Source: Betaproteobacteria bacterium (GTDB lineage: Bacteria; Pseudomonadota; Gammaproteobacteria; Burkholderiales; Burkholderiaceae_C). Taken from it: a DNA stretch of 64,000 nucleotides. Positions 1 through 64,000 of the stretch are shown piece by piece (within the stretch, counting starts at the first letter, position 1; each line of letters opens with the position of its first letter). The translations under genes were made by a program, and so were the position numbers. Below the pieces are notes generated by a model. The model was not told where the DNA came from, did no database searches, and worked only from the letters and a program-made list of their open reading frames with translations. The DNA lies in the NCBI GenBank assembly GCA_025356445.1, contig JANXSZ010000005.1:1-64000 (forward strand). Direction: 5' to 3'.

Positions 1-394
1 GTCGCGTCCATGCCCATTTTCGCCCCTTACAGCCGACACGCGCCTGAGCGAATCAGCGGGCATATGCTGCAGGGAAAATGGACAAATCGTTAAGATGAAC
101 GATAATTTCGCGCGCGGGCGACGCGAACCGGACGCTTCCCTTTCGCCCGCCCTTCGCCTAGTGTGCTTCCCGCGCATGCGCCGTCTTTACGACTTATCGC
201 GACGTTGCGCGCCCATAGCGTCGGGCAAACGCCTATACGGCCAAAGACGCCGCCATCCGAACCGCGCCTCTCGAATCCTTGAGCGCGACCCTTAGAGAAA
301 AACCCATGGGCTGTGCCGCCTTCGTTTCGATTTTGACCCTGCCAGCCGCCGCCGTCACCGGCCGCGCGGCCCATTCGGTCATGGCGACTTCCTG
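1..394. other. Left-edge stretch without a supportable gene
   Basis: Short frames are open on both strands, but none has a convincing ribosome binding site, a recognisable family pattern or a normal amino-acid composition. Most are rich in Arg, Gly and Ala, as expected from GC-rich non-coding DNA. A minus-strand frame starting near 380 would be divergent to the gene at 395 and cannot be fully excluded. I see no tRNA, transposase remnant or repeat array here. Confidence 0.5.
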
Positions 395-751
395 ATGCAG
401 GTACGTGCCCAGCAGAGCTTTCTTGCCGAACTTGAAATGGCTATTCAGCACCAGTTGCAACAGGCGGGCGCTAGACCAGTCCATACACTCAGCCTTGCAG
501 TTTTTGACGACCAACCAGACCTGTTTTTCGTCGAGGCCAACGGGCTCGTTCTGGCTTATGGGCGCGAGGAGGAAGCTACGCCATCAGATGACGGGGTGGA
601 CTTGGAGTGGCTAACTTGGACGGCTGCCTTGGCAAGACCCTGGCAAAACGAGGATACCCGTATGGGGTGGTTGCGCCGCGCAGAGACTGTTGCAGCGGGA
701 ACCGCCGCCCTTGTGGAAGCAGCGCGCGAAGCGATCCTCCGACGCATCTAG
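395..751 (+). CDS. Hypothetical protein, 118 aa
   Basis: I do not recognise a family. The product is a small acidic soluble protein with no signal peptide or membrane segment. Its N-terminus looks helical and Gln-rich, a middle part contains a VFDDQPDLFFVEANG stretch, and the C-terminal helix is Ala/Glu/Arg-rich. The composition is that of a real folded protein, unlike the other frames nearby. It ends at 749-751, and its TAG lies on the same CTAG tetranucleotide that supplies the stop of the opposing gene at 748. It lies upstream of a relic defence operon and may be plasmid or island cargo, which is inference from position only. Confidence 0.5.
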   Translation: MQVRAQQSFLAELEMAIQHQLQQAGARPVHTLSLAVFDDQPDLFFVEANGLVLAYGREEEATPSDDGVDLEWLTWTAALARPWQNEDTRMGWLRRAETVAAGTAALVEAAREAILRRI

Positions 752-1032
752 TCGGTCAGCAGGCCGTCAATAGAAATAGTTTCAGGTACTTCGAGTGCCG
801 CATATCCCCCGTCCAGAAAGCGGCACACCTGCACCGCAACCAATTCTGGCGGCAGCTGCGCATCGATCAGAGCAGACAACTCGGGGAAGACCTCGGCGGC
901 CTTGTCAGTGATGTTTTGGTACGCGCTGTACAGCATTGCACCTTCTGCGGTCGCGAAGGCTTCCAGGCATCGTTGCGCCGTTGCTGGCCCCAACAACAGG
1001 TAATCGGCACGCAGACGGGGAGAAAGAGACAT
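748..1032 (-). CDS. Hypothetical protein, 94 aa
   Basis: I do not recognise a family. The predicted product is a compact, mostly helical soluble protein without a signal peptide or membrane segment. It begins MSLSPRLRADYLLLGPATAQ and ends in an acidic stretch. It converges on the 118-residue gene, and the two stop codons share bases 749-750. Its 5' end faces the fused helicase gene, with about 120 bases between the two starts, so that spacer must hold promoters for both directions unless one is silent. Function unknown; my confidence rests on protein-like composition only. Confidence 0.5.
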   Translation of the reverse strand: MSLSPRLRADYLLLGPATAQRCLEAFATAEGAMLYSAYQNITDKAAEVFPELSALIDAQLPPELVAVQVCRFLDGGYAALEVPETISIDGLLTD

Positions 1033-1128
1033 GGTTTAGAGCTGCCCTTATGAGAGCCATGATGTTACCTGCCCTCCTACTGGCGTATTCCACCCCACTT
1101 GCAATTTCGGGCATGCGCTTGCTAGCTT

Positions 1129-1150
1129 GGTTCCTCAACTACAAGGAACC
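1129..1150 (+). promoter_or_regulatory. Perfect inverted repeat over the ribosome binding site of the fused helicase gene
   Basis: The 7-base arms ggttcct (1129-1135) and aggaacc (1144-1150) are exact reverse complements with an 8-base loop. The right arm contains the Shine-Dalgarno-like aagga, a few bases before the ATG at 1153. If folded in mRNA, the hairpin would hide the ribosome binding site. As DNA it could equally be an operator for a dimeric repressor, as is common upstream of autoregulated plasmid replication genes. The dyad is seen directly; either regulatory role is inference. Confidence 0.5.
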
Positions 1151-1152
1151 CT

Positions 1153-3579
1153 ATGGCATGGAAGCGCACAAAAAAATCAGTGGCAATTGAGGGGGCTGTC
1201 GCACCCCAGAAGAAGCGAGCAGCGAGACGACTTGCCATGGATGGCCTGGCCGAAGAGCCCGTCATCGATTACCTGGAACACGCCCCGGTGGCGCCGTTCA
1301 TCACTTTCACCGACGGCCTGTTCCAATCATTGGCAAAAGCAAACACCGCAGCACCGTTGAACGTCATCACGGGCTGGCGGCAAAAATCACCGCACTACAT
1401 CCGATTCCAAGGCCCCAATCAATTGGGCGTGGAAGAACAAGCCGTGCTCTTCTACTTATGCCAAAGGGCAACGCAATCGGGCACCCCCGTCAACAACCGC
1501 TTCAACGACTTGCGCAACCAGTTGGCGTTGGCCTATGAGGGCAACTCCTGGCAACTGGGCGAGAAGCTTCACACTGAAAAAAGCATTGAGACGATCTTCA
1601 ACCGGGCACAGGCTGCGTTCTCCAACTGGACAAAACTGCCGCCAGAAGCGCGCACCGCCAACGCCATATTGGGGGCCTTGGACTTCGACTTTTTCGAACT
1701 ACTGGACAGCGTAACCATCGCCCGATCCCGCAAGCACATCGAGACCTTCTACGACACGAAGGACATCGGCACCTTCCCCGAACGCCTGAAACCGCTGTCG
1801 TTCCAGTGCCCTCTGACCTTGCGCACAGATGTCATTGGCTTCAACGACATCTTCAATCAGCTATCACTTTTGAAACTCGCCGTCTATGCGCCTGTGGGCT
1901 ACATCTTGCCCAGCCGCATCAAAAAGTACGAAGACATGTACGACACCGAGGTGCCTAGCGGAGCCGGTAAGTTTAAGCAGGCCGACCGCGAGAAGAGCTT
2001 GCAGGCGTTGATGACCGTCAACCTGCTCAAACGACTGGAAAGCTCGGTGGCATCCTTCCGGCTCACCTTGCAGAGCCTGCAAAGCAACCACCAAAAAGCG
2101 CTGGCCCAGATAGCTGCATTCAAGCAAACCGGCCGTGCCAGGCCGTTCACCGACCAGGCATCCGTTTTTGAGGATGCCGACTTCGACGACGAAGAGCTGC
2201 CGGAGTTTGATGACACGGGCGAGAACAGCACGGGCGGCAAGGTCAAAATCGACTTGGCCGACATGGACTTGCCGTCTTGGGAATACGACCTGAGCGCCGA
2301 CCTGGGTGTGATTGATGGCCTCCTGGCCGAGATGGAAAAAATCTCCCCAGCGGACGACGCCAAGCTGCAACACCTCAAAGCCCAGATCGAGCACAAGCTG
2401 GCCAACCCCATCAATCCCGGCAACCGCAAGCTGCTGATATTCACGGCGTTCGCAGACACCGCCAACTACCTTTACGACAACCTGGCAGCTGGCCTATTCC
2501 AGGCCCATGGAATCCACACCGGCAAGGTTACGGGCACCACAGAGCCAAAAACCACGCTGCGGCTAGCCGCCAACCCGCGCCAAGGCATCGACTTCCAGAC
2601 CATGCTCACCCTCTTTGCGCCCCGCGCCAAAGAGAAGGCTCTGACGCTGCCCCACGAACCCGGCGAGATCGACGTGCTGATCGCCACAGACTGCATTTCC
2701 GAAGGCCAGAACTTGCAAGACTGCGACACCGTCATCAACTACGACATCCACTGGAACCCCGTGCGCATCATCCAGCGCTTTGGCCGGGTGGACCGCATTG
2801 GCTCGCCTAACGCGCGCATTCAGTTGGTCAACTATTGGCCCGACATCAGCCTGGACGAATACATCCGCCTCAAAGAGCGGGTGGAGAGCCGCATGATGAT
2901 GGCCGACCTTACGGCCACAGGCGATGACAACGTGCTGTCCGCGCAGTCCAACGACGTGGCCTACCGCAAAGAGCAACTGCGCCGTTTGCAAGAAGAAGTC
3001 ATCGAGATGGAAGACCTCAAAACAGGGGTGTCCATTACCGACCTCGGGCTCAACGACTTTCGCATGGACCTGTTGAACTACGTCAAAGCCCATGGCGACC
3101 TGTCCCGCCTGCCCAATGGCCTGCACGCCGTGGTGCCCGCCGATGCAGAAAAAAGCTTGCACCCCGGCGTGATTTTCACGCTACGCAACCGGCTACTCAG
3201 TGGCACGACCGGTGCAGTGGTGAAGCAGAAGAACCGGCTGCACCCCTACTACTTGGTGTACATCGGCATAGACGGCACCATCATTGCCGACCACACCGAA
3301 GTCAAGACGCTGCTGGACCTGGCCCGCAACGCCTGCAAAGGCCGCAGCGATCCAGTGCCCACCGCCTTTGAGCCCTTCAACGCAGCCACCAGCGATGGGC
3401 GCGAAATGACGGTGTATTCATCGCTGCTCGACCAGGCCATCCACTCCATGATCGAGCGCCAGCAAGAGCAAGACGTTGACAGCCTGTTCTCGCCGGGCAA
3501 AACCAGTGCCTTGGTGCACGACGTGGCAGGGCTAGAAGACTTCGAGCTAGTCAGCTTCCTCGTGGTGCAGCCTGCATGA
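1153..3579 (+). CDS. Chimeric ORF: replication-initiator-like N-terminus fused to the C-terminal half of an SNF2-type defence helicase
   Basis: Residues ~109-808 match the C-terminal part of the large SNF2/PLD-type helicases that accompany type III restriction-modification-like operons. Motif III (SGTPVNNRFNDL, from S109), motif V (IATDCISEGQNLQ, near 509) and motif VI (QRFGRVDRIGS, 541-551) are all visible. The Walker A (GxGKT) and DExH motifs, and the N-terminal PLD-like domain of these ~1100-residue proteins, are absent. Residues 1-108 instead carry HYIRFQGPNQLGVEEQAVL, which resembles the first winged-helix region of some plasmid replication initiators; that identification is from memory and tentative. 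The change occurs at about 1468-1482. The stop overlaps the next start (ATGA). Without motifs I and II, helicase activity is unlikely. Confidence 0.75.
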   Translation: MAWKRTKKSVAIEGAVAPQKKRAARRLAMDGLAEEPVIDYLEHAPVAPFITFTDGLFQSLAKANTAAPLNVITGWRQKSPHYIRFQGPNQLGVEEQAVLFYLCQRATQSGTPVNNRFNDLRNQLALAYEGNSWQLGEKLHTEKSIETIFNRAQAAFSNWTKLPPEARTANAILGALDFDFFELLDSVTIARSRKHIETFYDTKDIGTFPERLKPLSFQCPLTLRTDVIGFNDIFNQLSLLKLAVYAPVGYILPSRIKKYEDMYDTEVPSGAGKFKQADREKSLQALMTVNLLKRLESSVASFRLTLQSLQSNHQKALAQIAAFKQTGRARPFTDQASVFEDADFDDEELPEFDDTGENSTGGKVKIDLADMDLPSWEYDLSADLGVIDGLLAEMEKISPADDAKLQHLKAQIEHKLANPINPGNRKLLIFTAFADTANYLYDNLAAGLFQAHGIHTGKVTGTTEPKTTLRLAANPRQGIDFQTMLTLFAPRAKEKALTLPHEPGEIDVLIATDCISEGQNLQDCDTVINYDIHWNPVRIIQRFGRVDRIGSPNARIQLVNYWPDISLDEYIRLKERVESRMMMADLTATGDDNVLSAQSNDVAYRKEQLRRLQEEVIEMEDLKTGVSITDLGLNDFRMDLLNYVKAHGDLSRLPNGLHAVVPADAEKSLHPGVIFTLRNRLLSGTTGAVVKQKNRLHPYYLVYIGIDGTIIADHTEVKTLLDLARNACKGRSDPVPTAFEPFNAATSDGREMTVYSSLLDQAIHSMIERQQEQDVDSLFSPGKTSALVHDVAGLEDFELVSFLVVQPA

Positions 3580-4268
3580 CCCAGCCAACGACTGCGCCAA
3601 AGACTGGCCGCGCCCTGTTTGCCTGGCCCGCAAAAGCCGCAGTGTCCCGGCCCGTAACCAAGGCCAAAATTTACGCGCACGCCAAACCCACCGCCGCATT
3701 GCGCGCGCTGTTTGTGGAGCAGATCGACAGCATCACCTGGGCCTACAAGCTGGCCCCGGAAAGCATCAACCTGCCCGCCAAGCCAGACGTGCCCGAAATC
3801 GAGGTGTTTGAAATCGCCTTGAAGCTGCCGGATATCAGTCATTCGGTGCTGCGCTGCATCGACAAGGCCATTCCGTTTCCTATTCTGTTTGTTCTGCGGC
3901 TCGATGGCAAAAGCCGACCCATCGCCGCCTACAAACGCCCCAGCGAAGCCGCCAGCGGCCAGTGGGTGTTGGGCGACTACCATGCAGCGCCGTGGCAGCC
4001 GGACGACTTGCCCCGCCACGGCTTGCCCGTTGCACTGGATTTGCAAGGCCTGTACGAGCAACTATTGCGCCAGCACTTGGCGGTGCCCGCCCGGGCTGGC
4101 GAGACTTTGCGCGACCAACTGGATCGGTTGGCGCAGCTGGAAGCCAAGCAGGACGCAGCGGCCAGGCTGGAAACCCGGCTGGCGCAGGAAAAGCAGTTCA
4201 ACCGAAAAGTCGAAATCAATGCCCGGTTGCGTACCATTCGCAGCGAGCTACATGCGCTGGCCTCTTGA
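3576..4268 (+). CDS. DUF4391 domain-containing protein of a type III RM-like operon
   Basis: The 230-residue soluble protein has the layout I associate with DUF4391: an N-terminal part beginning after RALFAWP, a central stretch with FPILFVLRL, and a Glu/Gln/Arg-rich C-terminal coiled-coil segment (about 165-225). It follows the helicase with a 4-base ATGA overlap, so translational coupling is likely. DUF4391 genes usually sit between an SNF2-type helicase and a type III-like DNA methyltransferase, and the start of such a methyltransferase gene follows here. The biochemical role is unknown to me. This is the only gene of the relic operon that looks full-length. Confidence 0.8.
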   Translation: MTQPTTAPKTGRALFAWPAKAAVSRPVTKAKIYAHAKPTAALRALFVEQIDSITWAYKLAPESINLPAKPDVPEIEVFEIALKLPDISHSVLRCIDKAIPFPILFVLRLDGKSRPIAAYKRPSEAASGQWVLGDYHAAPWQPDDLPRHGLPVALDLQGLYEQLLRQHLAVPARAGETLRDQLDRLAQLEAKQDAAARLETRLAQEKQFNRKVEINARLRTIRSELHALAS

Positions 4269-4282
4269 ATGACCGGCGCCCC

Positions 4283-4340
4283 ATATTGCTACATATTTTA
4301 TAGCTACTAGCGCTTTACCAATAAGCGCTAGATGCCAATT
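4283..4340 (+). repeat. Dispersed dyad repeat between the DUF4391 gene and the mod start
   Basis: Bases 4307-4315 (ctagcgctt) and 4323-4331 (aagcgctag) form a perfect 9-base inverted repeat with a 7-base loop. It is preceded by attgctacat and tatagctact. The same tatagct..gcgctt layout recurs at 28253-28292 and, inverted, near 53576-53620, with degenerate relatives inside two genes. I recall this type as a common short intergenic repeat in Comamonadaceae genomes. There is no T-tract, so it is not a typical terminator. Confidence 0.65.
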
Positions 4341-4345
4341 TGACC

Positions 4346-5500
4346 ATGAATAAACTAAAAATGCACAGCCCCGACCTGACTCAGGCCAACATCGACAAGC
4401 TGGCGGAGCTTTTTCCGAACTGCCTGACCGAAACGCGTGGTGCCGATGGTGAGGTCAAGCGCAGCATCGACTTCGATCAGTTGCGGCAAGAACTGTCTAC
4501 CGTCCCTTACGATACCTTGGTGATCGCTGTAGGCAGTCAGACCAACGATTTTGGTACACCCGGCGTGAAAGAGCACGCCATTGCACTGGAAACGCCGCGC
4601 GAGGCTGATGTGTTCCACCGGCGCTTGGTCAATGCCTGTATCCGCGCCCATGCGCAGAGCACGCCTTTGCTGCCTCACCAACTGCGTGTCGCCATCATCG
4701 GTGCTGGCGCGACAGGGGTGGAGTTGTGCGCTGAGCTGCATAAAGCCACACGCACGTTGGTGTCGTATGGTCTGGACCGCATTGATCCGGAGCGCGATAT
4801 CAAACTGGTGCTGATTGAAGCGGGCCCGCGCATCTTGCCAGCCTTGCCTGAGCGTATTTCTAACGCGGCTCATGGCCTGTTGGGCGATTTGAATGTGCAG
4901 GTGCGCACTTCTGCCAAAGTGACAGCGGTGGTATCGCAAAACGGCATTACCAGTGTGCAACTGGCTGACGGACAAATCATTCCGTCCGAGTTGGTGGTTT
5001 GGGCTGCGGGAGTCAAAGCCCCCGAGTTTTTGCGTGATCTGGCGGGTTTGGAGACCAATCGCATCAACCAGCTGGTGGTTAAATCTACGCTGCAAACCAC
5101 GCGCGATGAATCAATTTTTGCGATAGGAGACTGCGCAGCTGTGCCTTGGTTGGGCCAGCCTGAAGGCACGACCACGCCACCACGCGCTCAAGCGGCGCAC
5201 CAGCACGCCAGCCATTTGGTCAAACAAATCCAGCGGCGTATGGCGGGTCAGCCGTTGACGGCATGGTACTACCGTGACTTTGGCTCGCTGATTTCGCTGG
5301 GTGAGTATTCCACCGTGGGCAATCTGATGGGGGGACTGATGAAGGGTTCGTTGTGGGTGGATGGGTTTTTTGCCCGTACGATGTACCTGTCGCTTTACAA
5401 AATGCACGAGGTGGCGCTGCATGGGTTTTGGAAGACCGGGTTGGGTTGGGCTTCGCGTTTGCTGACACGCCGCACCGAACCGCGGGTCAAATTGCATTGA
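4346..5500 (+). CDS. Chimeric ORF: type III Mod N-terminus fused to an NADH dehydrogenase (NDH-2) lacking its FAD domain start
   Basis: Residues 1-51 (MNKLKMHSPDLTQANIDKLA onward to FDQLRQELS) are the characteristic beginning of type III site-specific DNA methyltransferases. From about residue 52 (VPYDTLVIAVGSQTNDFGTP) the protein is a type II NADH:quinone dehydrogenase. It keeps the NADH-binding GAGATG (~119-124) and the second FAD motif FAIGDCAA (258-265). The first ~100 residues of NDH-2, with the N-terminal FAD GxGxxG, are missing, so FAD binding should fail. The join is near 4493-4501 and is in frame. ATG 4346 is preferred over an in-frame TTG at 4340 because it matches the Mod start. 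An expressed remnant or pseudogene is more likely than a working enzyme. Confidence 0.8.
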   Translation: MNKLKMHSPDLTQANIDKLAELFPNCLTETRGADGEVKRSIDFDQLRQELSTVPYDTLVIAVGSQTNDFGTPGVKEHAIALETPREADVFHRRLVNACIRAHAQSTPLLPHQLRVAIIGAGATGVELCAELHKATRTLVSYGLDRIDPERDIKLVLIEAGPRILPALPERISNAAHGLLGDLNVQVRTSAKVTAVVSQNGITSVQLADGQIIPSELVVWAAGVKAPEFLRDLAGLETNRINQLVVKSTLQTTRDESIFAIGDCAAVPWLGQPEGTTTPPRAQAAHQHASHLVKQIQRRMAGQPLTAWYYRDFGSLISLGEYSTVGNLMGGLMKGSLWVDGFFARTMYLSLYKMHEVALHGFWKTGLGWASRLLTRRTEPRVKLH

Positions 5501-5567
5501 CTTTGCATGGAGCGACAGCCTGCGTCTGCTATTGTGCAGGCCACGCTCCGCTAATTGCCATAGTCCC

Positions 5568-6743
5568 TTGAAATCCAGTCTTTCCATTCCCCTGATTCGC
5601 CTGATCTCTGGCCAGATTTGCCTGCACGCGTGCATGGCTGGTATGCGACTGGCAGCCCCTCTGCTAGCGTTGCGCCAAGGTTATAGCGCCATGGCAGTGG
5701 GGGTGCTGCTGGCACTTTTTGCGCTAACGCAGGTGTTTTTGGCCTTGCCGGCAGGGCGGTTTGCCGATCGCCATGGTTTGAAACGACCTGTGGGTTTGGG
5801 TGTCATTGCAGCGGCGACGGGGGCTGGGCTGGCGCTGGCTTTTCCGGTCTTTCCTGTGCTGTGCCTGAGTGCCTTGCTGACAGGGGGCGCCACGGGCGCA
5901 GCCACCATCGCCTTGCAGCGTCACGTAGGGCGGGCAGCCGAGACGCCAATACAACTTAAGCAGGTGTTTTCATGGCTGTCGATTGGCCCAGCGGCATCCA
6001 ATTTCTTAGGGCCATTTGTGGCGGGGCTGCTGATTGACCATGCCGGGCACACTGCGGGTGATATGCAGGGCTACTGCGCTGCTTTTTTGTTCATGGCTTT
6101 GTTGGCGTTGACCGCTTGGTTATGGGTACGCCAGACGAAGGAGTTGCCTCCGGTTGCCGTAGTGGCGGGCCCTAAACTCCGTGCCTGGGATTTGCTGCAT
6201 TTGGTGATGTTTCGTCGTTTGCTGATCGTGAACTGGCTGCTCTCTGCATGCTGGGATGTGCATACCTTTGTTGTGCCGATTTTGGGTCATGAACGGGGCT
6301 TCAGTGCCTCGGTAATCGGGTCCATCCTGGGGGCGTTTGCTATTGCGGCGGCGGTAATTCGGTTGCTGCTGCCATTGCTCGCCTCGCGTTTGCGTGAGTG
6401 GGTGGTTGTGAGTGGTGCGATGGTCGTTACTGCTGCATTGTTTTCGGTCTATCCGCTGCTGGCTACGCCGTTCAGCATGGGCGTGTGTTCGGTGCTGCTG
6501 GGGCTGACGCTAGGGACGGTGCAGCCGATGATCATGAGCACGTTACACCAAATCACCCCCGAAGCTCGCCATGGTGAGGCGCTTGGCTTGCGCTTGATGG
6601 CTATCAATGCATCCAGCGTAGCGATGCCCATGGTGTTTGGTCTCGCTGGTGCGGCGGTGGGCGTATCCGCCGTGTTCTGGATGGTGGGCCTCATGGTCAG
6701 CTGTGGTGTGCCTCAGGCTTGGCGCCTGCGCACCAATGCTTAG
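5568..6743 (+). CDS. MFS transporter
   Basis: About 390 residues with some 12 hydrophobic segments. After the second one comes GRFADRHGLKRP, a major facilitator motif A loop (G-x3-D-x2-G-x-R-type). This makes it a secondary transporter of the inner membrane; the substrate cannot be told. No ATG lies near the 5' end. TTG 5568 (LKSSLSIPLIRL) fits the first membrane segment, and an upstream in-frame TTG at 5532 would add an unlikely Cys/Arg/Pro-rich leader. It lies 67 bases after the truncated dehydrogenase on the same strand and ends just before a convergent gene. Confidence 0.85.
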   Translation: MKSSLSIPLIRLISGQICLHACMAGMRLAAPLLALRQGYSAMAVGVLLALFALTQVFLALPAGRFADRHGLKRPVGLGVIAAATGAGLALAFPVFPVLCLSALLTGGATGAATIALQRHVGRAAETPIQLKQVFSWLSIGPAASNFLGPFVAGLLIDHAGHTAGDMQGYCAAFLFMALLALTAWLWVRQTKELPPVAVVAGPKLRAWDLLHLVMFRRLLIVNWLLSACWDVHTFVVPILGHERGFSASVIGSILGAFAIAAAVIRLLLPLLASRLREWVVVSGAMVVTAALFSVYPLLATPFSMGVCSVLLGLTLGTVQPMIMSTLHQITPEARHGEALGLRLMAINASSVAMPMVFGLAGAAVGVSAVFWMVGLMVSCGVPQAWRLRTNA

Positions 6744-6769
6744 GGTCACAGGGGCGAGGGTTTAGCAGT

Positions 6770-7633
6770 TCAAAGTCCGTAAAACTTCACAATGGCATCC
6801 CAAGCCACCTGGGGGTCATCGGTGTACTGGAATAAATTCAGGTCTTCTGCATTGATCGCACCTTCTTCAACCAGTACTTCAGGGTTGAACAGGCGTTTCC
6901 AGTAGTCTGTCCCAAACAACACGATGGGCACAGGTTTGGCTTTTTTGCACTGGATCAGTGTCAGGGTTTCAAACAACTCGTCCAGCGTACCAAATCCGCC
7001 AGGAAAAGCCACCAAGGCTTTGGCGCGCATCATGAAGTGCATTTTGCGCAGCGCAAAGTAGTGGAATTTGTAAGTCAGCGCGGGGGTGACATAGGGATTG
7101 GGTTTTTCTTCTTTGGGCAGTGCAATCGAGAGACCCACGCTTTCTCCGCCGGCTTCAAAAACGCCCCGATTAGCGGCTTCCATGATGCCTGGGCCACCGC
7201 CAGTGCAAACAAACAGCTTGTCTTTGGCTGCTTTGGTCGCGCTGTAGTTGGCGACGATCTTGCCGAACGTTCTAGCCTGTTCGTAGTAGTTGGCGTTGCG
7301 CAGCATCGTTGTTGCTTTGGCAATAGCCTGAGCGTTGCCGCTGGCTTGAGCCTCGCTCAGTTGGGCTTGGGCATCTGCTTCGCTCTTGAAGCGTGCGCTG
7401 CCAAAGACCACCACGGTGTTTTCTACGCCATGGGCTTGTTGGCCCAGGTCGGGCTTCATCAGCTCTAGCTGAAAGCGAATACCACGGGTTTCGCGGCGCA
7501 GCAAAAACTCGGGGTCAGCGAAGGCGAGGCGTTGTGGGTCTGGTTCCAGCGGTGTATCGCCACCGCCGTGAGATTGCAGTGTGGCCCAGGCGTCGGCGAG
7601 TTTGCTGTCGTGAAGAGTGACTGAGGCGTCCAT
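6770..7633 (-). CDS. LOG family nucleotide 5'-monophosphate phosphoribohydrolase (TIGR00730)
   Basis: Rossmann-fold LOG protein of 287 residues. The two family signatures are present: GGGPGIMEAANRG (about 147-159) and FPGGFGTLDELFE (about 213-225), which together form the nucleotide-monophosphate site. Family members cleave the N-glycosidic bond of (cytokinin) nucleoside monophosphates; in bacteria the usual role is purine/pyrimidine nucleotide homeostasis. It is longer than the minimal LOG proteins because of an N-terminal extension of roughly 80 residues. It lies downstream of efp, but the efp terminator separates them, so it probably has its own promoter. Confidence 0.85.
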   Translation of the reverse strand: MDASVTLHDSKLADAWATLQSHGGGDTPLEPDPQRLAFADPEFLLRRETRGIRFQLELMKPDLGQQAHGVENTVVVFGSARFKSEADAQAQLSEAQASGNAQAIAKATTMLRNANYYEQARTFGKIVANYSATKAAKDKLFVCTGGGPGIMEAANRGVFEAGGESVGLSIALPKEEKPNPYVTPALTYKFHYFALRKMHFMMRAKALVAFPGGFGTLDELFETLTLIQCKKAKPVPIVLFGTDYWKRLFNPEVLVEEGAINAEDLNLFQYTDDPQVAWDAIVKFYGL

Positions 7634-7670
7634 GATGTGAGGTTACGGTGTAGAAAGAAAGTACAAAATG

Positions 7671-7695
7671 AAAAAGGCTCCTTGCGGAGCCTTTG
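7671..7695 (-). terminator. Rho-independent terminator of efp
   Basis: Arms aaaggctcc (7673-7681) and ggagccttt (7686-7694) form a perfect 9-base stem with a 4-base loop. On the minus strand the stem is followed by a T-run, as expected for a terminator 27 bases beyond the efp stop codon. Confidence 0.85.
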
Positions 7696-7721
7696 AGTGT
7701 CGGTGAAATGCAGGGCGAAAA

Positions 7722-8276
7722 TTAAACGCGCTTGCGGTATTCGCCGGTACGTGTGTCGATTTCGACCTTATCGCCTTGTGCGACGAAAATTGGCACACCG
7801 ATTTCAAAGTCGGTAGCGATTTTGGCAGGCTTAAGCACTTTACCGGAGGTGTCGCCTTTGACCGCGGGCTCAGTCCAGGTGATTTCGCGCACCACGCTGG
7901 TGGGCAGTTCTACCGAGATGGCTTTGCCGTCATAGAACACCACTTCGAGTGGCATGCCATCTTCGAGGTAATTTAGTGCGTCACCCATGTTTTCGGCTTC
8001 AACTTCATACTGGTTGAATTCGGTGTCCATACAGACGTACATGGGGTCAGCAAAGTAGGTGTAGGTGCAATCTTTTTTGTCCAAGATGACTTGGTCAATC
8101 TTGTCATCAGCCTTGAAAACGACTTCTGTGCCGAAGTTGGCGATCAAGCTCTTGAGCTTCATGCGTACAGTTGCCGAGTTGCGGCCGCCACGGCTGTATT
8201 CGGTCTTGAGCACGACCATAGGGTCTTTCCCGTGCATGATGACGTTACCGGCGCGAATTTCTTGAGCTACTTTCAT
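7722..8276 (-). CDS. efp: Translation elongation factor P (EarP-type, Arg32)
   Basis: EF-P relieves ribosome stalling at polyproline stretches. The 184-residue length and three beta-barrel domains fit the family. The loop of domain I reads EYSRGGRN, which puts an arginine at position 32, the residue that EarP rhamnosylates, in place of the lysine used by the EpmA pathway. The start [13 protein letters not shown] at 8276 fixes this numbering; a longer open frame upstream (to 8402) is not conserved in the family. The modifying enzyme gene earP lies immediately upstream on the same strand. Confidence 0.97.
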
Positions 8277-8413
8277 GGGATTCCTTGGGAACTTGGGGGG
8301 TCCGACGTTGGCCAGGGGGGTATGTGTAGATATCCCAAGAGCCGCTTGTACAGTGCTTGCAACCTGAAGTTGCTGCGCCAGACTGTCGATTTGTTTTGGC
8401 AAAGCCTGCTATT

Positions 8414-9505
8414 TTAGCTCGCTTTTACTGTTGGTTTGGCAACGAATGCCTGTAGCTGGGCGCACAGGTCAGTCTGTTGCTGTAAATGCGCACGGCCTAC
8501 GAGAGCGAGGCTGTCTTGCCACAGTGCCTCTAAGGCTGGCAAAGCACCATCGCTCAGCCCATTCCAGGTGCGGTGCCACGCGCGCGCAGTGGGTGATGCG
8601 TCCAGCGTGTCGAGCAAGGCGTGCAGTTTGACATGGTGGGCATCGTCATCTTGCGGATAAATATGCCAAACAAAGGGTTTGCCTGCCCAAATGGCACGCA
8701 CCAAAGAGTCCTCGCCGCGCACAAAATTCAGGTCACAAGCCCACAGCAGATGGTCAAAATCAAGCTGGCTGAGTGTCGGTAAGTATGAAATTGATAGCTG
8801 TTCATGCTTATCTATATTGCCTAAAAAGGTGTTTTGAGTATGAATGGCTGCTTTGACTGCCTCTGTGGCTCGGCCCGCCGTCACCAGCAAATGCGTGCGC
8901 GCAGGGCCATGGGCCAGTTGGGCCAGCAGCGCTGGCAGAACGGAGGGTTCATAGCAGAACAGAGACACATAGCGCATGTGCTGTGCAGGCGACGTCATCA
9001 CCCCTGTTTTGGTGAGCCAGGCGTCGCGGTCAAACTGTATTTGGCGTGCGGCAAGCCCAGGTTCACGCAGCAGTCCGCCCGTGCGGGGGGTAAAGCCAGG
9101 GTAGAAGAAATGTTTGGTTAACCCCATGCCTGGCCCTTGAAACACGGGGGAGGGCAGGCCGTGGCAGTGCTCTGCATAGGGCTCTGCCGTCAGGTATTCC
9201 AGGTTGATCCAGGTCACACGGTGCGTTCGATGGCGCTTGGCCATGCGGGCCACAAACTCAAGTGACAAATCGCAGCCAAAGGCTTCAATAACGACATCAC
9301 CGGGTTCAGGCCATACGGTTGATGTTGCCCAAACCCGAACGTCGATTTGCTCGTGAGCCTCTGGCGCCATCCACGCCAGTGCGCTGGCATCGTCGACCCA
9401 CAGCCGCACTTGCGTGCCTTGTGCCGCTAAGTTGGTGCACAAGCGCCAGCACACGCCCAGATCACCGTAGTTGTCGATAACCTTGCAAAAAACATCCCAA
9501 ACCAT
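8414..9505 (-). CDS. earP: EF-P arginine rhamnosyltransferase EarP
   Basis: This is a GT-B inverting glycosyltransferase that moves L-rhamnose from dTDP-rhamnose to Arg32 of EF-P. The N-terminus has the family pattern VIDNYGDLGVCWRL, whose aspartates belong to the active site. The C-terminal domain has VRGEDSLVRAIWAGKPFVWH, the dTDP-rhamnose binding region. Its 363 residues are normal for the family. It sits just upstream of efp, the usual arrangement. A stretch near 8788-8825 (middle of the C-terminal half) resembles the dispersed dyad repeat of this genome. Confidence 0.95.
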   Translation of the reverse strand: MVWDVFCKVIDNYGDLGVCWRLCTNLAAQGTQVRLWVDDASALAWMAPEAHEQIDVRVWATSTVWPEPGDVVIEAFGCDLSLEFVARMAKRHRTHRVTWINLEYLTAEPYAEHCHGLPSPVFQGPGMGLTKHFFYPGFTPRTGGLLREPGLAARQIQFDRDAWLTKTGVMTSPAQHMRYVSLFCYEPSVLPALLAQLAHGPARTHLLVTAGRATEAVKAAIHTQNTFLGNIDKHEQLSISYLPTLSQLDFDHLLWACDLNFVRGEDSLVRAIWAGKPFVWHIYPQDDDAHHVKLHALLDTLDASPTARAWHRTWNGLSDGALPALEALWQDSLALVGRAHLQQQTDLCAQLQAFVAKPTVKAS

Positions 9506-9591
9506 AAAGAATCCATTTTCCTAGCTAGCCCCTGGCCAGGGGAGCAGGCCGCAGTGAAAGTTGAGGCATAAGCGGCGGCACAATACGGCCC

Positions 9592-11583
9592 ATGTCAGAC
9601 CCCACTTCCGTTGCGCATTCCGATCAATTGCTGAGTGAAGTCAGTGCCTTGCCCGGGCTGCCGGGCGTTTACCGCTATTTTGATGCAGAGGGTGGCGTGC
9701 TTTATGTGGGTAAGGCCAATAACCTGAAAAAGCGTGTCTCCAGCTACTTCCAGAAAAACCACGGTGGAACGCGCATCGGGCACATGGTCAGCAAAATTGT
9801 GCGCATGGAAACAACCGTGGTGCGCTCTGAGGCTGAAGCGCTGATTCTTGAAAACAACCTCATCAAGACGCTTAAACCCAAGTACAACATTTTGTTCAGG
9901 GATGACAAAAGCTACCCTTACCTCAAAATTACGGGTACCGAAGCACCTAAAGCCACCAATAACGCCGATACCAAACCAGGTGCATCGGTCTATGCCCGAG
10001 TCGCCCATTACCGGGGAGCGACTGAGAAAAAACACCATTATTTTGGTCCTTACCCCAGTGCCTGGGCGGTCAAAGAGTCTATTTTGTTGCTGCAAAAAGC
10101 GTTCAAGCTGCGCACCTGCGAGGACACAGTTTTTGCCAACCGCACGCGCCCCTGCTTGCTTTACCAGATCAAGCGCTGCTCGGGGCCTTGCGTTGGGCAT
10201 ATTTCCCCAGATACTTATGCGCATGATGTGGCCAATGCTGAGGCGTTTTTACGTGGTGACACCGATGAGGTGCTGGCGCAATTGCAAGACCGCATGATGG
10301 CGCACGCTGACAAGCTGGAGTTTGAGGTGGCTGCCGAGTTGCGTAACCAGATGAGTGCGCTTGCCAAAATTTTGCACCAGCAATCGGTGGAGACCACCTC
10401 GGACAAAGATGTGGATATTCTGGCCATCAAGTTGCAAGGTGGTCGAGCCTGCGTCAATTTGGCGATGGTGCGCGGTGGGCGGCATTTGGGCGACAGACCT
10501 TACTTTCCCGTGCACATTGAAGACGCCTCTGCGATGCTCGTCAAAGATGCAACCACCGTGACGGTGGCCGAAGAGATGGAAATCCAGGTGCTGGAGGCTT
10601 TTATCGCCCAGCACTATATCGGTATGGCACTGCCCGCTGTTTTGGTTGCCAGTCAGCCCATCAGTAAAGCGTTGGTCGATGCGTTGTGTGCTGACAGTGG
10701 TACCAAATTAACGGTGGTGCAGCAGCCGCATGATGTGCGGCGCATCTGGTTGGAAATGGCGCAAACCAATGCGGATATTCAATTGGCTCGCCTGTTGGCC
10801 GAGGAGGGCTCACAGCAAGCCCGTACCCGTGCCCTGGCTGAGGCGCTGGATTTGCTGATGGCGAACAGTCCTGAGGGCTTAGACCGGTTGCGTATCGAAT
10901 GCTTCGATATTTCGCACACAGCTGGTGAGGCGACGCAGGCTTCGTGCGTGGTTTTTCAGCACCACAAGATGCAAAGTGCTGAATACCGGCGTTACAAGAT
11001 TGAAGGTATCACACCCGGCGACGACTACGCCGCCATGCGCCAGGTACTGATGCGCCGCTACGGCAAGCTGGCCGAAGCCATGCGCGACGCGGCGGCGGTG
11101 GGGTTAAATGGGGGCGGCACGCCACGGGTTTCACATTTGCCAGACTTGGTGCTGGTGGACGGTGGCAAGGGCCAAGTGTCGATGGCGCGGGAAGTCTTTG
11201 TCAGTCTGGGTTTGGATTTGTCCTTGATTATTGGCGTGGAAAAAGGTGAGGGCCGCAAGGTGGGCCTGGAAGACCTGGTGTTTGCCGATGGCCGTGAGAA
11301 GGTCTACCTGGGGCGTGACTCTGCTGCCTTGATGTTGGTTGCTCAAATTCGCGATGAGGCGCATCGCTTTGCCATTACCGGGATGCGGGCGCAGCGCGCC
11401 AAGGTGCGGGTAGGGGGCAGCAAGCTGGAGGATATTCCTGGCATTGGCCCCAAGAAGCGTGCGCGTCTATTGCAGCGCTTTGGCGGGATACGGGGTGTCG
11501 CCGATGCTGGGGCTGAGGATCTTGCTACTGTTGAAGGGATTTCACGTGAGCTGGCCGACGAAATCTACCGAGCCTTACGCTAG
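9592..11583 (+). CDS. uvrC: Excinuclease ABC subunit C
   Basis: UvrC makes both incisions around DNA lesions in nucleotide excision repair with UvrA and UvrB. In order: an N-terminal GIY-YIG nuclease ([11 protein letters not shown]...[12 protein letters not shown], ~26-50), a Cys-rich segment ([17 protein letters not shown], ~190), a UVR domain that contacts UvrB ([14 protein letters not shown], ~244), an RNase H-like nuclease half ([20 protein letters not shown], ~520), and C-terminal helix-hairpin-helix repeats ([14 protein letters not shown]). Its 663 residues are slightly above the usual ~610, partly from loop insertions. It is followed closely by pgsA, a common pairing in proteobacteria. 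Confidence 0.97.
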
Positions 11584-11629
11584 GGTATTTCTGTCCGTAG
11601 GGGCGCTGCTCCGTGACACAATCAGGTTC

Positions 11630-12196
11630 ATGTTTTTTACTATTCCCACGATTCTCACTTGGACACGCATTGTTGCCATTCCCCTGATCGTGGGTGTTTT
11701 TTATTTGGGTTTGCCCGAACCTGCTAAAAATCTGATCGCAACCGTGCTGTTTGTTGTATTTGCGGCAACCGATTGGTTGGATGGCTATTTGGCACGCAAG
11801 CTGAATCAGGCCTCATCGTTCGGTGCGTTTCTTGATCCGGTTGCAGATAAATTCTTGGTTTGTGCATCCTTGCTGGTACTGGTGCATTTGCAGCGCGCAG
11901 ATGTGTTCGTCGCGCTCATCATCATTGGCCGTGAGATCGCAATTTCTGCGTTACGAGAGTGGATGGCGCAGATTGGGGCGTCGAAAAGCGTAGCGGTACA
12001 TATGCTGGGCAAGCTGAAAACCACAGTGCAAATGACAGCGATCCCTTTTTTATTGTTTGATGGTCGGCTCTTTGGCTGGATGGATACCGGCGTATGGGGT
12101 ACGTGGTTGATCTGGATTTCTGCTGTGCTGACAGTATGGTCGATGGTGTACTACTTGCAAAAAGCCCTGCCTGAAATACGCCAGCGGGTGAAGTGA
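11630..12196 (+). CDS. pgsA: CDP-diacylglycerol-glycerol-3-phosphate 3-phosphatidyltransferase
   Basis: PgsA makes phosphatidylglycerol phosphate, the committed step to phosphatidylglycerol and cardiolipin, in the inner membrane. The CDP-alcohol phosphotransferase signature D-G-x2-A-R-x8-G-x3-D-x3-D is seen as DWLDGYLARK followed by FGAFLDPVADK (about residues 48-71). Several membrane helices follow. The start MFFTIPTILTWTRI at 11630 gives 188 residues, the normal size. A longer frame reaches back into uvrC but has no family support. It lies 46 bases after uvrC on the same strand. Confidence 0.95.
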   Translation: MFFTIPTILTWTRIVAIPLIVGVFYLGLPEPAKNLIATVLFVVFAATDWLDGYLARKLNQASSFGAFLDPVADKFLVCASLLVLVHLQRADVFVALIIIGREIAISALREWMAQIGASKSVAVHMLGKLKTTVQMTAIPFLLFDGRLFGWMDTGVWGTWLIWISAVLTVWSMVYYLQKALPEIRQRVK

Positions 12197-12212
12197 GCCC
12201 GATTCACAGCGC

Positions 12213-13118
12213 ATGATGCCCACTCAGCCTGCTGCGCTGAAAGCGGATAGAAACGCGGTACTGATCCGTGCCATGCCCGTGGTATTTGTCTTGATCTGGA
12301 GTACCGGTTTCATCGTCGCGCGCTATGGTATGCCCCATGCTCCTCCCTTGAAATTCTTAGCGGTGCGCTACGCCCTCTCTGTGTTGTGTTTTTTACCTTG
12401 GGTGATGGCCGCCAAGGTGCCGTGGCCATCTGTGCGGGCGCAGTGGATGCACTTGGCGGTAACCGGTGTGCTGATGAATGCCGGCTACCTGGGTGGGGTG
12501 TGGGCCGCTGTTAAAGCCGGGATGGGGTCGGGTTTAGCCGCCTTGATTGTGGGCTTGCAACCTGTGTTAACGGCCGTCTGGTTGTCGTTCATGGGCGCTC
12601 CGGTGACGCTACGGCAGTGGCTGGGTCTGGTGTTGGGGTTCGCAGGCCTGGTATTGGTGGTCTCAGGTAAATTTGGGCACGGCGGTGAGGTGGATGTTTT
12701 CAACCTGACATTGGCTGTAGGGGCCCTCTTTTCCATTACCGCAGGCACTTTGTATCAAAAGCGCTTTGTGGCTCCGTGTGATGTACGAAGTGCTGGTGTC
12801 GTTCAGTTGCTGGCGGCCTTGATTGTGACCCTGCCTTTGGCTTTACTGGAGAGTGAAGGCATTGACTGGACCGCCCAATTGATGGGTGCCATGGCGTGGT
12901 CGGTGCTGGCACTCAGTCTGGGGGGCAGTTCGCTGTTGTACCTGTTGCTGCAACGCGGGGCGGCTACTTCGGTGACCAGTTTGTTGTATTTGGTGCCACC
13001 ATGCACAGCCTTTTTAGCGTGGTTGCTGTTTGCTGAGCCAGTCACTGTGGTCACACTGGCTGGCACCGTATTGACAGCGCTGGGTGTTGGGTGGGTTGTG
13101 CGTCCTGCAAGGCCGTGA
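12213..13118 (+). CDS. EamA/DMT-family transporter
   Basis: Drug/metabolite transporter of 301 residues with ten predicted membrane helices in two EamA repeats. The first begins around FVLIWSTGFIVARYG (~23-37) and the second around ALFSITAGTLYQKRF (~175-189). Family members export amino acids or other small metabolites, and the substrate here cannot be inferred. It lies 16 bases after pgsA and is probably co-transcribed with it. No clear terminator follows. Confidence 0.9.
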   Translation: MMPTQPAALKADRNAVLIRAMPVVFVLIWSTGFIVARYGMPHAPPLKFLAVRYALSVLCFLPWVMAAKVPWPSVRAQWMHLAVTGVLMNAGYLGGVWAAVKAGMGSGLAALIVGLQPVLTAVWLSFMGAPVTLRQWLGLVLGFAGLVLVVSGKFGHGGEVDVFNLTLAVGALFSITAGTLYQKRFVAPCDVRSAGVVQLLAALIVTLPLALLESEGIDWTAQLMGAMAWSVLALSLGGSSLLYLLLQRGAATSVTSLLYLVPPCTAFLAWLLFAEPVTVVTLAGTVLTALGVGWVVRPARP

Positions 13119-13476
13119 TTCGTTGTTCAAGGGTGCTATTGGTATTTGCGCCACACTGCATGATTGCTGTAAACATAGCAGGGCTGCGGGTTTGCGGGGT
13201 TTTCAGCTAGCACATTTTTACAAAATGGCAGTGCCCCTTGTTGGTCGTGCAGCACTCAAAACCGTCTAGAATCCGCGCCGCGCATGACGATTGCTGATCG
13301 TTGTATTGACACTGTGGATTGCCATGGTTGTAATGCATGACCAGTGGCGAGAAGCGCGAGGACCTTCAGCGGATGCCTTGTCAGTAAATCGTCAAGGATC
13401 GCGGATTTTGCGCTCGGTACTTGTGGGGTTATTCATAACCACCAAGTCCGTTTTTCTCTACACCAGAGGCATGACT
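13119..13476 (+). other. Leader region between the DMT transporter and hupB
   Basis: About 360 bases without a gene. It holds a near-consensus sigma-70 promoter at 13306-13334 and a leader of roughly 135 bases before hupB. An in-frame extension of hupB to 13291 is open by chance, but its translation is unlike HU. I see no riboswitch-like fold. Confidence 0.6.
13306..13334 (+). promoter_or_regulatory. Sigma-70 promoter for hupB
   Basis: A perfect -35 box TTGACA (13306-13311) is separated by 17 bases from TGTAAT (13329-13334), which matches four of six bases of TATAAT. Transcription would begin near 13341 and give a leader of about 135 nucleotides before the HU start. This is one of the best promoter matches I found in the window and suits an abundant nucleoid protein. 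Confidence 0.7.
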
Positions 13477-13749
13477 ATGAATAAAACTGAATTAATCGAA
13501 CATATTGCGCAGCACGCAGACATTTCTAAAGCAGCAGCTACCCGGGCATTGGAGGCCACTATTGGTGCTGTGAAGACCACCCTTAAAAAGGGCGGTTCGG
13601 TGTCGTTGGTGGGTTTTGGTACTTTTGCAGTAGGTAAGCGGGAGGCGCGAAGCGGCCGTAATCCCCGTACCGGCGATGCCATCAAGATCAAAGCAGCTAA
13701 GGTTCCTAAGTTTCGTCCTGGAAAAGCACTCAAAGATGCGTTAAACTAA
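13477..13749 (+). CDS. hupB: HU family DNA-binding protein
   Basis: HU is a nucleoid-associated histone-like protein that bends DNA as a dimer. The 90-residue product starts [12 protein letters not shown] and contains [21 protein letters not shown] (about 47-67), the beta arm with its conserved Arg/Asn/Pro that inserts into the minor groove. An in-frame ATG at 13471 would add two residues. ATG 13477 matches the family start and is well spaced from agagg. A tRNA-Val gene follows 12 bases after its stop, then ppiD, which echoes the hupB-ppiD order of E. coli. Confidence 0.95.
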
Positions 13750-13761
13750 TAGACTTAGGTG

Positions 13762-13837
13762 GGGTGCTTAGCTCAGTTGGTAGAGCGGCGCCCTTACAAG
13801 GCGTAGGTCGGCGGTTCGAGCCCGTCAGCACTCACCA
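13762..13837 (+). tRNA. tRNA-Val (anticodon TAC)
   Basis: A 76-base cloverleaf. The acceptor gggtgct pairs with agcactc (one G-U pair), the D-arm contains gctcagttggtagagc, the anticodon loop is cttacaa with TAC, the T-loop is ttcgagc, and the 3' ACCA is encoded. It lies 12 bases after hupB and shares its transcription direction, so it may be processed from a hupB-tRNA transcript. A strong terminator follows. Confidence 0.95.
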
Positions 13838-13850
13838 CCCACCCTCTGTG

Positions 13851-13880
13851 AAAAGGCGAACAATTGTTCGCCTTTTTGTT
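13851..13880 (+). terminator. Terminator behind hupB and tRNA-Val
   Basis: Bases 13851-13876 are a perfect 26-base palindrome (aaaaggcgaacaa and its reverse complement) followed by ttgtttt. It can end transcripts from both directions. A weaker hairpin (gcgaa...ttcgc followed by six T) at about 13888-13916 backs it up. Confidence 0.9.
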
Positions 13881-13994
13881 TTATTCCGCGAAAAGGCTTT
13901 GCACTGTTCGCTTTTTTGCGGGTCTGCCTAAGGCCAACCGTCAGTCACTGAATTCCATGCAGTGGCTGTGATGCAGTTTTCACGAGAGCGCGCC

Positions 13995-15908
13995 ATGTTC
14001 GATTTTGTTCGCAAGCACACCAAGATCATGCAGTTCTTGCTGTTCTTGTTGATCTTTCCGTCTTTTGTTCTGTTTGGCATTGATGGCTACAACCGCTACC
14101 GGGAAAAGGGTGAACCTGTTGCCAAAGTAGGTGGGTTGGAAATTACGCAAGGGGAGTGGGACAGCGCTCATAAAACTGAAGTAGATCGTTTGCGTGCTTC
14201 TCGTCCTAATATGGACATCAAGCTGTTTGATACACCGGAAGCGCGTTACCGCAGCCTGGAACGGCTGGTGCGTGATCGTCTTTTCCTTGTAGCTGCTGAG
14301 AAATTTCATTTGAATACCAGCGATGCGCAACTGGCCAGTAATTTGGAGGCCAATCCCTCCATCGCAATGCTGCGCCGTGCGGACGGTACGCTAGATATGG
14401 CTCGCTACAAAGATTTGCTGGCTGCGCAGGGGATGACGCCTGCAATGTTCGAGGCCAGCATGCGCAATGAATTATCGTCGCGTCAGGTTGCGGCAGGTGT
14501 TGCGGATACCGGTTTTGCACCAAGCCCTATAGCCGATCAAACGCTGAATGCTTACTTTGAACGTCGTTCAGTTCAAGTAGCGCTGTTCAAGCCGAGTGAC
14601 TTTGTAGCCAAAGTGAACCCAACCTCTGCTGAGTTAGAGGGCTATTACAAAGAAAATCCTGCCCAATTTCAGTCCCCTGAGCAAGCGTCTATTGAGTATG
14701 TGGTGCTTGACCTGGATACAGTGACCAAAACTATTGTTCCTAATGATTCAGATCTCCGGACGTATTACGAGCAAAATGCCAGCCGCATGGCCGGTGCCGA
14801 GACGCGCCGCGCCAGCCATATTCTGATTACAGCAGGCAAAGACATGCCGGTCACTGACCGTCAGAAAGCCAAGGCGCGAGCTGAAGAGTTGTTGGCGCAA
14901 GTCAAGAAGGCTCCGAATACTTTTGCTGACATAGCTAAGAAAAACTCGCAAGATCCCGGCTCTGCTGTGAATGGTGGTGACTTGGACTTCTTTGCACGTG
15001 GCGCCATGGTAAAGCCTTTTGAGGAGGCTGCCTTTGCCATGAAAACCGGCGATATCAGCGATGTTGTCGAATCCGATTTTGGCTACCACATCATCAAACT
15101 GACCGATATTAAAAGTCCCAAGCAAAAAACCTTTGAAGAGCTCAAGCCTGAAATGGAAGCGTTGGTCAAAAAGCAGCAGGCGCAAAGCAGATTTGCTGAA
15201 AGCGCAGAAGCATTCACCAATGGTGTTTATGAACAGTCTGACAGCTTGAAGTCCGTCGCAGACAAGCTGAAACTGGAGATCCGCAAGGCAACGAGCGTGA
15301 CACGTCAGCCGGTGCCCGGTGTTACGGGCGTTCTTGCAAATCCCAAGCTTTTGGCCGCAGTTTTCTCTGCCGATTCGATTGATAAAAAGCACAATACAGA
15401 AGCTATCGAATTAGGGGCTAATCAGTTGGTTGCTGCGCGTATTACGGCTTACAACCCTGTGCGTACGCTGCCCTTCTCTGATGTTGCAGAGAAAGCCAAG
15501 GCTGGCCTGATTGCCTCACGCAGCGCAGAGTTGGCGAAGAAAGAGGGCATGGTTAAGCTGGACGCTTGGAAAGTTAACCTCGGTTCAGCCATCTATCCTG
15601 AGGCTGTTACCGTATCACGCCAAGATCCCAAAGCATTGCCTATGCAAGTGGTTGATGCTGCGCTCCGCTCCGACGGTAAGGCCTTGCCTGTGCAGCAGGG
15701 CGTGGATTTGGGTGCAGCAGGTTATGCCGTCTTGAAGGTTATCAAAATCATGCCGCGTGACAAGCCCGAAGCGGCTGCTGCGAAGCAAGAGTTGGCGCAG
15801 TACATCCGTGAGTGGACAACAGCTGAGAATTTGGCTTACTACGACCTGCTGAAAGAACAGTTTAAAGTCAAAATAATGGTGTCCAAGCCAGTGGCAGGAG
15901 CGCTGTAA
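13995..15908 (+). CDS. ppiD: Peptidyl-prolyl cis-trans isomerase D (periplasmic folding factor)
   Basis: PpiD is an inner-membrane-anchored periplasmic chaperone near the Sec translocon that helps newly exported proteins. Visible parts: a short cytoplasmic N-terminus, one membrane helix (FLLFLLIFPSFVLFGI, ~14-29), a SurA-like N-terminal chaperone domain with KVGGLEITQ, and one parvulin domain (RRASHILI ... GGDLDFFARGAMVKPFEEAAF ... FGYHIIKL, about 270-368), then a C-terminal chaperone lobe. Its 637 residues match the family. ATG 13995 is preferred over an in-frame ATG at 13962 because the upstream residues are not family-like. Confidence 0.93.
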   Translation: MFDFVRKHTKIMQFLLFLLIFPSFVLFGIDGYNRYREKGEPVAKVGGLEITQGEWDSAHKTEVDRLRASRPNMDIKLFDTPEARYRSLERLVRDRLFLVAAEKFHLNTSDAQLASNLEANPSIAMLRRADGTLDMARYKDLLAAQGMTPAMFEASMRNELSSRQVAAGVADTGFAPSPIADQTLNAYFERRSVQVALFKPSDFVAKVNPTSAELEGYYKENPAQFQSPEQASIEYVVLDLDTVTKTIVPNDSDLRTYYEQNASRMAGAETRRASHILITAGKDMPVTDRQKAKARAEELLAQVKKAPNTFADIAKKNSQDPGSAVNGGDLDFFARGAMVKPFEEAAFAMKTGDISDVVESDFGYHIIKLTDIKSPKQKTFEELKPEMEALVKKQQAQSRFAESAEAFTNGVYEQSDSLKSVADKLKLEIRKATSVTRQPVPGVTGVLANPKLLAAVFSADSIDKKHNTEAIELGANQLVAARITAYNPVRTLPFSDVAEKAKAGLIASRSAELAKKEGMVKLDAWKVNLGSAIYPEAVTVSRQDPKALPMQVVDAALRSDGKALPVQQGVDLGAAGYAVLKVIKIMPRDKPEAAAAKQELAQYIREWTTAENLAYYDLLKEQFKVKIMVSKPVAGAL

Positions 15909-15974
15909 TTTCTGCATAAACCAGTCAGTAATAAGAAAAATTAGACTGCACTTAAGGTTACAATAGAGAGCTAC

Positions 15975-16051
15975 GGTGGCTGTAGCTCAGTTGGTAGAGT
16001 CCCAGATTGTGATTCTGGTTGTCGTGGGTTCGAGCCCCATCAGTCACCCCA
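15975..16051 (+). tRNA. tRNA-His (anticodon GTG)
   Basis: A 77-base cloverleaf with the extra 5' G (position -1) that marks tRNA-His. The acceptor gtggctg pairs with cagtcac (one G-U pair). The anticodon loop ttgtgat contains GTG, the T-loop is ttcgagc and CCA is encoded. A TACAAT -10 box at 15959-15964 is well placed, but its -35 region is poor. It is followed by a strong hairpin terminator. Confidence 0.96.
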
Positions 16052-16058
16052 CCTTATT

Positions 16059-16095
16059 AAAACGGCTGTTGCTTATTAAAGCAGCAGCCGTTTTT
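16059..16095 (+). terminator. Terminator of tRNA-His, probably bidirectional
   Basis: A 15-base stem (aaaacggctgttgct with agcagcagccgtttt, one G-U pair) is followed by T residues. On the minus strand the same stem is followed by ttttaat, so it may also end the quinone oxidoreductase transcript that converges from the right. Confidence 0.9.
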
Positions 16096-16123
16096 GCCTT
16101 TAAGCTCCTAGAAGCTTAAAGGC
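16096..16123. other. Perfect 11-base hairpin next to the tRNA-His terminator
   Basis: gcctttaagct (16096-16106) and agcttaaaggc (16113-16123) are exact reverse complements around a 6-base loop. No T-tract follows on either strand. It directly abuts the terminator and lies 17 bases beyond the stop of the minus-strand gene, where it could protect the 3' end of that mRNA. Confidence 0.6.
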
Positions 16124-16140
16124 AGAGCAACTCACAGGGG

Positions 16141-17130
16141 TCAGTTGTTCACCATCACTAACTTGCCCATCACGCTGCGCGAGCCCATGCGTGCATAAGC
16201 CGCTTTGAGTTCTGCCATTGGCATGGCGCGGTCGATGACGGGCTTAATAAGGCCTTTGCCGTACCATGCACCAAGCTCAGCTATCATCGCTGCATTGGCT
16301 TTGGGTTCTCGTTTTGCGAAATCACCCCAGAAAACACCCACCAGCGAAGCGCCTTTGAGTAAAGCCAAGTTCAATGGCAATGAGGGTATGGGGCCAGACG
16401 CAAAGCCAACGATCAAATACCGACCGCGCCACGCTATGGAACGAAAGGCAGGTTCTGCAAAATCACCGCCAACAGGATCGTAAATAACATCGGGGCCTTT
16501 GCCGCCAGTGGCTGCTTTGACGGCTTCACGAAAGGCATTGGGGAGGCTGTGTTCGCTGTAGTTGATGGTTGCATCCGCGCCAATCGAGGTGCATAGCGCA
16601 CATTTTTCTGCCGTTGAGGCTGCTGCTATGACTTTCGCCCCTGCCGCTTTTGCAATCTGAATCGCGGATGTACCGACGCCACCTGCAGCGCCCAGCACCA
16701 GCACGGTTTCTCCAGCTTTGAGTTGTCCACGATCGATCAGTGCATGGTGTGAGGTCGCATAGATCATGATGAACGCTGCTGCATCCACAGCAGGGAAGCC
16801 TGCTGGTAAGGGCATGCACATGGCTGCAGGCGCTAGCGTGTGTGTGCCAAAGCCGCCTGTGCCTGACAGGCATGCCACGCGTTGCCCTACTTTCAAGTGG
16901 GTTACACCTTCACCCAATGCTTCTATCACACCGGCATATTCTGAGCCTGGTACGAAGGGCAGCGCTGGTTTCATTTGGTACTTGTTCTGTACGATCAGCA
17001 GATCGGGGAAATTCAGGCTAGCAGCCTCAATCGCAATCAGTACTTCACCAGGCTTTGGTGCTGGGGTGGGCAGTTCTTTCCAAGTCAAGGCCTCGACGCC
17101 GGTTGGATTTTCACAGAGCCAAGCATGCAT
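16141..17130 (-). CDS. NADPH:quinone oxidoreductase family protein (zinc-independent MDR)
   Basis: Medium-chain dehydrogenase/reductase of 329 residues. The N-terminal GroES-like domain has FVPGSEYAGVIEALGEGV (about 62-79), and the NADPH-binding Rossmann domain has VLGAAGGVGTSAIQIAKAAG (~142-161). It lacks the catalytic and structural zinc cysteines of alcohol dehydrogenases, which fits the quinone oxidoreductase/enoyl reductase branch. The exact substrate is unknown. The start MHAWLCENP at 17130 is preceded by tttggaga at good spacing, so I prefer it over an upstream in-frame start at 17154. It is divergent from surE. Confidence 0.9.
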   Translation of the reverse strand: MHAWLCENPTGVEALTWKELPTPAPKPGEVLIAIEAASLNFPDLLIVQNKYQMKPALPFVPGSEYAGVIEALGEGVTHLKVGQRVACLSGTGGFGTHTLAPAAMCMPLPAGFPAVDAAAFIMIYATSHHALIDRGQLKAGETVLVLGAAGGVGTSAIQIAKAAGAKVIAAASTAEKCALCTSIGADATINYSEHSLPNAFREAVKAATGGKGPDVIYDPVGGDFAEPAFRSIAWRGRYLIVGFASGPIPSLPLNLALLKGASLVGVFWGDFAKREPKANAAMIAELGAWYGKGLIKPVIDRAMPMAELKAAYARMGSRSVMGKLVMVNN

Positions 17131-17256
17131 ACAGAAATCTCCAAAATAAGTCACAAAAAGTTGTAAGGGATGATAGTTCCTGCCTCTCGCCAGTCACAAG
17201 GCAAGCATGTCTCAATAGCGACCAGCACCCTACAATTGATTGAACCTCCAACACCC

Positions 17257-18078
17257 ATGAAAATACTCATTTCTAACGACGATGGCTACCAAGCCCCAGG
17301 CATCGTTGCCTTGTACGAAGCGCTGCGCAGCGTGGCTGATGTAGAGGTGGTTGCCCCTGAGCAAAATAACAGCGCAAAATCGAATGCGCTGACGTTGCAT
17401 TCACCGCTCTATGTCCACCGTGCAGCCAATGGGTTTCGCTATGTCAATGGCACACCCGCAGATTGCGTTCATATCGCGTTGACCGGATTGCTTGGCTATC
17501 GCCCTGATTTGATTGTTTCTGGTATCAACAATGGCGCAAATATGGGGGATGACACAATCTATTCGGGTACCGTCGGTGCAGCGATGGAGGGTTATCTCTT
17601 TGGTATACCCGCTATTGCCTTTTCACAAACTGAAAAAGGATGGGCACATTTGGATGCTGCGGCCCACCATGCGCGTGATCTGGTCTTGCAATTGATGACC
17701 TTGCCAGCTTCTTCGCCGGCGCTGTTAAATATTGCCTCACCATGGTTGTTGAATATCAACATTCCAAATCTGCCCGTGGATGCTGTCCAATCTGCCAAGG
17801 TCTGTCGCTTGGGGCGCCGCCACGCGGCAGAGAGCGTTATCCAGCAAGACAGCCCGCGTGGCGAGACTATGTATTGGATAGGTAACGCAGGTCCAGTCAA
17901 AGACGATGGCGAGGGTACTGACTTTGCCGCCACTGCGTCGGGACATATCTCTATTACCCCGCTCAAGGCTGACTTGAGTGACTATGCTGGTATGAATGCT
18001 TGGGCACAACGTGTTGCTATTTTGACTAGTGTGCCAAACACTTCTGATCTTGCTGTGCAAGCTCATTGCCCTCCATGA
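17257..18078 (+). CDS. surE: 5'/3'-nucleotidase SurE
   Basis: SurE dephosphorylates nucleoside monophosphates and some other phosphate esters and is tied to stress survival. The N-terminal [16 protein letters not shown] holds the metal-binding NDD motif. [26 protein letters not shown] (split here as GINNGANMG and [11 protein letters not shown]) gives the other active-site loops. The 273 residues are normal. The start at 17257 is set by the conserved MKIL; a longer open frame to 17170 is not family-like. Its stop overlaps the pcm start by 4 bases (ATGA), so the two are translationally coupled. Confidence 0.97.
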
Positions 18079-18875
18079 GTTCACGTGCGCGATTTCCTGT
18101 AGATCTCAATAAATCCGGTAGTTCTGTGCGCTTGGGTAACCCCATGGGCGGTGTATCGCCTTCCGTAAAGCCTGCGACTGTAGTGGGGGGGCTTCGCTCT
18201 TCCTCTGCGTCAGGACGGACTGCCCATGCTGCGCATGACCCGGTGGCGTTACGTTTAGGAATGGTGGCTAAACTCAAGGCTGGTGGCATTTCCGATGCGC
18301 TTGTCTTGCAGGCCATGGCAATCACTGAGCGCCACAGTTTTGTGGACACGGGTTTGGCTAACCAAGCGTATGAGGACACCAGCTTGCCTATCGGCTTAGG
18401 GCAAACGATTTCCAAGCCGAATGTCGTAGCCCGCATGATTGAGTTGTTACGTGCAGGCAAACCCGGTTTGCTCGGGCGTGTGTTGGAAATTGGAACAGGC
18501 TGCGGTTATCAGGCTGCTGTGCTGAGCCAGTTGGCGACCGAGGTGTATAGCATTGAGCGCCTGCGCGGATTGCATGAGCGTGCTCAAGATAATCTGCGAC
18601 CTTTTCGCTTGCCGAATGTGCATTTGCTGTTTGGTGATGGGATGGCTGGTTTCGCCAAGGGTGCACCTTATGCCGGCATCATTGCTGCGGCTGGAGGCAA
18701 TGCGTTGCCATCGGCATGGCTGGATCAGCTCGCTGTGGGGGGGCGATTGGTCGCCCCTATGGTTACTGACACTGGACAGCAAGCTTTGGTCGTAGTTGAT
18801 AAAACGCAGCAAGGGCTGCAGCACAGCGTTCTCGAAGCTGTGCACTTCGTACCTTTAAAATCAGGTTTGGGATGA
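18075..18875 (+). CDS. pcm: Protein-L-isoaspartate O-methyltransferase
   Basis: Pcm methylates isoaspartyl residues in aged proteins so they can revert to aspartate. The SAM-binding motif [18 protein letters not shown] is at about residues 137-154, and the family active-site region [12 protein letters not shown] is near 106-117. The first ~60 residues are a low-complexity Ser/Arg/Gly-rich extension compared with the ~208-residue E. coli protein. It overlaps surE by 4 bases and is directly followed by nlpD, the conserved surE-pcm-nlpD order. Confidence 0.95.
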
Positions 18876-18895
18876 TGGGATTGAAAGAATTGACT

Positions 18896-19771
18896 ATGAA
18901 AAATACGCACCAAATGCTGCGTTTCACGTTGCTAAGCACCTCTCTTGCACTGCTTGCAGCTTGCAGCTCTACTAAGCCTGCCAACCGTGCGCCTGTCGAA
19001 GACCGTGGCACTGCGGTAGGTCGCACCGCAGCACCAGATACAGCAGCAGTGGACCCTGCTTCAGTCAAGCCGCCCTTGCCTGGTGCGGAAAATGCTGGCA
19101 AACCTGGCTACTACACCATCAAGCCCGGGGACACCTTGATTCGCATTGGTTTGGAAAATGGTCAAAGCTGGCGAGACATTGTGCGCTGGAATAATTTAGA
19201 TAATCCCAACCGTATTGAAGTGGGTCAAGTGCTGCGTATTGTCCCGCCAGGCGCTACGCCGCCTGCTGATGGTATCGTCGTTGCCCGTCCCATTGGCCCT
19301 GGTGCTGCAGTAGGCACGCCCTTGCCCAGTGCCAGTGCCGGTAAACCCGCTACGCCTGCAAGTGCGCCTGTGGTGTCTGCCGCTGCAGCCGTTTCGGGCG
19401 ATGAGGATATTGCTTGGATTTGGCCTGCCAGCGGCAGCGTCCTGGCTGGTTTTGATGAAGCTAAAAACAAAGGCTTGGATTTCAATGGCAAGGCTGGAGA
19501 TCCTGTGGTCGCGGTTGCCGACGGCCGTGTGGTTTATGCCGGTTCTGGTTTACGTGGTTATGGCAATCTCATTATTCTTAAGCACAACAACACTTACTTG
19601 ACGGCTTACGCGCATAACCAGACCTTGTTGATCAAGGAAGATCAATCTGTACGCAAGGGGCAAAAGATCGCTGAAATGGGTAACAGCGATGCTGACCGTG
19701 TGAAGCTTCACTTTGAAATTCGCCGTCAAGGCAAGCCGGTCGATCCTGCGCGCTATTTGCCTGCGCGTTGA
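18896..19771 (+). CDS. nlpD: NlpD-type lipoprotein, amidase activator (LysM + degenerate M23)
   Basis: Outer-membrane lipoprotein that activates the cell-separation amidase AmiC. A signal peptide ends in the lipobox LLAAC. A LysM domain (YTIKPGDTLIRIGLENG ... EVGQVLRI, about 73-117) binds peptidoglycan. The C-terminal LytM/M23 domain (VVAVADGRVVYAGSGLRGYG ... LHFEIRRQG) has KGLDF where active peptidases have a zinc-binding His, as in E. coli NlpD, so it is a regulator and not an enzyme. An in-frame ATG at 18872 overlapping the pcm stop is an alternative start. rpoS, normally next, is absent. Confidence 0.92.
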   Translation: MKNTHQMLRFTLLSTSLALLAACSSTKPANRAPVEDRGTAVGRTAAPDTAAVDPASVKPPLPGAENAGKPGYYTIKPGDTLIRIGLENGQSWRDIVRWNNLDNPNRIEVGQVLRIVPPGATPPADGIVVARPIGPGAAVGTPLPSASAGKPATPASAPVVSAAAAVSGDEDIAWIWPASGSVLAGFDEAKNKGLDFNGKAGDPVVAVADGRVVYAGSGLRGYGNLIILKHNNTYLTAYAHNQTLLIKEDQSVRKGQKIAEMGNSDADRVKLHFEIRRQGKPVDPARYLPAR

Positions 19772-19839
19772 AGCCTCTTATTGCGGTGAAAGCCGCTGTG
19801 CAAAGTGCACCGAGGTGATTCAAGGTTGCTGATGTGATC

Positions 19840-20385
19840 TCAGCGTTGTGCCGACGACTGATTTCCCGATGCCGCTACTCGTCTAGCGCCAGTGAAGCGG
19901 TGCTCCCAGTAGGCTTGACGCATGTCTTCTACGCGTACTTCTGAGCCAGGCTTCGGAGAGTGAATAAACTTGTTATCGCCTACGTAGATACCTACATGAC
20001 TGAATGCACGGCGCATCGTGTTGAAAAACACCAGATCACCGGGTTTCAGGTCGTTGCGGTCAATGATTTGGGTGGCTGCAGCTTGCTCATCAGCACGACG
20101 AGGCAGCAGCAAGCCCACGGTTTGTTCGTACATTGCACGTACAAAACCACTGCAATCAAAGCCTGTTTCGGCGTTATTGCCACCTCTGCGGTACGGTACG
20201 CCCAAGAAACCCATGGCGTTGACAACCAAGTCGGATGCTTTCTCACCCACCGTTTGGCGGACTTGCTCCAGATGTCCCATCAGCCCTTTGTCGGCTAGAA
20301 ACCGATCCATTTCGTCGTTATTGCCAGGAGCAGCTTGTGTATTTAATGAGAAGAGAAGGGCTGCGAGCGTAACGAGTCTTTGCAT
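19840..20385 (-). CDS. NlpC/P60 family peptidoglycan hydrolase
   Basis: Secreted C40 cysteine peptidase of 181 residues. A signal peptide (MQRLVTLAALLFSLNTQAA) is followed by a helical linker and the NlpC/P60 domain. Catalytic Cys lies in TGFDCSGFVRAMYEQ, the His in FSHVGIYVGDNKFIH, and DLKPGDLVFF is the family signature. It likely cuts stem peptides of peptidoglycan. The start at 20385 gives a proper signal peptide; an upstream in-frame ATG at 20421 would add 12 residues. It converges on nlpD, another cell-wall factor. Confidence 0.9.
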   Translation of the reverse strand: MQRLVTLAALLFSLNTQAAPGNNDEMDRFLADKGLMGHLEQVRQTVGEKASDLVVNAMGFLGVPYRRGGNNAETGFDCSGFVRAMYEQTVGLLLPRRADEQAAATQIIDRNDLKPGDLVFFNTMRRAFSHVGIYVGDNKFIHSPKPGSEVRVEDMRQAYWEHRFTGARRVAASGNQSSAQR

Positions 20386-20598
20386 CAGCGTAGGATAACC
20401 AATTTTTCGACGCAATGTCAATTTCAGGTAGTTGATTTGAAATGCGCTGTAAGAGTTTGATTTATATAAAAAATAATTGATTTTTAAAGCAAATGAAGTA
20501 CCTGTTCAGGGTTTACCTTGATCGTACTTTACCTGTATGTGTCCGCCTACCAACGGAGCCATCGCTACTTTAATATGGTTAAAGCAAAAGGAAACACC

Positions 20599-21240
20599 AT
20601 GCTGCTAGATTCTGAAGACTGCCAACTCGTCCTGGTCGATTACCAGTCCCGCTTGATGCCTGCTATGGCTGAGTCAACCTTTGTGCTGGCCAATGCACTG
20701 CGCCTTGCGCGTTTCGCGGAGGCCTTTGGCGTGCCCTTATGGGGAACCGAGCAGGCCCCTGATAAGTTGGGTGAAAACCCTGCGGAGTGGCGTGGGATGT
20801 GTCGGCAGACATTGGTTAAGAACAGTTTCAGCGCTTGCGCAGATGGCCTTACCCATCTGCTGCGTCCCCCTGTTCGTGGCAAACAGAATTCACAGCAAGG
20901 TGGCGAGCAACGAGGTAATGCCCGCAGCTTACCCAAGCACTTGCAAAAAGCGGTGCCCCCACCGCTGCCAGAAGTACCTTCGCGCAACACGGTCGTGCTG
21001 GCCGGCTGTGAGGCCCATGTTTGTTTGATGCAAACCGCGCTGGACTTGCTCGAAGAAGAGTTTGATGTGTGGGTCGTTACAGATGCTTGCAGTTCTCGCA
21101 CCGAGCGCAACCGCGATGCCGCTTTTGACCGGCTGGCGGCCAATGGCGCGGAGTTGGTGACTACCGAGATGGTCGCCTTTGAGTGGTTGCGCGATGCGCA
21201 TCACGAGGCTTTCAGGTCGGTTCAGGCATTAATACGCTAA
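20599..21240 (+). CDS. Isochorismatase-family cysteine hydrolase
   Basis: A 213-residue alpha/beta hydrolase of the isochorismatase-like superfamily. The presumed triad is visible: Asp in VLVDYQSRL, Lys in LVKNSFSA and Cys in GCEAHVCLMQTAL. The cis-peptide region VLAGCEAH precedes the nucleophile. Between them is a ~35-residue Gln/Gly/Pro-rich insertion (about residues 95-130) not usual for the family. Substrate unknown; relatives act on amides and N-carbamoyl compounds. ATG 20599 is preceded by aaaggaa at good spacing and is preferred over upstream in-frame starts. The AT-rich stretch 20440-20500 may hold its promoter. Confidence 0.88.
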   Translation: MLLDSEDCQLVLVDYQSRLMPAMAESTFVLANALRLARFAEAFGVPLWGTEQAPDKLGENPAEWRGMCRQTLVKNSFSACADGLTHLLRPPVRGKQNSQQGGEQRGNARSLPKHLQKAVPPPLPEVPSRNTVVLAGCEAHVCLMQTALDLLEEEFDVWVVTDACSSRTERNRDAAFDRLAANGAELVTTEMVAFEWLRDAHHEAFRSVQALIR

Positions 21241-21299
21241 AACGCGATAAAAAGCATGCTTTACAGCCATGAACAAAGCGCCATAAACGAAGATACGCC

Positions 21300-22331
21300 A
21301 TGATTCACCATGCCGACTCCCTCAAGATCTTGCTGGTTGATGACTCCATATCTTTGCGCAGTCACCTCACGGTGCAGCTGAAAGACCAGGGGCACGAGGT
21401 CATGCAAGCGGCCGATGCCCAAGAGGCGTTAGCTGCATTCACCCGTTTTCGGCCTGATTTGGTGCTACTTGATGTGGTGATGCCAGGCGCTGATGGCTAC
21501 TTTGTTGCCCGGCAAATTCGTGAAATTGAAGCCGGGCAGTGGACGCCCATCATCTTTTTGTCCGCCCAAGACAGTGAAAACGACCTGTGGCAGGGTATTG
21601 AAGCCGGCGGTGACGATTACCTCACCAAGCCCGTATCGCCTGTGGTGCTGGCCGCCAAGCTGCGGGCTATGCAGCGTTTGCGGGCGATGGGCCGCCGTAA
21701 CCAAGAAATCAGCGAAGCTTTGCGCCAAGCGAATTCACAGTTACGCCATCTGTCGCAGACCGATGAACTCACTGGTCTGCATAACAGGCGCGGATTTGAC
21801 GATTGCCTGCAAACAGAGTTGCGCAGCGCCCAACGTGACCAGACACCATTGACTTTGGTTATTTGCGATGTGGATTATTTCAAAGCTTATAACGACACCT
21901 TAGGCCATGTGCAAGGCGATGGCTGTTTGTAACGTTTAGGTGCCATTTTGAGCAGTGTTTGCCTACGCCCCCGCGACCACGCTTCGCGCTATGGCGGAGA
22001 AGAGTTTGCATTGATTTTGCCGCATACACCCAAGTCCGGTGCGATGACGTATGCCCGCGGTTTGCAGGCGGTGTTGCGCAGTGCAAATTTGCAACATCCT
22101 GCGTCGCCATTTTCCAAGCAACTGACGCTTTCTGGTGGCATCACGACCTGTATTCCTGATGAGGCGGCTACCAGTGAAAGTCTTATTTTGCGTGCCGATG
22201 AGGCACTTTATGCCGCTAAAGCACTGGGTCGTAACCGTTTTTTCAGCTTTGAGATGCAAACCGACACGGCGGGTCAGCTTGCTGACGACCGTGCGCGGCG
22301 AGAGAAAAGAGCGGTCGATAAGCCGTTCTGA
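21300..22331 (+). pseudogene. Response regulator-GGDEF diguanylate cyclase split by an in-frame TAA
   Basis: A receiver domain (residues 1-120, phospho-acceptor D58 in LVLLDVVMP, Lys in DDYLTKPVSP) joins directly to a GGDEF domain that would make cyclic di-GMP. The GGDEF domain begins at DELTGLHNRRGFD. At 21930-21932 a TAA follows GDGCL. The same frame then continues with RLGAIL, an intact inhibitory site RPRD, the active-site motif YGGEEF, and the rest of the domain to 22331. The intact gene would encode 343 residues. One base change from AAA or CAA explains the stop. The truncated product keeps the receiver but lacks the catalytic loop. A sequencing error or stop-codon readthrough are the alternatives. 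Confidence 0.88.
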
Positions 22332-22524
22332 GTGCAGTCGAGAGTTTCTACTTACGGTCATTTGCCAGTCACGCGCCAAATTGATGGCAAAATCGGGAGT
22401 GCATCCAGGCCCTTCCAAGCCACTGTTAACAGTTGTTTTGCAATCCGCCAGCCGGCTAAGCCGTGTCGCGGAAGGTTTTCTAACCAGCTAATGTTTCCCA
22501 GAGGGAAACGGAGGTCAGCGCAAT

Positions 22525-25413
22525 ATGAGCGAGTCATCTTCCCCCGCGTCGTCTGTTTATTCAGCGTATGCCAGTAATACCTATCTTTTCGGCGGCAATG
22601 CGCCTTATGTCGAAGAGATGTACGAAAACTACCTTGCCAATCCTGGTAGCGTCGGTGACAGCTGGCGTGATTATTTCGATGCTCTTCAGCATGTTCCTGC
22701 ATCCGATGGCACCAATGCCAAAGACGTGCCGCACTTGCCTGTCATTAACGCATTTGCTGAACGCGCCAAGCTCGGTGGAACCAAAGTCGTACAGGCCAGC
22801 GCCGATCCAGAGATGGGCCGCAAACGCACGGCCGTACAGCAGCTGATTGCAGCCTACCGCAACGTAGGCGCACGCTGGGCCGATTTAGACCCCCTCAAGC
22901 GCACAGAGCGCGACAAAATTCCTGATCTGGAACCGTCTTTCTACGGGTTCAGCGACGCCGATCAAGAGGCTGTCTTCAACACCAGCAATACGTATTTCGG
23001 CAAAGAGACGATGTCTTTGCGCGAACTGATGAATGCCCTGCGTGAAACCTATTGCGGCACTATCGGCGCAGAGTTCATGTACAGCACTGACCAGAATCAA
23101 AAACGCTGGTGGCAACAAAAGCTGGAAAGCATCCGTTGCAAACCGAATCTCTCCAAAGAGAAAAAACTGCACATCCTTGACCGCGTGACTGCTGCTGAAG
23201 GCTTGGAGCGATTCCTGCATACCAAGTACGTCGGTCAAAAGCGATTTTCACTTGAGGGCGGTGAGAGTTTCATCGCTTCGATGGATGAAATCGTGCAGAA
23301 AGCAGGCACCCAAGGCGTGCAAGAAATCGTGATCGGCATGGCTCACCGTGGCCGCTTGAACGTGCTCGTCAACACCCTGGGCAAAATGCCATCAGAGTTG
23401 TTTGCAGAGTTCGACCACACTGCACCCGAAGACCTGCCCAGTGGTGACGTGAAGTACCACCAAGGTTTCAGCTCTGACGTGACCACCCCTGGCGGTCCGG
23501 TTCACTTGACCTTGGCCTTCAACCCTTCGCACCTTGAGATCGTCAACCCTGTGGTTGAGGGTTCGGTGCGTGCCCGTATGGACCGCCGTGGCGACCCCAA
23601 AGGCCGTCAAGTGTTGCCCGTGCTTGTTCACGGCGATGCTGCATTTGCAGGCCAAGGCGTGGTGATGGAAACCTTGGCGCTGGCCGAGACCCGTGGCTAC
23701 CACACCGGTGGCACGATCCACATCGTCATCAACAATCAAATCGGCTTCACTACCAGCGACCCGCGCGACAGCCGTTCCACGCTGTACTGCACTGACGTGG
23801 TGAAGATGATCGAAGCCCCTGTCTTGCATGTGAACGGTGATGACCCTGAAGCTGTGGTGCTTGCCACCCAGATGGCGTTGGACTACCGCGCTGAATTCAG
23901 CAAAGACGTGGTCGTGGACATCATCTGCTTCCGCAAACTCGGTCATAACGAGCAAGATACGCCAGCGCTCACACAGCCGCTGATGTACAAAAAAATCGCA
24001 CAGCACCCCGGTACACGTCGCCTGTACGCCGACAAACTGTCCGCCCAAGGGTTTGGCGAAACGTTGGGTGACGACATGGTCAAGGCCATGCGCGCAGCAT
24101 TGGACGAAGGTAAAAACACGTTCGATCCTGTACTGACCAACTTCAAAAGCAAGTTTGCCGTCGATTGGAGCCCTTACCTCAACAAGAAGTGGACTGATGT
24201 CGGCGATACAGCGATCCCCATGGCCGAATGGAAGCGTGTTGCGGAAAAAATTACCAAAGTACCCGAAGGCTTCACGCCGCACAATTTGGTTAAAAAGGTG
24301 CTCGACGATCGTGCCGCCATGGGACGCGGCGAGATCAATGTGGACTGGGGCATGGGCGAGCACATGGCTTTTGCATCCCTGGTGGCCAGCGGCTACCCCG
24401 TGCGTTTGTCCGGTGAAGACTGTGGTCGTGGCACCTTTACCCACCGCCATGCTGTGTTGCATGACCAAAATCGCGAAAAATGGGACGTTGGTACCTACAC
24501 GCCGTTGCAAAACGTCGCTGAAGGCCAAGCCCCATTTGTGGTGATTGACTCCATTTTGTCCGAAGAAGCGGTGCTGGCCTTTGAATACGGCTATGCATCT
24601 AATGACCCTAACACCCTGGTGATTTGGGAAGGCCAGTTTGGCGACTTCGTGAACGGTGCGCAGGTTGTTATCGACCAGTTCATTGCTTCAGGTGAAGTCA
24701 AGTGGGGTCGTGTCAACGGTATCACGCTGATGCTGCCGCATGGCTACGAAGGCCAGGGCCCAGAGCACAGCTCAGCCCGCCTTGAGCGCTTCATGCAGCT
24801 CAGTGCTGACATGAATATGCAGGTTTGCCAGCCTACCACTGCCAGCCAGATTTTCCATTTGCTGCGCCGCCAGCAAGTGCGCAACCTGCGCAAGCCGCTC
24901 ATCATCATGACGCCCAAGTCCCTCTTGCGCGCCAAGGATGCGACGTCGCCTCTGTCTGAGTTCACCAAAGGTGGTTTCCAAACCGTCATTCCAGAGAGCA
25001 AGGAAGAGGTCATCAAAAAGGCCGACAAGGTCAAGCGCGTGATCGCCTGTTCAGGCAAGGTTTACTACGACCTCGCCAAGAAGCGTGAAGAGAAAGGTGT
25101 TGACGACGTGGCCATCATCCGTGTCGAGCAGCTGTACCCTTTCCCTCACAAGGTGTTTTCGGCTGAGCTGAAGAAATACCCCAATGCCACTGACATCGTC
25201 TGGTGCCAGGACGAGCCGCAAAACCAGGGTGCGTGGTTCTTTGTGCAGCACTACATCCACGAAAACATGCTGGAAGGTCAAAAGCTGGGTTACTCAGGCC
25301 GTGCGGCTTCCGCTTCACCCGCCGTGGGCTATTCGCACCTGCACCAAGAGCAGCAAAAAGCGCTGGTCGATGGCGCATTCGGCAAGCTTAAAGGCTTTGT
25401 CCTCACCAAATAA
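22525..25413 (+). CDS. sucA: 2-oxoglutarate dehydrogenase E1 component
   Basis: Thiamine-diphosphate enzyme that decarboxylates 2-oxoglutarate in the TCA cycle and passes the succinyl group to the E2 lipoyl arm. The 962 residues are normal. It has the typical N-terminus (NTYLFGGNAPYVEEMYENYL), a cofactor region around IVIGMAHRGRLNVLVN, HGDAAFAGQGVV with the Asp of the ThDP motif, and HLVINNQ-type HIVINNQIGFTTS. The C-terminal transketolase-like half includes LMLPHGYEGQGPEHSSARLE. It is the first gene of a sucA-sucB-lpd cluster on the plus strand. Confidence 0.98.
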   Translation: MSESSSPASSVYSAYASNTYLFGGNAPYVEEMYENYLANPGSVGDSWRDYFDALQHVPASDGTNAKDVPHLPVINAFAERAKLGGTKVVQASADPEMGRKRTAVQQLIAAYRNVGARWADLDPLKRTERDKIPDLEPSFYGFSDADQEAVFNTSNTYFGKETMSLRELMNALRETYCGTIGAEFMYSTDQNQKRWWQQKLESIRCKPNLSKEKKLHILDRVTAAEGLERFLHTKYVGQKRFSLEGGESFIASMDEIVQKAGTQGVQEIVIGMAHRGRLNVLVNTLGKMPSELFAEFDHTAPEDLPSGDVKYHQGFSSDVTTPGGPVHLTLAFNPSHLEIVNPVVEGSVRARMDRRGDPKGRQVLPVLVHGDAAFAGQGVVMETLALAETRGYHTGGTIHIVINNQIGFTTSDPRDSRSTLYCTDVVKMIEAPVLHVNGDDPEAVVLATQMALDYRAEFSKDVVVDIICFRKLGHNEQDTPALTQPLMYKKIAQHPGTRRLYADKLSAQGFGETLGDDMVKAMRAALDEGKNTFDPVLTNFKSKFAVDWSPYLNKKWTDVGDTAIPMAEWKRVAEKITKVPEGFTPHNLVKKVLDDRAAMGRGEINVDWGMGEHMAFASLVASGYPVRLSGEDCGRGTFTHRHAVLHDQNREKWDVGTYTPLQNVAEGQAPFVVIDSILSEEAVLAFEYGYASNDPNTLVIWEGQFGDFVNGAQVVIDQFIASGEVKWGRVNGITLMLPHGYEGQGPEHSSARLERFMQLSADMNMQVCQPTTASQIFHLLRRQQVRNLRKPLIIMTPKSLLRAKDATSPLSEFTKGGFQTVIPESKEEVIKKADKVKRVIACSGKVYYDLAKKREEKGVDDVAIIRVEQLYPFPHKVFSAELKKYPNATDIVWCQDEPQNQGAWFFVQHYIHENMLEGQKLGYSGRAASASPAVGYSHLHQEQQKALVDGAFGKLKGFVLTK

Positions 25414-25479
25414 GTGCTGATAGAAGTGCTGCAAAAGCACTTCACAGCGCAAAAATAACAGTGTTGTTGAAAGAGAAAA

Positions 25480-26727
25480 ATGGCAATCGTAGAAGTTAAA
25501 GTTCCCCAGCTGTCCGAGTCCGTGGCCGAAGCCACCCTGTTGCAGTGGAAGAAAAAAGTCGGCGACCTGATCGCTATTGATGAAATCCTGATTGAAGTCG
25601 AAACTGACAAAGTCGTGCTCGAAGTGCCGGCCCCCAGCGCAGGTGTACTGGTAGAAATCTCCGTGGCTGACGGTGCTACCGTGCTCGCCGAGCAGCTGAT
25701 CGCCAAAATCGACACCGAAGGCAAAGCCAGTGTTGCCGCTCCTGCGGCCGCATCGGCACCTGCTGTAGCCGCGACCGCGCCTGCCAGTGCCCATTCCATG
25801 GCCGGCTTCGCCATGCCTGCAGCAGCCAAGCTGTTGGCCGACAACGGCATGGCCGCTGCGTCCATCGCCGGCACCGGCAAAGATGGTCGCGTCACCAAGG
25901 GTGATGTATTGGGTGCTGTTGCTGCCGGTGTTTCTGCTCCTAAAGTTGTAGCTGCTCCAGCAATGCCAGAAAGCGCACCTGTTCGTTTATTGCCTCAAGT
26001 GGCTGGCCCTAGCGTCAACCTGGGCGACCGCCCTGAGCAGCGCGTCCCCATGAGCCGTCTGCGTTCTCGCGTGGCTGAGCGCCTGCTGCAATCGCAATCG
26101 ACCAACGCCATCCTGACCACGTTCAACGAGATCAACATGGCTCCGCTGATGGAAATGCGCAAGCGTTTCCAAGAGAAGTTCGAAAAAGAGCATGGCGTGA
26201 AGCTGGGTTTTATGAGCTTCTTTGTGAAAGCCGCCGTTCACGCCTTGAAGAAATTCCCCGTGTTGAATGCCTCGGTAGACGGTAACGACATTGTTTACCA
26301 CGGTTATTTCGATATCGGTATCGCTGTTGGTAGCCCACGCGGCTTGGTGGTGCCTATTCTGCGCAATGCTGACCAAATGAGTTTTGCCGAGATTGAAAAG
26401 AAAATTGCCGAATTCGGTAAAAAAGCCTCTGAAGGCAAGCTCGGAATGGATGACATGACCGGCGGCACCTTTTCAATCAGCAACGGTGGTACTTTCGGCT
26501 CGATGATGTCCACCCCCATCATTAACCCACCACAAAGCGCAATTTTGGGCGTTCACGCCACTAAAGACCGCGCCATGGTCGAAAACGGTCAAGTTGTTGT
26601 TCGTCCCATGAACTACTTCGCCATGTCCTACGACCATCGCATCATTGACGGCCGTGAAGCCGTCTTGGGCTTGGTGGCGATGAAGGAAGCGCTGGAAGAC
26701 CCATCACGCTTGCTGTTCGATATTTAA
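25480..26727 (+). CDS. sucB: Dihydrolipoyllysine succinyltransferase (2-oxoglutarate dehydrogenase E2)
   Basis: The E2 core of the 2-oxoglutarate dehydrogenase complex. The N-terminal lipoyl domain carries the lipoylated lysine K44 in [10 protein letters not shown]. An Ala/Pro-rich linker (~85-110) follows, then a peripheral-subunit-binding domain ([29 protein letters not shown], about 115-143) and the catalytic domain ending in [12 protein letters not shown] with the active-site His. Its 415 residues are typical. It starts 66 bases after sucA, with gaaagag as ribosome binding site. Confidence 0.98.
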
Positions 26728-26803
26728 TTCAATTAACTTGACGGGGCAGCCTGCCGCTTAACTTGAACGTTGGTGGCAGTTTGTTCCCCATTGGCTGGAA
26801 ATC

Positions 26804-28231
26804 ATGAGTAAACAATTTGACGTTATTGTCATCGGCGGAGGCCCTGGTGGCTATATCGCTGCTATCCGCGCTGCCCAATTGGGTTTCAACGTCGCCTGTA
26901 TTGACGAATGGAAAAACGAGAAGGGCGGCCCGGCCCTGGGCGGTACCTGCACCAATGTCGGCTGCATTCCTTCTAAAGCTTTGCTGCAAAGTTCAGAGCA
27001 CTACGAGCACGCCGCAAAACACTTTGCAGACCACGGCATCGGTGTTGCGGGCTTAACGCTTGACACTGCCAAGATGCTGGGCCGCAAAGATACCGTTGTG
27101 AAACAAAACAACGATGGCATTCAGTACCTGTTCAAAAAGAACAAGGTCAGTTTTTTCCATGGTCGTGGCTCTTTCGTGGCGGCCAAAGATGGCAGCTACG
27201 AGATTAACGTGGCAGGCACAGCGCAAGAAACACTCAGTACCAAGCACGTCATTATTGCTACGGGCTCCAGCGCCCGTGCCTTGCCAGGTACGCCGTTTGA
27301 CGAGGAAAACATCCTCTCTAACGACGGTGCGCTGCGTATTGGTGCTGTGCCCAAGAAGCTCGGCCTGATTGGCTCTGGCGTGATTGGTCTGGAAATGGGT
27401 TCCGTCTGGCGTCGTTTGGGTGCTGAAGTCACGATTCTGGAAGGTCTGCCCACGTTCCTCGGCGCGGTGGATGAGCAAATCGCCAAAGAAGCACACAAAC
27501 TGTTCGTCAAACAGGGCTTGAAGATTGAACTCGGCGTCAAAGTCGGTGCGATCAAGTCGGGCAAAAAAGGCGTGAGCATTGCTTACACCAACGCCAAGGG
27601 CGAAGCACAGTCCCTGGACGTGGACAAGCTCATCATTTCAATTGGCCGTGTCGCCAACACCATCGGCCTCAACACTGAAGCAGTTGGCTTGGCGCTCGAC
27701 GAGCGCGGTGCCATCGTGGTGGATGCTGACTGCAAAACCAACCTGCCTAACGTCTGGGCAGTGGGTGACGTGGTGCGTGGCCCTATGCTTGCACACAAGG
27801 CTGAGGAAGAAGGCGTAGCCGTGGCTGAACGCATTGCCGGTCAACACGGGCATGTGGACTTCAACACCATCCCCTGGGTGATTTACACCAGCCCTGAGAT
27901 TGCCTGGGTCGGCCAGACCGAGCAGCAACTCAAGGCCAGCGGACACGCGTACAAGGCGGGCACCTTCCCGTTCCTGGCGAATGGCCGTGCGCGTGCCTTG
28001 GGCGATACCTCGGGCATGGTGAAATTCCTGGCTGATGCCACGACAGACGAAATTTTGGGTGTTCATATCGTCGGCCCCATGGCCAGCGAATTGATCTCTG
28101 AAGCCGTGGTGGCCATGTCGTTCCGTGCCAGCAGTGAAGACATTGCCCGTATCTGCCATGCGCATCCTTCGCTGAGCGAAGCGACCAAAGAAGCGGCGCT
28201 GGCGGTGGACAAGCGCACACTGAACTTCTGA
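26804..28231 (+). CDS. lpdA: Dihydrolipoyl dehydrogenase (E3)
   Basis: FAD-dependent enzyme that reoxidises the lipoyl groups of SucB with NAD. FAD-binding GGGPGGYIAAIRAAQLG (~11-27), the redox-active disulfide in GGTCTNVGCIPSKALL (~46-61), NAD-binding GSGVIGLEMG and the catalytic His-Glu pair in HAHPSLSEATKEA near the C-terminus are all present. The 475 residues are normal. Its place directly behind sucA-sucB suggests it mainly serves this complex. A dyad repeat follows the stop codon and may act as a weak terminator. Confidence 0.97.
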   Translation: MSKQFDVIVIGGGPGGYIAAIRAAQLGFNVACIDEWKNEKGGPALGGTCTNVGCIPSKALLQSSEHYEHAAKHFADHGIGVAGLTLDTAKMLGRKDTVVKQNNDGIQYLFKKNKVSFFHGRGSFVAAKDGSYEINVAGTAQETLSTKHVIIATGSSARALPGTPFDEENILSNDGALRIGAVPKKLGLIGSGVIGLEMGSVWRRLGAEVTILEGLPTFLGAVDEQIAKEAHKLFVKQGLKIELGVKVGAIKSGKKGVSIAYTNAKGEAQSLDVDKLIISIGRVANTIGLNTEAVGLALDERGAIVVDADCKTNLPNVWAVGDVVRGPMLAHKAEEEGVAVAERIAGQHGHVDFNTIPWVIYTSPEIAWVGQTEQQLKASGHAYKAGTFPFLANGRARALGDTSGMVKFLADATTDEILGVHIVGPMASELISEAVVAMSFRASSEDIARICHAHPSLSEATKEAALAVDKRTLNF

Positions 28232-28252
28232 TTGATTTAGATTTACAGTCAA

Positions 28253-28292
28253 ATAGCTTGCTTGCGCCTACTGGGTGGGCGTAAGCAGCTAT
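28253..28292. repeat. Dyad repeat behind lpdA
   Basis: An imperfect hairpin: atagcttgcttgcgcc pairs with ggcgtaagcagctat with one bulge and one mismatch. It has the same atagct...gcgc layout as the repeat at 4283-4340. It lies 21 bases after the lpdA stop and could double as a transcript 3'-end structure, although no T-tract follows. Confidence 0.55.
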
Positions 28293-28342
28293 AAAAATAG
28301 AAGTAAATTACTCTTCCTTGGTGCTTTCCTGGTGAACATCTC

Positions 28343-29440
28343 TTGAGCGTCTCCCTTGCCTACCAAGCCGAGTTGGCCACCCGTGGCTATGCCAGCGATC
28401 CTGCCCAACTGCATGCGGTGGCGGCGCTCGAGCGTTGCGCTACCGAGTGGGCGGCGTACAAAGAAAAGCGTTCCAACGCCTTTAAAAAACTCATCCATCG
28501 GCCCGATATTCCCCGTGGTGTCTACATGCACGGAGGGGTAGGGCGGGGCAAGAGTTTTTTGATGGACTGTTTTTTCAATGCAGTGCCTATCAAGCGCAAA
28601 ACCCGGCTGCATTTTCATGAGTTCATGCGCGAGGTGCACCGCGAATTGGCCGATTTGCAAGGCACGGTGAACCCACTTGATGAGCTGGGCGCACGCATGG
28701 CTAAGCGCTTCAAGCTGATTTGCTTTGACGAATTTCACGTGGCCGACATCACCGACGCGATGATTTTGCACCGCTTGCTGGTGGCCATGGTCAACAACGG
28801 CATTGGGTTTGTCACCACGTCGAATTTCAAGCCTGACGATCTGTACCCTGATGGCCTGCACCGCGACCGTATCTTGCCCGCGATTGCCCTGCTGAACCAG
28901 CAGCTCGAAGTCATCAGCGTAGACAACGGGACTGACTACCGCCGCCGTACTATGGAGCAGGTCAAGCTCTATCACTGCCCTCTGGGTGTGCAGGCCGATG
29001 CTGAGATGGCCGATGCCTTTGGCCGTTTGGCCGAATCACAAGATGAAAGCCCGGTCTTGCACATTGAGGCTCGTGAGATTCGGGCGCGACGCAAGGCCGG
29101 TGGCTTGGTGTGGTTTGACTTCAAAACTCTCTGCGGTGGTCCACGTTCGCAAAACGATTACTTGGAGATTGCCACGCAATTCCACACTGTGCTGTTGAGC
29201 GATGTGCCGCACATGCCGGTGCGCATGGCGTCTGAGGCGCGGCGGTTTACCTGGCTGGTTGATGTGTTGTACGACCGGCGCGTCAAGCTCATCATGTCGG
29301 CTGAGGTGCCACCCGAGGCGCTGTACACCGAAGGGCCATTAGCGCATGAGTTTCCCCGTACGGCGTCACGCCTGAGCGAGATGCAGTCTGCCGAGTATTT
29401 GGCGCTGGAGCGGCGCTCGGTGGACACCAGCCTCACATGA
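28343..29440 (+). CDS. zapE: Cell division ATPase ZapE (AFG1-like)
   Basis: ZapE is a cytoplasmic AAA-type ATPase that associates with the Z-ring during constriction. Walker A is GGVGRGKSFLMD (about 64-75) and Walker B is LICFDEFHVAD (~124-134), with the sensor FVTTSNFKPDDLY after it. The 365 residues match the bacterial family. The start is TTG at 28343, giving MSVSLAYQAEL. It is followed by an exported protein gene with a 4-base ATGA overlap, and probably lies in the same operon as, or just downstream of, lpdA. Confidence 0.93.
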   Translation: MSVSLAYQAELATRGYASDPAQLHAVAALERCATEWAAYKEKRSNAFKKLIHRPDIPRGVYMHGGVGRGKSFLMDCFFNAVPIKRKTRLHFHEFMREVHRELADLQGTVNPLDELGARMAKRFKLICFDEFHVADITDAMILHRLLVAMVNNGIGFVTTSNFKPDDLYPDGLHRDRILPAIALLNQQLEVISVDNGTDYRRRTMEQVKLYHCPLGVQADAEMADAFGRLAESQDESPVLHIEAREIRARRKAGGLVWFDFKTLCGGPRSQNDYLEIATQFHTVLLSDVPHMPVRMASEARRFTWLVDVLYDRRVKLIMSAEVPPEALYTEGPLAHEFPRTASRLSEMQSAEYLALERRSVDTSLT

Positions 29441-30150
29441 GCACTCACGTGGACAAGCTGCGTTTCCGACATGTCAGTCTGTTGGCCGTGCTGTGTACTT
29501 GGTTGGTCTGCGGCACAGTATGGGGACAAACTGCTGACGAAGTGACCCCGTGGCGGCAAGACATTGAAGCCCAGCGGGTGGGCGCTGAGAAGGCTTTTGC
29601 TACTGAAAAAGTAAGCTGCTACCAGCAGTTTGCCGTGAACGGTTGTATGGCGCGTGCCCGGCAAAAGTTGAATGCTGCAATGGCTGAAGCCAAACGGCAA
29701 GAGGTTGTGGTCAACAACGCAGAACGCAAGCGCAGAGCGGATGCGCAGGTGTACAAGCTCGAAGCACGCGAATTGCCCGAGGCGCAGCAAGGTGCTGTGG
29801 AGCAACGCGCCCAGCGCGCAGCGGATACCAAAGCGAACCAAGAGCGTGCGCTCGTCAAGCTGCGTGAGCAGGCACTGACACAATCACAGTCTGCAGGGAC
29901 AGCGCAGGTGAGAACCCGTGATTACCAGCAAAAAGAAGCCCAAAAGGCACGCGAACACCGTGAGCCCACGCTCAACAATCCGGATTCCGCAGAAAAACTG
30001 AGTACGTTCAAGCAAAAGCAACAAGAGGCTACAGCACACCAGGTCGATGTAGAAAAAACCCGACAAGATCGCAGTAAGCCTCTTTCAGCACCGTTGCCCC
30101 CGTTGGGCAGTACGGCAACCCCGCTGACCTCGCAATTGGCCGCACCCTGA
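29437..30150 (+). CDS. Exported, Lys/Gln/Arg-rich coiled-coil protein of unknown function
   Basis: I do not recognise a named family, although similar proteins next to zapE occur in Burkholderiales as far as I recall. A signal peptide (hydrophobic LLAVLCTWLVCGTVWG) precedes a mature part with two cysteines ten residues apart (SCYQQFAVNGC), which could form a periplasmic disulfide. From about 80 to 200 the sequence is a charged Ala/Gln/Lys/Glu-rich helix without hydrophobic core, likely a coiled coil. The C-terminus is Pro-rich. It overlaps the zapE stop by 4 bases, so translational coupling is likely. Confidence 0.75.
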   Translation: MSTHVDKLRFRHVSLLAVLCTWLVCGTVWGQTADEVTPWRQDIEAQRVGAEKAFATEKVSCYQQFAVNGCMARARQKLNAAMAEAKRQEVVVNNAERKRRADAQVYKLEARELPEAQQGAVEQRAQRAADTKANQERALVKLREQALTQSQSAGTAQVRTRDYQQKEAQKAREHREPTLNNPDSAEKLSTFKQKQQEATAHQVDVEKTRQDRSKPLSAPLPPLGSTATPLTSQLAAP

Positions 30151-30169
30151 AGGGGTTTTACAGCCGTTT

Positions 30170-30931
30170 TTAAGCGGTTGATGGTTCGATTTTGGCAATC
30201 ACCAGCGACAAGTTATCGCCGCCGCCATTCGCACGCTCTCTGGCCTTTTTGACCAAAAACTCAGCTGCTTCACGGGGCGAGAGTGATGACAGCACCATGC
30301 CCAGTTCGGTGGAGCTGAAGTAGTGCCACAGGCCATCGGTACACGCTACCAATACATCTCCTGGTGCCAGTGCTGCAATGGAGTGGATTGCCATCGCCGG
30401 CTCTTGCTCAATACCCAGGCAGCTGGTCAGGATGTTGGAGAGCGGGTGCGTATTGGCCTCTGACTCAGAGAGCTCACCTCTGTCCACCAGATTTTGCACA
30501 TGCGAATGGTCTTTGCTGCGGCTGACCAGTTGCTCGCGCCGAAAGTGATAAATGCGAGAGTCGCCTGCTGTGAGCCAGTGGCATGCACCGCTTGGCATGA
30601 TCACAAATGCGGCGATGGTGCTATGGGGTTCTTCCTCGCTGGATATGGCGGTGAGCTTGATGACCAAGTGGGCTTCATGGGCGATTTGGCGCAAGAATTC
30701 GCAAGCACCTTCGGTATCGGGGTCATAGCGCTCAAACAGCTGTTTGGCGGTCAGCATCACCTGGTCTGAGGCCTTGCGCCCCCCACTGCGCCCGCCCATG
30801 CCATCGGCCACCACGCCCAAGGCACAACCGTTGGTGCGTGCATGTGGCAGCAAAATGATCTGGTCTTGCTGGTATTGACGGTCGCCTTTGTGAAGACCGG
30901 TGGCTGCTGTCAGTTTGTAGGCTTGAGCCAT
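30170..30931 (-). CDS. PP2C-type serine/threonine protein phosphatase
   Basis: PPM/PP2C phosphatase of 253 residues. The metal-binding motifs are VADGMGGRSGGRKAS (about 39-53; Asp and Gly ligands), LTAGDSRIYHFR (~120-131) and VACTDGLWHYFSS (~186-198), with GGDNLSLVIAKIE at the end. These enzymes remove phosphate from Ser/Thr residues in the cytoplasm; some Burkholderiales versions act in type VI secretion signalling. No kinase gene is adjacent, so the partner is unknown. It is divergent from the helicase gene at 31089. Confidence 0.92.
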   Translation of the reverse strand: MAQAYKLTAATGLHKGDRQYQQDQIILLPHARTNGCALGVVADGMGGRSGGRKASDQVMLTAKQLFERYDPDTEGACEFLRQIAHEAHLVIKLTAISSEEEPHSTIAAFVIMPSGACHWLTAGDSRIYHFRREQLVSRSKDHSHVQNLVDRGELSESEANTHPLSNILTSCLGIEQEPAMAIHSIAALAPGDVLVACTDGLWHYFSSTELGMVLSSLSPREAAEFLVKKARERANGGGDNLSLVIAKIEPSTA

Positions 30932-31088
30932 GAGATTCCTGTTGGCTAAACTCCAAAGCGGTGGTGCACGATAAAACTGGCTATTTCAGCCAATGCACTC
31001 ACCCACACGCTGATGGAGCCGGTTTGTTATTGCCTCGTATTATTGACGTAAGCCCTGCTGTTCAACATAACCTGTCACGAGAGTCCAC

Positions 31089-33167
31089 GTGACGGGCTTG
31101 CGCAATCTGGTTGAACAGACCTACGCCCCTGGCGGCTGTCTGGTTCAGACGTTGGCGGGTTTTATCCCTCGGGCTGGACAAACCGAAATGGCACTGGCTG
31201 TAGCCGATACCATTGAGCAGGGGGGCTCCTTGGTGGTGGAGGCGGGAACGGGGGTTGGTAAAACTTTCGCTTACTTGGTACCCGCTTTATTGAGCGGTGA
31301 AAGGGTCTTGCTTTCCACCGCCACCAAAACGCTGCAAGACCAGTTGTTTGGCCGTGATTTGCCTCGCCTGCTGGGAGCGCTGGGGGTGCCTGTGACAACG
31401 GCCTTGCTCAAAGGGAGAGCCAGTTACCTGTGCTTGCACCGCATGGGCTTGGCCCGGCACGATGCGCGGTTGACGGAGCCCCAAGATTTGCACAGTTTGG
31501 CCCATATCGAGCAATGGGCACATGTCACCCGCTCAGGCGATCTGGCCGAGCTGCCTGATCTGGACGAGCGCTCGGTGCTGATTCCCTTGGTGACATCGTC
31601 ACGGGATAACTGTCTGGGGGCGACTTGCCCGCAGTTCAAAGCTTGTCATGTGAACCTGGCCCGGCGCGATGCGCTGGCTGCTGATGTGGTCGTCATCAAC
31701 CATCATTTGTTTTTCGCCGATATGGCGGTCCGTGAATCAGGCGTGGCCGAGCTATTGCCCACGGTGCGCGTGGTCGTGTTTGACGAGGCGCACCAACTCA
31801 ACGATGTGGGTGTGCAGTTTCTCGGGGTCACGTTGAGTACTGGCCAGTTGCTTGATTTTTGCCGTGATACCCTGGCTGCCGGGTTGCAAATGGCACGTGG
31901 ATTGGTGGATTGGCACGGTCTTGTTGCAGCTACCGAATCGGCTGCCCGTGCACTGCGGATGGCATTGGGTGTCGCTATGCCGTCTACCCGGTTACGTTGG
32001 GATGCGTTGGCCCCAGAGGATGTTTATCCCGCAGACTGGGCTGCGGTATGGCCCCCTCTGCGGGCTGCATTGGGTAGCGCACTGGAGGCGTTGGATACGC
32101 TCAGCGAAATTGCCCCCGATTTTGTGCGCTTGCATGAACGGGCAGCTGCCTTGCTGCTGAAGTGTGAGCGCTTCGCTGAGCCTTGTCCGAGCGATGCCGT
32201 GCGCTGGATTGACGTGGGTGCGAGCGGTCAGTCAACCGTGCGGTTGGTGGAGTCTCCGTTGGATATTGCCGAGGCTTTCAAAGCCATTCGCATGGCCAGC
32301 GCAGCGGCGTCTGAGCGTGAGCGCAGCTGGATCTTTACGTCTGCCACGCTGGGCACAGATGCACAGCTGTCATGGTTCACGCGCGATTGCGGCTTGACGG
32401 ATGCCCAAGTGCTGCGCGTCAATAGCCCGTTTGATTTCAAGGCCCAAGCTGCGTTGTATGTGCCTCAAAATTTACCGTTACCCTCAGATTCCTTGCACAG
32501 TGCCAGCGTGGCGGCGTTGGTCGCGAGAGCGGTAGCGCAGCTGGGCGGGCGGACTTTGGTGCTCACCACGACCTTGAAAGCCATGCGGGTGATTGCCCAA
32601 GCATTGACTGCGCATTTTGCGAAGCCAGGCGCTGTGGGGGGCGCTAAAGCGGAATCCATTGAGGTGCTGTTGCAAGGCCAGTGGCCCAAGCGACGCTTGA
32701 TGGAGCATTTTCGACAAGGAGGAGCTGATGGTCGGCGTGGTTGTGTCTTGGTGGCCTCTGCGTCATTTTGGGAAGGATTTGATGTGCCGGGTGAAGCCTT
32801 GCAGTTGGTCATCATCGACAAACTGCCGTTTCCACCGCCCAACGATCCTTTGGTACAGGCCCGTACGCACAGGCTCGAAGCGCAAGGCCTGAACCCGTTC
32901 AATGATTATTTTGTGCCTGAAGCGGCTATTGCCTTGAAGCAAGGCGGTGGGCGTTTGATACGCCAAACCACTGACCACGGCGTGCTGGTAGTTTGTGATG
33001 TGCGCTTAGTCTCTAAAGGTTATGGACGGCGCATTGTGGCGGCATTGCCACCGATGCGTCGCTTGAGTTCTGAGGCTGAATGGATGCTGGCGTTGGCCGA
33101 CTTGCCCAATTCAGCGCCAAATTTCACAGCTACCAAAGCTTCCACCAAGGCCCAGACCCTGATTTAA
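31089..33167 (+). CDS. DinG/YoaA-family iron-sulfur DNA helicase
   Basis: XPD-like superfamily 2 helicase of 692 residues. Walker A is EAGTGVGKTFAYLVP (~52-66). The four Fe-S cysteines are in SYLCLHRMG and NCLGATCPQFKACHV. The DEAH box is VVVFDEAHQLND. The C-terminal motifs ASFWEGFDVPGEALQ and GGGRLIRQTTDHG follow. The family unwinds recombination or R-loop structures and includes YoaA, a partner of the DNA polymerase chi subunit. The start is GTG 31089. Its last 38 bases overlap the 3' end of bamD on the other strand. Confidence 0.92.
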   Translation: MTGLRNLVEQTYAPGGCLVQTLAGFIPRAGQTEMALAVADTIEQGGSLVVEAGTGVGKTFAYLVPALLSGERVLLSTATKTLQDQLFGRDLPRLLGALGVPVTTALLKGRASYLCLHRMGLARHDARLTEPQDLHSLAHIEQWAHVTRSGDLAELPDLDERSVLIPLVTSSRDNCLGATCPQFKACHVNLARRDALAADVVVINHHLFFADMAVRESGVAELLPTVRVVVFDEAHQLNDVGVQFLGVTLSTGQLLDFCRDTLAAGLQMARGLVDWHGLVAATESAARALRMALGVAMPSTRLRWDALAPEDVYPADWAAVWPPLRAALGSALEALDTLSEIAPDFVRLHERAAALLLKCERFAEPCPSDAVRWIDVGASGQSTVRLVESPLDIAEAFKAIRMASAAASERERSWIFTSATLGTDAQLSWFTRDCGLTDAQVLRVNSPFDFKAQAALYVPQNLPLPSDSLHSASVAALVARAVAQLGGRTLVLTTTLKAMRVIAQALTAHFAKPGAVGGAKAESIEVLLQGQWPKRRLMEHFRQGGADGRRGCVLVASASFWEGFDVPGEALQLVIIDKLPFPPPNDPLVQARTHRLEAQGLNPFNDYFVPEAAIALKQGGGRLIRQTTDHGVLVVCDVRLVSKGYGRRIVAALPPMRRLSSEAEWMLALADLPNSAPNFTATKASTKAQTLI

Positions 33168-33945
33168 CGCCTGTCACATACTCACTTTGTGGGTAGTTGG
33201 TTGCCAGCACCCGTTTGGCATCGTCGCTCAGTTGCTTCATTCCCAAGGCGTCGTAGGATTTGTACAAAATAAACAGAGCCTCTTCCAGCGCAGGCACTTC
33301 ACGGTAATCAGTCAGTGCAATTTGGGCGCGGTTGGTCGCTGCAACATAGGCACCACGGCTGTAGTAGTAGCGGGCCACATGCACTTCGTACAACGCCAGC
33401 GAGTTGACGATGTAGGTCATACGCTGTCGGGCGTCAGGCGTATAGCGGGATTCAGGGAAACGCGTGACCAGTTCTTTGAAGGCTTCAAACGATTCTTTGG
33501 CGGCTTTTTGATCGCGCTCGGACAAATCCTGTCGAGTCAAGCCTGAAAACAGCCCCAGGTTGTCATTGAAATTGACGGTGCCTTTAAGGTACAGCGCGTA
33601 ATCCAGAGCTGAACTGGCGGGGTGCAGCTTCATGAAGCGGTCTAAGGTGCCAATCGCCTGGGCTTGCTCGCCAGTTTTGTACTGCGCATAGGCTTTTTCC
33701 AATTGGGCTTGCTGCGCCAGCGCGGTGCCTGCGGCGCGGCCTTCGAGCTTTTCAAGCAGGGGAATAGCTTTGTCAAAAGCCCCCGAGCTGAGTTCATCTT
33801 TAGCCTCGGTGTAAATCTTGTTTGGGCTCCAATCGGCGGTCTTGTCAACGGTCGAAGTAGCACAACCAGCCAGCATTGAAGCGACCAACAGCAGAGCGGC
33901 AGCTGGAACAGCCGATAATCGAGAACGGTACACAGACAACAACAC
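33130..33945 (-). CDS. bamD: Outer membrane assembly lipoprotein BamD
   Basis: Essential part of the BAM complex that inserts beta-barrel proteins in the outer membrane. A signal peptide ends in the lipobox SMLAGC (Cys about 28), followed by five TPR-like repeats, including YTEAKDELSSGAFDKAIPLLE and RFPESRYTPDARQRM, shown here only as anchors. Its 271 residues are normal for betaproteobacteria. bamB and the ancillary yfgM gene are also in this window but far away. It converges with the helicase gene (38-base overlap) and is divergent from rluD. Confidence 0.95.
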   Translation of the reverse strand: MLLSVYRSRLSAVPAAALLLVASMLAGCATSTVDKTADWSPNKIYTEAKDELSSGAFDKAIPLLEKLEGRAAGTALAQQAQLEKAYAQYKTGEQAQAIGTLDRFMKLHPASSALDYALYLKGTVNFNDNLGLFSGLTRQDLSERDQKAAKESFEAFKELVTRFPESRYTPDARQRMTYIVNSLALYEVHVARYYYSRGAYVAATNRAQIALTDYREVPALEEALFILYKSYDALGMKQLSDDAKRVLATNYPQSEYVTGVKSGSGPWWKLW

Positions 33946-34058
33946 AGGCGGCTTTCTTGAATCAGGGCAAAAAGATTATATCTAGCAGGGGGTTTCCCAG
34001 CGACGCGGACGGTGCGGATGCTGCGGCATTGGCGCTGCCGTCCGACGATTCTTCAGGC

Positions 34059-35093
34059 ATGGGCGTATCAGACGCAGAGGTTGAGGGCGGCGGCGAGAGT
34101 GAAAGCGAGGCAGAGTGCCGCGCCTTCACCTTGGCCAGTGCCCAGCACGGTAGCCGCATCGACCGTGCGCTGGCCGATTTGGTGCCCGAGTTTTCGCGCA
34201 GCTATCTGCGCCAGCTGATTGAGGCGGGTGAAGTCGTTCTGAACGGTATTACCGTGCGCAAGGCATCGCAGTCGGTCAAGGCTGGGGATCAGGGCAGCAT
34301 CACGCTGCGTGCTACGCCGCAAAGTCAGGCCTTCAAACCTGAAATGATGGATTTGAACGTAGTTTATGAAGACGAGTACCTGCGGGTTATCAACAAGCCC
34401 GCCGGACTGGTCGTCCACCCGGCCCCGGGTAACTGGAGTGGTACGTTGCTCAATGGTCTGCTGGGCAGCGACCCTGAGGCTCATTTTTTGCCTCGTGCAG
34501 GCATTGTTCATCGGTTGGACAAAGACACCAGTGGTCTGATGGTGGTGGCACGCAAGCGCACGGTCATGGATGCCCTGGTCAAGCTGATTGCAGCGCGCGA
34601 GATGTCACGCCAGTACCTTGCCATGGCGCACCGGCCCTGGATGGGGTCGCGCGAGCGCACCATTGACGCGCCGCTGGGGCGAGATCCGCGTAACCGTCTG
34701 CGCATGGCTGTGGTGGATTTGGAGCGGTCGCCAGGTAAGGTCGCTCAAACCACCTTTAGATTGCTACAAAATTCAGAGCTAGGTTGTCTTGTCCACTGTG
34801 CACTGCATACAGGTCGGACGCATCAAATCCGGGTTCACATGAATTCCATTGGGCACCCCTTGGTGGCCGATGCCTTGTATGCGGGCGCGGCAGCGGCCGG
34901 CATGACACGCCAAGCGCTGCATGCTTACCGTTTGGCTTTTGAACACCCTGTGACTGGTGAGTCCCTGGTTTTCAAGGCCCCGGTACCTGACGATTTGGCT
35001 GCGGGCTTGCAGGAATGGGGTCTGGGCTACAATTTAGGCCAGCTCGAAGGTGGCGACGAAGATGAATATGAAGATGAAAACGACGAGTTTTAA
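34059..35093 (+). CDS. rluD: 23S rRNA pseudouridine synthase RluD
   Basis: RluD makes pseudouridines 1911, 1915 and 1917 in helix 69 of 23S rRNA. An N-terminal S4 domain (RIDRALADLVPEFSRSYLRQ) is followed by the catalytic domain with HRLDKDTSGLM, whose Asp is the nucleophile, and HTGRTHQIRVHM. The open frame extends upstream to 33876 and would overlap bamD on the opposite strand. I prefer ATG 34059 since it leaves room for promoters, but the true start is uncertain. The divergent rluD-bamD order is typical. Bases 34760-34783 resemble the dispersed repeat. The C-terminus ends in an Asp/Glu-rich tail. Confidence 0.9.
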   Translation: MGVSDAEVEGGGESESEAECRAFTLASAQHGSRIDRALADLVPEFSRSYLRQLIEAGEVVLNGITVRKASQSVKAGDQGSITLRATPQSQAFKPEMMDLNVVYEDEYLRVINKPAGLVVHPAPGNWSGTLLNGLLGSDPEAHFLPRAGIVHRLDKDTSGLMVVARKRTVMDALVKLIAAREMSRQYLAMAHRPWMGSRERTIDAPLGRDPRNRLRMAVVDLERSPGKVAQTTFRLLQNSELGCLVHCALHTGRTHQIRVHMNSIGHPLVADALYAGAAAAGMTRQALHAYRLAFEHPVTGESLVFKAPVPDDLAAGLQEWGLGYNLGQLEGGDEDEYEDENDEF

Positions 35094-35265
35094 ATTCTCT
35101 TCCATCGCCTTGTATCCTTTTTCTGATCTCTTTCCTGACTTTGTTTCTTGCGAAACCTCACCAACACGGGCACAGCCCGGTTGATTTTCTCTGTTGCTAA
35201 CCTGCGGTGAATGACCCTTGTAGCCGCCGAGCTGACTTTGGCGCACCTCTCGAAAATCGCACACC

Positions 35266-35949
35266 ATGAACACGACGGATGCCCAGCGTATCCTCGAAAC
35301 AGCGCTAATTTGCTCGTCATCGCCACTCACGCTGCGCGATATGCGCATCTTATTTGCTGACGAGTTGAGCGCCGACACGCTGAAAATCTTGCTCCATAAT
35401 TTGCAGCAAGCATGGTCGTCACACGGCGTTGAATTAGTGATGATTGCCAGTGGTTGGCGCTTCCAGAGTCGCCCTGAGGTGCGTGAGTACCTTGATCGGT
35501 TGCACCCTGAAAAACCGCCTAAGTACAGCCGTGCTGTGCTGGAGACGCTGGCGATCATTGCTTACCGTCAACCCACCACACGGGGCGACATGGAGGATAT
35601 TCGTGGCGTGACCATCAATTCGCTGGTTATCAAGCAGTTGGAAGACCGGGGCTGGGTGGAGGTGATTGGCCATCGCGAGACGGTAGGTCGTCCTGCCTTG
35701 TATGCCACCACACGCCAGTTTTTGGACGATCTGGGTTTGCAGACTTTGAGTCAATTGCCCGCGCAAGAAAATGGCGAACCCAGTGCGCAGTTGTTGGACG
35801 CGATGGCGGCCTCTGCATTAGCTTTTCCTGCGATTGAGCGTGCGACTGAAGCCATTGAAATTGTAGAAACTATAGAAATTGCACACTTAAGTGTGGGGCC
35901 TGTTACTGAGCACCCCATCCCGACGACCGTTGACGAGAGCACACCATGA
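35266..35949 (+). CDS. scpB: SMC-ScpA-ScpB complex subunit ScpB
   Basis: ScpB is a winged-helix protein that binds ScpA and helps the SMC condensin organise the chromosome. The N-terminal wHTH ([20 protein letters not shown]) and the second one with YKVSRAV-type [19 protein letters not shown] and [16 protein letters not shown] are typical. A ~60-residue Glu/Thr-rich C-terminal tail extends the fold. Neither scpA nor smc is in the window. It overlaps rluB by 4 bases (ATGA), a common pairing. Confidence 0.93.
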
Positions 35950-37280
35950 ACCCTAACGATACCCAACCCGCCGACGTGATCTTGCCAACGGCTGAAGCAG
36001 TGGGCCGCACTGTGCCTGTGCGTACTGCTGCAGTGCCCTCTGCTGCGTTGCAGTTGTTCGAGGAGGTCGTGTCCGGTGAGTTCGACACCTTGCAGGAGGA
36101 CGACGCGCCAGTGCCGACCAAACGTGTGCTGTTGCCCCAAGCCGACAGCCCCAAGTTGCACAAAGTGCTTGCCCAGGCTGGTATGGGGTCGCGGCTGGAG
36201 ATGGAGCAGTTGATTACCGAAGGACGTATTTCTGTTAACAACGAACCTGCTCACGTGGGTCAGCGTATTCAGTTCGGCGACCAAGTCAAAGTCAATGGCA
36301 AGCCTATCAAGGTGCGTATTCAGGCGCCACCGCCGCGCGTGATCGCGTACCACAAGCCGTTGGGAGAAGTTGTCACCCATGACGATCCGCAGAACCGCCC
36401 CACAGTGTTTCGTCGTTTGCCGAAATTGTTTCAAGGCAAATGGCAATCCGTCGGTCGCTTGGATTTAAATACCGAGGGGCTGCTGCTGTTTACCAGTTCT
36501 GGTGAGTTGGCAAACCAGTTGATGCACCCGCGTTTTGGTCTGGAGCGTGAGTACGCCGTGCGGGTGCTGGGTGCGTTGAACAAGGAAGAGAAGCAAAAGC
36601 TGCTCGATGGTGTTCAGCTTGAAGATGGTCGTGCGCAGTTTGGTTCGATTGTGGATGGTGGAGGCGAAGGCTCGAACTGCTGGTACCGGGTCACCATCTC
36701 TGAAGGGCGTAACCGCGAAGTGCGCCGTATGCTGGAGGCCGTAGGTCACGCGGTGAGTCGTCTTATCCGCATTCGTTACGGTGCCATGCTGTTGCCGCGT
36801 GGCCTGCGCCGGGGTGCTTGGATGGAGTTAGAGGACGCCGATATCCGTGGTTTGATGCATGCCGCAGGGCCCGTGCGGCAGCCTGGCGAGGTGCAGGAAG
36901 ACGGTGTCAAGGTCGGAGCAGGGGAGCGCTCACCGCGCAACGAAGGCCGTAACGACGGCGGTCGAAGTGCTGGAGGTCGCGGCGGCCAAGGCAACAACCG
37001 GGGTAACAATCGAAATAATGGTGCGCCCGCGAATGGGCGTGGCACAGCCCCCACTTCAGGCCGTGGGCGACCACCCAACCCCCAAAAGCAGGGCGGCAGT
37101 AGCCGCAATGAAGGCAGCGCGCAACCTGATCCGATGAAAACCGCTTTTGGTTACATTGGTGCCGACAGCTTTACTCGCCAACGTGAGGCTCAAGGGCCAC
37201 GCCGTCCTTCCGGTGGGCCTGGCAGCAATATGGGCTCTGGGCGTGGCAACGGTTCGCGCACGGGTGGCCGTGGCCGCTGA
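35946..37280 (+). CDS. rluB: 23S rRNA pseudouridine 2605 synthase RluB
   Basis: RluB-family pseudouridine synthase. After a ~55-residue variable leader comes an S4 domain ([20 protein letters not shown]) and the catalytic domain with [15 protein letters not shown] (the Asp is the nucleophile) and [16 protein letters not shown]. From about residue 320 to the end it has a Gly/Arg/Asn-rich disordered tail with [16 protein letters not shown]-like patches, probably an RNA-binding extension. At 444 residues it is much longer than E. coli RluB (291) because of the two extensions. It is coupled to scpB by a 4-base overlap. Confidence 0.93.
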
Positions 37281-37416
37281 GCCGAATGTCATGGTGCATT
37301 GCAAGGTAAAATCTGCGGTTGCCTGTAGCGCAGGGCCGAGATTGCAACCGCATTCCATGGCTCGCCTTCAATCATTCATTTAAAACATACACCTAACGGA
37401 AGTTAACGGAAACACC

Positions 37417-37842
37417 ATGGCTATCGAACGCACCCTCTCCATCATCAAGCCCGACGCTGTCGCTAAGAACGTGATCGGCCAAATTTACGCCCGCTTTGAA
37501 GGCGCTGGCTTGAAGATCGTCGCGTCCAAAATGGCGCACCTGTCACGCGGTGAGGCTGAGGCGTTCTACGGTGTTCACAAAGCACGTCCTTTCTTTAACG
37601 ATCTGGTCACGTTCATGATCTCCGGCCCGGTGATGATCCAAGCCCTGGAAGGCGAAAATGCTATTCTGACGCACCGTGATCTGATGGGTGCTACGGACCC
37701 TAAGAAAGCCGCTCCTGGCACCATCCGTGCTGACTTCGCTGACAGCATTGACGCTAACGCTGTACATGGCTCTGACGCGCCTGAAACCGCCGTGGGTGAA
37801 ATCGCATTTTTCTTCCCTGGCATGAGCGTTTTCTCTCGCTAA
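37417..37842 (+). CDS. ndk: Nucleoside diphosphate kinase
   Basis: Ndk balances NTP and dNTP pools by phosphate transfer from ATP through a phospho-histidine. The 141-residue length is standard. The N-terminal [15 protein letters not shown] and the active-site motif [12 protein letters not shown] (His ~117) are intact. The start has aacggaaacacc in front. It opens the long plus-strand block of core genes ending at purA, with rlmN 24 bases downstream. Confidence 0.98.
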
Positions 37843-37866
37843 GCGCGGAGCGACGACACATACGCT

Positions 37867-39018
37867 ATGACGGCCAACCTGCTTGATTTTGATCTGGACG
37901 GATTGGCCGCATTTTGTGAGCGGCTGGGGGAAAAGCGTTTTCGCGCCACCCAGCTGTTCCGGTGGATCCATCAACGCGGTGCCCACCAGTTTGACCAGAT
38001 GAGCGATTTAGCCAAGTCGTTGCGTGAAAAACTCGCCACAGTGGCTGAGGTCAAAGGCTTGTCGGTCATTTCCCAGCACGAATCGGCTGATGGCACCATC
38101 AAATGGTTGTTTGATGTTGGTGCTGGCGATGCTGTAGAAGCTGTATTTATCCCTGAGCATGACCGTGGCACGCTGTGCGTGTCATCACAAGCGGGTTGTG
38201 CGGTTGGTTGCCGTTTTTGCTCTACGGGGCACCAAGGTTTCAGCCGCAATTTAACTACTGGCGAAATCACCGCTCAGTTGTGGTTTGCCGAACATTTCCT
38301 GCGCCAACACTTGGGGCGTGATGAGCGCGTTATCTCTAACGTCGTCATGATGGGCATGGGTGAGCCGCTGCAGAATTATGCAGCGCTGGTACCCGCTTTA
38401 AAGACCATGCTGAGTGACCACGGCTACGGCCTGTCGAGGCGTCGTGTCACCGTGTCTACATCTGGTGTGGTGCCCATGATGGATCGGTTGGCGGTGGATT
38501 GCCCTGTTGCCTTGGCTGTTTCTTTGCATGCGCCTCACGATGCCTTGCGTGACAGTTTGGTACCTTTAAACCGTAAATACCCCTTGGCTGAGCTGATGGA
38601 CTCTTGTGTGCGTTATCTGGATTACGCGCCACGGGATTTCATTACCTTTGAATACTGCATGTTGGATGGTGTTAACGACCAGCCTGAACATGCGCAGCAG
38701 CTGATTCAATGGGTTAGAACACATGGTGGCAAAGGCGTCTCCTGTAAATTCAATTTAATTCCATTCAATCCCTTTCCTGAATCGGGTTTGACACGCTCTG
38801 GAGCTGCACAAGTCACGTTGTTTGCAAAAATCTTGTCTGAAGCAGGCATCGTTACTACTGTGCGCAAGACAAGAGGTGACGATATTGATGCAGCCTGTGG
38901 CCAGTTGGCAGGTGAAGTTAAAGACCGCACCAAGGTCACGCAGCGTATGCAATTCCAGCGCAATGCTGCGTTGGGTGTAACGTCGGTGTCCCATGACGCT
39001 GGTGGGGTTGCCGCGTGA
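37867..39018 (+). CDS. rlmN: 23S rRNA (adenine2503-C2)/tRNA methyltransferase RlmN
   Basis: Radical-SAM enzyme that methylates C2 of A2503 in 23S rRNA and A37 in some tRNAs. The radical-SAM cysteines lie in [12 protein letters not shown] (about 114-125), [11 protein letters not shown] is the next family motif, and the methyl-carrying cysteine is in AACGQLAG near residue 345. The 383 residues are normal. Its stop overlaps the GTG start of pilW (GTGA). Confidence 0.97.
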
Positions 39019-39839
39019 ATGGCCGCATGAAGCGCGGTGCCAGTTGGGTGCATTTGTGCTGCGCCTTGTGCCTGGGTTTGTTGGTGTTGGTGCAGTTGAG
39101 TGCTTGCGCTAATGCGCCGCGTGCAGCAGACGCTGCCGATTTGGCCACCGATTCTGACGAAACGCCTGTGCGTAAACGTGCCAGATTGCGGTTGGAACTC
39201 GCGGTCAATTACTTTGACCAAGGGCAAACCAAAGTCGCGCTAGACGAGGTCAAGCAAGCGTTGGTTCAAGATCCAAGCTACGCTGAAGCACACAACCTGC
39301 GGGGTCTGATTTACCTGCGGCTGAATGATTACCCACTGGCTGAAGCCAGCTTCAAACAATCTCTGGTTTTGAGTCCCCGTGATGGCAATGCTTTGCACAA
39401 CTATGGTTGGTTGATGTGTCAGCAGGCACGCTATGCCGATGCCGGTGTTGCGTTTTCGCAGGCGCTGATCAGTCCGATTTACCAGGGGCGTGCCAAGACT
39501 TTTATGGCGCAAGGCTTGTGTGAAGAGCGCGCTGGCAAGATGGCCGATGCCGAGCGAAGTTTGGCACGCTCTTACGAGCTTGATCCTGGAAATCCTGTCA
39601 CAGGGTTTAATTTGGCTAACCTGTTGTTCAGGCGTGGTGAGTTGGTTCGCTCACAGTTTTATATTCGCCGCCTGAATAATGGCGAATTTGCCAATGCGGA
39701 ATCGCTTTGGTTGGGTATCAAAATTGAGCGCAAGCTGGATAACCGCGATGCCATGCGGCAGTTGATTGAGCAGTTATCCAAGCGCTTTGCGCAATCCAAG
39801 GAGATGCAGTTGTACGTAAAAGGATCTTTTGATGACTGA
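39015..39839 (+). CDS. pilW: Type IV pilus biogenesis/stability lipoprotein PilW (PilF)
   Basis: TPR lipoprotein of the outer membrane that helps the PilQ secretin assemble. The signal peptide ends in the lipobox LSAC (about residue 31). At least three TPRs follow, for example [20 protein letters not shown] and [18 protein letters not shown]. The 274 residues are normal. The GTG at 39015 overlaps the rlmN stop; ATG 39027 is an alternative start. The gene overlaps rodZ at its 3' end. No other pilus gene is in the window, so the role is inferred from family and conserved position. Confidence 0.9.
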
Positions 39840-40770
39840 GTCGGTTGAAACAGCGCACAGCACATCGAGCATGCCATTGAACGCTGGAGCAGGCTCTGCC
39901 ACCGCAGGCGCGTTACTCAAAAAAGCCCGCGAAGTGGCTGGTTTACATATTGGGGCTTTAGCTGTTTCGCTGAAAGTCCCGGTCAACAAGCTGGAGGCCC
40001 TGGAGTCGGGTAATTTAGAAGCGTTGTCGGGGGCCGTTTTTGTGCGTGCTTTGGCGTCCAGTGTTTGCCGTGCATTGAAGATCGACCCTGCACCGATTTT
40101 GAACCATCTGCCGCAGGCGGTTACGGCTCGACTCCATCAAAAAGGTGAGCTTAATGAGCCTTTCCGAGGAGATGGGCGCGGTATGAGTTTTTCGTCACCA
40201 GAGCGTTTGCTGAAGCCTTCTATTTTGGCTGTTGTCGCTTTGTTGATTGGCGCAGGTGTGCTGATGCTTTGGCCTAACCTCGGCCCCATCATGCCAAATG
40301 CGGTGTCGGTGAAAGAGTCGATCACTGAAACCCCTCCGCCTTTGATGGTGCTCAATAACTCCGATGTGAGTGCTCCCGTTGAGTCTGTCCCCGTTGCCAG
40401 TGCTGCGGCACCTGCAATACCGGCCATGCCTACACCTGCTGTGGTGCCGTCACCCGTGCTTATGCCTGCAGAGCAACTTGCGTCCCCTAGTCCTGCACCC
40501 GCTGGCTCAAGCACGGTTACCGTCAGTGGTTCTGGCGACATGGTTTCCTTTAGCGCCATGGCCACTTCATGGGTTGAAGTCACTGATGCCAAGGGCATTG
40601 TCGTGTTGCGTAAAACCCTTAATGCAGGTGAAACAGCCCAGGTCGGCGGTGCCACACCGTTACGGGCGATTGTGGGCCGTGCCGATGTGACTGAGGTGAC
40701 TGTGCGTGGAAAACGTTTGGAACTTAGGGCCTTGTCCAAAGACAATGTGGCCCGTTTCGAGGTGAAATAG
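39832..40770 (+). CDS. rodZ: Cytoskeleton protein RodZ
   Basis: RodZ links MreB filaments to the elongation machinery. An N-terminal cytoplasmic helix-turn-helix domain ([20 protein letters not shown], about 25-44) precedes a single membrane helix ([17 protein letters not shown], ~130-146), a Pro/Ala/Val-rich periplasmic linker, and a C-terminal DUF4115 domain ending in [22 protein letters not shown] 39832 overlaps the pilW stop, and the TAG stop shares one base with the ispG GTG start, so three genes in a row are coupled. Confidence 0.93.
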
Positions 40771-42050
40771 TGAGTATTTGTACCCCTGACCCTATCGCCT
40801 CAGCGCAACCCAAGGCGCGTCACTCTTTGCAGTCCAGTGTCGTGTGGGGAGGGCGGGTCGTGACAGTTGGTGGAAATGCTCCTGTGCGTATCCAGTCAAT
40901 GACCAACACTGACACCGCTGATGCCATCGGTACAGCCATCCAGGTCAAGGAGTTGGCTATTGCCGGCTCGGAGATGGTACGTATTACGGTCAATACCCCT
41001 GAAGCTGCCGCTGCCGTGCCCTATGTGCGCGAACAGCTCGATCGCATGGGCATTGACGTGCCTTTGATTGGCGACTTTCACTATAACGGCCACCGTTTGC
41101 TGACCGACTATCCCGCTTGCGCCGAGGCGTTATCCAAATACCGCATCAACCCTGGTAATGTGGGCAAGGGTGATAAGCACGATCGCCAGTTTGGTCAAAT
41201 GATTGAAGCTGCGCTGCACTGGAACAAACCTGTGCGCATCGGTGTCAATTGGGGCAGTCTTGATCAAGAGCTGCTTGCCACGCTGATGGATGAGAACAGC
41301 CAGCGTACCGTGCCTTTTGAAGCACGCCAAGTGATGTACGAAGCCCTTATCAGCTCGGCTATGGGGTCGGCAGTGCTGGCGCAGTCCATGGGCATGACGA
41401 AGCAGCAGATCATCTTGTCATGCAAAGTCAGCGGTGTGCAAGATTTGATCGCTGTTTACCGAGAGCTGGCCAAGCGTTGTGACTACCCGTTGCATCTGGG
41501 CCTGACCGAAGCGGGCATGGGTACCAAAGGCACGGTGGCGTCCGCCACGGCCTTGTCCATTTTGCTGCAAGAGGGCATTGGCGACACCATTCGGGTCTCG
41601 CTTACACCACAACCTGGTGAAGCGCGCACACAAGAGGTGGTCATAGCTGCAGAAATCTTGCAAGCGTTGGGTATGCGCAATTTTGTACCCAGCGTCACCG
41701 CTTGTCCTGGCTGTGGCCGTACCACAAGTACTACCTTCCAGGTGCTGGCTAAAGAAATTGACGACTTCCTTCGGGCGCAAATGCCCGTCTGGCGTAAGCA
41801 GTACCCTGGTGTTGAAGCGCTTCGGGTGGCTGTGATGGGGTGCATTGTCAATGGCCCTGGCGAGAGCAAACATGCTGATATTGGCATCAGTCTGCCTGGG
41901 ACCGGAGAGTCTCCTGCTGCTCCCGTGTTCATTGATGGCGAAAAAACCCTCACGCTGCGCGGCGACAACATTGCCCGTGAATTCCATCAAATTGTTGAAA
42001 ATTACATTGAAAAGCGCTTTGGAAGCTCCATACTTCCAGAAGTGGCTTGA
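40770..42050 (+). CDS. ispG: 4-hydroxy-3-methylbut-2-enyl diphosphate synthase (flavodoxin)
   Basis: IspG catalyses the penultimate step of the MEP isoprenoid pathway with a [4Fe-4S] cluster. The cluster ligands are in [12 protein letters not shown] (~310) and [14 protein letters not shown] (~358), and the TIM-barrel domain begins with [11 protein letters not shown]. The 426 residues match the proteobacterial form, which carries an insert relative to the shortest homologues. The start is GTG 40770, one base overlapping rodZ. Confidence 0.97.
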
Positions 42051-42068
42051 CGTTATTGCTCCTCGACC

Positions 42069-43394
42069 ATGTCTGAATCCGTTAGATATACAGGTGTAAA
42101 AGCCGAAAAACTGATTGCCGTTAAAGGCATGAACGACATCCTGCCACCCGACTCTGCCCGCTGGGAGTGGTTCGAAGACACGGTGCGCAGTGTGATGTCA
42201 CAGCACAGCTATCGGAATATCCGCACGCCCATTGTTGAACCCACTGCCTTGTTTGTGCGTGGTACGGGTGAGACAACCGATATTGTTGAAAAAGAGATGT
42301 ACTCGTTCGAAGACAGGCTCAACGGTGAGCAACTCACGCTGCGTCCCGAGAACACTCCTGGTGTGGTACGCGCAGCTATCGAGCACAATTTGACCTATGA
42401 AGGCGGTAAGCGCCTTTACTACATGGGCCCCATGTTTCGCCATGAGAAACCCCAACGGGGCCGCTACCGACAGTTCTACCAACTGGGTGCAGAAGCCCTG
42501 GGTTTTGGCGGGCCTGAATTGGATGCTGAATTGATGGTGATGGCGCACCAATTGTTTGCCAGATTAGGTTTACGGCAAGTTCGTGTAGAGCTCAACAGTC
42601 TGGGTATTCCCGTGGAGCGCCAAGCGCACCGCAGCGCTTTGATCGCGTACTTTGAGCAACACCGTGAAGTTTTAGATGCTGAGGCGCAGCGTCGCCTGTT
42701 GACCAATCCGTTACGGATTCTGGACACTAAAAATCCGGCGATGCAGGCGCTAGTGCAAGGCGCACCGCGTTTGCTGGACTTTTTAGGTGAGCCTTCTTTA
42801 AAGCACTTGGACACGGTGAAGGCGTTGCTCGATGCCTGTGGCGTGGGTTGGACGATCAACCCCCGTTTGGTGCGTGGTTTGGATTATTACAGTCATACCG
42901 TGTTTGAGTTCACCACTGACGAGTTGGGTGCGCAAGGCACGCTGTGCGGTGGTGGACGTTACGATGGTTTGTTTGAAATTTTGGGCGGCAAGCCCACCCC
43001 TGCTGTGGGCTGGGGTATGGGTGTTGAGCGCGTACTGGAACTGGTCAAGTCGCAAGGGCTGGGCAGCGCAGAACCCGTACCTGATGCGTATGCCGTGATT
43101 CCTCAGGCTGCCAGTTTGCCTGTGGTCATGAGAACGCTGCAAGACTTGCGTGCTGTGGGTGTAACTGTGCAAATGCACGCGTCCCCAACGGGCGATGGCA
43201 TGGGCAGTATGAAGTCGCAGTTCAAGAAGGCTGATGCCAGCGGTGCGCGTTATGCCTTGATTTTTGGGGTAGACGAGTTGGCACAAGCGCAAGTGGCTGT
43301 GAAGGCTCTGCGTGGTGACCCTGCGCAGACTGCGCAGCAGCAGTTGTATCCCTTGGCTGAGACGGCTGTTTGGGCCTCTCGATTGCGCCAATAA
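42069..43394 (+). CDS. hisS: Histidyl-tRNA synthetase
   Basis: Class II aminoacyl-tRNA synthetase that charges tRNA-His; a tRNA-His gene is also in the window at 15975. Class II motif 2 is [17 protein letters not shown] (about 120-136). The histidine-specific signatures are [15 protein letters not shown] and the motif 3 region [16 protein letters not shown]-terminal anticodon-binding domain (~340-441) follows. Its 441 residues are normal. It lies 18 bases behind ispG. Confidence 0.97.
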
Positions 43395-43433
43395 GGCTAC
43401 CCCTACAATCCACCCTTTATTTCTCAGCGCGCC

Positions 43434-44141
43434 ATGGCACAACATCTCGATCTCGAAGAACAAGAACAGCTTGACCAGCTTAAGCATTTCTGGAAGCAAT
43501 ATGGCAATCTGATTACCTGGGCTTTGATTCTGGTATTGGGTGCGTTCGCCTCTTGGAATGGTTACCAGTATTGGCAACGTAATCAGGCCGCTAAGTCTGC
43601 TGCACTTTACGATGAGGTTGATCGCGCCGCCAAGGCGGTTGATTTGGCCAAGCTGGAACGTGCATTTGGTGACATCAAAGACAAATTTGGGAGCACCGAG
43701 TACGCGCAGCAAGCAGGGTTGTTGTCAGCTAAAGTATTTTTCGAGAACGGCAAGGCGGATTTGGCCAAAACGGCACTGATCTGGGTCGCTGAAAAATCCA
43801 ATAATGCGGGCTATCAAGCTGTTGCTCGGTTGCGGCTGTCGGCAGTGTTGGCTGAAGCCAAGGTTTACGACGATGCACTCAAGCAGCTGTCCGGCAGCTT
43901 TCCTAAAGAGTTTGACGGCTTGGTAGCCGACCGCAAGGGCGACATACTGGCATTGCAGGGTAAAAGTACCGAAGCCAAAGCAGAATATGGCAAGGCCTAT
44001 GCTGCTTTGCCCTCTGCCGTAGGTTACCGTCGATTGGTTGAATTCAAACTGAATGCCTTGGGTGTTGATCCTACGCCACCACCGCCTGTCAAAGTTGCCA
44101 GCGCTACCCCAGCGGACAGTGCTGTCGATGCTAAAAAGTGA
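43434..44141 (+). CDS. yfgM: YfgM-family tetratricopeptide protein (ancillary SecYEG subunit)
   Basis: Single-pass inner-membrane protein with a periplasmic TPR domain. YfgM associates with SecYEG and PpiD, and a ppiD gene is present in this window. The short N-terminus is acidic (EEQEQLDQLKHFWKQYG), the membrane helix is ITWALILVLGAFASWNGY (about 24-41) and the rest is TPR-like. The 235 residues are typical. It sits between hisS and bamB as in many proteobacteria, and its stop overlaps the bamB GTG start. Confidence 0.92.
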   Translation: MAQHLDLEEQEQLDQLKHFWKQYGNLITWALILVLGAFASWNGYQYWQRNQAAKSAALYDEVDRAAKAVDLAKLERAFGDIKDKFGSTEYAQQAGLLSAKVFFENGKADLAKTALIWVAEKSNNAGYQAVARLRLSAVLAEAKVYDDALKQLSGSFPKEFDGLVADRKGDILALQGKSTEAKAEYGKAYAALPSAVGYRRLVEFKLNALGVDPTPPPPVKVASATPADSAVDAKK

Positions 44142-45316
44142 TACCTATGATGCTGCACCTCCCTGCTTCTCCTGAATATAAGCGTTATAGCGGTATAGCG
44201 CAGGTTGCACGTCTATTGATCGCTACCGTTGGTGTAGCGGGTCTGATGGCGTGTTCTAGCACCACAGAGAAACCCAAACCCAAAGACCTGCCTCCGAATG
44301 CCGCACTGTACGGTGTCAAGCAGGCATGGAGCAGTCGCATTGGTGAGGTCACTTTCCCTTTGGACATCAGCGTGGTGCACGGTCATATCGCCCTCGCCAG
44401 TTCTGATGGCACTGTGATCAGTCTGGATGCCCGAACTGGTGCTGAGCAGTGGCGCAGTGCCGTGGGCGAGCCTTTGTCGGCAGGCGTGGGCAGTGATGGC
44501 AAGGTCAGCGCTGTGGTAACGCGTGCTAACCAACTGGTCGCAATGGATTCCGGTCGTGAATTGTGGCGTCAACGTTTGGGTGCGCAAGCCTACACTGCCC
44601 CTCTGGTTGCTGGTGGTCGTATTTTTGTGCTAACTGCAGACCGCGCACTCAGTGCTTATGATGGCCAGACTGGTCGTCGACTGTGGATTCAACAGCGACC
44701 CGGTGAGCCGCTGGTGCTGCGACAACCTGGGGTCTTGTTGGCGGTCGGTGATACCTTGGTGGTTGGACAAGCCGGCCGATTGGTGGGCTTAAGCCCCGCC
44801 AATGGGGCTGTGCGTTGGGAGGCTCCAATTGCCAGTCCCCGTGGTACCAATGATGTGGAACGCCTTGTTGATCTGGTAGGTCGCGTCAGCCGTGTGGGTG
44901 ACGTGGTGTGCGCAAGGGCTTTTCAATCGAATGTAGGCTGTGTCAATGCTGCTCGCGGTAATGTGATGTGGTCGCAAGTGGCTAATGGTTTTGAGGGTCT
45001 CCACGGGGATGCAGATCGGGTGGTGGGCAGTGAGTCTGATGGCAAGGTTATTGCTTGGCGTCGCACTGATGGTCAGCGCCTATGGGCAACCGATCGACTT
45101 CAGTACCGCAACCTGACTGCGCCGCTGATGTTGGGGCGTTCAGTGGTCGTTGGTGACAGCAGCGGCACTTTATATTTCTTGTCGCGTGAAGACGGCGCTC
45201 TTTTGTCACGGTTCAGTACAGATGGTTCTGCCATCGTGACGGCACCCGCTTTGGCGGATGGCACCCTGGTTGTGGTCACGCGCAATGGTGGTGTTTACGG
45301 CTTTGTGCCTGAGTAA
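44138..45316 (+). CDS. bamB: Outer membrane assembly lipoprotein BamB
   Basis: BAM-complex lipoprotein with an eight-bladed beta-propeller. A signal peptide ends in the lipobox GLMAC (Cys about 39). Repeated PQQ-like blades follow, such as [25 protein letters not shown] and [12 protein letters not shown]. The 392 residues are normal. GTG 44138 overlaps the yfgM stop; ATG 44147 or 44150 are alternative starts. It lies directly upstream of der, the conserved order. Confidence 0.95.
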
Positions 45317-45336
45317 ATACGAGTAACTACGACCTG

Positions 45337-46671
45337 ATGAAACCTGTTTTAGCCCTGGTTGGCCGACCTAATGTCGGTAAATCAACCCTGTTCAACCGCC
45401 TAACCAAAACTCGAGACGCTATCGTTGCTGATTTCGTCGGTTTGACGCGGGATCGCCATTACGGCAACGCCAAACATGGCAAGCAAGAATTCATTGTCAT
45501 TGACACTGGTGGTTTCGAGCCGGATTCTTCGGATGGCATGTACCAAGAAATGGCCAAGCAAACGCGCCAAGCGGTTGCTGAGGCCGATGTGGTTGTTTTT
45601 GTGGTTGATGGTCGTGCCGGTGTGTCTGCGCAAGATCATGAAATCGCCAAGCTGCTGCGTCGTCTGGGTAAACCCACCGTATTGACTGCCAACAAGGCAG
45701 AAGGTATGTTGGACGGCACCAAGTTAGTAGAGTTTTTTGAATTGGGCCTGGGGCAGGTGTTGGCTGTGTCTGCGGCCCACGGTCAGGGTATGCGCGACTT
45801 GTTGGACGCTGCGCTGGGTTTGCTCAATTTACCCGATCCTGAGGCTGAAGTTGTTACTGACAACAGCGTTATTAAACTCGCTGTTGCAGGCCGCCCTAAC
45901 GTTGGAAAATCGACGTTGATCAATACTTGGTTGGGCGAAGAGCGTTTGGTCGCCTTTGACCAGCCGGGTACAACCCGGGATGCTATCACCGTGCCATTTG
46001 AGCGCGGTGGTCAGCGGTTTGAGTTGATTGACACTGCTGGACTGCGCCGCAAAGGCAAGGTGTTTGAGGCCATTGAGAAATTCTCGGTGGTCAAAACCTT
46101 GCAAGCCATTGAGTCTGCCAATGTTGTGCTGCTTTTACTCGATGCGACGCAAGGTGTGACCGACCAGGATGCTCACATTGCGGGCTACGCATTGGAGAGT
46201 GGTCGTGCCATGGTGTTGGCTGTGAATAAATGGGATGCAGTGGACAGCTACCAACGGGAGCAATTGCAACGCTCTATCGAGAGCCGTTTGCCTTTCCTCA
46301 AGTTTGCCAATTTGCACATGATCTCGGCCAAGAAGCGTCAAGGTTTGGGGCCTGTATGGGCGTCTATCGTGCAAGCCCATAAGTCAGCCAATTGCAAGAT
46401 GACTACTCCCGTGTTGACCCGCTTGTTGCTGGAAGCTGTTCAGTTCCAGGCGCCTAAAAAATCAGGCATGTACCGGCCCAAGTTGCGCTATGCCCACCAA
46501 GGTGGCATGAACCCCCCCATTGTGGTTGTTCACGGCAATTCGCTGGAGCATGTTACCGAAGCGTACAAACGGTTTCTTGAAGGTCGTATCCGTAAAGAGT
46601 TTGATCTTTCGGGTACACCTATGCGTATCGAATTGAAGACGTCCGCTAATCCTTATGCAGATAAGGATTAG
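45337..46671 (+). CDS. der: Ribosome biogenesis GTPase Der (EngA)
   Basis: Der is an essential GTPase of 50S assembly with two G domains in tandem. Both P-loops read [10 protein letters not shown] (about 8-17 and 186-195). Switch and G3 motifs ([15 protein letters not shown]) and the NKWD motif of the second domain are seen, as is a C-terminal KH-like domain ([20 protein letters not shown], from about 391). The 444 residues are normal. It precedes hfq by 76 bases, where a weak TTGACT -35-like box may mark a separate hfq promoter. Confidence 0.98.
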
Positions 46672-46747
46672 GCTGTCAATTGGTTTGACTCCCTAGCCGC
46701 TGTGGTATCGTTCATTTTTTAACACTCTTACGTACACGGAGAATATC

Positions 46748-46996
46748 GTGAGCAACAAAGGTCAACTCTTGCAAGACCCCTTCCTGAACATTCTGCGTCG
46801 CGAGCATGTGCCCGTCTCCATTTACCTGGTTAATGGCATCAAGCTGCAAGGCCAGATTGAATCGTTTGATCAGTACGTCGTTTTATTGCGTAACACCGTG
46901 ACCCAAATGGTGTACAAGCACGCGATTTCTACGATCGTTCCTGGTCGTGCCGTCAATTTCTCTGCCAATGATGCGGCTGAAGCTCCGGCCGCTTGA
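46748..46996 (+). CDS. hfq: RNA chaperone Hfq
   Basis: Hexameric Sm-like protein that pairs small RNAs with mRNAs. Sm1 ([21 protein letters not shown]) and Sm2 with the hallmark YKHAIST are intact, and the proximal-face QLLQDPFLN is present. Shown pieces are split for brevity. The 82 residues include a short Ala-rich tail, less than the ~102 of E. coli. The start is GTG 46748, preceded by cggag. hflX, hflK and hflC follow in the usual order. Confidence 0.98.
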
Positions 46997-47053
46997 CCGC
47001 AAGCCGTTGCAACTTTTCTCAGATTGCCCAAGACTTTTGTTTGATCCCTTGTC

Positions 47054-48307
47054 TTGAGCTCGCCTGATCCACAAGCCAAACCCTTGGCTCCCGCCATTTT
47101 GGTCGGAGTTGATTTTGGTGCGCCTCATTTTGATGGTGCATTAGAGGAGTTGGGTTTGTTGGCTGAAACGGCTGGCCTCACGCCAGTAGGGCGTATTACC
47201 TGCAAGCGCCATGCTCCTGATGCCGCGCTGTTTGTTGGCAGTGGTAAAGCAGACGAGATTAAATTCCTTGCTGAACAGCTCGGTGCGGTAGAAATCTTGT
47301 TTGATCAATCGCTCAGTCCAGCGCAGCAACGGAATCTGGAGCGACACCTAGGCTTGCCAGTTAATGACCGTACGTTGCTGATTTTGGAAATTTTTGCCCA
47401 ACGCGCGCGTAGCCATGAGGGTAAGTTGCAGGTTGAGTTGGCTCGGCTGCAATACCTAAGTACCCGTTTGGTACGTCGCTGGTCGCACTTGGAGCGCCAG
47501 CGTGGCGGTATTGGTGCGCGTGGTGGTCCTGGCGAGAGCCAGATTGAATTAGACCGTCGAATGATTAGCGACAACATCAAGGGCATCAAGGAGCGCTTGG
47601 TGAAGGTCAAGCGCCAGCGGCAAACCCAACGCCGTCAGCGCGAGCGGCGCGATACCTTCAATATTTCACTGGTGGGCTATACCAATGCGGGTAAATCCAC
47701 CTTGTTCAATGCGCTGACTAAGGCCAAAGTCTATGTCGCAGACCAGTTGTTTGCTACGCTGGACACCACCACACGGCAGTTGTATTTGGGCGATGTAGGG
47801 CGCACGGTATCTCTGTCAGACACGGTTGGTTTCATCCGCGATTTACCGCACGGTTTAGTGGATGCTTTTGCCGCCACGTTGCAAGAAGCGGTGGACGCAG
47901 ATCTTTTGCTACATGTGGTTGACGCCTCTAATTTAGCGTATCCCGAGCAAATGGCCGAGGTGCAGCGTGTACTCACCGACATCCATGCCGAAGATATTCC
48001 ACAGGTTGTCATTTTCAACAAGCTTGATGCCCTTGAAAAAGACCGCTGGCCCCTGCACATGCAAGATGTGATGGATGTGGAAGGTGAGTCTGTGCCGCGT
48101 TTGTTTGTCAGTGCCAAAGGTGGCGAGGGCATCGCCGCTCTGCGCAGTCTTTTAGCGCAACGGTTTACTGAGAAGTTGGCAGGCCGTGAGATTGACGCTG
48201 AAAGCCGATCGTTAGCCGATAGCATCTTGTCCGATAATGCCGCCGATTTGGGCGAATATACGTCCGAGAATGATTCTGAAATTGAGCTGAATCCTTCAGC
48301 GAACTAG
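47054..48307 (+). CDS. hflX: Ribosome-associated GTPase HflX
   Basis: HflX splits stalled ribosomes under stress. It has an N-terminal HflX domain with the Gly-rich GGIGARGGPGESQIE stretch (about 154-168), then a G domain with P-loop GYTNAGKSTLFNAL (~208-221), G3 DTVGFIRDLPHGLVDAF and FNKLDALE. The 417 residues are normal, and a Glu/Ser-rich tail closes the protein. The start is TTG 47054, 57 bases after hfq. Confidence 0.96.
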   Translation: MSSPDPQAKPLAPAILVGVDFGAPHFDGALEELGLLAETAGLTPVGRITCKRHAPDAALFVGSGKADEIKFLAEQLGAVEILFDQSLSPAQQRNLERHLGLPVNDRTLLILEIFAQRARSHEGKLQVELARLQYLSTRLVRRWSHLERQRGGIGARGGPGESQIELDRRMISDNIKGIKERLVKVKRQRQTQRRQRERRDTFNISLVGYTNAGKSTLFNALTKAKVYVADQLFATLDTTTRQLYLGDVGRTVSLSDTVGFIRDLPHGLVDAFAATLQEAVDADLLLHVVDASNLAYPEQMAEVQRVLTDIHAEDIPQVVIFNKLDALEKDRWPLHMQDVMDVEGESVPRLFVSAKGGEGIAALRSLLAQRFTEKLAGREIDAESRSLADSILSDNAADLGEYTSENDSEIELNPSAN

Positions 48308-48397
48308 AAACCTTACCAAACTGTGCGAATGAACCTTCAGCAATTGTCGTTTCCCTTGCGTCAGGTGACTGAGCGTGTATACGGCCTTTTGGGGCGC

Positions 48398-49729
48398 ATG
48401 TTCAACCTTAACGATCCCCGCTGGGGTCGAGACGATAAAGCCCAAGAGTCGGGTAAATCCGAGGGTGAAACGCCACCTGCACCTGCGGCCTCGCCACCAT
48501 CCCCGCCCAAGGGTAACCGAGGTCGTGCCGACCAAGGTCCGCCTGATTTGGACGAGTTGTGGCGTGACTTTAACCGTAAATTGGGTAATTTATTCGGCGG
48601 CTCGTCTGGCAACAGCCGTGGCAATAATGGAAACCGGGGTGGTAATTCGGGTGGTGGTAACCATGGCGGTTTCCAGCCGGACATGAAGTCCGCTGGTATT
48701 GGCCTGGGTCTGATCGCCGCTGTTGCTGTATTGATTTGGCTGGGCACCGGGTTTTTTATCGTGCAAGAAGGTCAGCGTGGTGTGATTACCCAGTTCGGGA
48801 AATACCGCTCAACGGTAGGTGCTGGTTTTAACTGGCGTTTGCCTTACCCTATTCAGCGGCATGAGTTGGTGTTTTTGACCCAAATCCGCTCAGTAGATGT
48901 AGGTCGCGATGGCGTGATCAAGGCCACGGGCTTGCGTGATTCGGCCATGTTGACCGAAGATGAAAACATAGTCGAGATTAAGTTCGCCGTGCAATACCGG
49001 TTGAACGATGCCCGTGCTTATTTGTTTGAAAGTCGCAGTCCAGCTGAAGCTGTGGTTGAAGTGGCTGAAACGGCCGTACGTGAGGTTGTGGGCAAGATGC
49101 GCATGGATTCGGCCCTTGCCGAAGAGCGTGACCAAATTGGTCCCCGAGTGCGCACATTGATGCAAACCATCCTTGATCGTTACAAGGTCGGCATTGAAGT
49201 GGTTGCCATCAACTTGCAGCAAGGCGGTGTGCGTCCTCCGGAGCAGGTGCAATCAGCCTTTGATGATGTGCTTAAAGCAGGTCAAGAGCGCGAGCGCGCT
49301 AAAAACGATGCCCAAGCCTACGCCAATGATGTTATTCCCCGTGCTGTTGGCTCCGCGTCACGCCTGAAGGAAGAGGCTGATGGCTATAAAGCACGCATTG
49401 TGGCTCAGGCTGAGGGTGATGCCCAGCGCTTTCGATCGGTATTGACCGAGTACCAAAAAGCACCGCAAGTTACCCGTGACCGCATGTACCTGGACACCAT
49501 GCAGCAGATTTACAGCAATGCGAACAAAGTCATTGTGGACTCCAAGCAAGGTTCTAATCTGCTCTACCTGCCTTTGGACAAGCTCATGCAATCAGTTGCA
49601 CAGGGTGGCGTGTCAGATGCTTCTGCTACTGCTATTGCCCCGGCTGTCACGCCTGCTGCATTGCCCCCTCAGTCCCCTGAAGGACGTACCCGTGACGGCC
49701 AGCGTAGCCGTGACCGTGACACTCGCTAG
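48398..49729 (+). CDS. hflK: FtsH protease regulator HflK
   Basis: Inner-membrane SPFH protein that with HflC forms a cage around FtsH. A Gly/Asn-rich N-terminal region (with PPDLDELWRDFNRKL) precedes one membrane helix (GLIAAVAVLIWLGTGFFIV) and the SPFH domain starting at EGQRGVITQFGKY. ATG 48398 (MFNLNDPRWGRDD) fits the family start. In-frame ATG 48329 and GTG 48323 would add about 23-25 residues and cannot be excluded. hflC starts 10 bases after its stop. Confidence 0.93.
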   Translation: MFNLNDPRWGRDDKAQESGKSEGETPPAPAASPPSPPKGNRGRADQGPPDLDELWRDFNRKLGNLFGGSSGNSRGNNGNRGGNSGGGNHGGFQPDMKSAGIGLGLIAAVAVLIWLGTGFFIVQEGQRGVITQFGKYRSTVGAGFNWRLPYPIQRHELVFLTQIRSVDVGRDGVIKATGLRDSAMLTEDENIVEIKFAVQYRLNDARAYLFESRSPAEAVVEVAETAVREVVGKMRMDSALAEERDQIGPRVRTLMQTILDRYKVGIEVVAINLQQGGVRPPEQVQSAFDDVLKAGQERERAKNDAQAYANDVIPRAVGSASRLKEEADGYKARIVAQAEGDAQRFRSVLTEYQKAPQVTRDRMYLDTMQQIYSNANKVIVDSKQGSNLLYLPLDKLMQSVAQGGVSDASATAIAPAVTPAALPPQSPEGRTRDGQRSRDRDTR

Positions 49730-49739
49730 AAAGCCATTG

Positions 49740-50660
49740 ATGAACAGAATTGGTTTTATTGTTTGCTCAGCGCTGATCGCGTTGATGCTCGCCAGCTCCA
49801 TGCTTTTTGTGGTTGACCAGCGCCAGTTTGGTGTGGTTTACGCTTTGGGGCAAATTAAAGAAGTCATCACCGAGCCTGGCTTGAACTTCAAGTTGCCACC
49901 ACCGTTTCAAAACGTGTCTTATATCGACAAACGTTTGTTGACCTTGGAAAGTGCAGAGAATGAGCCCATGCTGACCGCTGAAAAGCAGCGTGTGGTGATC
50001 GACTGGTTTGTGCGCTGGCGCGTGAGCGATCCTACGGAGTACATCCGTAACGTGGGTTTGGACGAAAGCGCTGGTGCCAGCCAATTGAACCGTGTTGTGC
50101 GCAATGCTTTTCAAGAGGAAATTAACAAGCGTACGGTCAAAGATATCCTGTCTGTCAAGCGCGAGGCCTTGATGGCAGACGTGAAGCGTGAAGTGCTGGC
50201 TTCTGTGCGTGGTGCCAAGCCTTGGGGTGTGGATGTGGTGGATGTCCGTATCACCCGTGCCGATTACGTGGAAGCGATCACTGAGTCTGTTTACCGTCGT
50301 ATGGAGGCTGAGCGCAAACGTGTGGCCAACGAATTGCGTTCAACAGGGGCTGCTGAAGGTGAAAAAATCCGTGCTGATGCAGACAAGCAGCGTGAAGTTA
50401 CCATTGCCAACGCTTACCGCGATGCACAAAAAATCAAAGGTGAAGGCGACGCCGAAGCCTCCCGTATTTATGCTGATGCTTTTAACAAAGACCCGCAGTT
50501 CGCCCAGTTCTACCGCAGTCTGGATGCCTACAAGACCAGCCTGGGTAAAAAAGGTGATGTGATGGTGGTTGATCCTGCTTCTTCAGATTTCTTTAAGGTT
50601 TTTCGCGGTAATGGGAACGGTGGCGCTGCAGCCAATGGCCCAGTCTCTTCTAAAAAGTAA
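49740..50660 (+). CDS. hflC: FtsH protease regulator HflC
   Basis: Partner of HflK in the FtsH-modulating complex. An N-terminal membrane anchor (IVCSALIALMLASSMLFVV) is followed by an SPFH domain (QRQFGVVYALGQIKEVI) and a long helical region with AEGEKIRADADKQREV typical of the family. The 306 residues are normal. ATG 49740 matches the family start; the open frame upstream overlaps hflK and is not used. A small DUF2065 gene follows 5 bases later. Confidence 0.96.
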   Translation: MNRIGFIVCSALIALMLASSMLFVVDQRQFGVVYALGQIKEVITEPGLNFKLPPPFQNVSYIDKRLLTLESAENEPMLTAEKQRVVIDWFVRWRVSDPTEYIRNVGLDESAGASQLNRVVRNAFQEEINKRTVKDILSVKREALMADVKREVLASVRGAKPWGVDVVDVRITRADYVEAITESVYRRMEAERKRVANELRSTGAAEGEKIRADADKQREVTIANAYRDAQKIKGEGDAEASRIYADAFNKDPQFAQFYRSLDAYKTSLGKKGDVMVVDPASSDFFKVFRGNGNGGAAANGPVSSKK

Positions 50661-50665
50661 GTCGG

Positions 50666-50863
50666 TTGGATACCTCTTTGAGCAGCGATTCGCTGTGGCT
50701 GGCGCTAGCCTTGGTGCTGGTGATTGAAGGCATGATGCCTTTCATTTCACCGCAGGGCTGGCGGCGTGTATTTGCTCAGCTGTTGCAAATGCAAGACGGC
50801 CAAATCCGCTTCTTTGGCTTATGCAGTATTCTGCTGGGCCTGCTGCTGGTCTGGCTCTTGTAG
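50666..50863 (+). CDS. DUF2065 small membrane protein
   Basis: A 65-residue protein with two hydrophobic segments joined by a short loop (LALALVLVIEGMMPFISPQGW and FGLCSILLGLLLVWLL, pieces only), the layout of DUF2065 (YjeT-like). Its role is unknown. Genes of this family usually sit directly behind hflC, as here with a 5-base gap. The start is TTG 50666. Confidence 0.88.
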   Translation: MDTSLSSDSLWLALALVLVIEGMMPFISPQGWRRVFAQLLQMQDGQIRFFGLCSILLGLLLVWLL

Positions 50864-50953
50864 CGCTGTTCTACGCGCCCGTTGGTGCATTGGGATCAAG
50901 AGGCTACCGCTGGCCCGGTAGAATCTGCGCTTTAAACGCTTCACTGTTATTTC

Positions 50954-52171
50954 ATGTCTGTCTGGCAACCCTCTTGGCAACCCCCGTGGCAACTGCCAGA
51001 CCACCTCGCTGACGTGCTCCCTTCCGAGGCGCTGCACATCGAAGAACTCCGCCGCGATTTGCTCGACACGGCACGCAGCTACGGCTATGAACTGGTCATG
51101 CCACCGCTCTTAGAGCACATCGAGTCTCTGTTGACTGGGACGGGTGAAGCGCTCGATTTACAAACCTTCAAACTGGTCGACCAACTCTCAGGCCGTATGC
51201 TGGGTCTGCGCGCGGACACCACACCGCAGGTCGCTCGCATCGACGCCCATTTACTCAACCGTAACGCCGTTACCCGCCTGTGCTACTGCGGCCCTGTGCT
51301 GCATACCCGGCCTGACCGCCCGCACGCGACCCGCGAGCCCCTGCAGTTTGGTGCAGAAATTTATGGCCATGCAGGCCTTGAGGCTGATGTCGAAGCGTTG
51401 CTGCTGGCGTTGGACTGTCTGCAAGCCGCAGGCATCCACGAGATGACCGTGGACATGGCTGATGTGCGCATCGTGGACGCACTGTTGTCAGATACTGCGG
51501 TAGATGCCGAATCCCTGGGCCATATCCATGCTGCTTTGGCAGCGAAAGATTCAAGCACCTTACAGGCGCTCACCCGTGATTTTCCTGCTGCCTCAAGTGC
51601 AGGTCTGCAGCAACTTATGGGCCTCTATGGGGATAGCGTTGTGCTGGACAAGGCTGAGCAGTGCTTGCCCGTCAGCCCTGCTATCTCACAAGCGCTGCGC
51701 AACCTGCGCGGGGTGGCTGAGCAATTGCAGGGCAGGGCTGGCGTTACCGTCAGTTTTGATTTGGCGGATTTGCGCGGCTATGCTTATTACAGCGGTACGC
51801 GTTTTGGTATCTACGTACCCGGTGCCAGTGATGCTTTGGTGCGCGGTGGCCGTTACGATGGCGTAGGTGCCGCGTTTGACCATGGCGCAAGCGGTGTCGC
51901 ACGCCCTGCTGTTGGTTTTAGCCTGGATTTGAAAGCCTTGGCCAGCGTTGCACCAGCACTTGCCAATAAAGCCGCTATCCGTGCACCATGGACTGCGCCT
52001 GAAGGCGTTGTCGGTGCTGCTGACAGCCTGCGTGATGCCATTGCTACTTTGCGCCGTCAAGGTGAAACCGTGATGTGCGTGCTCCCCGGCCATGAGAGCG
52101 AAACTGAAGAGTTTCAGTGCGACCGTGCGTTGATTTGGACGACTGCCAAGTGGACCGTCACTGCACTTTAA
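50954..52171 (+). CDS. hisZ: ATP phosphoribosyltransferase regulatory subunit HisZ
   Basis: A catalytically inert paralogue of histidyl-tRNA synthetase that activates the short form of HisG in histidine synthesis. It keeps the class II core ([19 protein letters not shown], about 82-100; [28 protein letters not shown]-type) but lacks the anticodon-binding domain. At 405 residues it is within the family range. Its position between hflC and purA is typical of betaproteobacteria. hisG is not in the window. Confidence 0.93.
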
Positions 52172-52224
52172 GTCCAGCCTAAGTCTGACTTTATTTCCGG
52201 GGCGTTAAGCCCCAACCCGTTTGA

Positions 52225-53571
<1,347 letters not shown>

Positions 53572-53575
53572 ATCC

Positions 53576-53620
53576 GCTTTTACAGCGCAACCTATAAGCG
53601 TAAGTAGCTATCTATTCAGG
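53576..53620 (-). repeat. Inverted copy of the dispersed dyad repeat
   Basis: Read on the minus strand, atagctacttacgcttat corresponds to tatagctactagcgcttt at 4299-4316. The dyad is degenerate here. It lies between purA and the phosphoribosyltransferase gene. Confidence 0.45.
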
Positions 53621-53628
53621 AGCATTCC

Positions 53629-54153
53629 ATGTTGACAGAAGACGGCAAGCATCTTTACGTGAGCTACGACGAGTACCACAACCTTATCGAAAAACTGGCC
53701 ATCAAAATCCACCAGTCCGATTGGGAATTCGATACGATCCTGTGCCTTGCTCGAGGTGGTATGCGCCCAGGTGACATCCTGAGTCGCATTTTTGACAAAC
53801 CTCTGGCCATCATGTCCACCAGTTCTTACCGTGCAGGTGCAGGCACGTTGCAAGGTCATTTGGACATCGCCAAGTTCATCACCACCCCCCAAGGTGAAAT
53901 TGCGGGCAAAGTGCTGCTGGTGGATGATTTGGCTGACTCAGGCCACACGCTGAACGCAGTGATCCAGATGCTCAAAACCAATTACGCACCTATTACCGAG
54001 CTGCGCAGTGCTGTGCTGTGGACCAAGGCGCTGTCCAAGTTCAAGCCTGATTACTCTGTCGAATTTTTGCCTACGGATCCGTGGATTCACCAGCCTTTTG
54101 AGAGCTATGACGCCATGCGCCCCGCACAATTGTTGAACAAGTGGAAGGTTTGA
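53629..54153 (+). CDS. Purine-type phosphoribosyltransferase
   Basis: Type I phosphoribosyltransferase of 174 residues. The PRPP-binding loop is VLLVDDLADSGHTLN (about 100-114), and ILCLARGGMRPGDILSR is the family's conserved N-terminal half. By length and pattern it resembles xanthine/hypoxanthine salvage enzymes, and its place next to purA fits purine metabolism, but the base specificity cannot be read from the sequence. A ttcaggagc ribosome binding site precedes ATG 53629. Confidence 0.88.
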   Translation: MLTEDGKHLYVSYDEYHNLIEKLAIKIHQSDWEFDTILCLARGGMRPGDILSRIFDKPLAIMSTSSYRAGAGTLQGHLDIAKFITTPQGEIAGKVLLVDDLADSGHTLNAVIQMLKTNYAPITELRSAVLWTKALSKFKPDYSVEFLPTDPWIHQPFESYDAMRPAQLLNKWKV

Positions 54154-54163
54154 GGCCGTCCCT

Positions 54164-55408
54164 ATGTCAACGCCGGTGCGCGACCTTTCCACCCACCTGA
54201 TTCACCATCCTTACTTGCCTCCCGCTGACTTTGTAGCACCTCAACCAGGCGTGTTCAAGGCCTCTACGGTGATTTTTCCTAACGTCGTGGCCATGCGCAC
54301 GCGCGAATGGAAAGACAAATCAGGCTACACCTATGGCCTGCACGGTACACCCACTACCTTCATATTGGAGGAGCGGTTGTGTGCGTTGGAAGGCGGTCTA
54401 CAGTGTTTGCTGGTACCCAGTGGTCTGGCCGCAATAGCCAACGTGGCCTTGGCGCTACTCAAGACGGGTGACGAAGTACTGATTCCTGACAATGCTTATG
54501 GCCCCAACAAAACCTTGGCCGAAGGCGAGTTGAAGGCTTTTGGTATCACCCATCGCTACTACGACGCCCTGAACCCCGCTGATCTGGTTGAAAAAATTTC
54601 ACCCCAAACCCGTTTGGTATGGGTAGAGGCTGCAGGTTCATGCACCTTGGAATTTCCTGATTTACCCGCGTTGGTTGAGATTTGCCGTGCCAAAGGCGTT
54701 ATTTCTGCGTTGGACAACACCTGGGGGGCGGGCTTGGCGTTTCGCCCTTTTGACTTTGCTGGTGTGCCCGGTGCCCGCTACGGTGTTGATATTTCCATGC
54801 AAGCGCTTACCAAATACCCCAGTGGTGGTGGTGATGTCCTGATGGGCAGCATCATCACCACCGACGTCGCGTTGCATATGCGCCTGAAGTTGACGCACAT
54901 GCGTTTGGGCTTGGGCGTCAGTGGCAACGACACGGAGATGGTGTTACGTTCGCTGCCCAGTATCGCCTTGCGCTACGGTGCTCACGATGCGTCGACCCGC
55001 GCATTGGCCGTCTGGTGCACCCAGTGCCCTGAATTTGCCCAGGTTCTGCACCCTGCGCTTCAAAATTCACCCGGTCACGCCAGCTGGCGTGCCTTGTGCG
55101 GCGCACAAGATGCTTCTCAAGACGCCGCACTCTTGGGCCGTGCGGCAGGTTTGTTCAGTGTGATGCTGCACAGCCGTTACACGCGCGATCAGGTAGACCT
55201 GTTTTGCGATTCGCTGGCGCTTTTCAAACTGGGTTACAGCTGGGGTGGGCCGATGAGTTTGGTCGTGCCCTACGAACTGGCGGAGATGCGCACACATTGG
55301 CCAGCCCATTTGAGCCGTGGCCACCTGGTACGGTTTTCGATCGGGCTGGAGGCTGTTGCCGATTTGCAGGCCGATTTGCAGCAGGCATTGCAGAAGGCTT
55401 TTCACTGA
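54164..55408 (+). CDS. metC: Cystathionine beta-lyase-like PLP enzyme
   Basis: Fold-type I PLP enzyme of the Cys/Met metabolism family, 414 residues. The substrate-phosphate region YTYGLHGTPTTFILEERL, the LDNTWGAGLAFRPF segment (Asp for the PLP nitrogen) and the Schiff-base lysine in MQALTKYPSGGGDV (about residue 220) are seen. It most likely splits cystathionine to homocysteine; gamma-lyase or a related elimination cannot be excluded. It lies 10 bases behind the phosphoribosyltransferase gene. Confidence 0.88.
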   Translation: MSTPVRDLSTHLIHHPYLPPADFVAPQPGVFKASTVIFPNVVAMRTREWKDKSGYTYGLHGTPTTFILEERLCALEGGLQCLLVPSGLAAIANVALALLKTGDEVLIPDNAYGPNKTLAEGELKAFGITHRYYDALNPADLVEKISPQTRLVWVEAAGSCTLEFPDLPALVEICRAKGVISALDNTWGAGLAFRPFDFAGVPGARYGVDISMQALTKYPSGGGDVLMGSIITTDVALHMRLKLTHMRLGLGVSGNDTEMVLRSLPSIALRYGAHDASTRALAVWCTQCPEFAQVLHPALQNSPGHASWRALCGAQDASQDAALLGRAAGLFSVMLHSRYTRDQVDLFCDSLALFKLGYSWGGPMSLVVPYELAEMRTHWPAHLSRGHLVRFSIGLEAVADLQADLQQALQKAFH

Positions 55409-55499
55409 GTGAGTGGGTCTGTGTGGCTGTCAGTGTTTTCTAGAAGCCATACTGCAGGCTTTCTCGGTTAAAGTCAGTACCTTAATTTGAAAGTACACA

Positions 55500-55679
55500 T
55501 TGGCAACACCGAACTACGGCTACGAGAAGCGTCAAAAAGAATTGGCGAAAAAGAAAAAGAAGGAAGAGAAGCTTAAATCCAAATCGGAACGCAAGCATGA
55601 CGATCCGCAGGTGGACGATGGCTCTAACACTGGTATGCTTGGCGAACCGGGCGCCATACCGCCTGCTGACGCCGCTTAA
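55500..55679 (+). CDS. Small lysine-rich conserved protein, 59 aa
   Basis: A TTG start at 55500 gives MATPNYGYEKRQKELAKKKK, followed by a Lys/Glu run and a polar acidic tail that ends PPADAA. No membrane segment or signal peptide is seen. I recall very similar short proteins with the start MATPNYGYEKRQ in Burkholderiales annotated as hypothetical; that is memory and not a search. gaaag lies 9 bases before the start, and a hairpin with a T-rich tail follows the stop, so it looks like a complete small transcription unit. Confidence 0.7.
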   Translation: MATPNYGYEKRQKELAKKKKKEEKLKSKSERKHDDPQVDDGSNTGMLGEPGAIPPADAA

Positions 55680-55701
55680 AGCGCCAATAACGGGCTCTAA
55701 C

Positions 55702-55754
55702 CGGCTGGCTAAGTCAGCGGCTTCTCCGCATTCGCCAGCCGATTTTCTTTTTCT
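55702..55754 (+). terminator. Probable terminator of the small lysine-rich gene
   Basis: cggctggc (55702-55709) and gccagccg (55734-55741) are exact reverse complements. An inner gcgg/ccgc pair shortens the loop, and attttctttttc follows. It sits between convergent genes. Confidence 0.65.
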
Positions 55755-55757
55755 CAT

Positions 55758-56861
55758 TCACTTGGGCAACCAGCCCAGCCCTTTGGCGTGCAGGCTTTGG
55801 ATGTACAGCCTGTCTGGCGTTTCCGTCACCCCCGTGGTTTCTGGATATTCCCCCGCTGGGTCTTGTAAATCCACTGTCACCGTGCCGTCTTCTGTGAACG
55901 CAAACACATGCCCATACGCTTTGGGGATGGGCCATAAAAAGTGGGGCAGACGCACGATGATTTTGCGCACAAACGGGTAAGTCGCCAGTTTGTCTACTGT
56001 GGCGTTCCTGGGTTTGGACAAGCCCACCCAAATTCTTCCGTTCTGTCCTCGCATCAGGTTGTCGGGGTAGCCTGGCAGGTTGTCCAGCACCACGGTGGCT
56101 GCATTGCTCCGTGGGGTTGCCGCAAGATCAAGCCCCTTGGCCAACAGCGGGAGCTTCCAGATACGGTAACGCCCTGTTTCTGCGACAAACAAGGATTGTT
56201 GGTCTTCACTCAATGCCACGCCGTTGGCAAATGACAAGCCCTTGGCCACGATGGACGTTTCCTTGGTGGACGGGTCGTATTCAAAAATGCGACCTGTGGC
56301 CGATTGCTCCAGGATGTCCAGCACACTGGCTTCAAATGTGCCACCCCATTGCGCTGGGCTGAACCGCATTGACGCATCGCTGAAGTAAATTTTGCCATTC
56401 TTGGCTACCACCACGGCATCAGGGTAGTGCAAGGGGAACGTATCGAACTGGTTGACCAACACGCTGACCACCTGTGCTGGACTGATGGACAGCAGGCCCT
56501 TGACGGCATCTGCTGCAATCAAATTGCCCTGTGCGTCAAAGTCAAACCCCAGCACGCGACCCCTGGTATCTGCAAAGACTTCCTGACCTGTGCCATCTGG
56601 GCGCATCCGCAGAATTTTCCCACTGGCTACGGCCACGTAAAGCCGCCCCTCTGGCCCCATGGCCACATGCTCCGGCCCTTCTTCACTGCCCAATGAAAGC
56701 ATACGCAATGCCCCAAGTTTGGTATTGGGCGAGTGTGCTTCAACGTAGCCAGAAGTGGCAGGCGCATTCCAGCTCACAGGGGAAACGGGTACCGACCACA
56801 GCAGCAGATAAACCACCAGCAGGCCGAACAGGCTGGTGGCAGCGATCACGTATTTTTTCAA
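55758..56861 (-). CDS. Strictosidine synthase/SMP-30-like six-bladed propeller protein
   Basis: A 367-residue protein with an N-terminal membrane anchor or uncleaved signal (SLFGLLVVYLLLWSVPVS) and a beta-propeller of the strictosidine synthase-like/SMP-30 group. Blades are seen as GPEHVAMGPEGRLYVAV, VLGFDFDAQGNLIAADAVKG, PDAVVVAKNGKIYFSDAS, and SFANGVALSEDQQSLFVAET, the last a family hallmark. Members are Ca-dependent hydrolases such as lactonases, but no substrate can be assigned. It would act at the periplasmic face of the inner membrane. Confidence 0.85.
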   Translation of the reverse strand: MKKYVIAATSLFGLLVVYLLLWSVPVSPVSWNAPATSGYVEAHSPNTKLGALRMLSLGSEEGPEHVAMGPEGRLYVAVASGKILRMRPDGTGQEVFADTRGRVLGFDFDAQGNLIAADAVKGLLSISPAQVVSVLVNQFDTFPLHYPDAVVVAKNGKIYFSDASMRFSPAQWGGTFEASVLDILEQSATGRIFEYDPSTKETSIVAKGLSFANGVALSEDQQSLFVAETGRYRIWKLPLLAKGLDLAATPRSNAATVVLDNLPGYPDNLMRGQNGRIWVGLSKPRNATVDKLATYPFVRKIIVRLPHFLWPIPKAYGHVFAFTEDGTVTVDLQDPAGEYPETTGVTETPDRLYIQSLHAKGLGWLPK

Positions 56862-56920
56862 GGTAGCTCCTCTTTCTTGCTCGTCTGCAAAATAACGGTT
56901 CTAACGGGTTCATGGCCTGG

Positions 56921-57601
56921 CTACAGCAATGTCTTCAACCGGGGCCATACATTGTTCAGCAAGGTGGGGTGCGCGCTGGCCAGTGGGTGAATGCGGTCGG
57001 CTTGAAACCAGCGTGTAGGGTTAGGGTCATCAGCGATACCTTTGAGCAGAAAGGGGACCAGTGCGGCCTTATTGGCTTTGGCGACCTGTTCAAACAGCGC
57101 CGTGAAGCGACGGGCATAGTCACCGCCGTAGTTGGGGGGTACTTGCATGCCCACCAGCAGTACCTTGGCGCCACTTTGTGTGGCAGCCTGCGCTATTGCA
57201 TTTAAATTATCCTCGCTCATGCGCAGTGGCAAACCGCGCAAGGCATCGTTACCGCCAAGCTCAATGACCACCACCGAAGGTTTGTGCAGGGTCAGCAGGG
57301 CGCCCAGACGTGAACGTCCGCCAGAGGTCGTGTCGCCGCTGATGCTGGCGTTCACGACCTTGTAGGGCTTTTTTTCTGCCTGCAAGCGCCTGTCCAAAAG
57401 CGCCACCCAGCCACTGCCGCGCACCAAACCGTATTCTGCGCTGAGCGAGTCGCCCAGCACCAGTAAGGTTTTGTCGGTGGTGGCCGCACTGGCGCCTGCT
57501 GCGCCCAGGCTGGTGCCCAGCACTGATCTGGGTACTGGCCCTGACATGAACCCAGACAGGATAAAGTCACGCCGTCGCCACACTTGGTTTTGTATGTCCA
57601 T
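56921..57601 (-). CDS. tesA: Arylesterase/lysophospholipase of the TesA (GDSL/SGNH) family
   Basis: SGNH hydrolase that cleaves aryl esters, acyl-CoA or lysophospholipids in the periplasm. Block I LVLGDSLSAEYG carries the catalytic Ser, block III is ELGGNDALRGL, and block V DRIHPLASAHP holds Asp and His. The N-terminus WRRRDFILSGF looks like a Tat signal motif. With ATG 57601 the protein has 226 residues; a longer open frame reaches 57706 but would run deep into the divergent gene. Its first bases overlap the start of the ABC ATPase gene on the other strand. Confidence 0.88.
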   Translation of the reverse strand: MDIQNQVWRRRDFILSGFMSGPVPRSVLGTSLGAAGASAATTDKTLLVLGDSLSAEYGLVRGSGWVALLDRRLQAEKKPYKVVNASISGDTTSGGRSRLGALLTLHKPSVVVIELGGNDALRGLPLRMSEDNLNAIAQAATQSGAKVLLVGMQVPPNYGGDYARRFTALFEQVAKANKAALVPFLLKGIADDPNPTRWFQADRIHPLASAHPTLLNNVWPRLKTLL

Positions 57602-58334
57602 CACTGTTCCCAATCCTTCTGTTTCTCGTTCTGAATCTGCTCCCGCCATTATTTCGGTGCAGCATGTGTCCAAGTCCGTCACCGACTCCACCGGTACGCT
57701 GGACATTTTGCGTGATATTCATTTTGATTTGCCCTCTGGTCAGACCACAGCCATCGTCGGCGCGTCTGGTTCGGGCAAAAGCACGCTGTTGTCCATCATC
57801 GCCGGGCTGGATACACCTACGCAAGGCACGGTGCGTCTGGCTGGCGTGGACATGTTTGCCATGGACGAAGATGCCCGCGCGGCTCTGCGTGCGCAAAAAG
57901 TTGGTTTCGTCTTTCAAAGTTTCCAGCTGATGGGCAACCTGACTGCGCTGGAGAACGTGATGCTGCCGCTGGAATTGCGCGGTGACAAGGAGGGTGATAA
58001 AACGGGAATGAAACCCCGCCAAGCTGCCACCGAAATGCTACAACGTGTGGGCCTGGGCGAGCGGCTCAACCATTACCCTAAAGTGCTCTCCGGTGGCGAG
58101 CAGCAGCGCGTGGCCTTGGCCCGTGCCTTTGTGGTGCAGCCCGATGTACTGTTGGCTGATGAGCCCACTGGCAGTTTGGACTTCGCTACTGGCGAGAGGG
58201 TGATGGCATTGATGTTTGAGCTGAACCAGGAACGTGGCACGGCGCTGGTGCTGGTCACGCACGACCGTAACATCGCAGCCCGCTGTCAGACCCGCATCAC
58301 CATAGATGCGGGGCGCGTGGTTGAGCAACGCTGA
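57594..58334 (+). CDS. ybbA: ABC transporter ATPase (LolD/YbbA type)
   Basis: MacB/LolD-like ATP-binding subunit of 246 residues. Walker A is [12 protein letters not shown] (about 58-69), the signature is [14 protein letters not shown] (~163-176), Walker B is [12 protein letters not shown] and the H-loop is VLVTHD. In E. coli the YbbA-YbbP pair lies divergent to tesA, as the ATPase does here, but no FtsX-type permease gene follows; rlmB does. The partner is therefore either elsewhere or lost. The start at 57594 overlaps the divergent arylesterase start by 8 bases. Confidence 0.9.
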
Positions 58335-58353
58335 GCCGAGGATAATCCCCTGC

Positions 58354-59103
58354 ATGTCATCCCCTAAAGTCCTCTTCGGCTTCCATGCCGTGGGCGTGCG
58401 TCTCAAAACCGCCCCCCAGTCCATCATCGAAATCTATTTTGAAACCACCCGGCGCGATGCGCGCATGCGGCAGTTTCTAGACCGTGCCAAAGAAGCCGGT
58501 GCCAAGCTGGTCGAAGGCGACAGCCTGCGCCTGGCCAAGCTCTGTGGTAGCCATGGTCACCAAGGCGTTGTGGCTCGTGTTGAAGCCATCCCCCAAGCCC
58601 ATTCGCTCGATGAGTTGCTGGAGCAGCTTGAAGCCAGCACCAACGAACCGCCGTTGATCCTGGTGCTCGATGGCGTGACCGATCCGCACAATCTGGGCGC
58701 TTGCCTGCGTGTGGCCGATGGTGCCGGTGCCCACGCCGTGATTGCACCCAAAGACCACGCCGCAGGCATTAACGCCACCGTGGCTAAAGTCGCTAGCGGT
58801 GCCGCCGAAACCATGCCCTATTTCATGGTGACCAACCTCGCTCGCACCCTGGGTGAGCTGAAAGAGCGCAATATCTGGTGCATAGGCACCAGTGAAGACG
58901 CGCCACAAACCATTTACCAGGCCGATCTGAAAGCCCCTGTGGCTCTGGTGCTGGGGGCTGAAGGGGCCGGTATGCGCCAGCTGACGCGCAAATCCTGCGA
59001 CCAGTTGGTCAACATCCCCATGCGCGGTGCGGTGGAAAGCCTGAACGTTTCTGTCGCCAGTGGTGTGTGCCTGTACGAGGCGCTGCGCCAACGAATTGGC
59101 TGA
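58354..59103 (+). CDS. rlmB: 23S rRNA (guanosine2251-2'-O)-methyltransferase RlmB
   Basis: SPOUT-class methyltransferase that methylates G2251 in the P-loop of 23S rRNA. An N-terminal L30e-like domain (VLFGFHAVGVRL) is followed by the trefoil-knot domain with LDGVTDPHNLGACLR (about 108-122), LVLGAEGAGMRQLT and IPMRGAVESLNVSVA. The 249 residues are normal. ATG 58354 begins the family-like sequence; a longer frame upstream overlaps the ABC gene and is not used. Confidence 0.96.
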   Translation: MSSPKVLFGFHAVGVRLKTAPQSIIEIYFETTRRDARMRQFLDRAKEAGAKLVEGDSLRLAKLCGSHGHQGVVARVEAIPQAHSLDELLEQLEASTNEPPLILVLDGVTDPHNLGACLRVADGAGAHAVIAPKDHAAGINATVAKVASGAAETMPYFMVTNLARTLGELKERNIWCIGTSEDAPQTIYQADLKAPVALVLGAEGAGMRQLTRKSCDQLVNIPMRGAVESLNVSVASGVCLYEALRQRIG

Positions 59104-59164
59104 TAAAAATCAATAGCAGTTAACCATAATTAACCCAAATTGATAATCTAAGGGAGCGATGACT

Positions 59165-60769
59165 ATGAAATTGGTAGCAAGCTATGGCCATCCATATGGC
59201 ACTACCGTGCTTTTCAGTTCAATCCTGCTGGCCAGTGCAGCACTGAGCGGTTGTGGCGGCGGTGGCGGATATGCCTCCACCACCGACCGTAACAATGTTG
59301 CCATTGCCAACAGCATCGCCCCAGCCGCCGTCACCACCGGCAGCTCCGCTGACATGGTGCCGGCCAAAAGCATTGCCGCCCAATGCACCACGCCACGCAC
59401 AGGCATTGACCCCAGCACACAGGTCGCATACACCGACACCCAAGGCAGCATCACCACCGAAAAAAGCTGGGTGCGCTCCTGGATCAACGACACCTACCTG
59501 TGGTACGCCGAGGTGCCCAATCCGGTCGCAGCCACCTACGCGACGGTGATTGATTACTTCGCCGTGCTCAAAACGCCTGCGACCACTGCCAGCGGTGCGC
59601 TCAAAGACAAATTTCACTTCACCTACACCACGCCCGCTTGGCAGGCCTTGTCGCAAGCCGGTGTCAGCGTGGGTTACGGCATTGACTGGACGCTGCTCGC
59701 CAACAAACCCCCCCGTAGCATCGTGGTTTCGCAGGTCACGCCAGGCTCCATTGCCGCTGCTGCGGGCATCCAGCGTGGCGCTGTGGTGCTGACCGTCGAT
59801 GGTGTCGATGTGGTCAATGGCAGCGACACCACGACTCTGAACGCCGGGCTGTTTCCTACCGCAGGGGGGCAGTCCCATACTTTTGCGGTGCAAGACCCAG
59901 GGGCCACTGCCACGCGTCAGGTGACCTTGGTTGCTGGCGCGGTGACTTCGGTGCCTGTGCAAAGTGTTAAAACCATCAGCACGACCACTGGGCTCGTCGG
60001 CTACCTGCTGTTCAACGACCATATTGCTACTGCCGAAACCCAGTTGATCGCGGCGGTCAACCAACTCAAGTCGGCGAACGTGGTTGATCTGGTGCTAGAC
60101 ATGCGCTACAACGGCGGTGGCTACTTGGACATTGCCGGTGAACTGGCTTACATGATCGCAGGCCCGACACCCACGGCAGGCAAGATATTTGAAAAATTGA
60201 CTTTCAACGACAAAAACCCTTTTGGGGTCACCGATGCGGACACCATCACCCCGTTCCACACTCAAACGCTGGGCTTTTCTGCCCCCAAAAACCAGCCCTT
60301 GCCTTATCTGGGTTTGAACCACGTTACGGTGCTGACCACCAGCCGCACCTGCTCGGCCAGTGAAGCCGTTGTCAATGGCCTGCGCGGTGTGGGCATCACG
60401 GTCGATTTGATCGGAGGCACCACCTGTGGCAAGCCCTATGGTTTTATTCCCCAAGACAACTGCGGTATGACTTACTTTGCCATCCAGTTCAAAGGTGTGA
60501 ACCAAGCCGGTTTTGGCGATTATTCCGATGGCTTTGCCCCTACCTGCGCCGTGTCTGACGACTACACCCGCGCGCTGGGTGACCCGGTTGAAAAACAGCT
60601 GGCAGCGGCATTGGCTTACCGCAGCACCGGGGCCTGTGCCGTGGCCAGTGCCAGCACAGCCAGCGAGGCGCTGAAAAAGCTCACAGCAAAGTCAGCAGAG
60701 GGCGCTGGGACAGGTTTGGCCTTGACACTGCCTGAAAATCCGGCGCGCAACAACCGCATCTTGCGCTGA
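59165..60769 (+). CDS. S41 family peptidase with PDZ domain, lipoprotein
   Basis: Tail-specific protease (Ctp/Tsp-like) of about 534 residues. A signal peptide ends in a lipobox before CGGGGG (LSGC). A PDZ domain (QVTPGSIAAAAGIQRGAVVLTVDGVDV) is followed by the S41 core with VLDMRYNGGGYLDIAGELAYM and the presumed nucleophile in RTCSASEAVVNGLR (sequences abbreviated). It probably acts at the outer membrane or in the periplasm. Two in-frame ATGs compete, at 59159 and 59165; gggag before them is better spaced to the second. Substrate unknown. Confidence 0.9.
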   Translation: MKLVASYGHPYGTTVLFSSILLASAALSGCGGGGGYASTTDRNNVAIANSIAPAAVTTGSSADMVPAKSIAAQCTTPRTGIDPSTQVAYTDTQGSITTEKSWVRSWINDTYLWYAEVPNPVAATYATVIDYFAVLKTPATTASGALKDKFHFTYTTPAWQALSQAGVSVGYGIDWTLLANKPPRSIVVSQVTPGSIAAAAGIQRGAVVLTVDGVDVVNGSDTTTLNAGLFPTAGGQSHTFAVQDPGATATRQVTLVAGAVTSVPVQSVKTISTTTGLVGYLLFNDHIATAETQLIAAVNQLKSANVVDLVLDMRYNGGGYLDIAGELAYMIAGPTPTAGKIFEKLTFNDKNPFGVTDADTITPFHTQTLGFSAPKNQPLPYLGLNHVTVLTTSRTCSASEAVVNGLRGVGITVDLIGGTTCGKPYGFIPQDNCGMTYFAIQFKGVNQAGFGDYSDGFAPTCAVSDDYTRALGDPVEKQLAAALAYRSTGACAVASASTASEALKKLTAKSAEGAGTGLALTLPENPARNNRILR

Positions 60770-60799
60770 TCGGTTCTCAGTTTGGGGTGCCCTGAACCT

Positions 60800-61279
60800 T
60801 CATTCCAGCACCCAAAACCGCATCACCACCTTGTCGGGGTGCCGTGCTCCTGTTCCTACAAACAGCCGCTCAGTGATCCACTGTAGCGCTGGGGCTGCGG
60901 TTTCAAACTGGGGGCTGCAGCGAAAGTAGATTTGCGAAGGGTCTACCGTTTCTCCCCGTACCAGGCGCGCCATCAATTCCGGTGGGCCCGTGCGGATGGC
61001 GCGGTTTTGCACATAAATCAAGTCCCCACCATCCGTCTCCAGGCAATAGCGTGCGTCCAGTTCGGCCATCCTGTCGTTCACGACAAGCTGAAAATCAGCC
61101 CCTCCGGGCAGTACCCGCGCCGTCCAATCCACACCCGAGGCGTGTCCGCCCAGAATAGGAATCAGGCGACGCAGGCCATGGGCGGTTTGGCCTACCTCTT
61201 GTGGCTTGTCCACCTGCACAGACAGGTCAGCAAAGTAGGTGAGGGTGGGCGTAAGAAGAGGGGGCGATAGCGTATCCAC
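60800..61279 (-). CDS. DUF3237 domain-containing protein
   Basis: A 159-residue soluble protein with the DUF3237/UPF0311 pattern: GQTAHGLRRLIPILGG near 30-45, a middle DARYCLETDGGDLIYVQNRAIR and a C-terminal FVGTGARHPDKVVMRFWVLE, given as fragments. The family forms a beta-barrel of unknown activity and often occurs in aromatic or ester catabolism clusters. It starts 17 bases behind the tannase-family gene on the same strand and is very likely co-transcribed with it. Confidence 0.85.
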   Translation of the reverse strand: MDTLSPPLLTPTLTYFADLSVQVDKPQEVGQTAHGLRRLIPILGGHASGVDWTARVLPGGADFQLVVNDRMAELDARYCLETDGGDLIYVQNRAIRTGPPELMARLVRGETVDPSQIYFRCSPQFETAAPALQWITERLFVGTGARHPDKVVMRFWVLE

Positions 61280-61296
61280 GTCAAAAAGAACCCGTT

Positions 61297-62973
61297 TTAA
61301 TTGTCAGAACAAGCGAAATTGCCAGCGTCTTCAATGCTGCCCGTGCCTTTGTACTTGGCGAACTTGGGGTAGGCACACAAGGGGCGGCTGCGGCTGGGGA
61401 AGTAGGTATTGGACGCTGTGGCGACGGCGGGAATGCTGTCGGGGGCGATGCCTTTTTCAACCCAATCCACCATGGTTTGAATTGAATCGTAATTGTCTGT
61501 TGCCATGCCGCCTGAGCAATGGTTCATGCCTGGTACCAGGAAGGTGCGTGCAAAGCCTTGTGTGGACGCCAAGCCACCGTTGTCCGCACTCAAGCGGTCG
61601 TAGTAGGCCAGTGTGTCACTGGCCGAAAAAATCGGGTCAGACATGCCATGGATGAACAGCAGCTTGCCACCCCGTTTTTTGTAATCTGCCAGGGTCGCGT
61701 CGGCATAGGTGTCGTAAATCGCTGAGAACCATAACATGCGCGCTGGATCGGTGTCAAAGTTGAAGTTGAGCGGGTTAAACGTCGGATCCGGTGGGGTGAA
61801 GAACTCGTTCACCAGGGCGTCTACCATCAGCACGTTGTAGCGCGAATCCGGTGTGGCCGTGGTGCTGCTGCCCAGCGTCCAGGCGCGCCAGCCAGGCGCA
61901 GCCAGACCCGGATCCCAGGGCTGACCTGCGTACAAGGCGGTGCCTGCCGAGTTTTTGGGGCCAGCAAACACGTCTTTCAATGCCCCCACTTGCTCGGTGC
62001 TCAGGCAAGTGGCCGTTTTTGAGCCTGTGCATTGCAGCACGCTGGGATTGAAGGTGCAGGCCTTGACGTTGTTCACCATGCCGTCCAGCACGCCATCGCT
62101 GGCATCGCAGGCGGCGTTGATGGCTTTGGCGGCCAGCGTCAAATCATCGTTGCTGAAGGCTTGCGACAGAATGCGGTTGCCTGCCGCATCTTTGGGGGCG
62201 ATGCCGGTGAACTTGGCGTTGTTCCACATGGCCGCCACCGTCGCACCGCTGGACACGCGCATGGCGGGGGCGCCTGCGGTGATGCCGTCAAAATAATCCG
62301 GAAAGCGCTGCGAGAACATCATGCCCTGGCGACCGCCCCCTGAGCAACCCGAAAAGTAGGACTTGTCCGGCTTGCGTCCGTAGCGCTGCGTGATCAGGGC
62401 TTTGGCCGATACCGCCGTTTTGTCGTGTGCGTTGAAGGCATGGTCGATACGTGCCTGCGGATCAGCACCAAAGCTGGCGCTGGTGCCTATGTGCCCGCCA
62501 TCGGCAGACACCACCGCAAAGCCCTGCCCGAGTGGGGATGGCGTGCTGAGCGAAATGCTGGAACTGAGCGACGTGTCGCGCAAGGTGCCATCGTTACCGC
62601 CACCACCCAGGTACAAAAAGCGCCCATTCCAGTTGTCCGGCAGGCTCAGTTGAAAGCCGATCGCGTAGTTTTTGCCATCAGCTCCGACCCGGGGATTGAT
62701 GCTGCCAGTCACCATGCAATGGCCAGGTAAAAAGTCCCCGGTGGTCGCGGTACCGGGGCGTTTGGTGCCTGCCGGTACGTAGCTGGTGGTGAGTGTGGTG
62801 GCCGTCAATCCGGCTTTGGTTGCCATGTCCACGCAGGCCGTTTCTGAGGCTTTAGCGTCCAAAATGGGTGTTGCTGCGTTTGCGTTTCCATCGCCACCAC
62901 CGCAGCCTGCCAGCAGGGCCAGCAGCAGGGTGGATGCATTGCTACAGCTGCGCATAAGGGTTGTCTCTTTCAT
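61297..62973 (-). CDS. Tannase/feruloyl esterase family hydrolase, lipoprotein
   Basis: Alpha/beta hydrolase of 558 residues. A signal peptide ends in the lipobox LLAGC followed by GGGDG, so it is exported and lipid-anchored. The CS-D-HC motif that defines the family is complete: Ser211 in SGCSGGGRQ, Asp446 in GMSDPIF and His485 in GMNHCSGG, with a Cys beside Ser and His for the disulfide. A lid domain lies between. Known members cleave gallate, ferulate or mono(hydroxyethyl) terephthalate esters; the substrate here is unknown. Gly follows the nucleophile where the terephthalate esterase has Glu. ATG 62973 has ggaa upstream. Confidence 0.9.
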   Translation of the reverse strand: MKETTLMRSCSNASTLLLALLAGCGGGDGNANAATPILDAKASETACVDMATKAGLTATTLTTSYVPAGTKRPGTATTGDFLPGHCMVTGSINPRVGADGKNYAIGFQLSLPDNWNGRFLYLGGGGNDGTLRDTSLSSSISLSTPSPLGQGFAVVSADGGHIGTSASFGADPQARIDHAFNAHDKTAVSAKALITQRYGRKPDKSYFSGCSGGGRQGMMFSQRFPDYFDGITAGAPAMRVSSGATVAAMWNNAKFTGIAPKDAAGNRILSQAFSNDDLTLAAKAINAACDASDGVLDGMVNNVKACTFNPSVLQCTGSKTATCLSTEQVGALKDVFAGPKNSAGTALYAGQPWDPGLAAPGWRAWTLGSSTTATPDSRYNVLMVDALVNEFFTPPDPTFNPLNFNFDTDPARMLWFSAIYDTYADATLADYKKRGGKLLFIHGMSDPIFSASDTLAYYDRLSADNGGLASTQGFARTFLVPGMNHCSGGMATDNYDSIQTMVDWVEKGIAPDSIPAVATASNTYFPSRSRPLCAYPKFAKYKGTGSIEDAGNFACSDN

Positions 62974-63050
62974 GTTGTTTTCCGGGTCGTGTCGCAAGGT
63001 CAGTAGCGTGAAATAGGGGGATGGGGTGGTTTGCTGCTGTGTTGATGCAC

Positions 63051-64000
63051 TCAATCTGCTTTAAAGCCTGTGGCCGCCACCGCCTTGCCCCACTTGGCGG
63101 TGTCGGCTGTGATGCTGCGGGCGAACTCTTCGCGGCTGGTGCCGGTAACGCGGAAACCCGCGTCTTCCAATTTGGACCGTCCCTCGGGTGAGCGCACGGC
63201 TTTGACAATGTCTGCGTTCAGCTTGGCCAAAATTTCTGGAGGTGTTTTGGCCGGAGCGACGATGCCAAACCACGAACTGAATTCCAGCTCAGGGTAACCT
63301 TGCTCTTTAAAAGTGAGCACGTCAGGCAGTGCCCCTGCACGCACTGGGCCTGTTGTGGCCAGCGCCAGCAGTTTGCCGGCCTTCACGTTGGGCGCGGCCA
63401 AGCCTACGCTGGCGAACACGCCTTGCACATCACCGCCGAACATACCCGTTAGCGCGTCGCCGGTCGATTTGTAGTGCACAGGTTCAGGTTTGATCTTCAG
63501 TGCATCGCCCAGCATGAACGCCCCAAAATGCCCAGGTGTTCCTGCGCCAAAGGTGGCCATGAACAAGCCCCCTTTTTGCTGGTGCGACCACTCCACAAAC
63601 TCTTTCACCGTTTTGCTGGGTACTTTCAGCGGGTTCACCAGAAGCGCAAAGTCAGCGCTGACGACTTGGCTGACGGGTGCAAAGTCGCGCTGTACGTCAT
63701 AGGGCAGCTTGTTATAGCTGTTCGGGGCGATGGCCAGCTGGCCCGTTTCACCCAACATCAGGGTGTAGCCATCGGGTGCTGCGCGTGCGGCTTCGGTGGC
63801 GGCTATCAGGCCACCCGCACCGGGTTTGTTGTCCACAATCACACCCGTGCCCCAGGCTTCAGAGAGTTTTTGGCCCAGCAACCGAGCTACGATGTCTGGC
63901 CCTGTACCTGCTGGGAAGCCGACGATCAAGCGCACGGATTTGGTCGGGTACGTGGCCTGGGCGAAGCTGCCTGTCGCTGTGAGCACGAGTACAGCGCCGG
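63051..64000 (-). CDS. Bug-family tripartite tricarboxylate transporter substrate-binding protein (5' end beyond window)
   Basis: Periplasmic solute-binding protein of the TctC/Bug family. The mature part begins after the signal peptide GAVLVLTATGSFAQA with YPTKSVRLIVGFPAGTGPDIVAR. VDNKPGAGGLIAATEAARA and PDGYTLML are the next family landmarks. The reading frame is open to the window edge and the first signal-peptide residues are missing, so the start is off the sequence; an internal GTG at 63986 is not the real start. Ligands of this family are mostly organic or aromatic acids. It is upstream of, and probably in one operon with, the tannase-family gene. Confidence 0.93.
   Translation of the reverse strand, partial: GAVLVLTATGSFAQATYPTKSVRLIVGFPAGTGPDIVARLLGQKLSEAWGTGVIVDNKPGAGGLIAATEAARAAPDGYTLMLGETGQLAIAPNSYNKLPYDVQRDFAPVSQVVSADFALLVNPLKVPSKTVKEFVEWSHQQKGGLFMATFGAGTPGHFGAFMLGDALKIKPEPVHYKSTGDALTGMFGGDVQGVFASVGLAAPNVKAGKLLALATTGPVRAGALPDVLTFKEQGYPELEFSSWFGIVAPAKTPPEILAKLNADIVKAVRSPEGRSKLEDAGFRVTGTSREEFARSITADTAKWGKAVAATGFKAD

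What the first reader, a model, noticed from the sequence alone, without database searches (positions are those of the whole stretch)
1153..3579. In-frame fusion of a replication-initiator-like N-terminus to a defence helicase C-terminal half
Seen: one 808-codon frame whose residues from S109 on match the C-terminal half of SNF2/PLD-type helicases, beginning exactly in motif III, while Walker A and DExH motifs are absent. Residues 1-108 are unrelated to that helicase family and carry the HYIRFQGPNQLGVEEQAV pattern that reminds me of plasmid replication initiators. The join at about 1468-1482 keeps the frame open. A deletion between an integrated plasmid rep gene and a helicase gene would explain it; a new functional chimera is the more exciting possibility.
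Basis: partly seen in the sequence, partly recalled or inferred. Interest (0 to 1): 0.75.

Follow-up and report, generated by a model that had tools for sequence, protein, structure and literature searches.

The report
Scar fusing two broken genes
A broken plasmid-replication gene is joined in frame to the back half of a defence helicase that has lost its ATP-binding motor half; a second such join lies 3 kb downstream, so this looks like wreckage of DNA rearrangement rather than a new working protein.

Summary
One open frame (1153-3579) joins about the first 109 residues of a RepC-type plasmid initiator (PF06504 kin) to the C-terminal half of a SNF2-type defence helicase (PADLOC 'HKD+Snf2'). 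The join lies at about 1479-1482, inside helicase motif III; Walker A and DExH are missing. In 58 of 58 other helicase loci readable across motif III the sequence is SATPVN (window: SGTPVN), with Walker A upstream, and no helicase locus matched the RepC part. Only DUF4391 between them is whole. So a 3-kb piece of a recurrent restriction-type operon sits between two truncated genes at the edge of core chromosome. The missing parts of the broken genes were not recognised in the assembly (the RepC search is weak). Best reading: a recent scar of illegitimate recombination, with a dead helicase. A functional chimera is unlikely. Both joins in frame is a 1-in-9 coincidence. No reads were available, so an assembly chimera is not excluded.

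The parts
1..1152 (.). Left flank up to the contig start: two small frames (395-751 +, 748-1032 -) without known family; no second copy in the assembly
1143..1147 (+). AAGGA, a Shine-Dalgarno-like site 5 bases before the ATG at 1153 (the rep gene's presumed own start)
   Evidence: read from the sequence
1153..1481 (+). N-terminal about 109 residues of a RepC-type (PF06504 kin) plasmid replication initiator
1479..1482 (+). Join 1, inside helicase motif III (SAT reads SGT)
1482..3579 (+). C-terminal 698-700 residues of a SNF2-type defence helicase (PADLOC C3a139), with Helicase_C; no Walker A or DExH
3576..4268 (+). DUF4391 protein, complete (profile 1-232 of 232)
4346..4498 (+). First 51 residues of a type III DNA methyltransferase (Mod)
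4496..4502 (+). Join 2, Mod to Ndh-like, in frame
4502..5500 (+). C-terminal 332 residues of an NADH-dehydrogenase-like flavoprotein (Pyr_redox_2 profile 93-291 of 291); N-terminal FAD-binding part missing

Best explanation
A scar of illegitimate DNA joining. A restriction-type defence operon (SNF2-type helicase, DUF4391, Mod, Res) and a RepC-carrying element lay at or came to the edge of core chromosome. Breakage and rejoining left only the 3.0 kb from helicase motif III to Mod codon 51, welded on the left to a truncated repC and on the right to a truncated ndh-like gene. Shown: the three-part mosaic in the assembly, both breakpoints, and that the frame stays open. Inferred: that two deletions (or one capture of a loose fragment) made it, that it is recent, and that the 808-residue product, if made from the rep start site, has no ATPase or helicase activity because RecA domain 1 is missing. 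The frame stays open at both joins by chance (one in three each).
For: The halves hit different families. 58 of 58 other helicase loci readable across motif III are SATPVN with Walker A upstream, and the RepC part matched no helicase locus at E up to 1. A second join of the same nature bounds the fragment. In annotated relatives helicase, DUF4391, Mod and Res stand together: 7 of 10 plasmid regions fetched show a DEAD/DEAH (Res-type) gene behind Mod. The missing pieces were not recognised in the assembly: Ndh N-terminus, rest of Mod, helicase N-half, RepC (a weak test). GC3 is 0.79 for the helicase half and 0.75 for DUF4391, against 0.60 (sd 0.05, range 0.49-0.68) in 22 downstream genes, which suggests a foreign middle piece. 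No decay yet: outside the join, 0 deviations at 102 columns invariant in 49 others, as expected of a recent event. 20 of 20 downstream frames scanned have Pfam families, mostly core functions.
Against: The helicase half and DUF4391 are undamaged, which is also what selection would give. Both joins are in frame (1 in 9 by chance). The codon-usage likelihood of the helicase half (-1.053), DUF4391 (-1.075) and Mod part (-1.035) lies inside the range of the 22 downstream genes (-1.257 to -1.024), so foreign origin rests on GC3 alone. Neither an empty site nor a parental arrangement was found. The assembly is a draft, so missing pieces could lie in unassembled, unbinned or withheld stretches. The RepC family search of the genome did not report even the window's own fragment, so other RepC pieces could escape it.
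Confidence: 0.7

Rival explanations
1. Assembly chimera: the contig wrongly joins rep, operon and ndh pieces from different molecules.
For: Two joins of unrelated genes lie within 4.5 kb of a contig start; that start has no second copy in the assembly, so it is a dead end or leads to an unheld contig. Contig ends sharing exactly 141 identical bases (3 pairs among the 61 stretches compared) suggest a de Bruijn assembler with k = 141, as often used for metagenomes (the MEGAHIT default is recalled, from no call).
Against: In such a graph a join of unrelated sequences needs reads across it, and coexisting true parents would be expected to break the contig at the join (inference). The contig runs straight through both joins, and no parental pieces were recognised in the assembly. 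Both joins keep the frame.
Confidence: 0.22
2. Functional chimera: the RepC N-terminus acts as a partner-binding or DNA-binding tether for the helicase C-terminal half and DUF4391.
For: Open frame, rep start with AAGGA, no decay of the helicase half, intact DUF4391.
Against: Walker A and DExH are absent, Mod is cut to 51 residues, no other case was found, the second join is equally destructive, and no sigma-70-like promoter was found at 700-1700 (a weak test).
Confidence: 0.05
3. A variant inside the best explanation (its odds overlap with it): one event rather than two, in which a 3-kb linear fragment of the operon was captured at a break between a rep-carrying element and ndh.
For: A single capture would explain both clean joins, and the GC3 of the middle piece (0.79, 0.75) is above both flanks (rep 0.63, ndh 0.65; the rep piece is short).
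Against: No donor copy of the operon was recognised in the genome, so the donor would be external or lost. Not separable from two deletions with the data at hand.
Confidence: 0.25

Closest known systems
SNF2-type defence helicase of PADLOC model C3a139 (HKD+Snf2), with DUF4391, type III Mod and Res
   Same: 698-700 C-terminal residues at up to 71% identity, complete DUF4391, Mod start, same gene order
   Different: Helicase lacks its first about 400 residues, Mod lacks all but 51, no Res follows
RepC replication initiator (PF06504)
   Same: About 109 N-terminal residues align with L028 and L029; 25 invariant columns in three sequences
   Different: The rest of RepC is absent, and the fragment alone scores below the PF06504 cut-off
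NDH-2-like NADH dehydrogenase (ndh)
   Same: 332 C-terminal residues, 67% identical to G005
   Different: The first about 120 residues (counted on L033) with the FAD-binding glycine motif are missing
[quoted passage not shown]
   Same: A passage in PMC12839542 (passages seen only) describes a similar effector fusion and an RM-like logic
   Different: Membership was not tested; the term DUF4391 does not occur in that paper (one search lists one other paper only)

Membership tests
RepC initiator (PF06504) | Pfam score over cut-off (22.8 bits) | tested here: not met
   13.4 bits, E 0.044, for residues 1-108; not listed for the 808-residue protein
RepC initiator (PF06504) | Homology of the fragment to a full RepC | tested here: met
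   33% to L028, 2e-11; L028 hits PF06504 at 7.8e-17
RepC initiator (PF06504) | Complete initiator with its C-terminal part and iterons nearby | tested here: not met
   Only the N-terminal part is present; no iteron-like array in 1-1600, only two-copy repeats
SNF2-type defence helicase (C3a139) | C-terminal RecA2 and following region | tested here: met
   8.9e-80, profile 352-948 of 948; invariant columns beyond the join intact
SNF2-type defence helicase (C3a139) | Walker A and DExH (RecA1) | tested here: not met
   Both absent; present in 58 and 57 of 58 other loci
SNF2-type defence helicase (C3a139) | N-terminal HKD nuclease domain | tested here: not met
   The whole N-terminal part is missing; even in full-length L004 Pfam lists no PLD domain at E up to 1, so the HKD label is PADLOC's only
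Type III restriction-modification operon | Complete Mod and Res | tested here: not met
   Mod cut at residue 51; rest of Mod not found in the assembly; no Res behind it; no genome-wide Res search was made
NDH-2-like dehydrogenase | N-terminal FAD-binding motif | tested here: not met
   Missing here; genome searched with G005's N-terminus, best 30% at E 0.001

The most novel reading that the evidence does not exclude
A natural gene fusion in which a plasmid-initiator N-terminus steers a motorless helicase C-terminal half and DUF4391, for example as a dominant-negative or origin-directed interference factor against RepC plasmids.
Probability: 0.04. Interest if true: 0.7.

Novelty: new member of a known kind. 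Interest (0 to 1): 0.2.

Why it matters
It shows that a long intact open frame with two good family matches can be a rearrangement scar, and that looking for a matching scar at the other end of the fragment is a quick check. If the join is real, it records a defence operon being dismantled at a chromosome/mobile-element boundary, with loss of a respiratory-type gene. If it were functional it would be a new plasmid-interference architecture.

Tried and rejected
A shared-offset similarity (678 bases) between 806-845 and 1484-1523 looked like a duplicated helicase start. Two alignments against 200 shuffles show nothing beyond chance: 90 shuffles reach the local score and 38 reach the score of the whole left flank against the helicase half.

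The only RepC-family hit in the genome (below cut-off, E 0.075) lies among what I take by eye for motility and chemotaxis genes (no family search) and was dropped as chance. That search did not report the window's own RepC fragment, so it is a weak test.

Iterons near rep: none seen. Plasmid records similar to the left flank, to one of its frames, or to residues 1-108: none. A scan of genome contigs with residues 1-108 found no relative. PDB relatives: none for RepC L028 (E up to 1); for the helicase half only short generic matches, 21 distinct sequences of RNA helicases and SNF2-type remodellers and the like. Structure prediction was not run: it could not decide between scar and function.

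Corrections: an earlier count said 4 contig-end pairs overlap by 141 bases; one search shows 3 such pairs (plus one of 190 bases at 99.5% and one of 908 bases at 81%).

Full report
Observation. The frame 1153-3579 (+) encodes 808 residues without a stop. It starts with ATG behind AAGGA at 1143-1147. Residues 109-808 match PADLOC C3a139 'HKD+Snf2' (8.9e-80, profile 352-948 of 948) and Pfam Helicase_C. Residues 1-108 hit only RepC in Pfam, weakly (13.4 bits, cut-off 22.8), and nothing in PADLOC, NCBIfam or, as residues 1-110, PHROGs. Two genomes gave useful relatives, G300 (locus L028) and G306 (L029); two further ones gave weaker matches (5 of 399 genomes of the family, the window's own included; 2 of 399 of the order, its own included). 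L028 is a full RepC (7.8e-17, profile 4-265 of 272) and aligns with the window fragment (33%, 2e-11; 25 invariant columns in three sequences). So the N-terminus is RepC by transitive homology, although it fails the Pfam cut-off on its own.

The join. I read motif III in every fetched locus, other than the window's own, whose match reached it at E up to 1e-30: 58 of 58 read SATPVN and have a Walker A pattern at the expected distance upstream; 57 of 58 have DExH (loci listed). Not among the 58: three partial loci (L082, L096, L098) and loci with weaker matches, such as L099 and L100. Some of the 58 are near-duplicates. The window reads RATQSGTPVNN and has neither motif. The join is therefore at about 1479-1482. 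In one search the RepC part matched, at E up to 1, only the window's own loci and L028, L029, L030 and L031. In the plasmid collection 484 records match the 808-residue query, 94 over at least 80% of it; of the 40 listed, 38 begin at residue 109 and two at 90 (the other 444 were not listed). In viral contigs 46 of 51 loci begin at 109; the three that begin at 78 or 90 have ordinary helicase sequence there and two are partial. Of 60 related genomes 57 have some helicase match, but only two match from residue 109 on to 807. A degenerate pattern for the joined peptide found nothing in viral contigs or genome contigs (the window's own record may be left out there).

The second join. Behind the helicase half lies a complete DUF4391 protein. 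The next frame (4340-5500) starts as a type III methyltransferase: 51-52 residues, 60% identical to the M. alcaliphilum Mod, PADLOC MTase_III 1.2e-10. It continues as the C-terminal 332 residues of an Ndh-like flavoprotein (Pyr_redox_2 93-291 of 291; 67% to G005; 6 of 12 genomes match at 1e-60 or better, the window's own included by the listing). Mod homologues continue with a different sequence after QELS, while the Ndh relative L034 reads TVPYDTLVIA where the window does. Join 2 is thus at about 4496-4502, also in frame.

What was lost. I fetched ten plasmid regions. Four show helicase, DUF4391, Mod and a DEAD/DEAH (Res-type) gene in a row (L040, L101, L103, L105). Three more have all this with changes: an extra gene (L039), an IS and an extra gene (L102), or an unnamed protein in place of DUF4391 (L106). 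L107 has an extra gene and an AAA ATPase behind Mod, cut by the end of the stretch. L104 is less clearly annotated and L038 has no annotation. In the window's own genome I found no N-terminal Ndh part (best 30%, E 0.001), no further Mod, no helicase N-half (best 31%, E 0.002) and no RepC over the cut-off (a weak test, since it did not report the window's own fragment either). Res was not searched for on its own.

Age and origin. At columns invariant in 49 other helicases (50 sequences after removing those at least 97% alike; loci under 43% identity or partial were dropped beforehand) the window deviates at 5 of 107, all at or before the join, and at 0 of the other 102. Among 23 sequences (the window and those at least 60% identical to it) it deviates at 12 of 269, six of them at the join; the others range from 0 to 17. 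So there is no sign of decay. GC3 is 0.79 (helicase half) and 0.75 (DUF4391) against 0.60, sd 0.05, in 22 downstream genes; rep 0.63, ndh 0.65. The codon-usage likelihood does not bear this out: helicase half, DUF4391, Mod, rep and ndh all lie in the range of the 22 genes, and only the frame 395-748 falls below it. Foreign origin of the middle piece thus rests on GC3 and on the nature of the genes. Twenty downstream frames scanned have ordinary Pfam families: EF-P, EarP, UvrC domains, SurE, 2-oxoglutarate dehydrogenase, histidyl-tRNA synthetase and others.

Is it real DNA? The window starts at the contig start (G000:C12, 76,084 bases). Three pairs of contig ends share exactly 141 identical bases, among 61 stretches compared (five of them read only N and one is internal), which suggests a de Bruijn assembly with k = 141. 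A join of unrelated genes in such an assembly should rest on reads that cross it, and the absence of recognised parental pieces and of contig breaks at the joins argues mildly that the joins dominate the sample (inference). The left 1,152 bases have no second copy in the assembly (only chance matches of 20-25 bases), so the left neighbour is unknown. Without reads an artefact remains possible (about 0.2).

Function. SF2 helicases need RecA1 (Walker A, DExH) and RecA2 together (established knowledge). The fused protein keeps only RecA2 and the following region, so it should not hydrolyse ATP. Mod and Ndh are likewise broken. That both joins keep the frame is expected in one of nine random pairs of joins. 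I therefore read the locus as a rearrangement scar and not a new working protein.

Literature. DUF4391 occurs in one paper of the held library (search listing only), so I saw no description there of this operon under that term. PMC12839542 (found; passages only) describes a BREX-related RM-like system with an HKD and Swi2/Snf2 effector. Whether the operon here belongs to it was not tested. The other searches, for bacterial gene fusions, PADLOC/HKD terms, assembly chimeras and RSF1010 RepC, were seen as listings with the start of the abstracts only and gave nothing used here.

Noticed in passing
4340-5500: Second in-frame fusion: type III Mod residues 1-51 joined to the C-terminal 332 residues of an Ndh-like protein.
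   Followed up: yes
window 1-1152: Contig start region with no second copy in the assembly; frames 395-751 (+) and 748-1032 (-) have no match in the Pfam, NCBIfam and PHROGs searches made.
   Followed up: partly
L039, L040, L101, L102, L103, L105, L106, L107: A recurrent operon of SNF2-type helicase, DUF4391 (an unnamed protein in L106), type III Mod and, in seven of the eight, a Res-type gene on plasmids of Pseudomonadota, Actinomycetota and Bacillota, sometimes with an extra gene; related helicases in 51 viral-contig loci. DUF4391 occurs in only one paper of the held library. Possibly worth its own study.
   Followed up: partly
L102:8747-10567: The start of Mod lies at 8747-8899, the annotated Mod begins at 10567 and an IS256-family transposase gene lies between: Mod is probably interrupted there.
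   Followed up: partly
G000 contig ends (L130/L146, L137/L159, L147/L150): Exact 141-base overlaps between contig ends, a likely trace of the assembler's k-mer size.
   Followed up: partly
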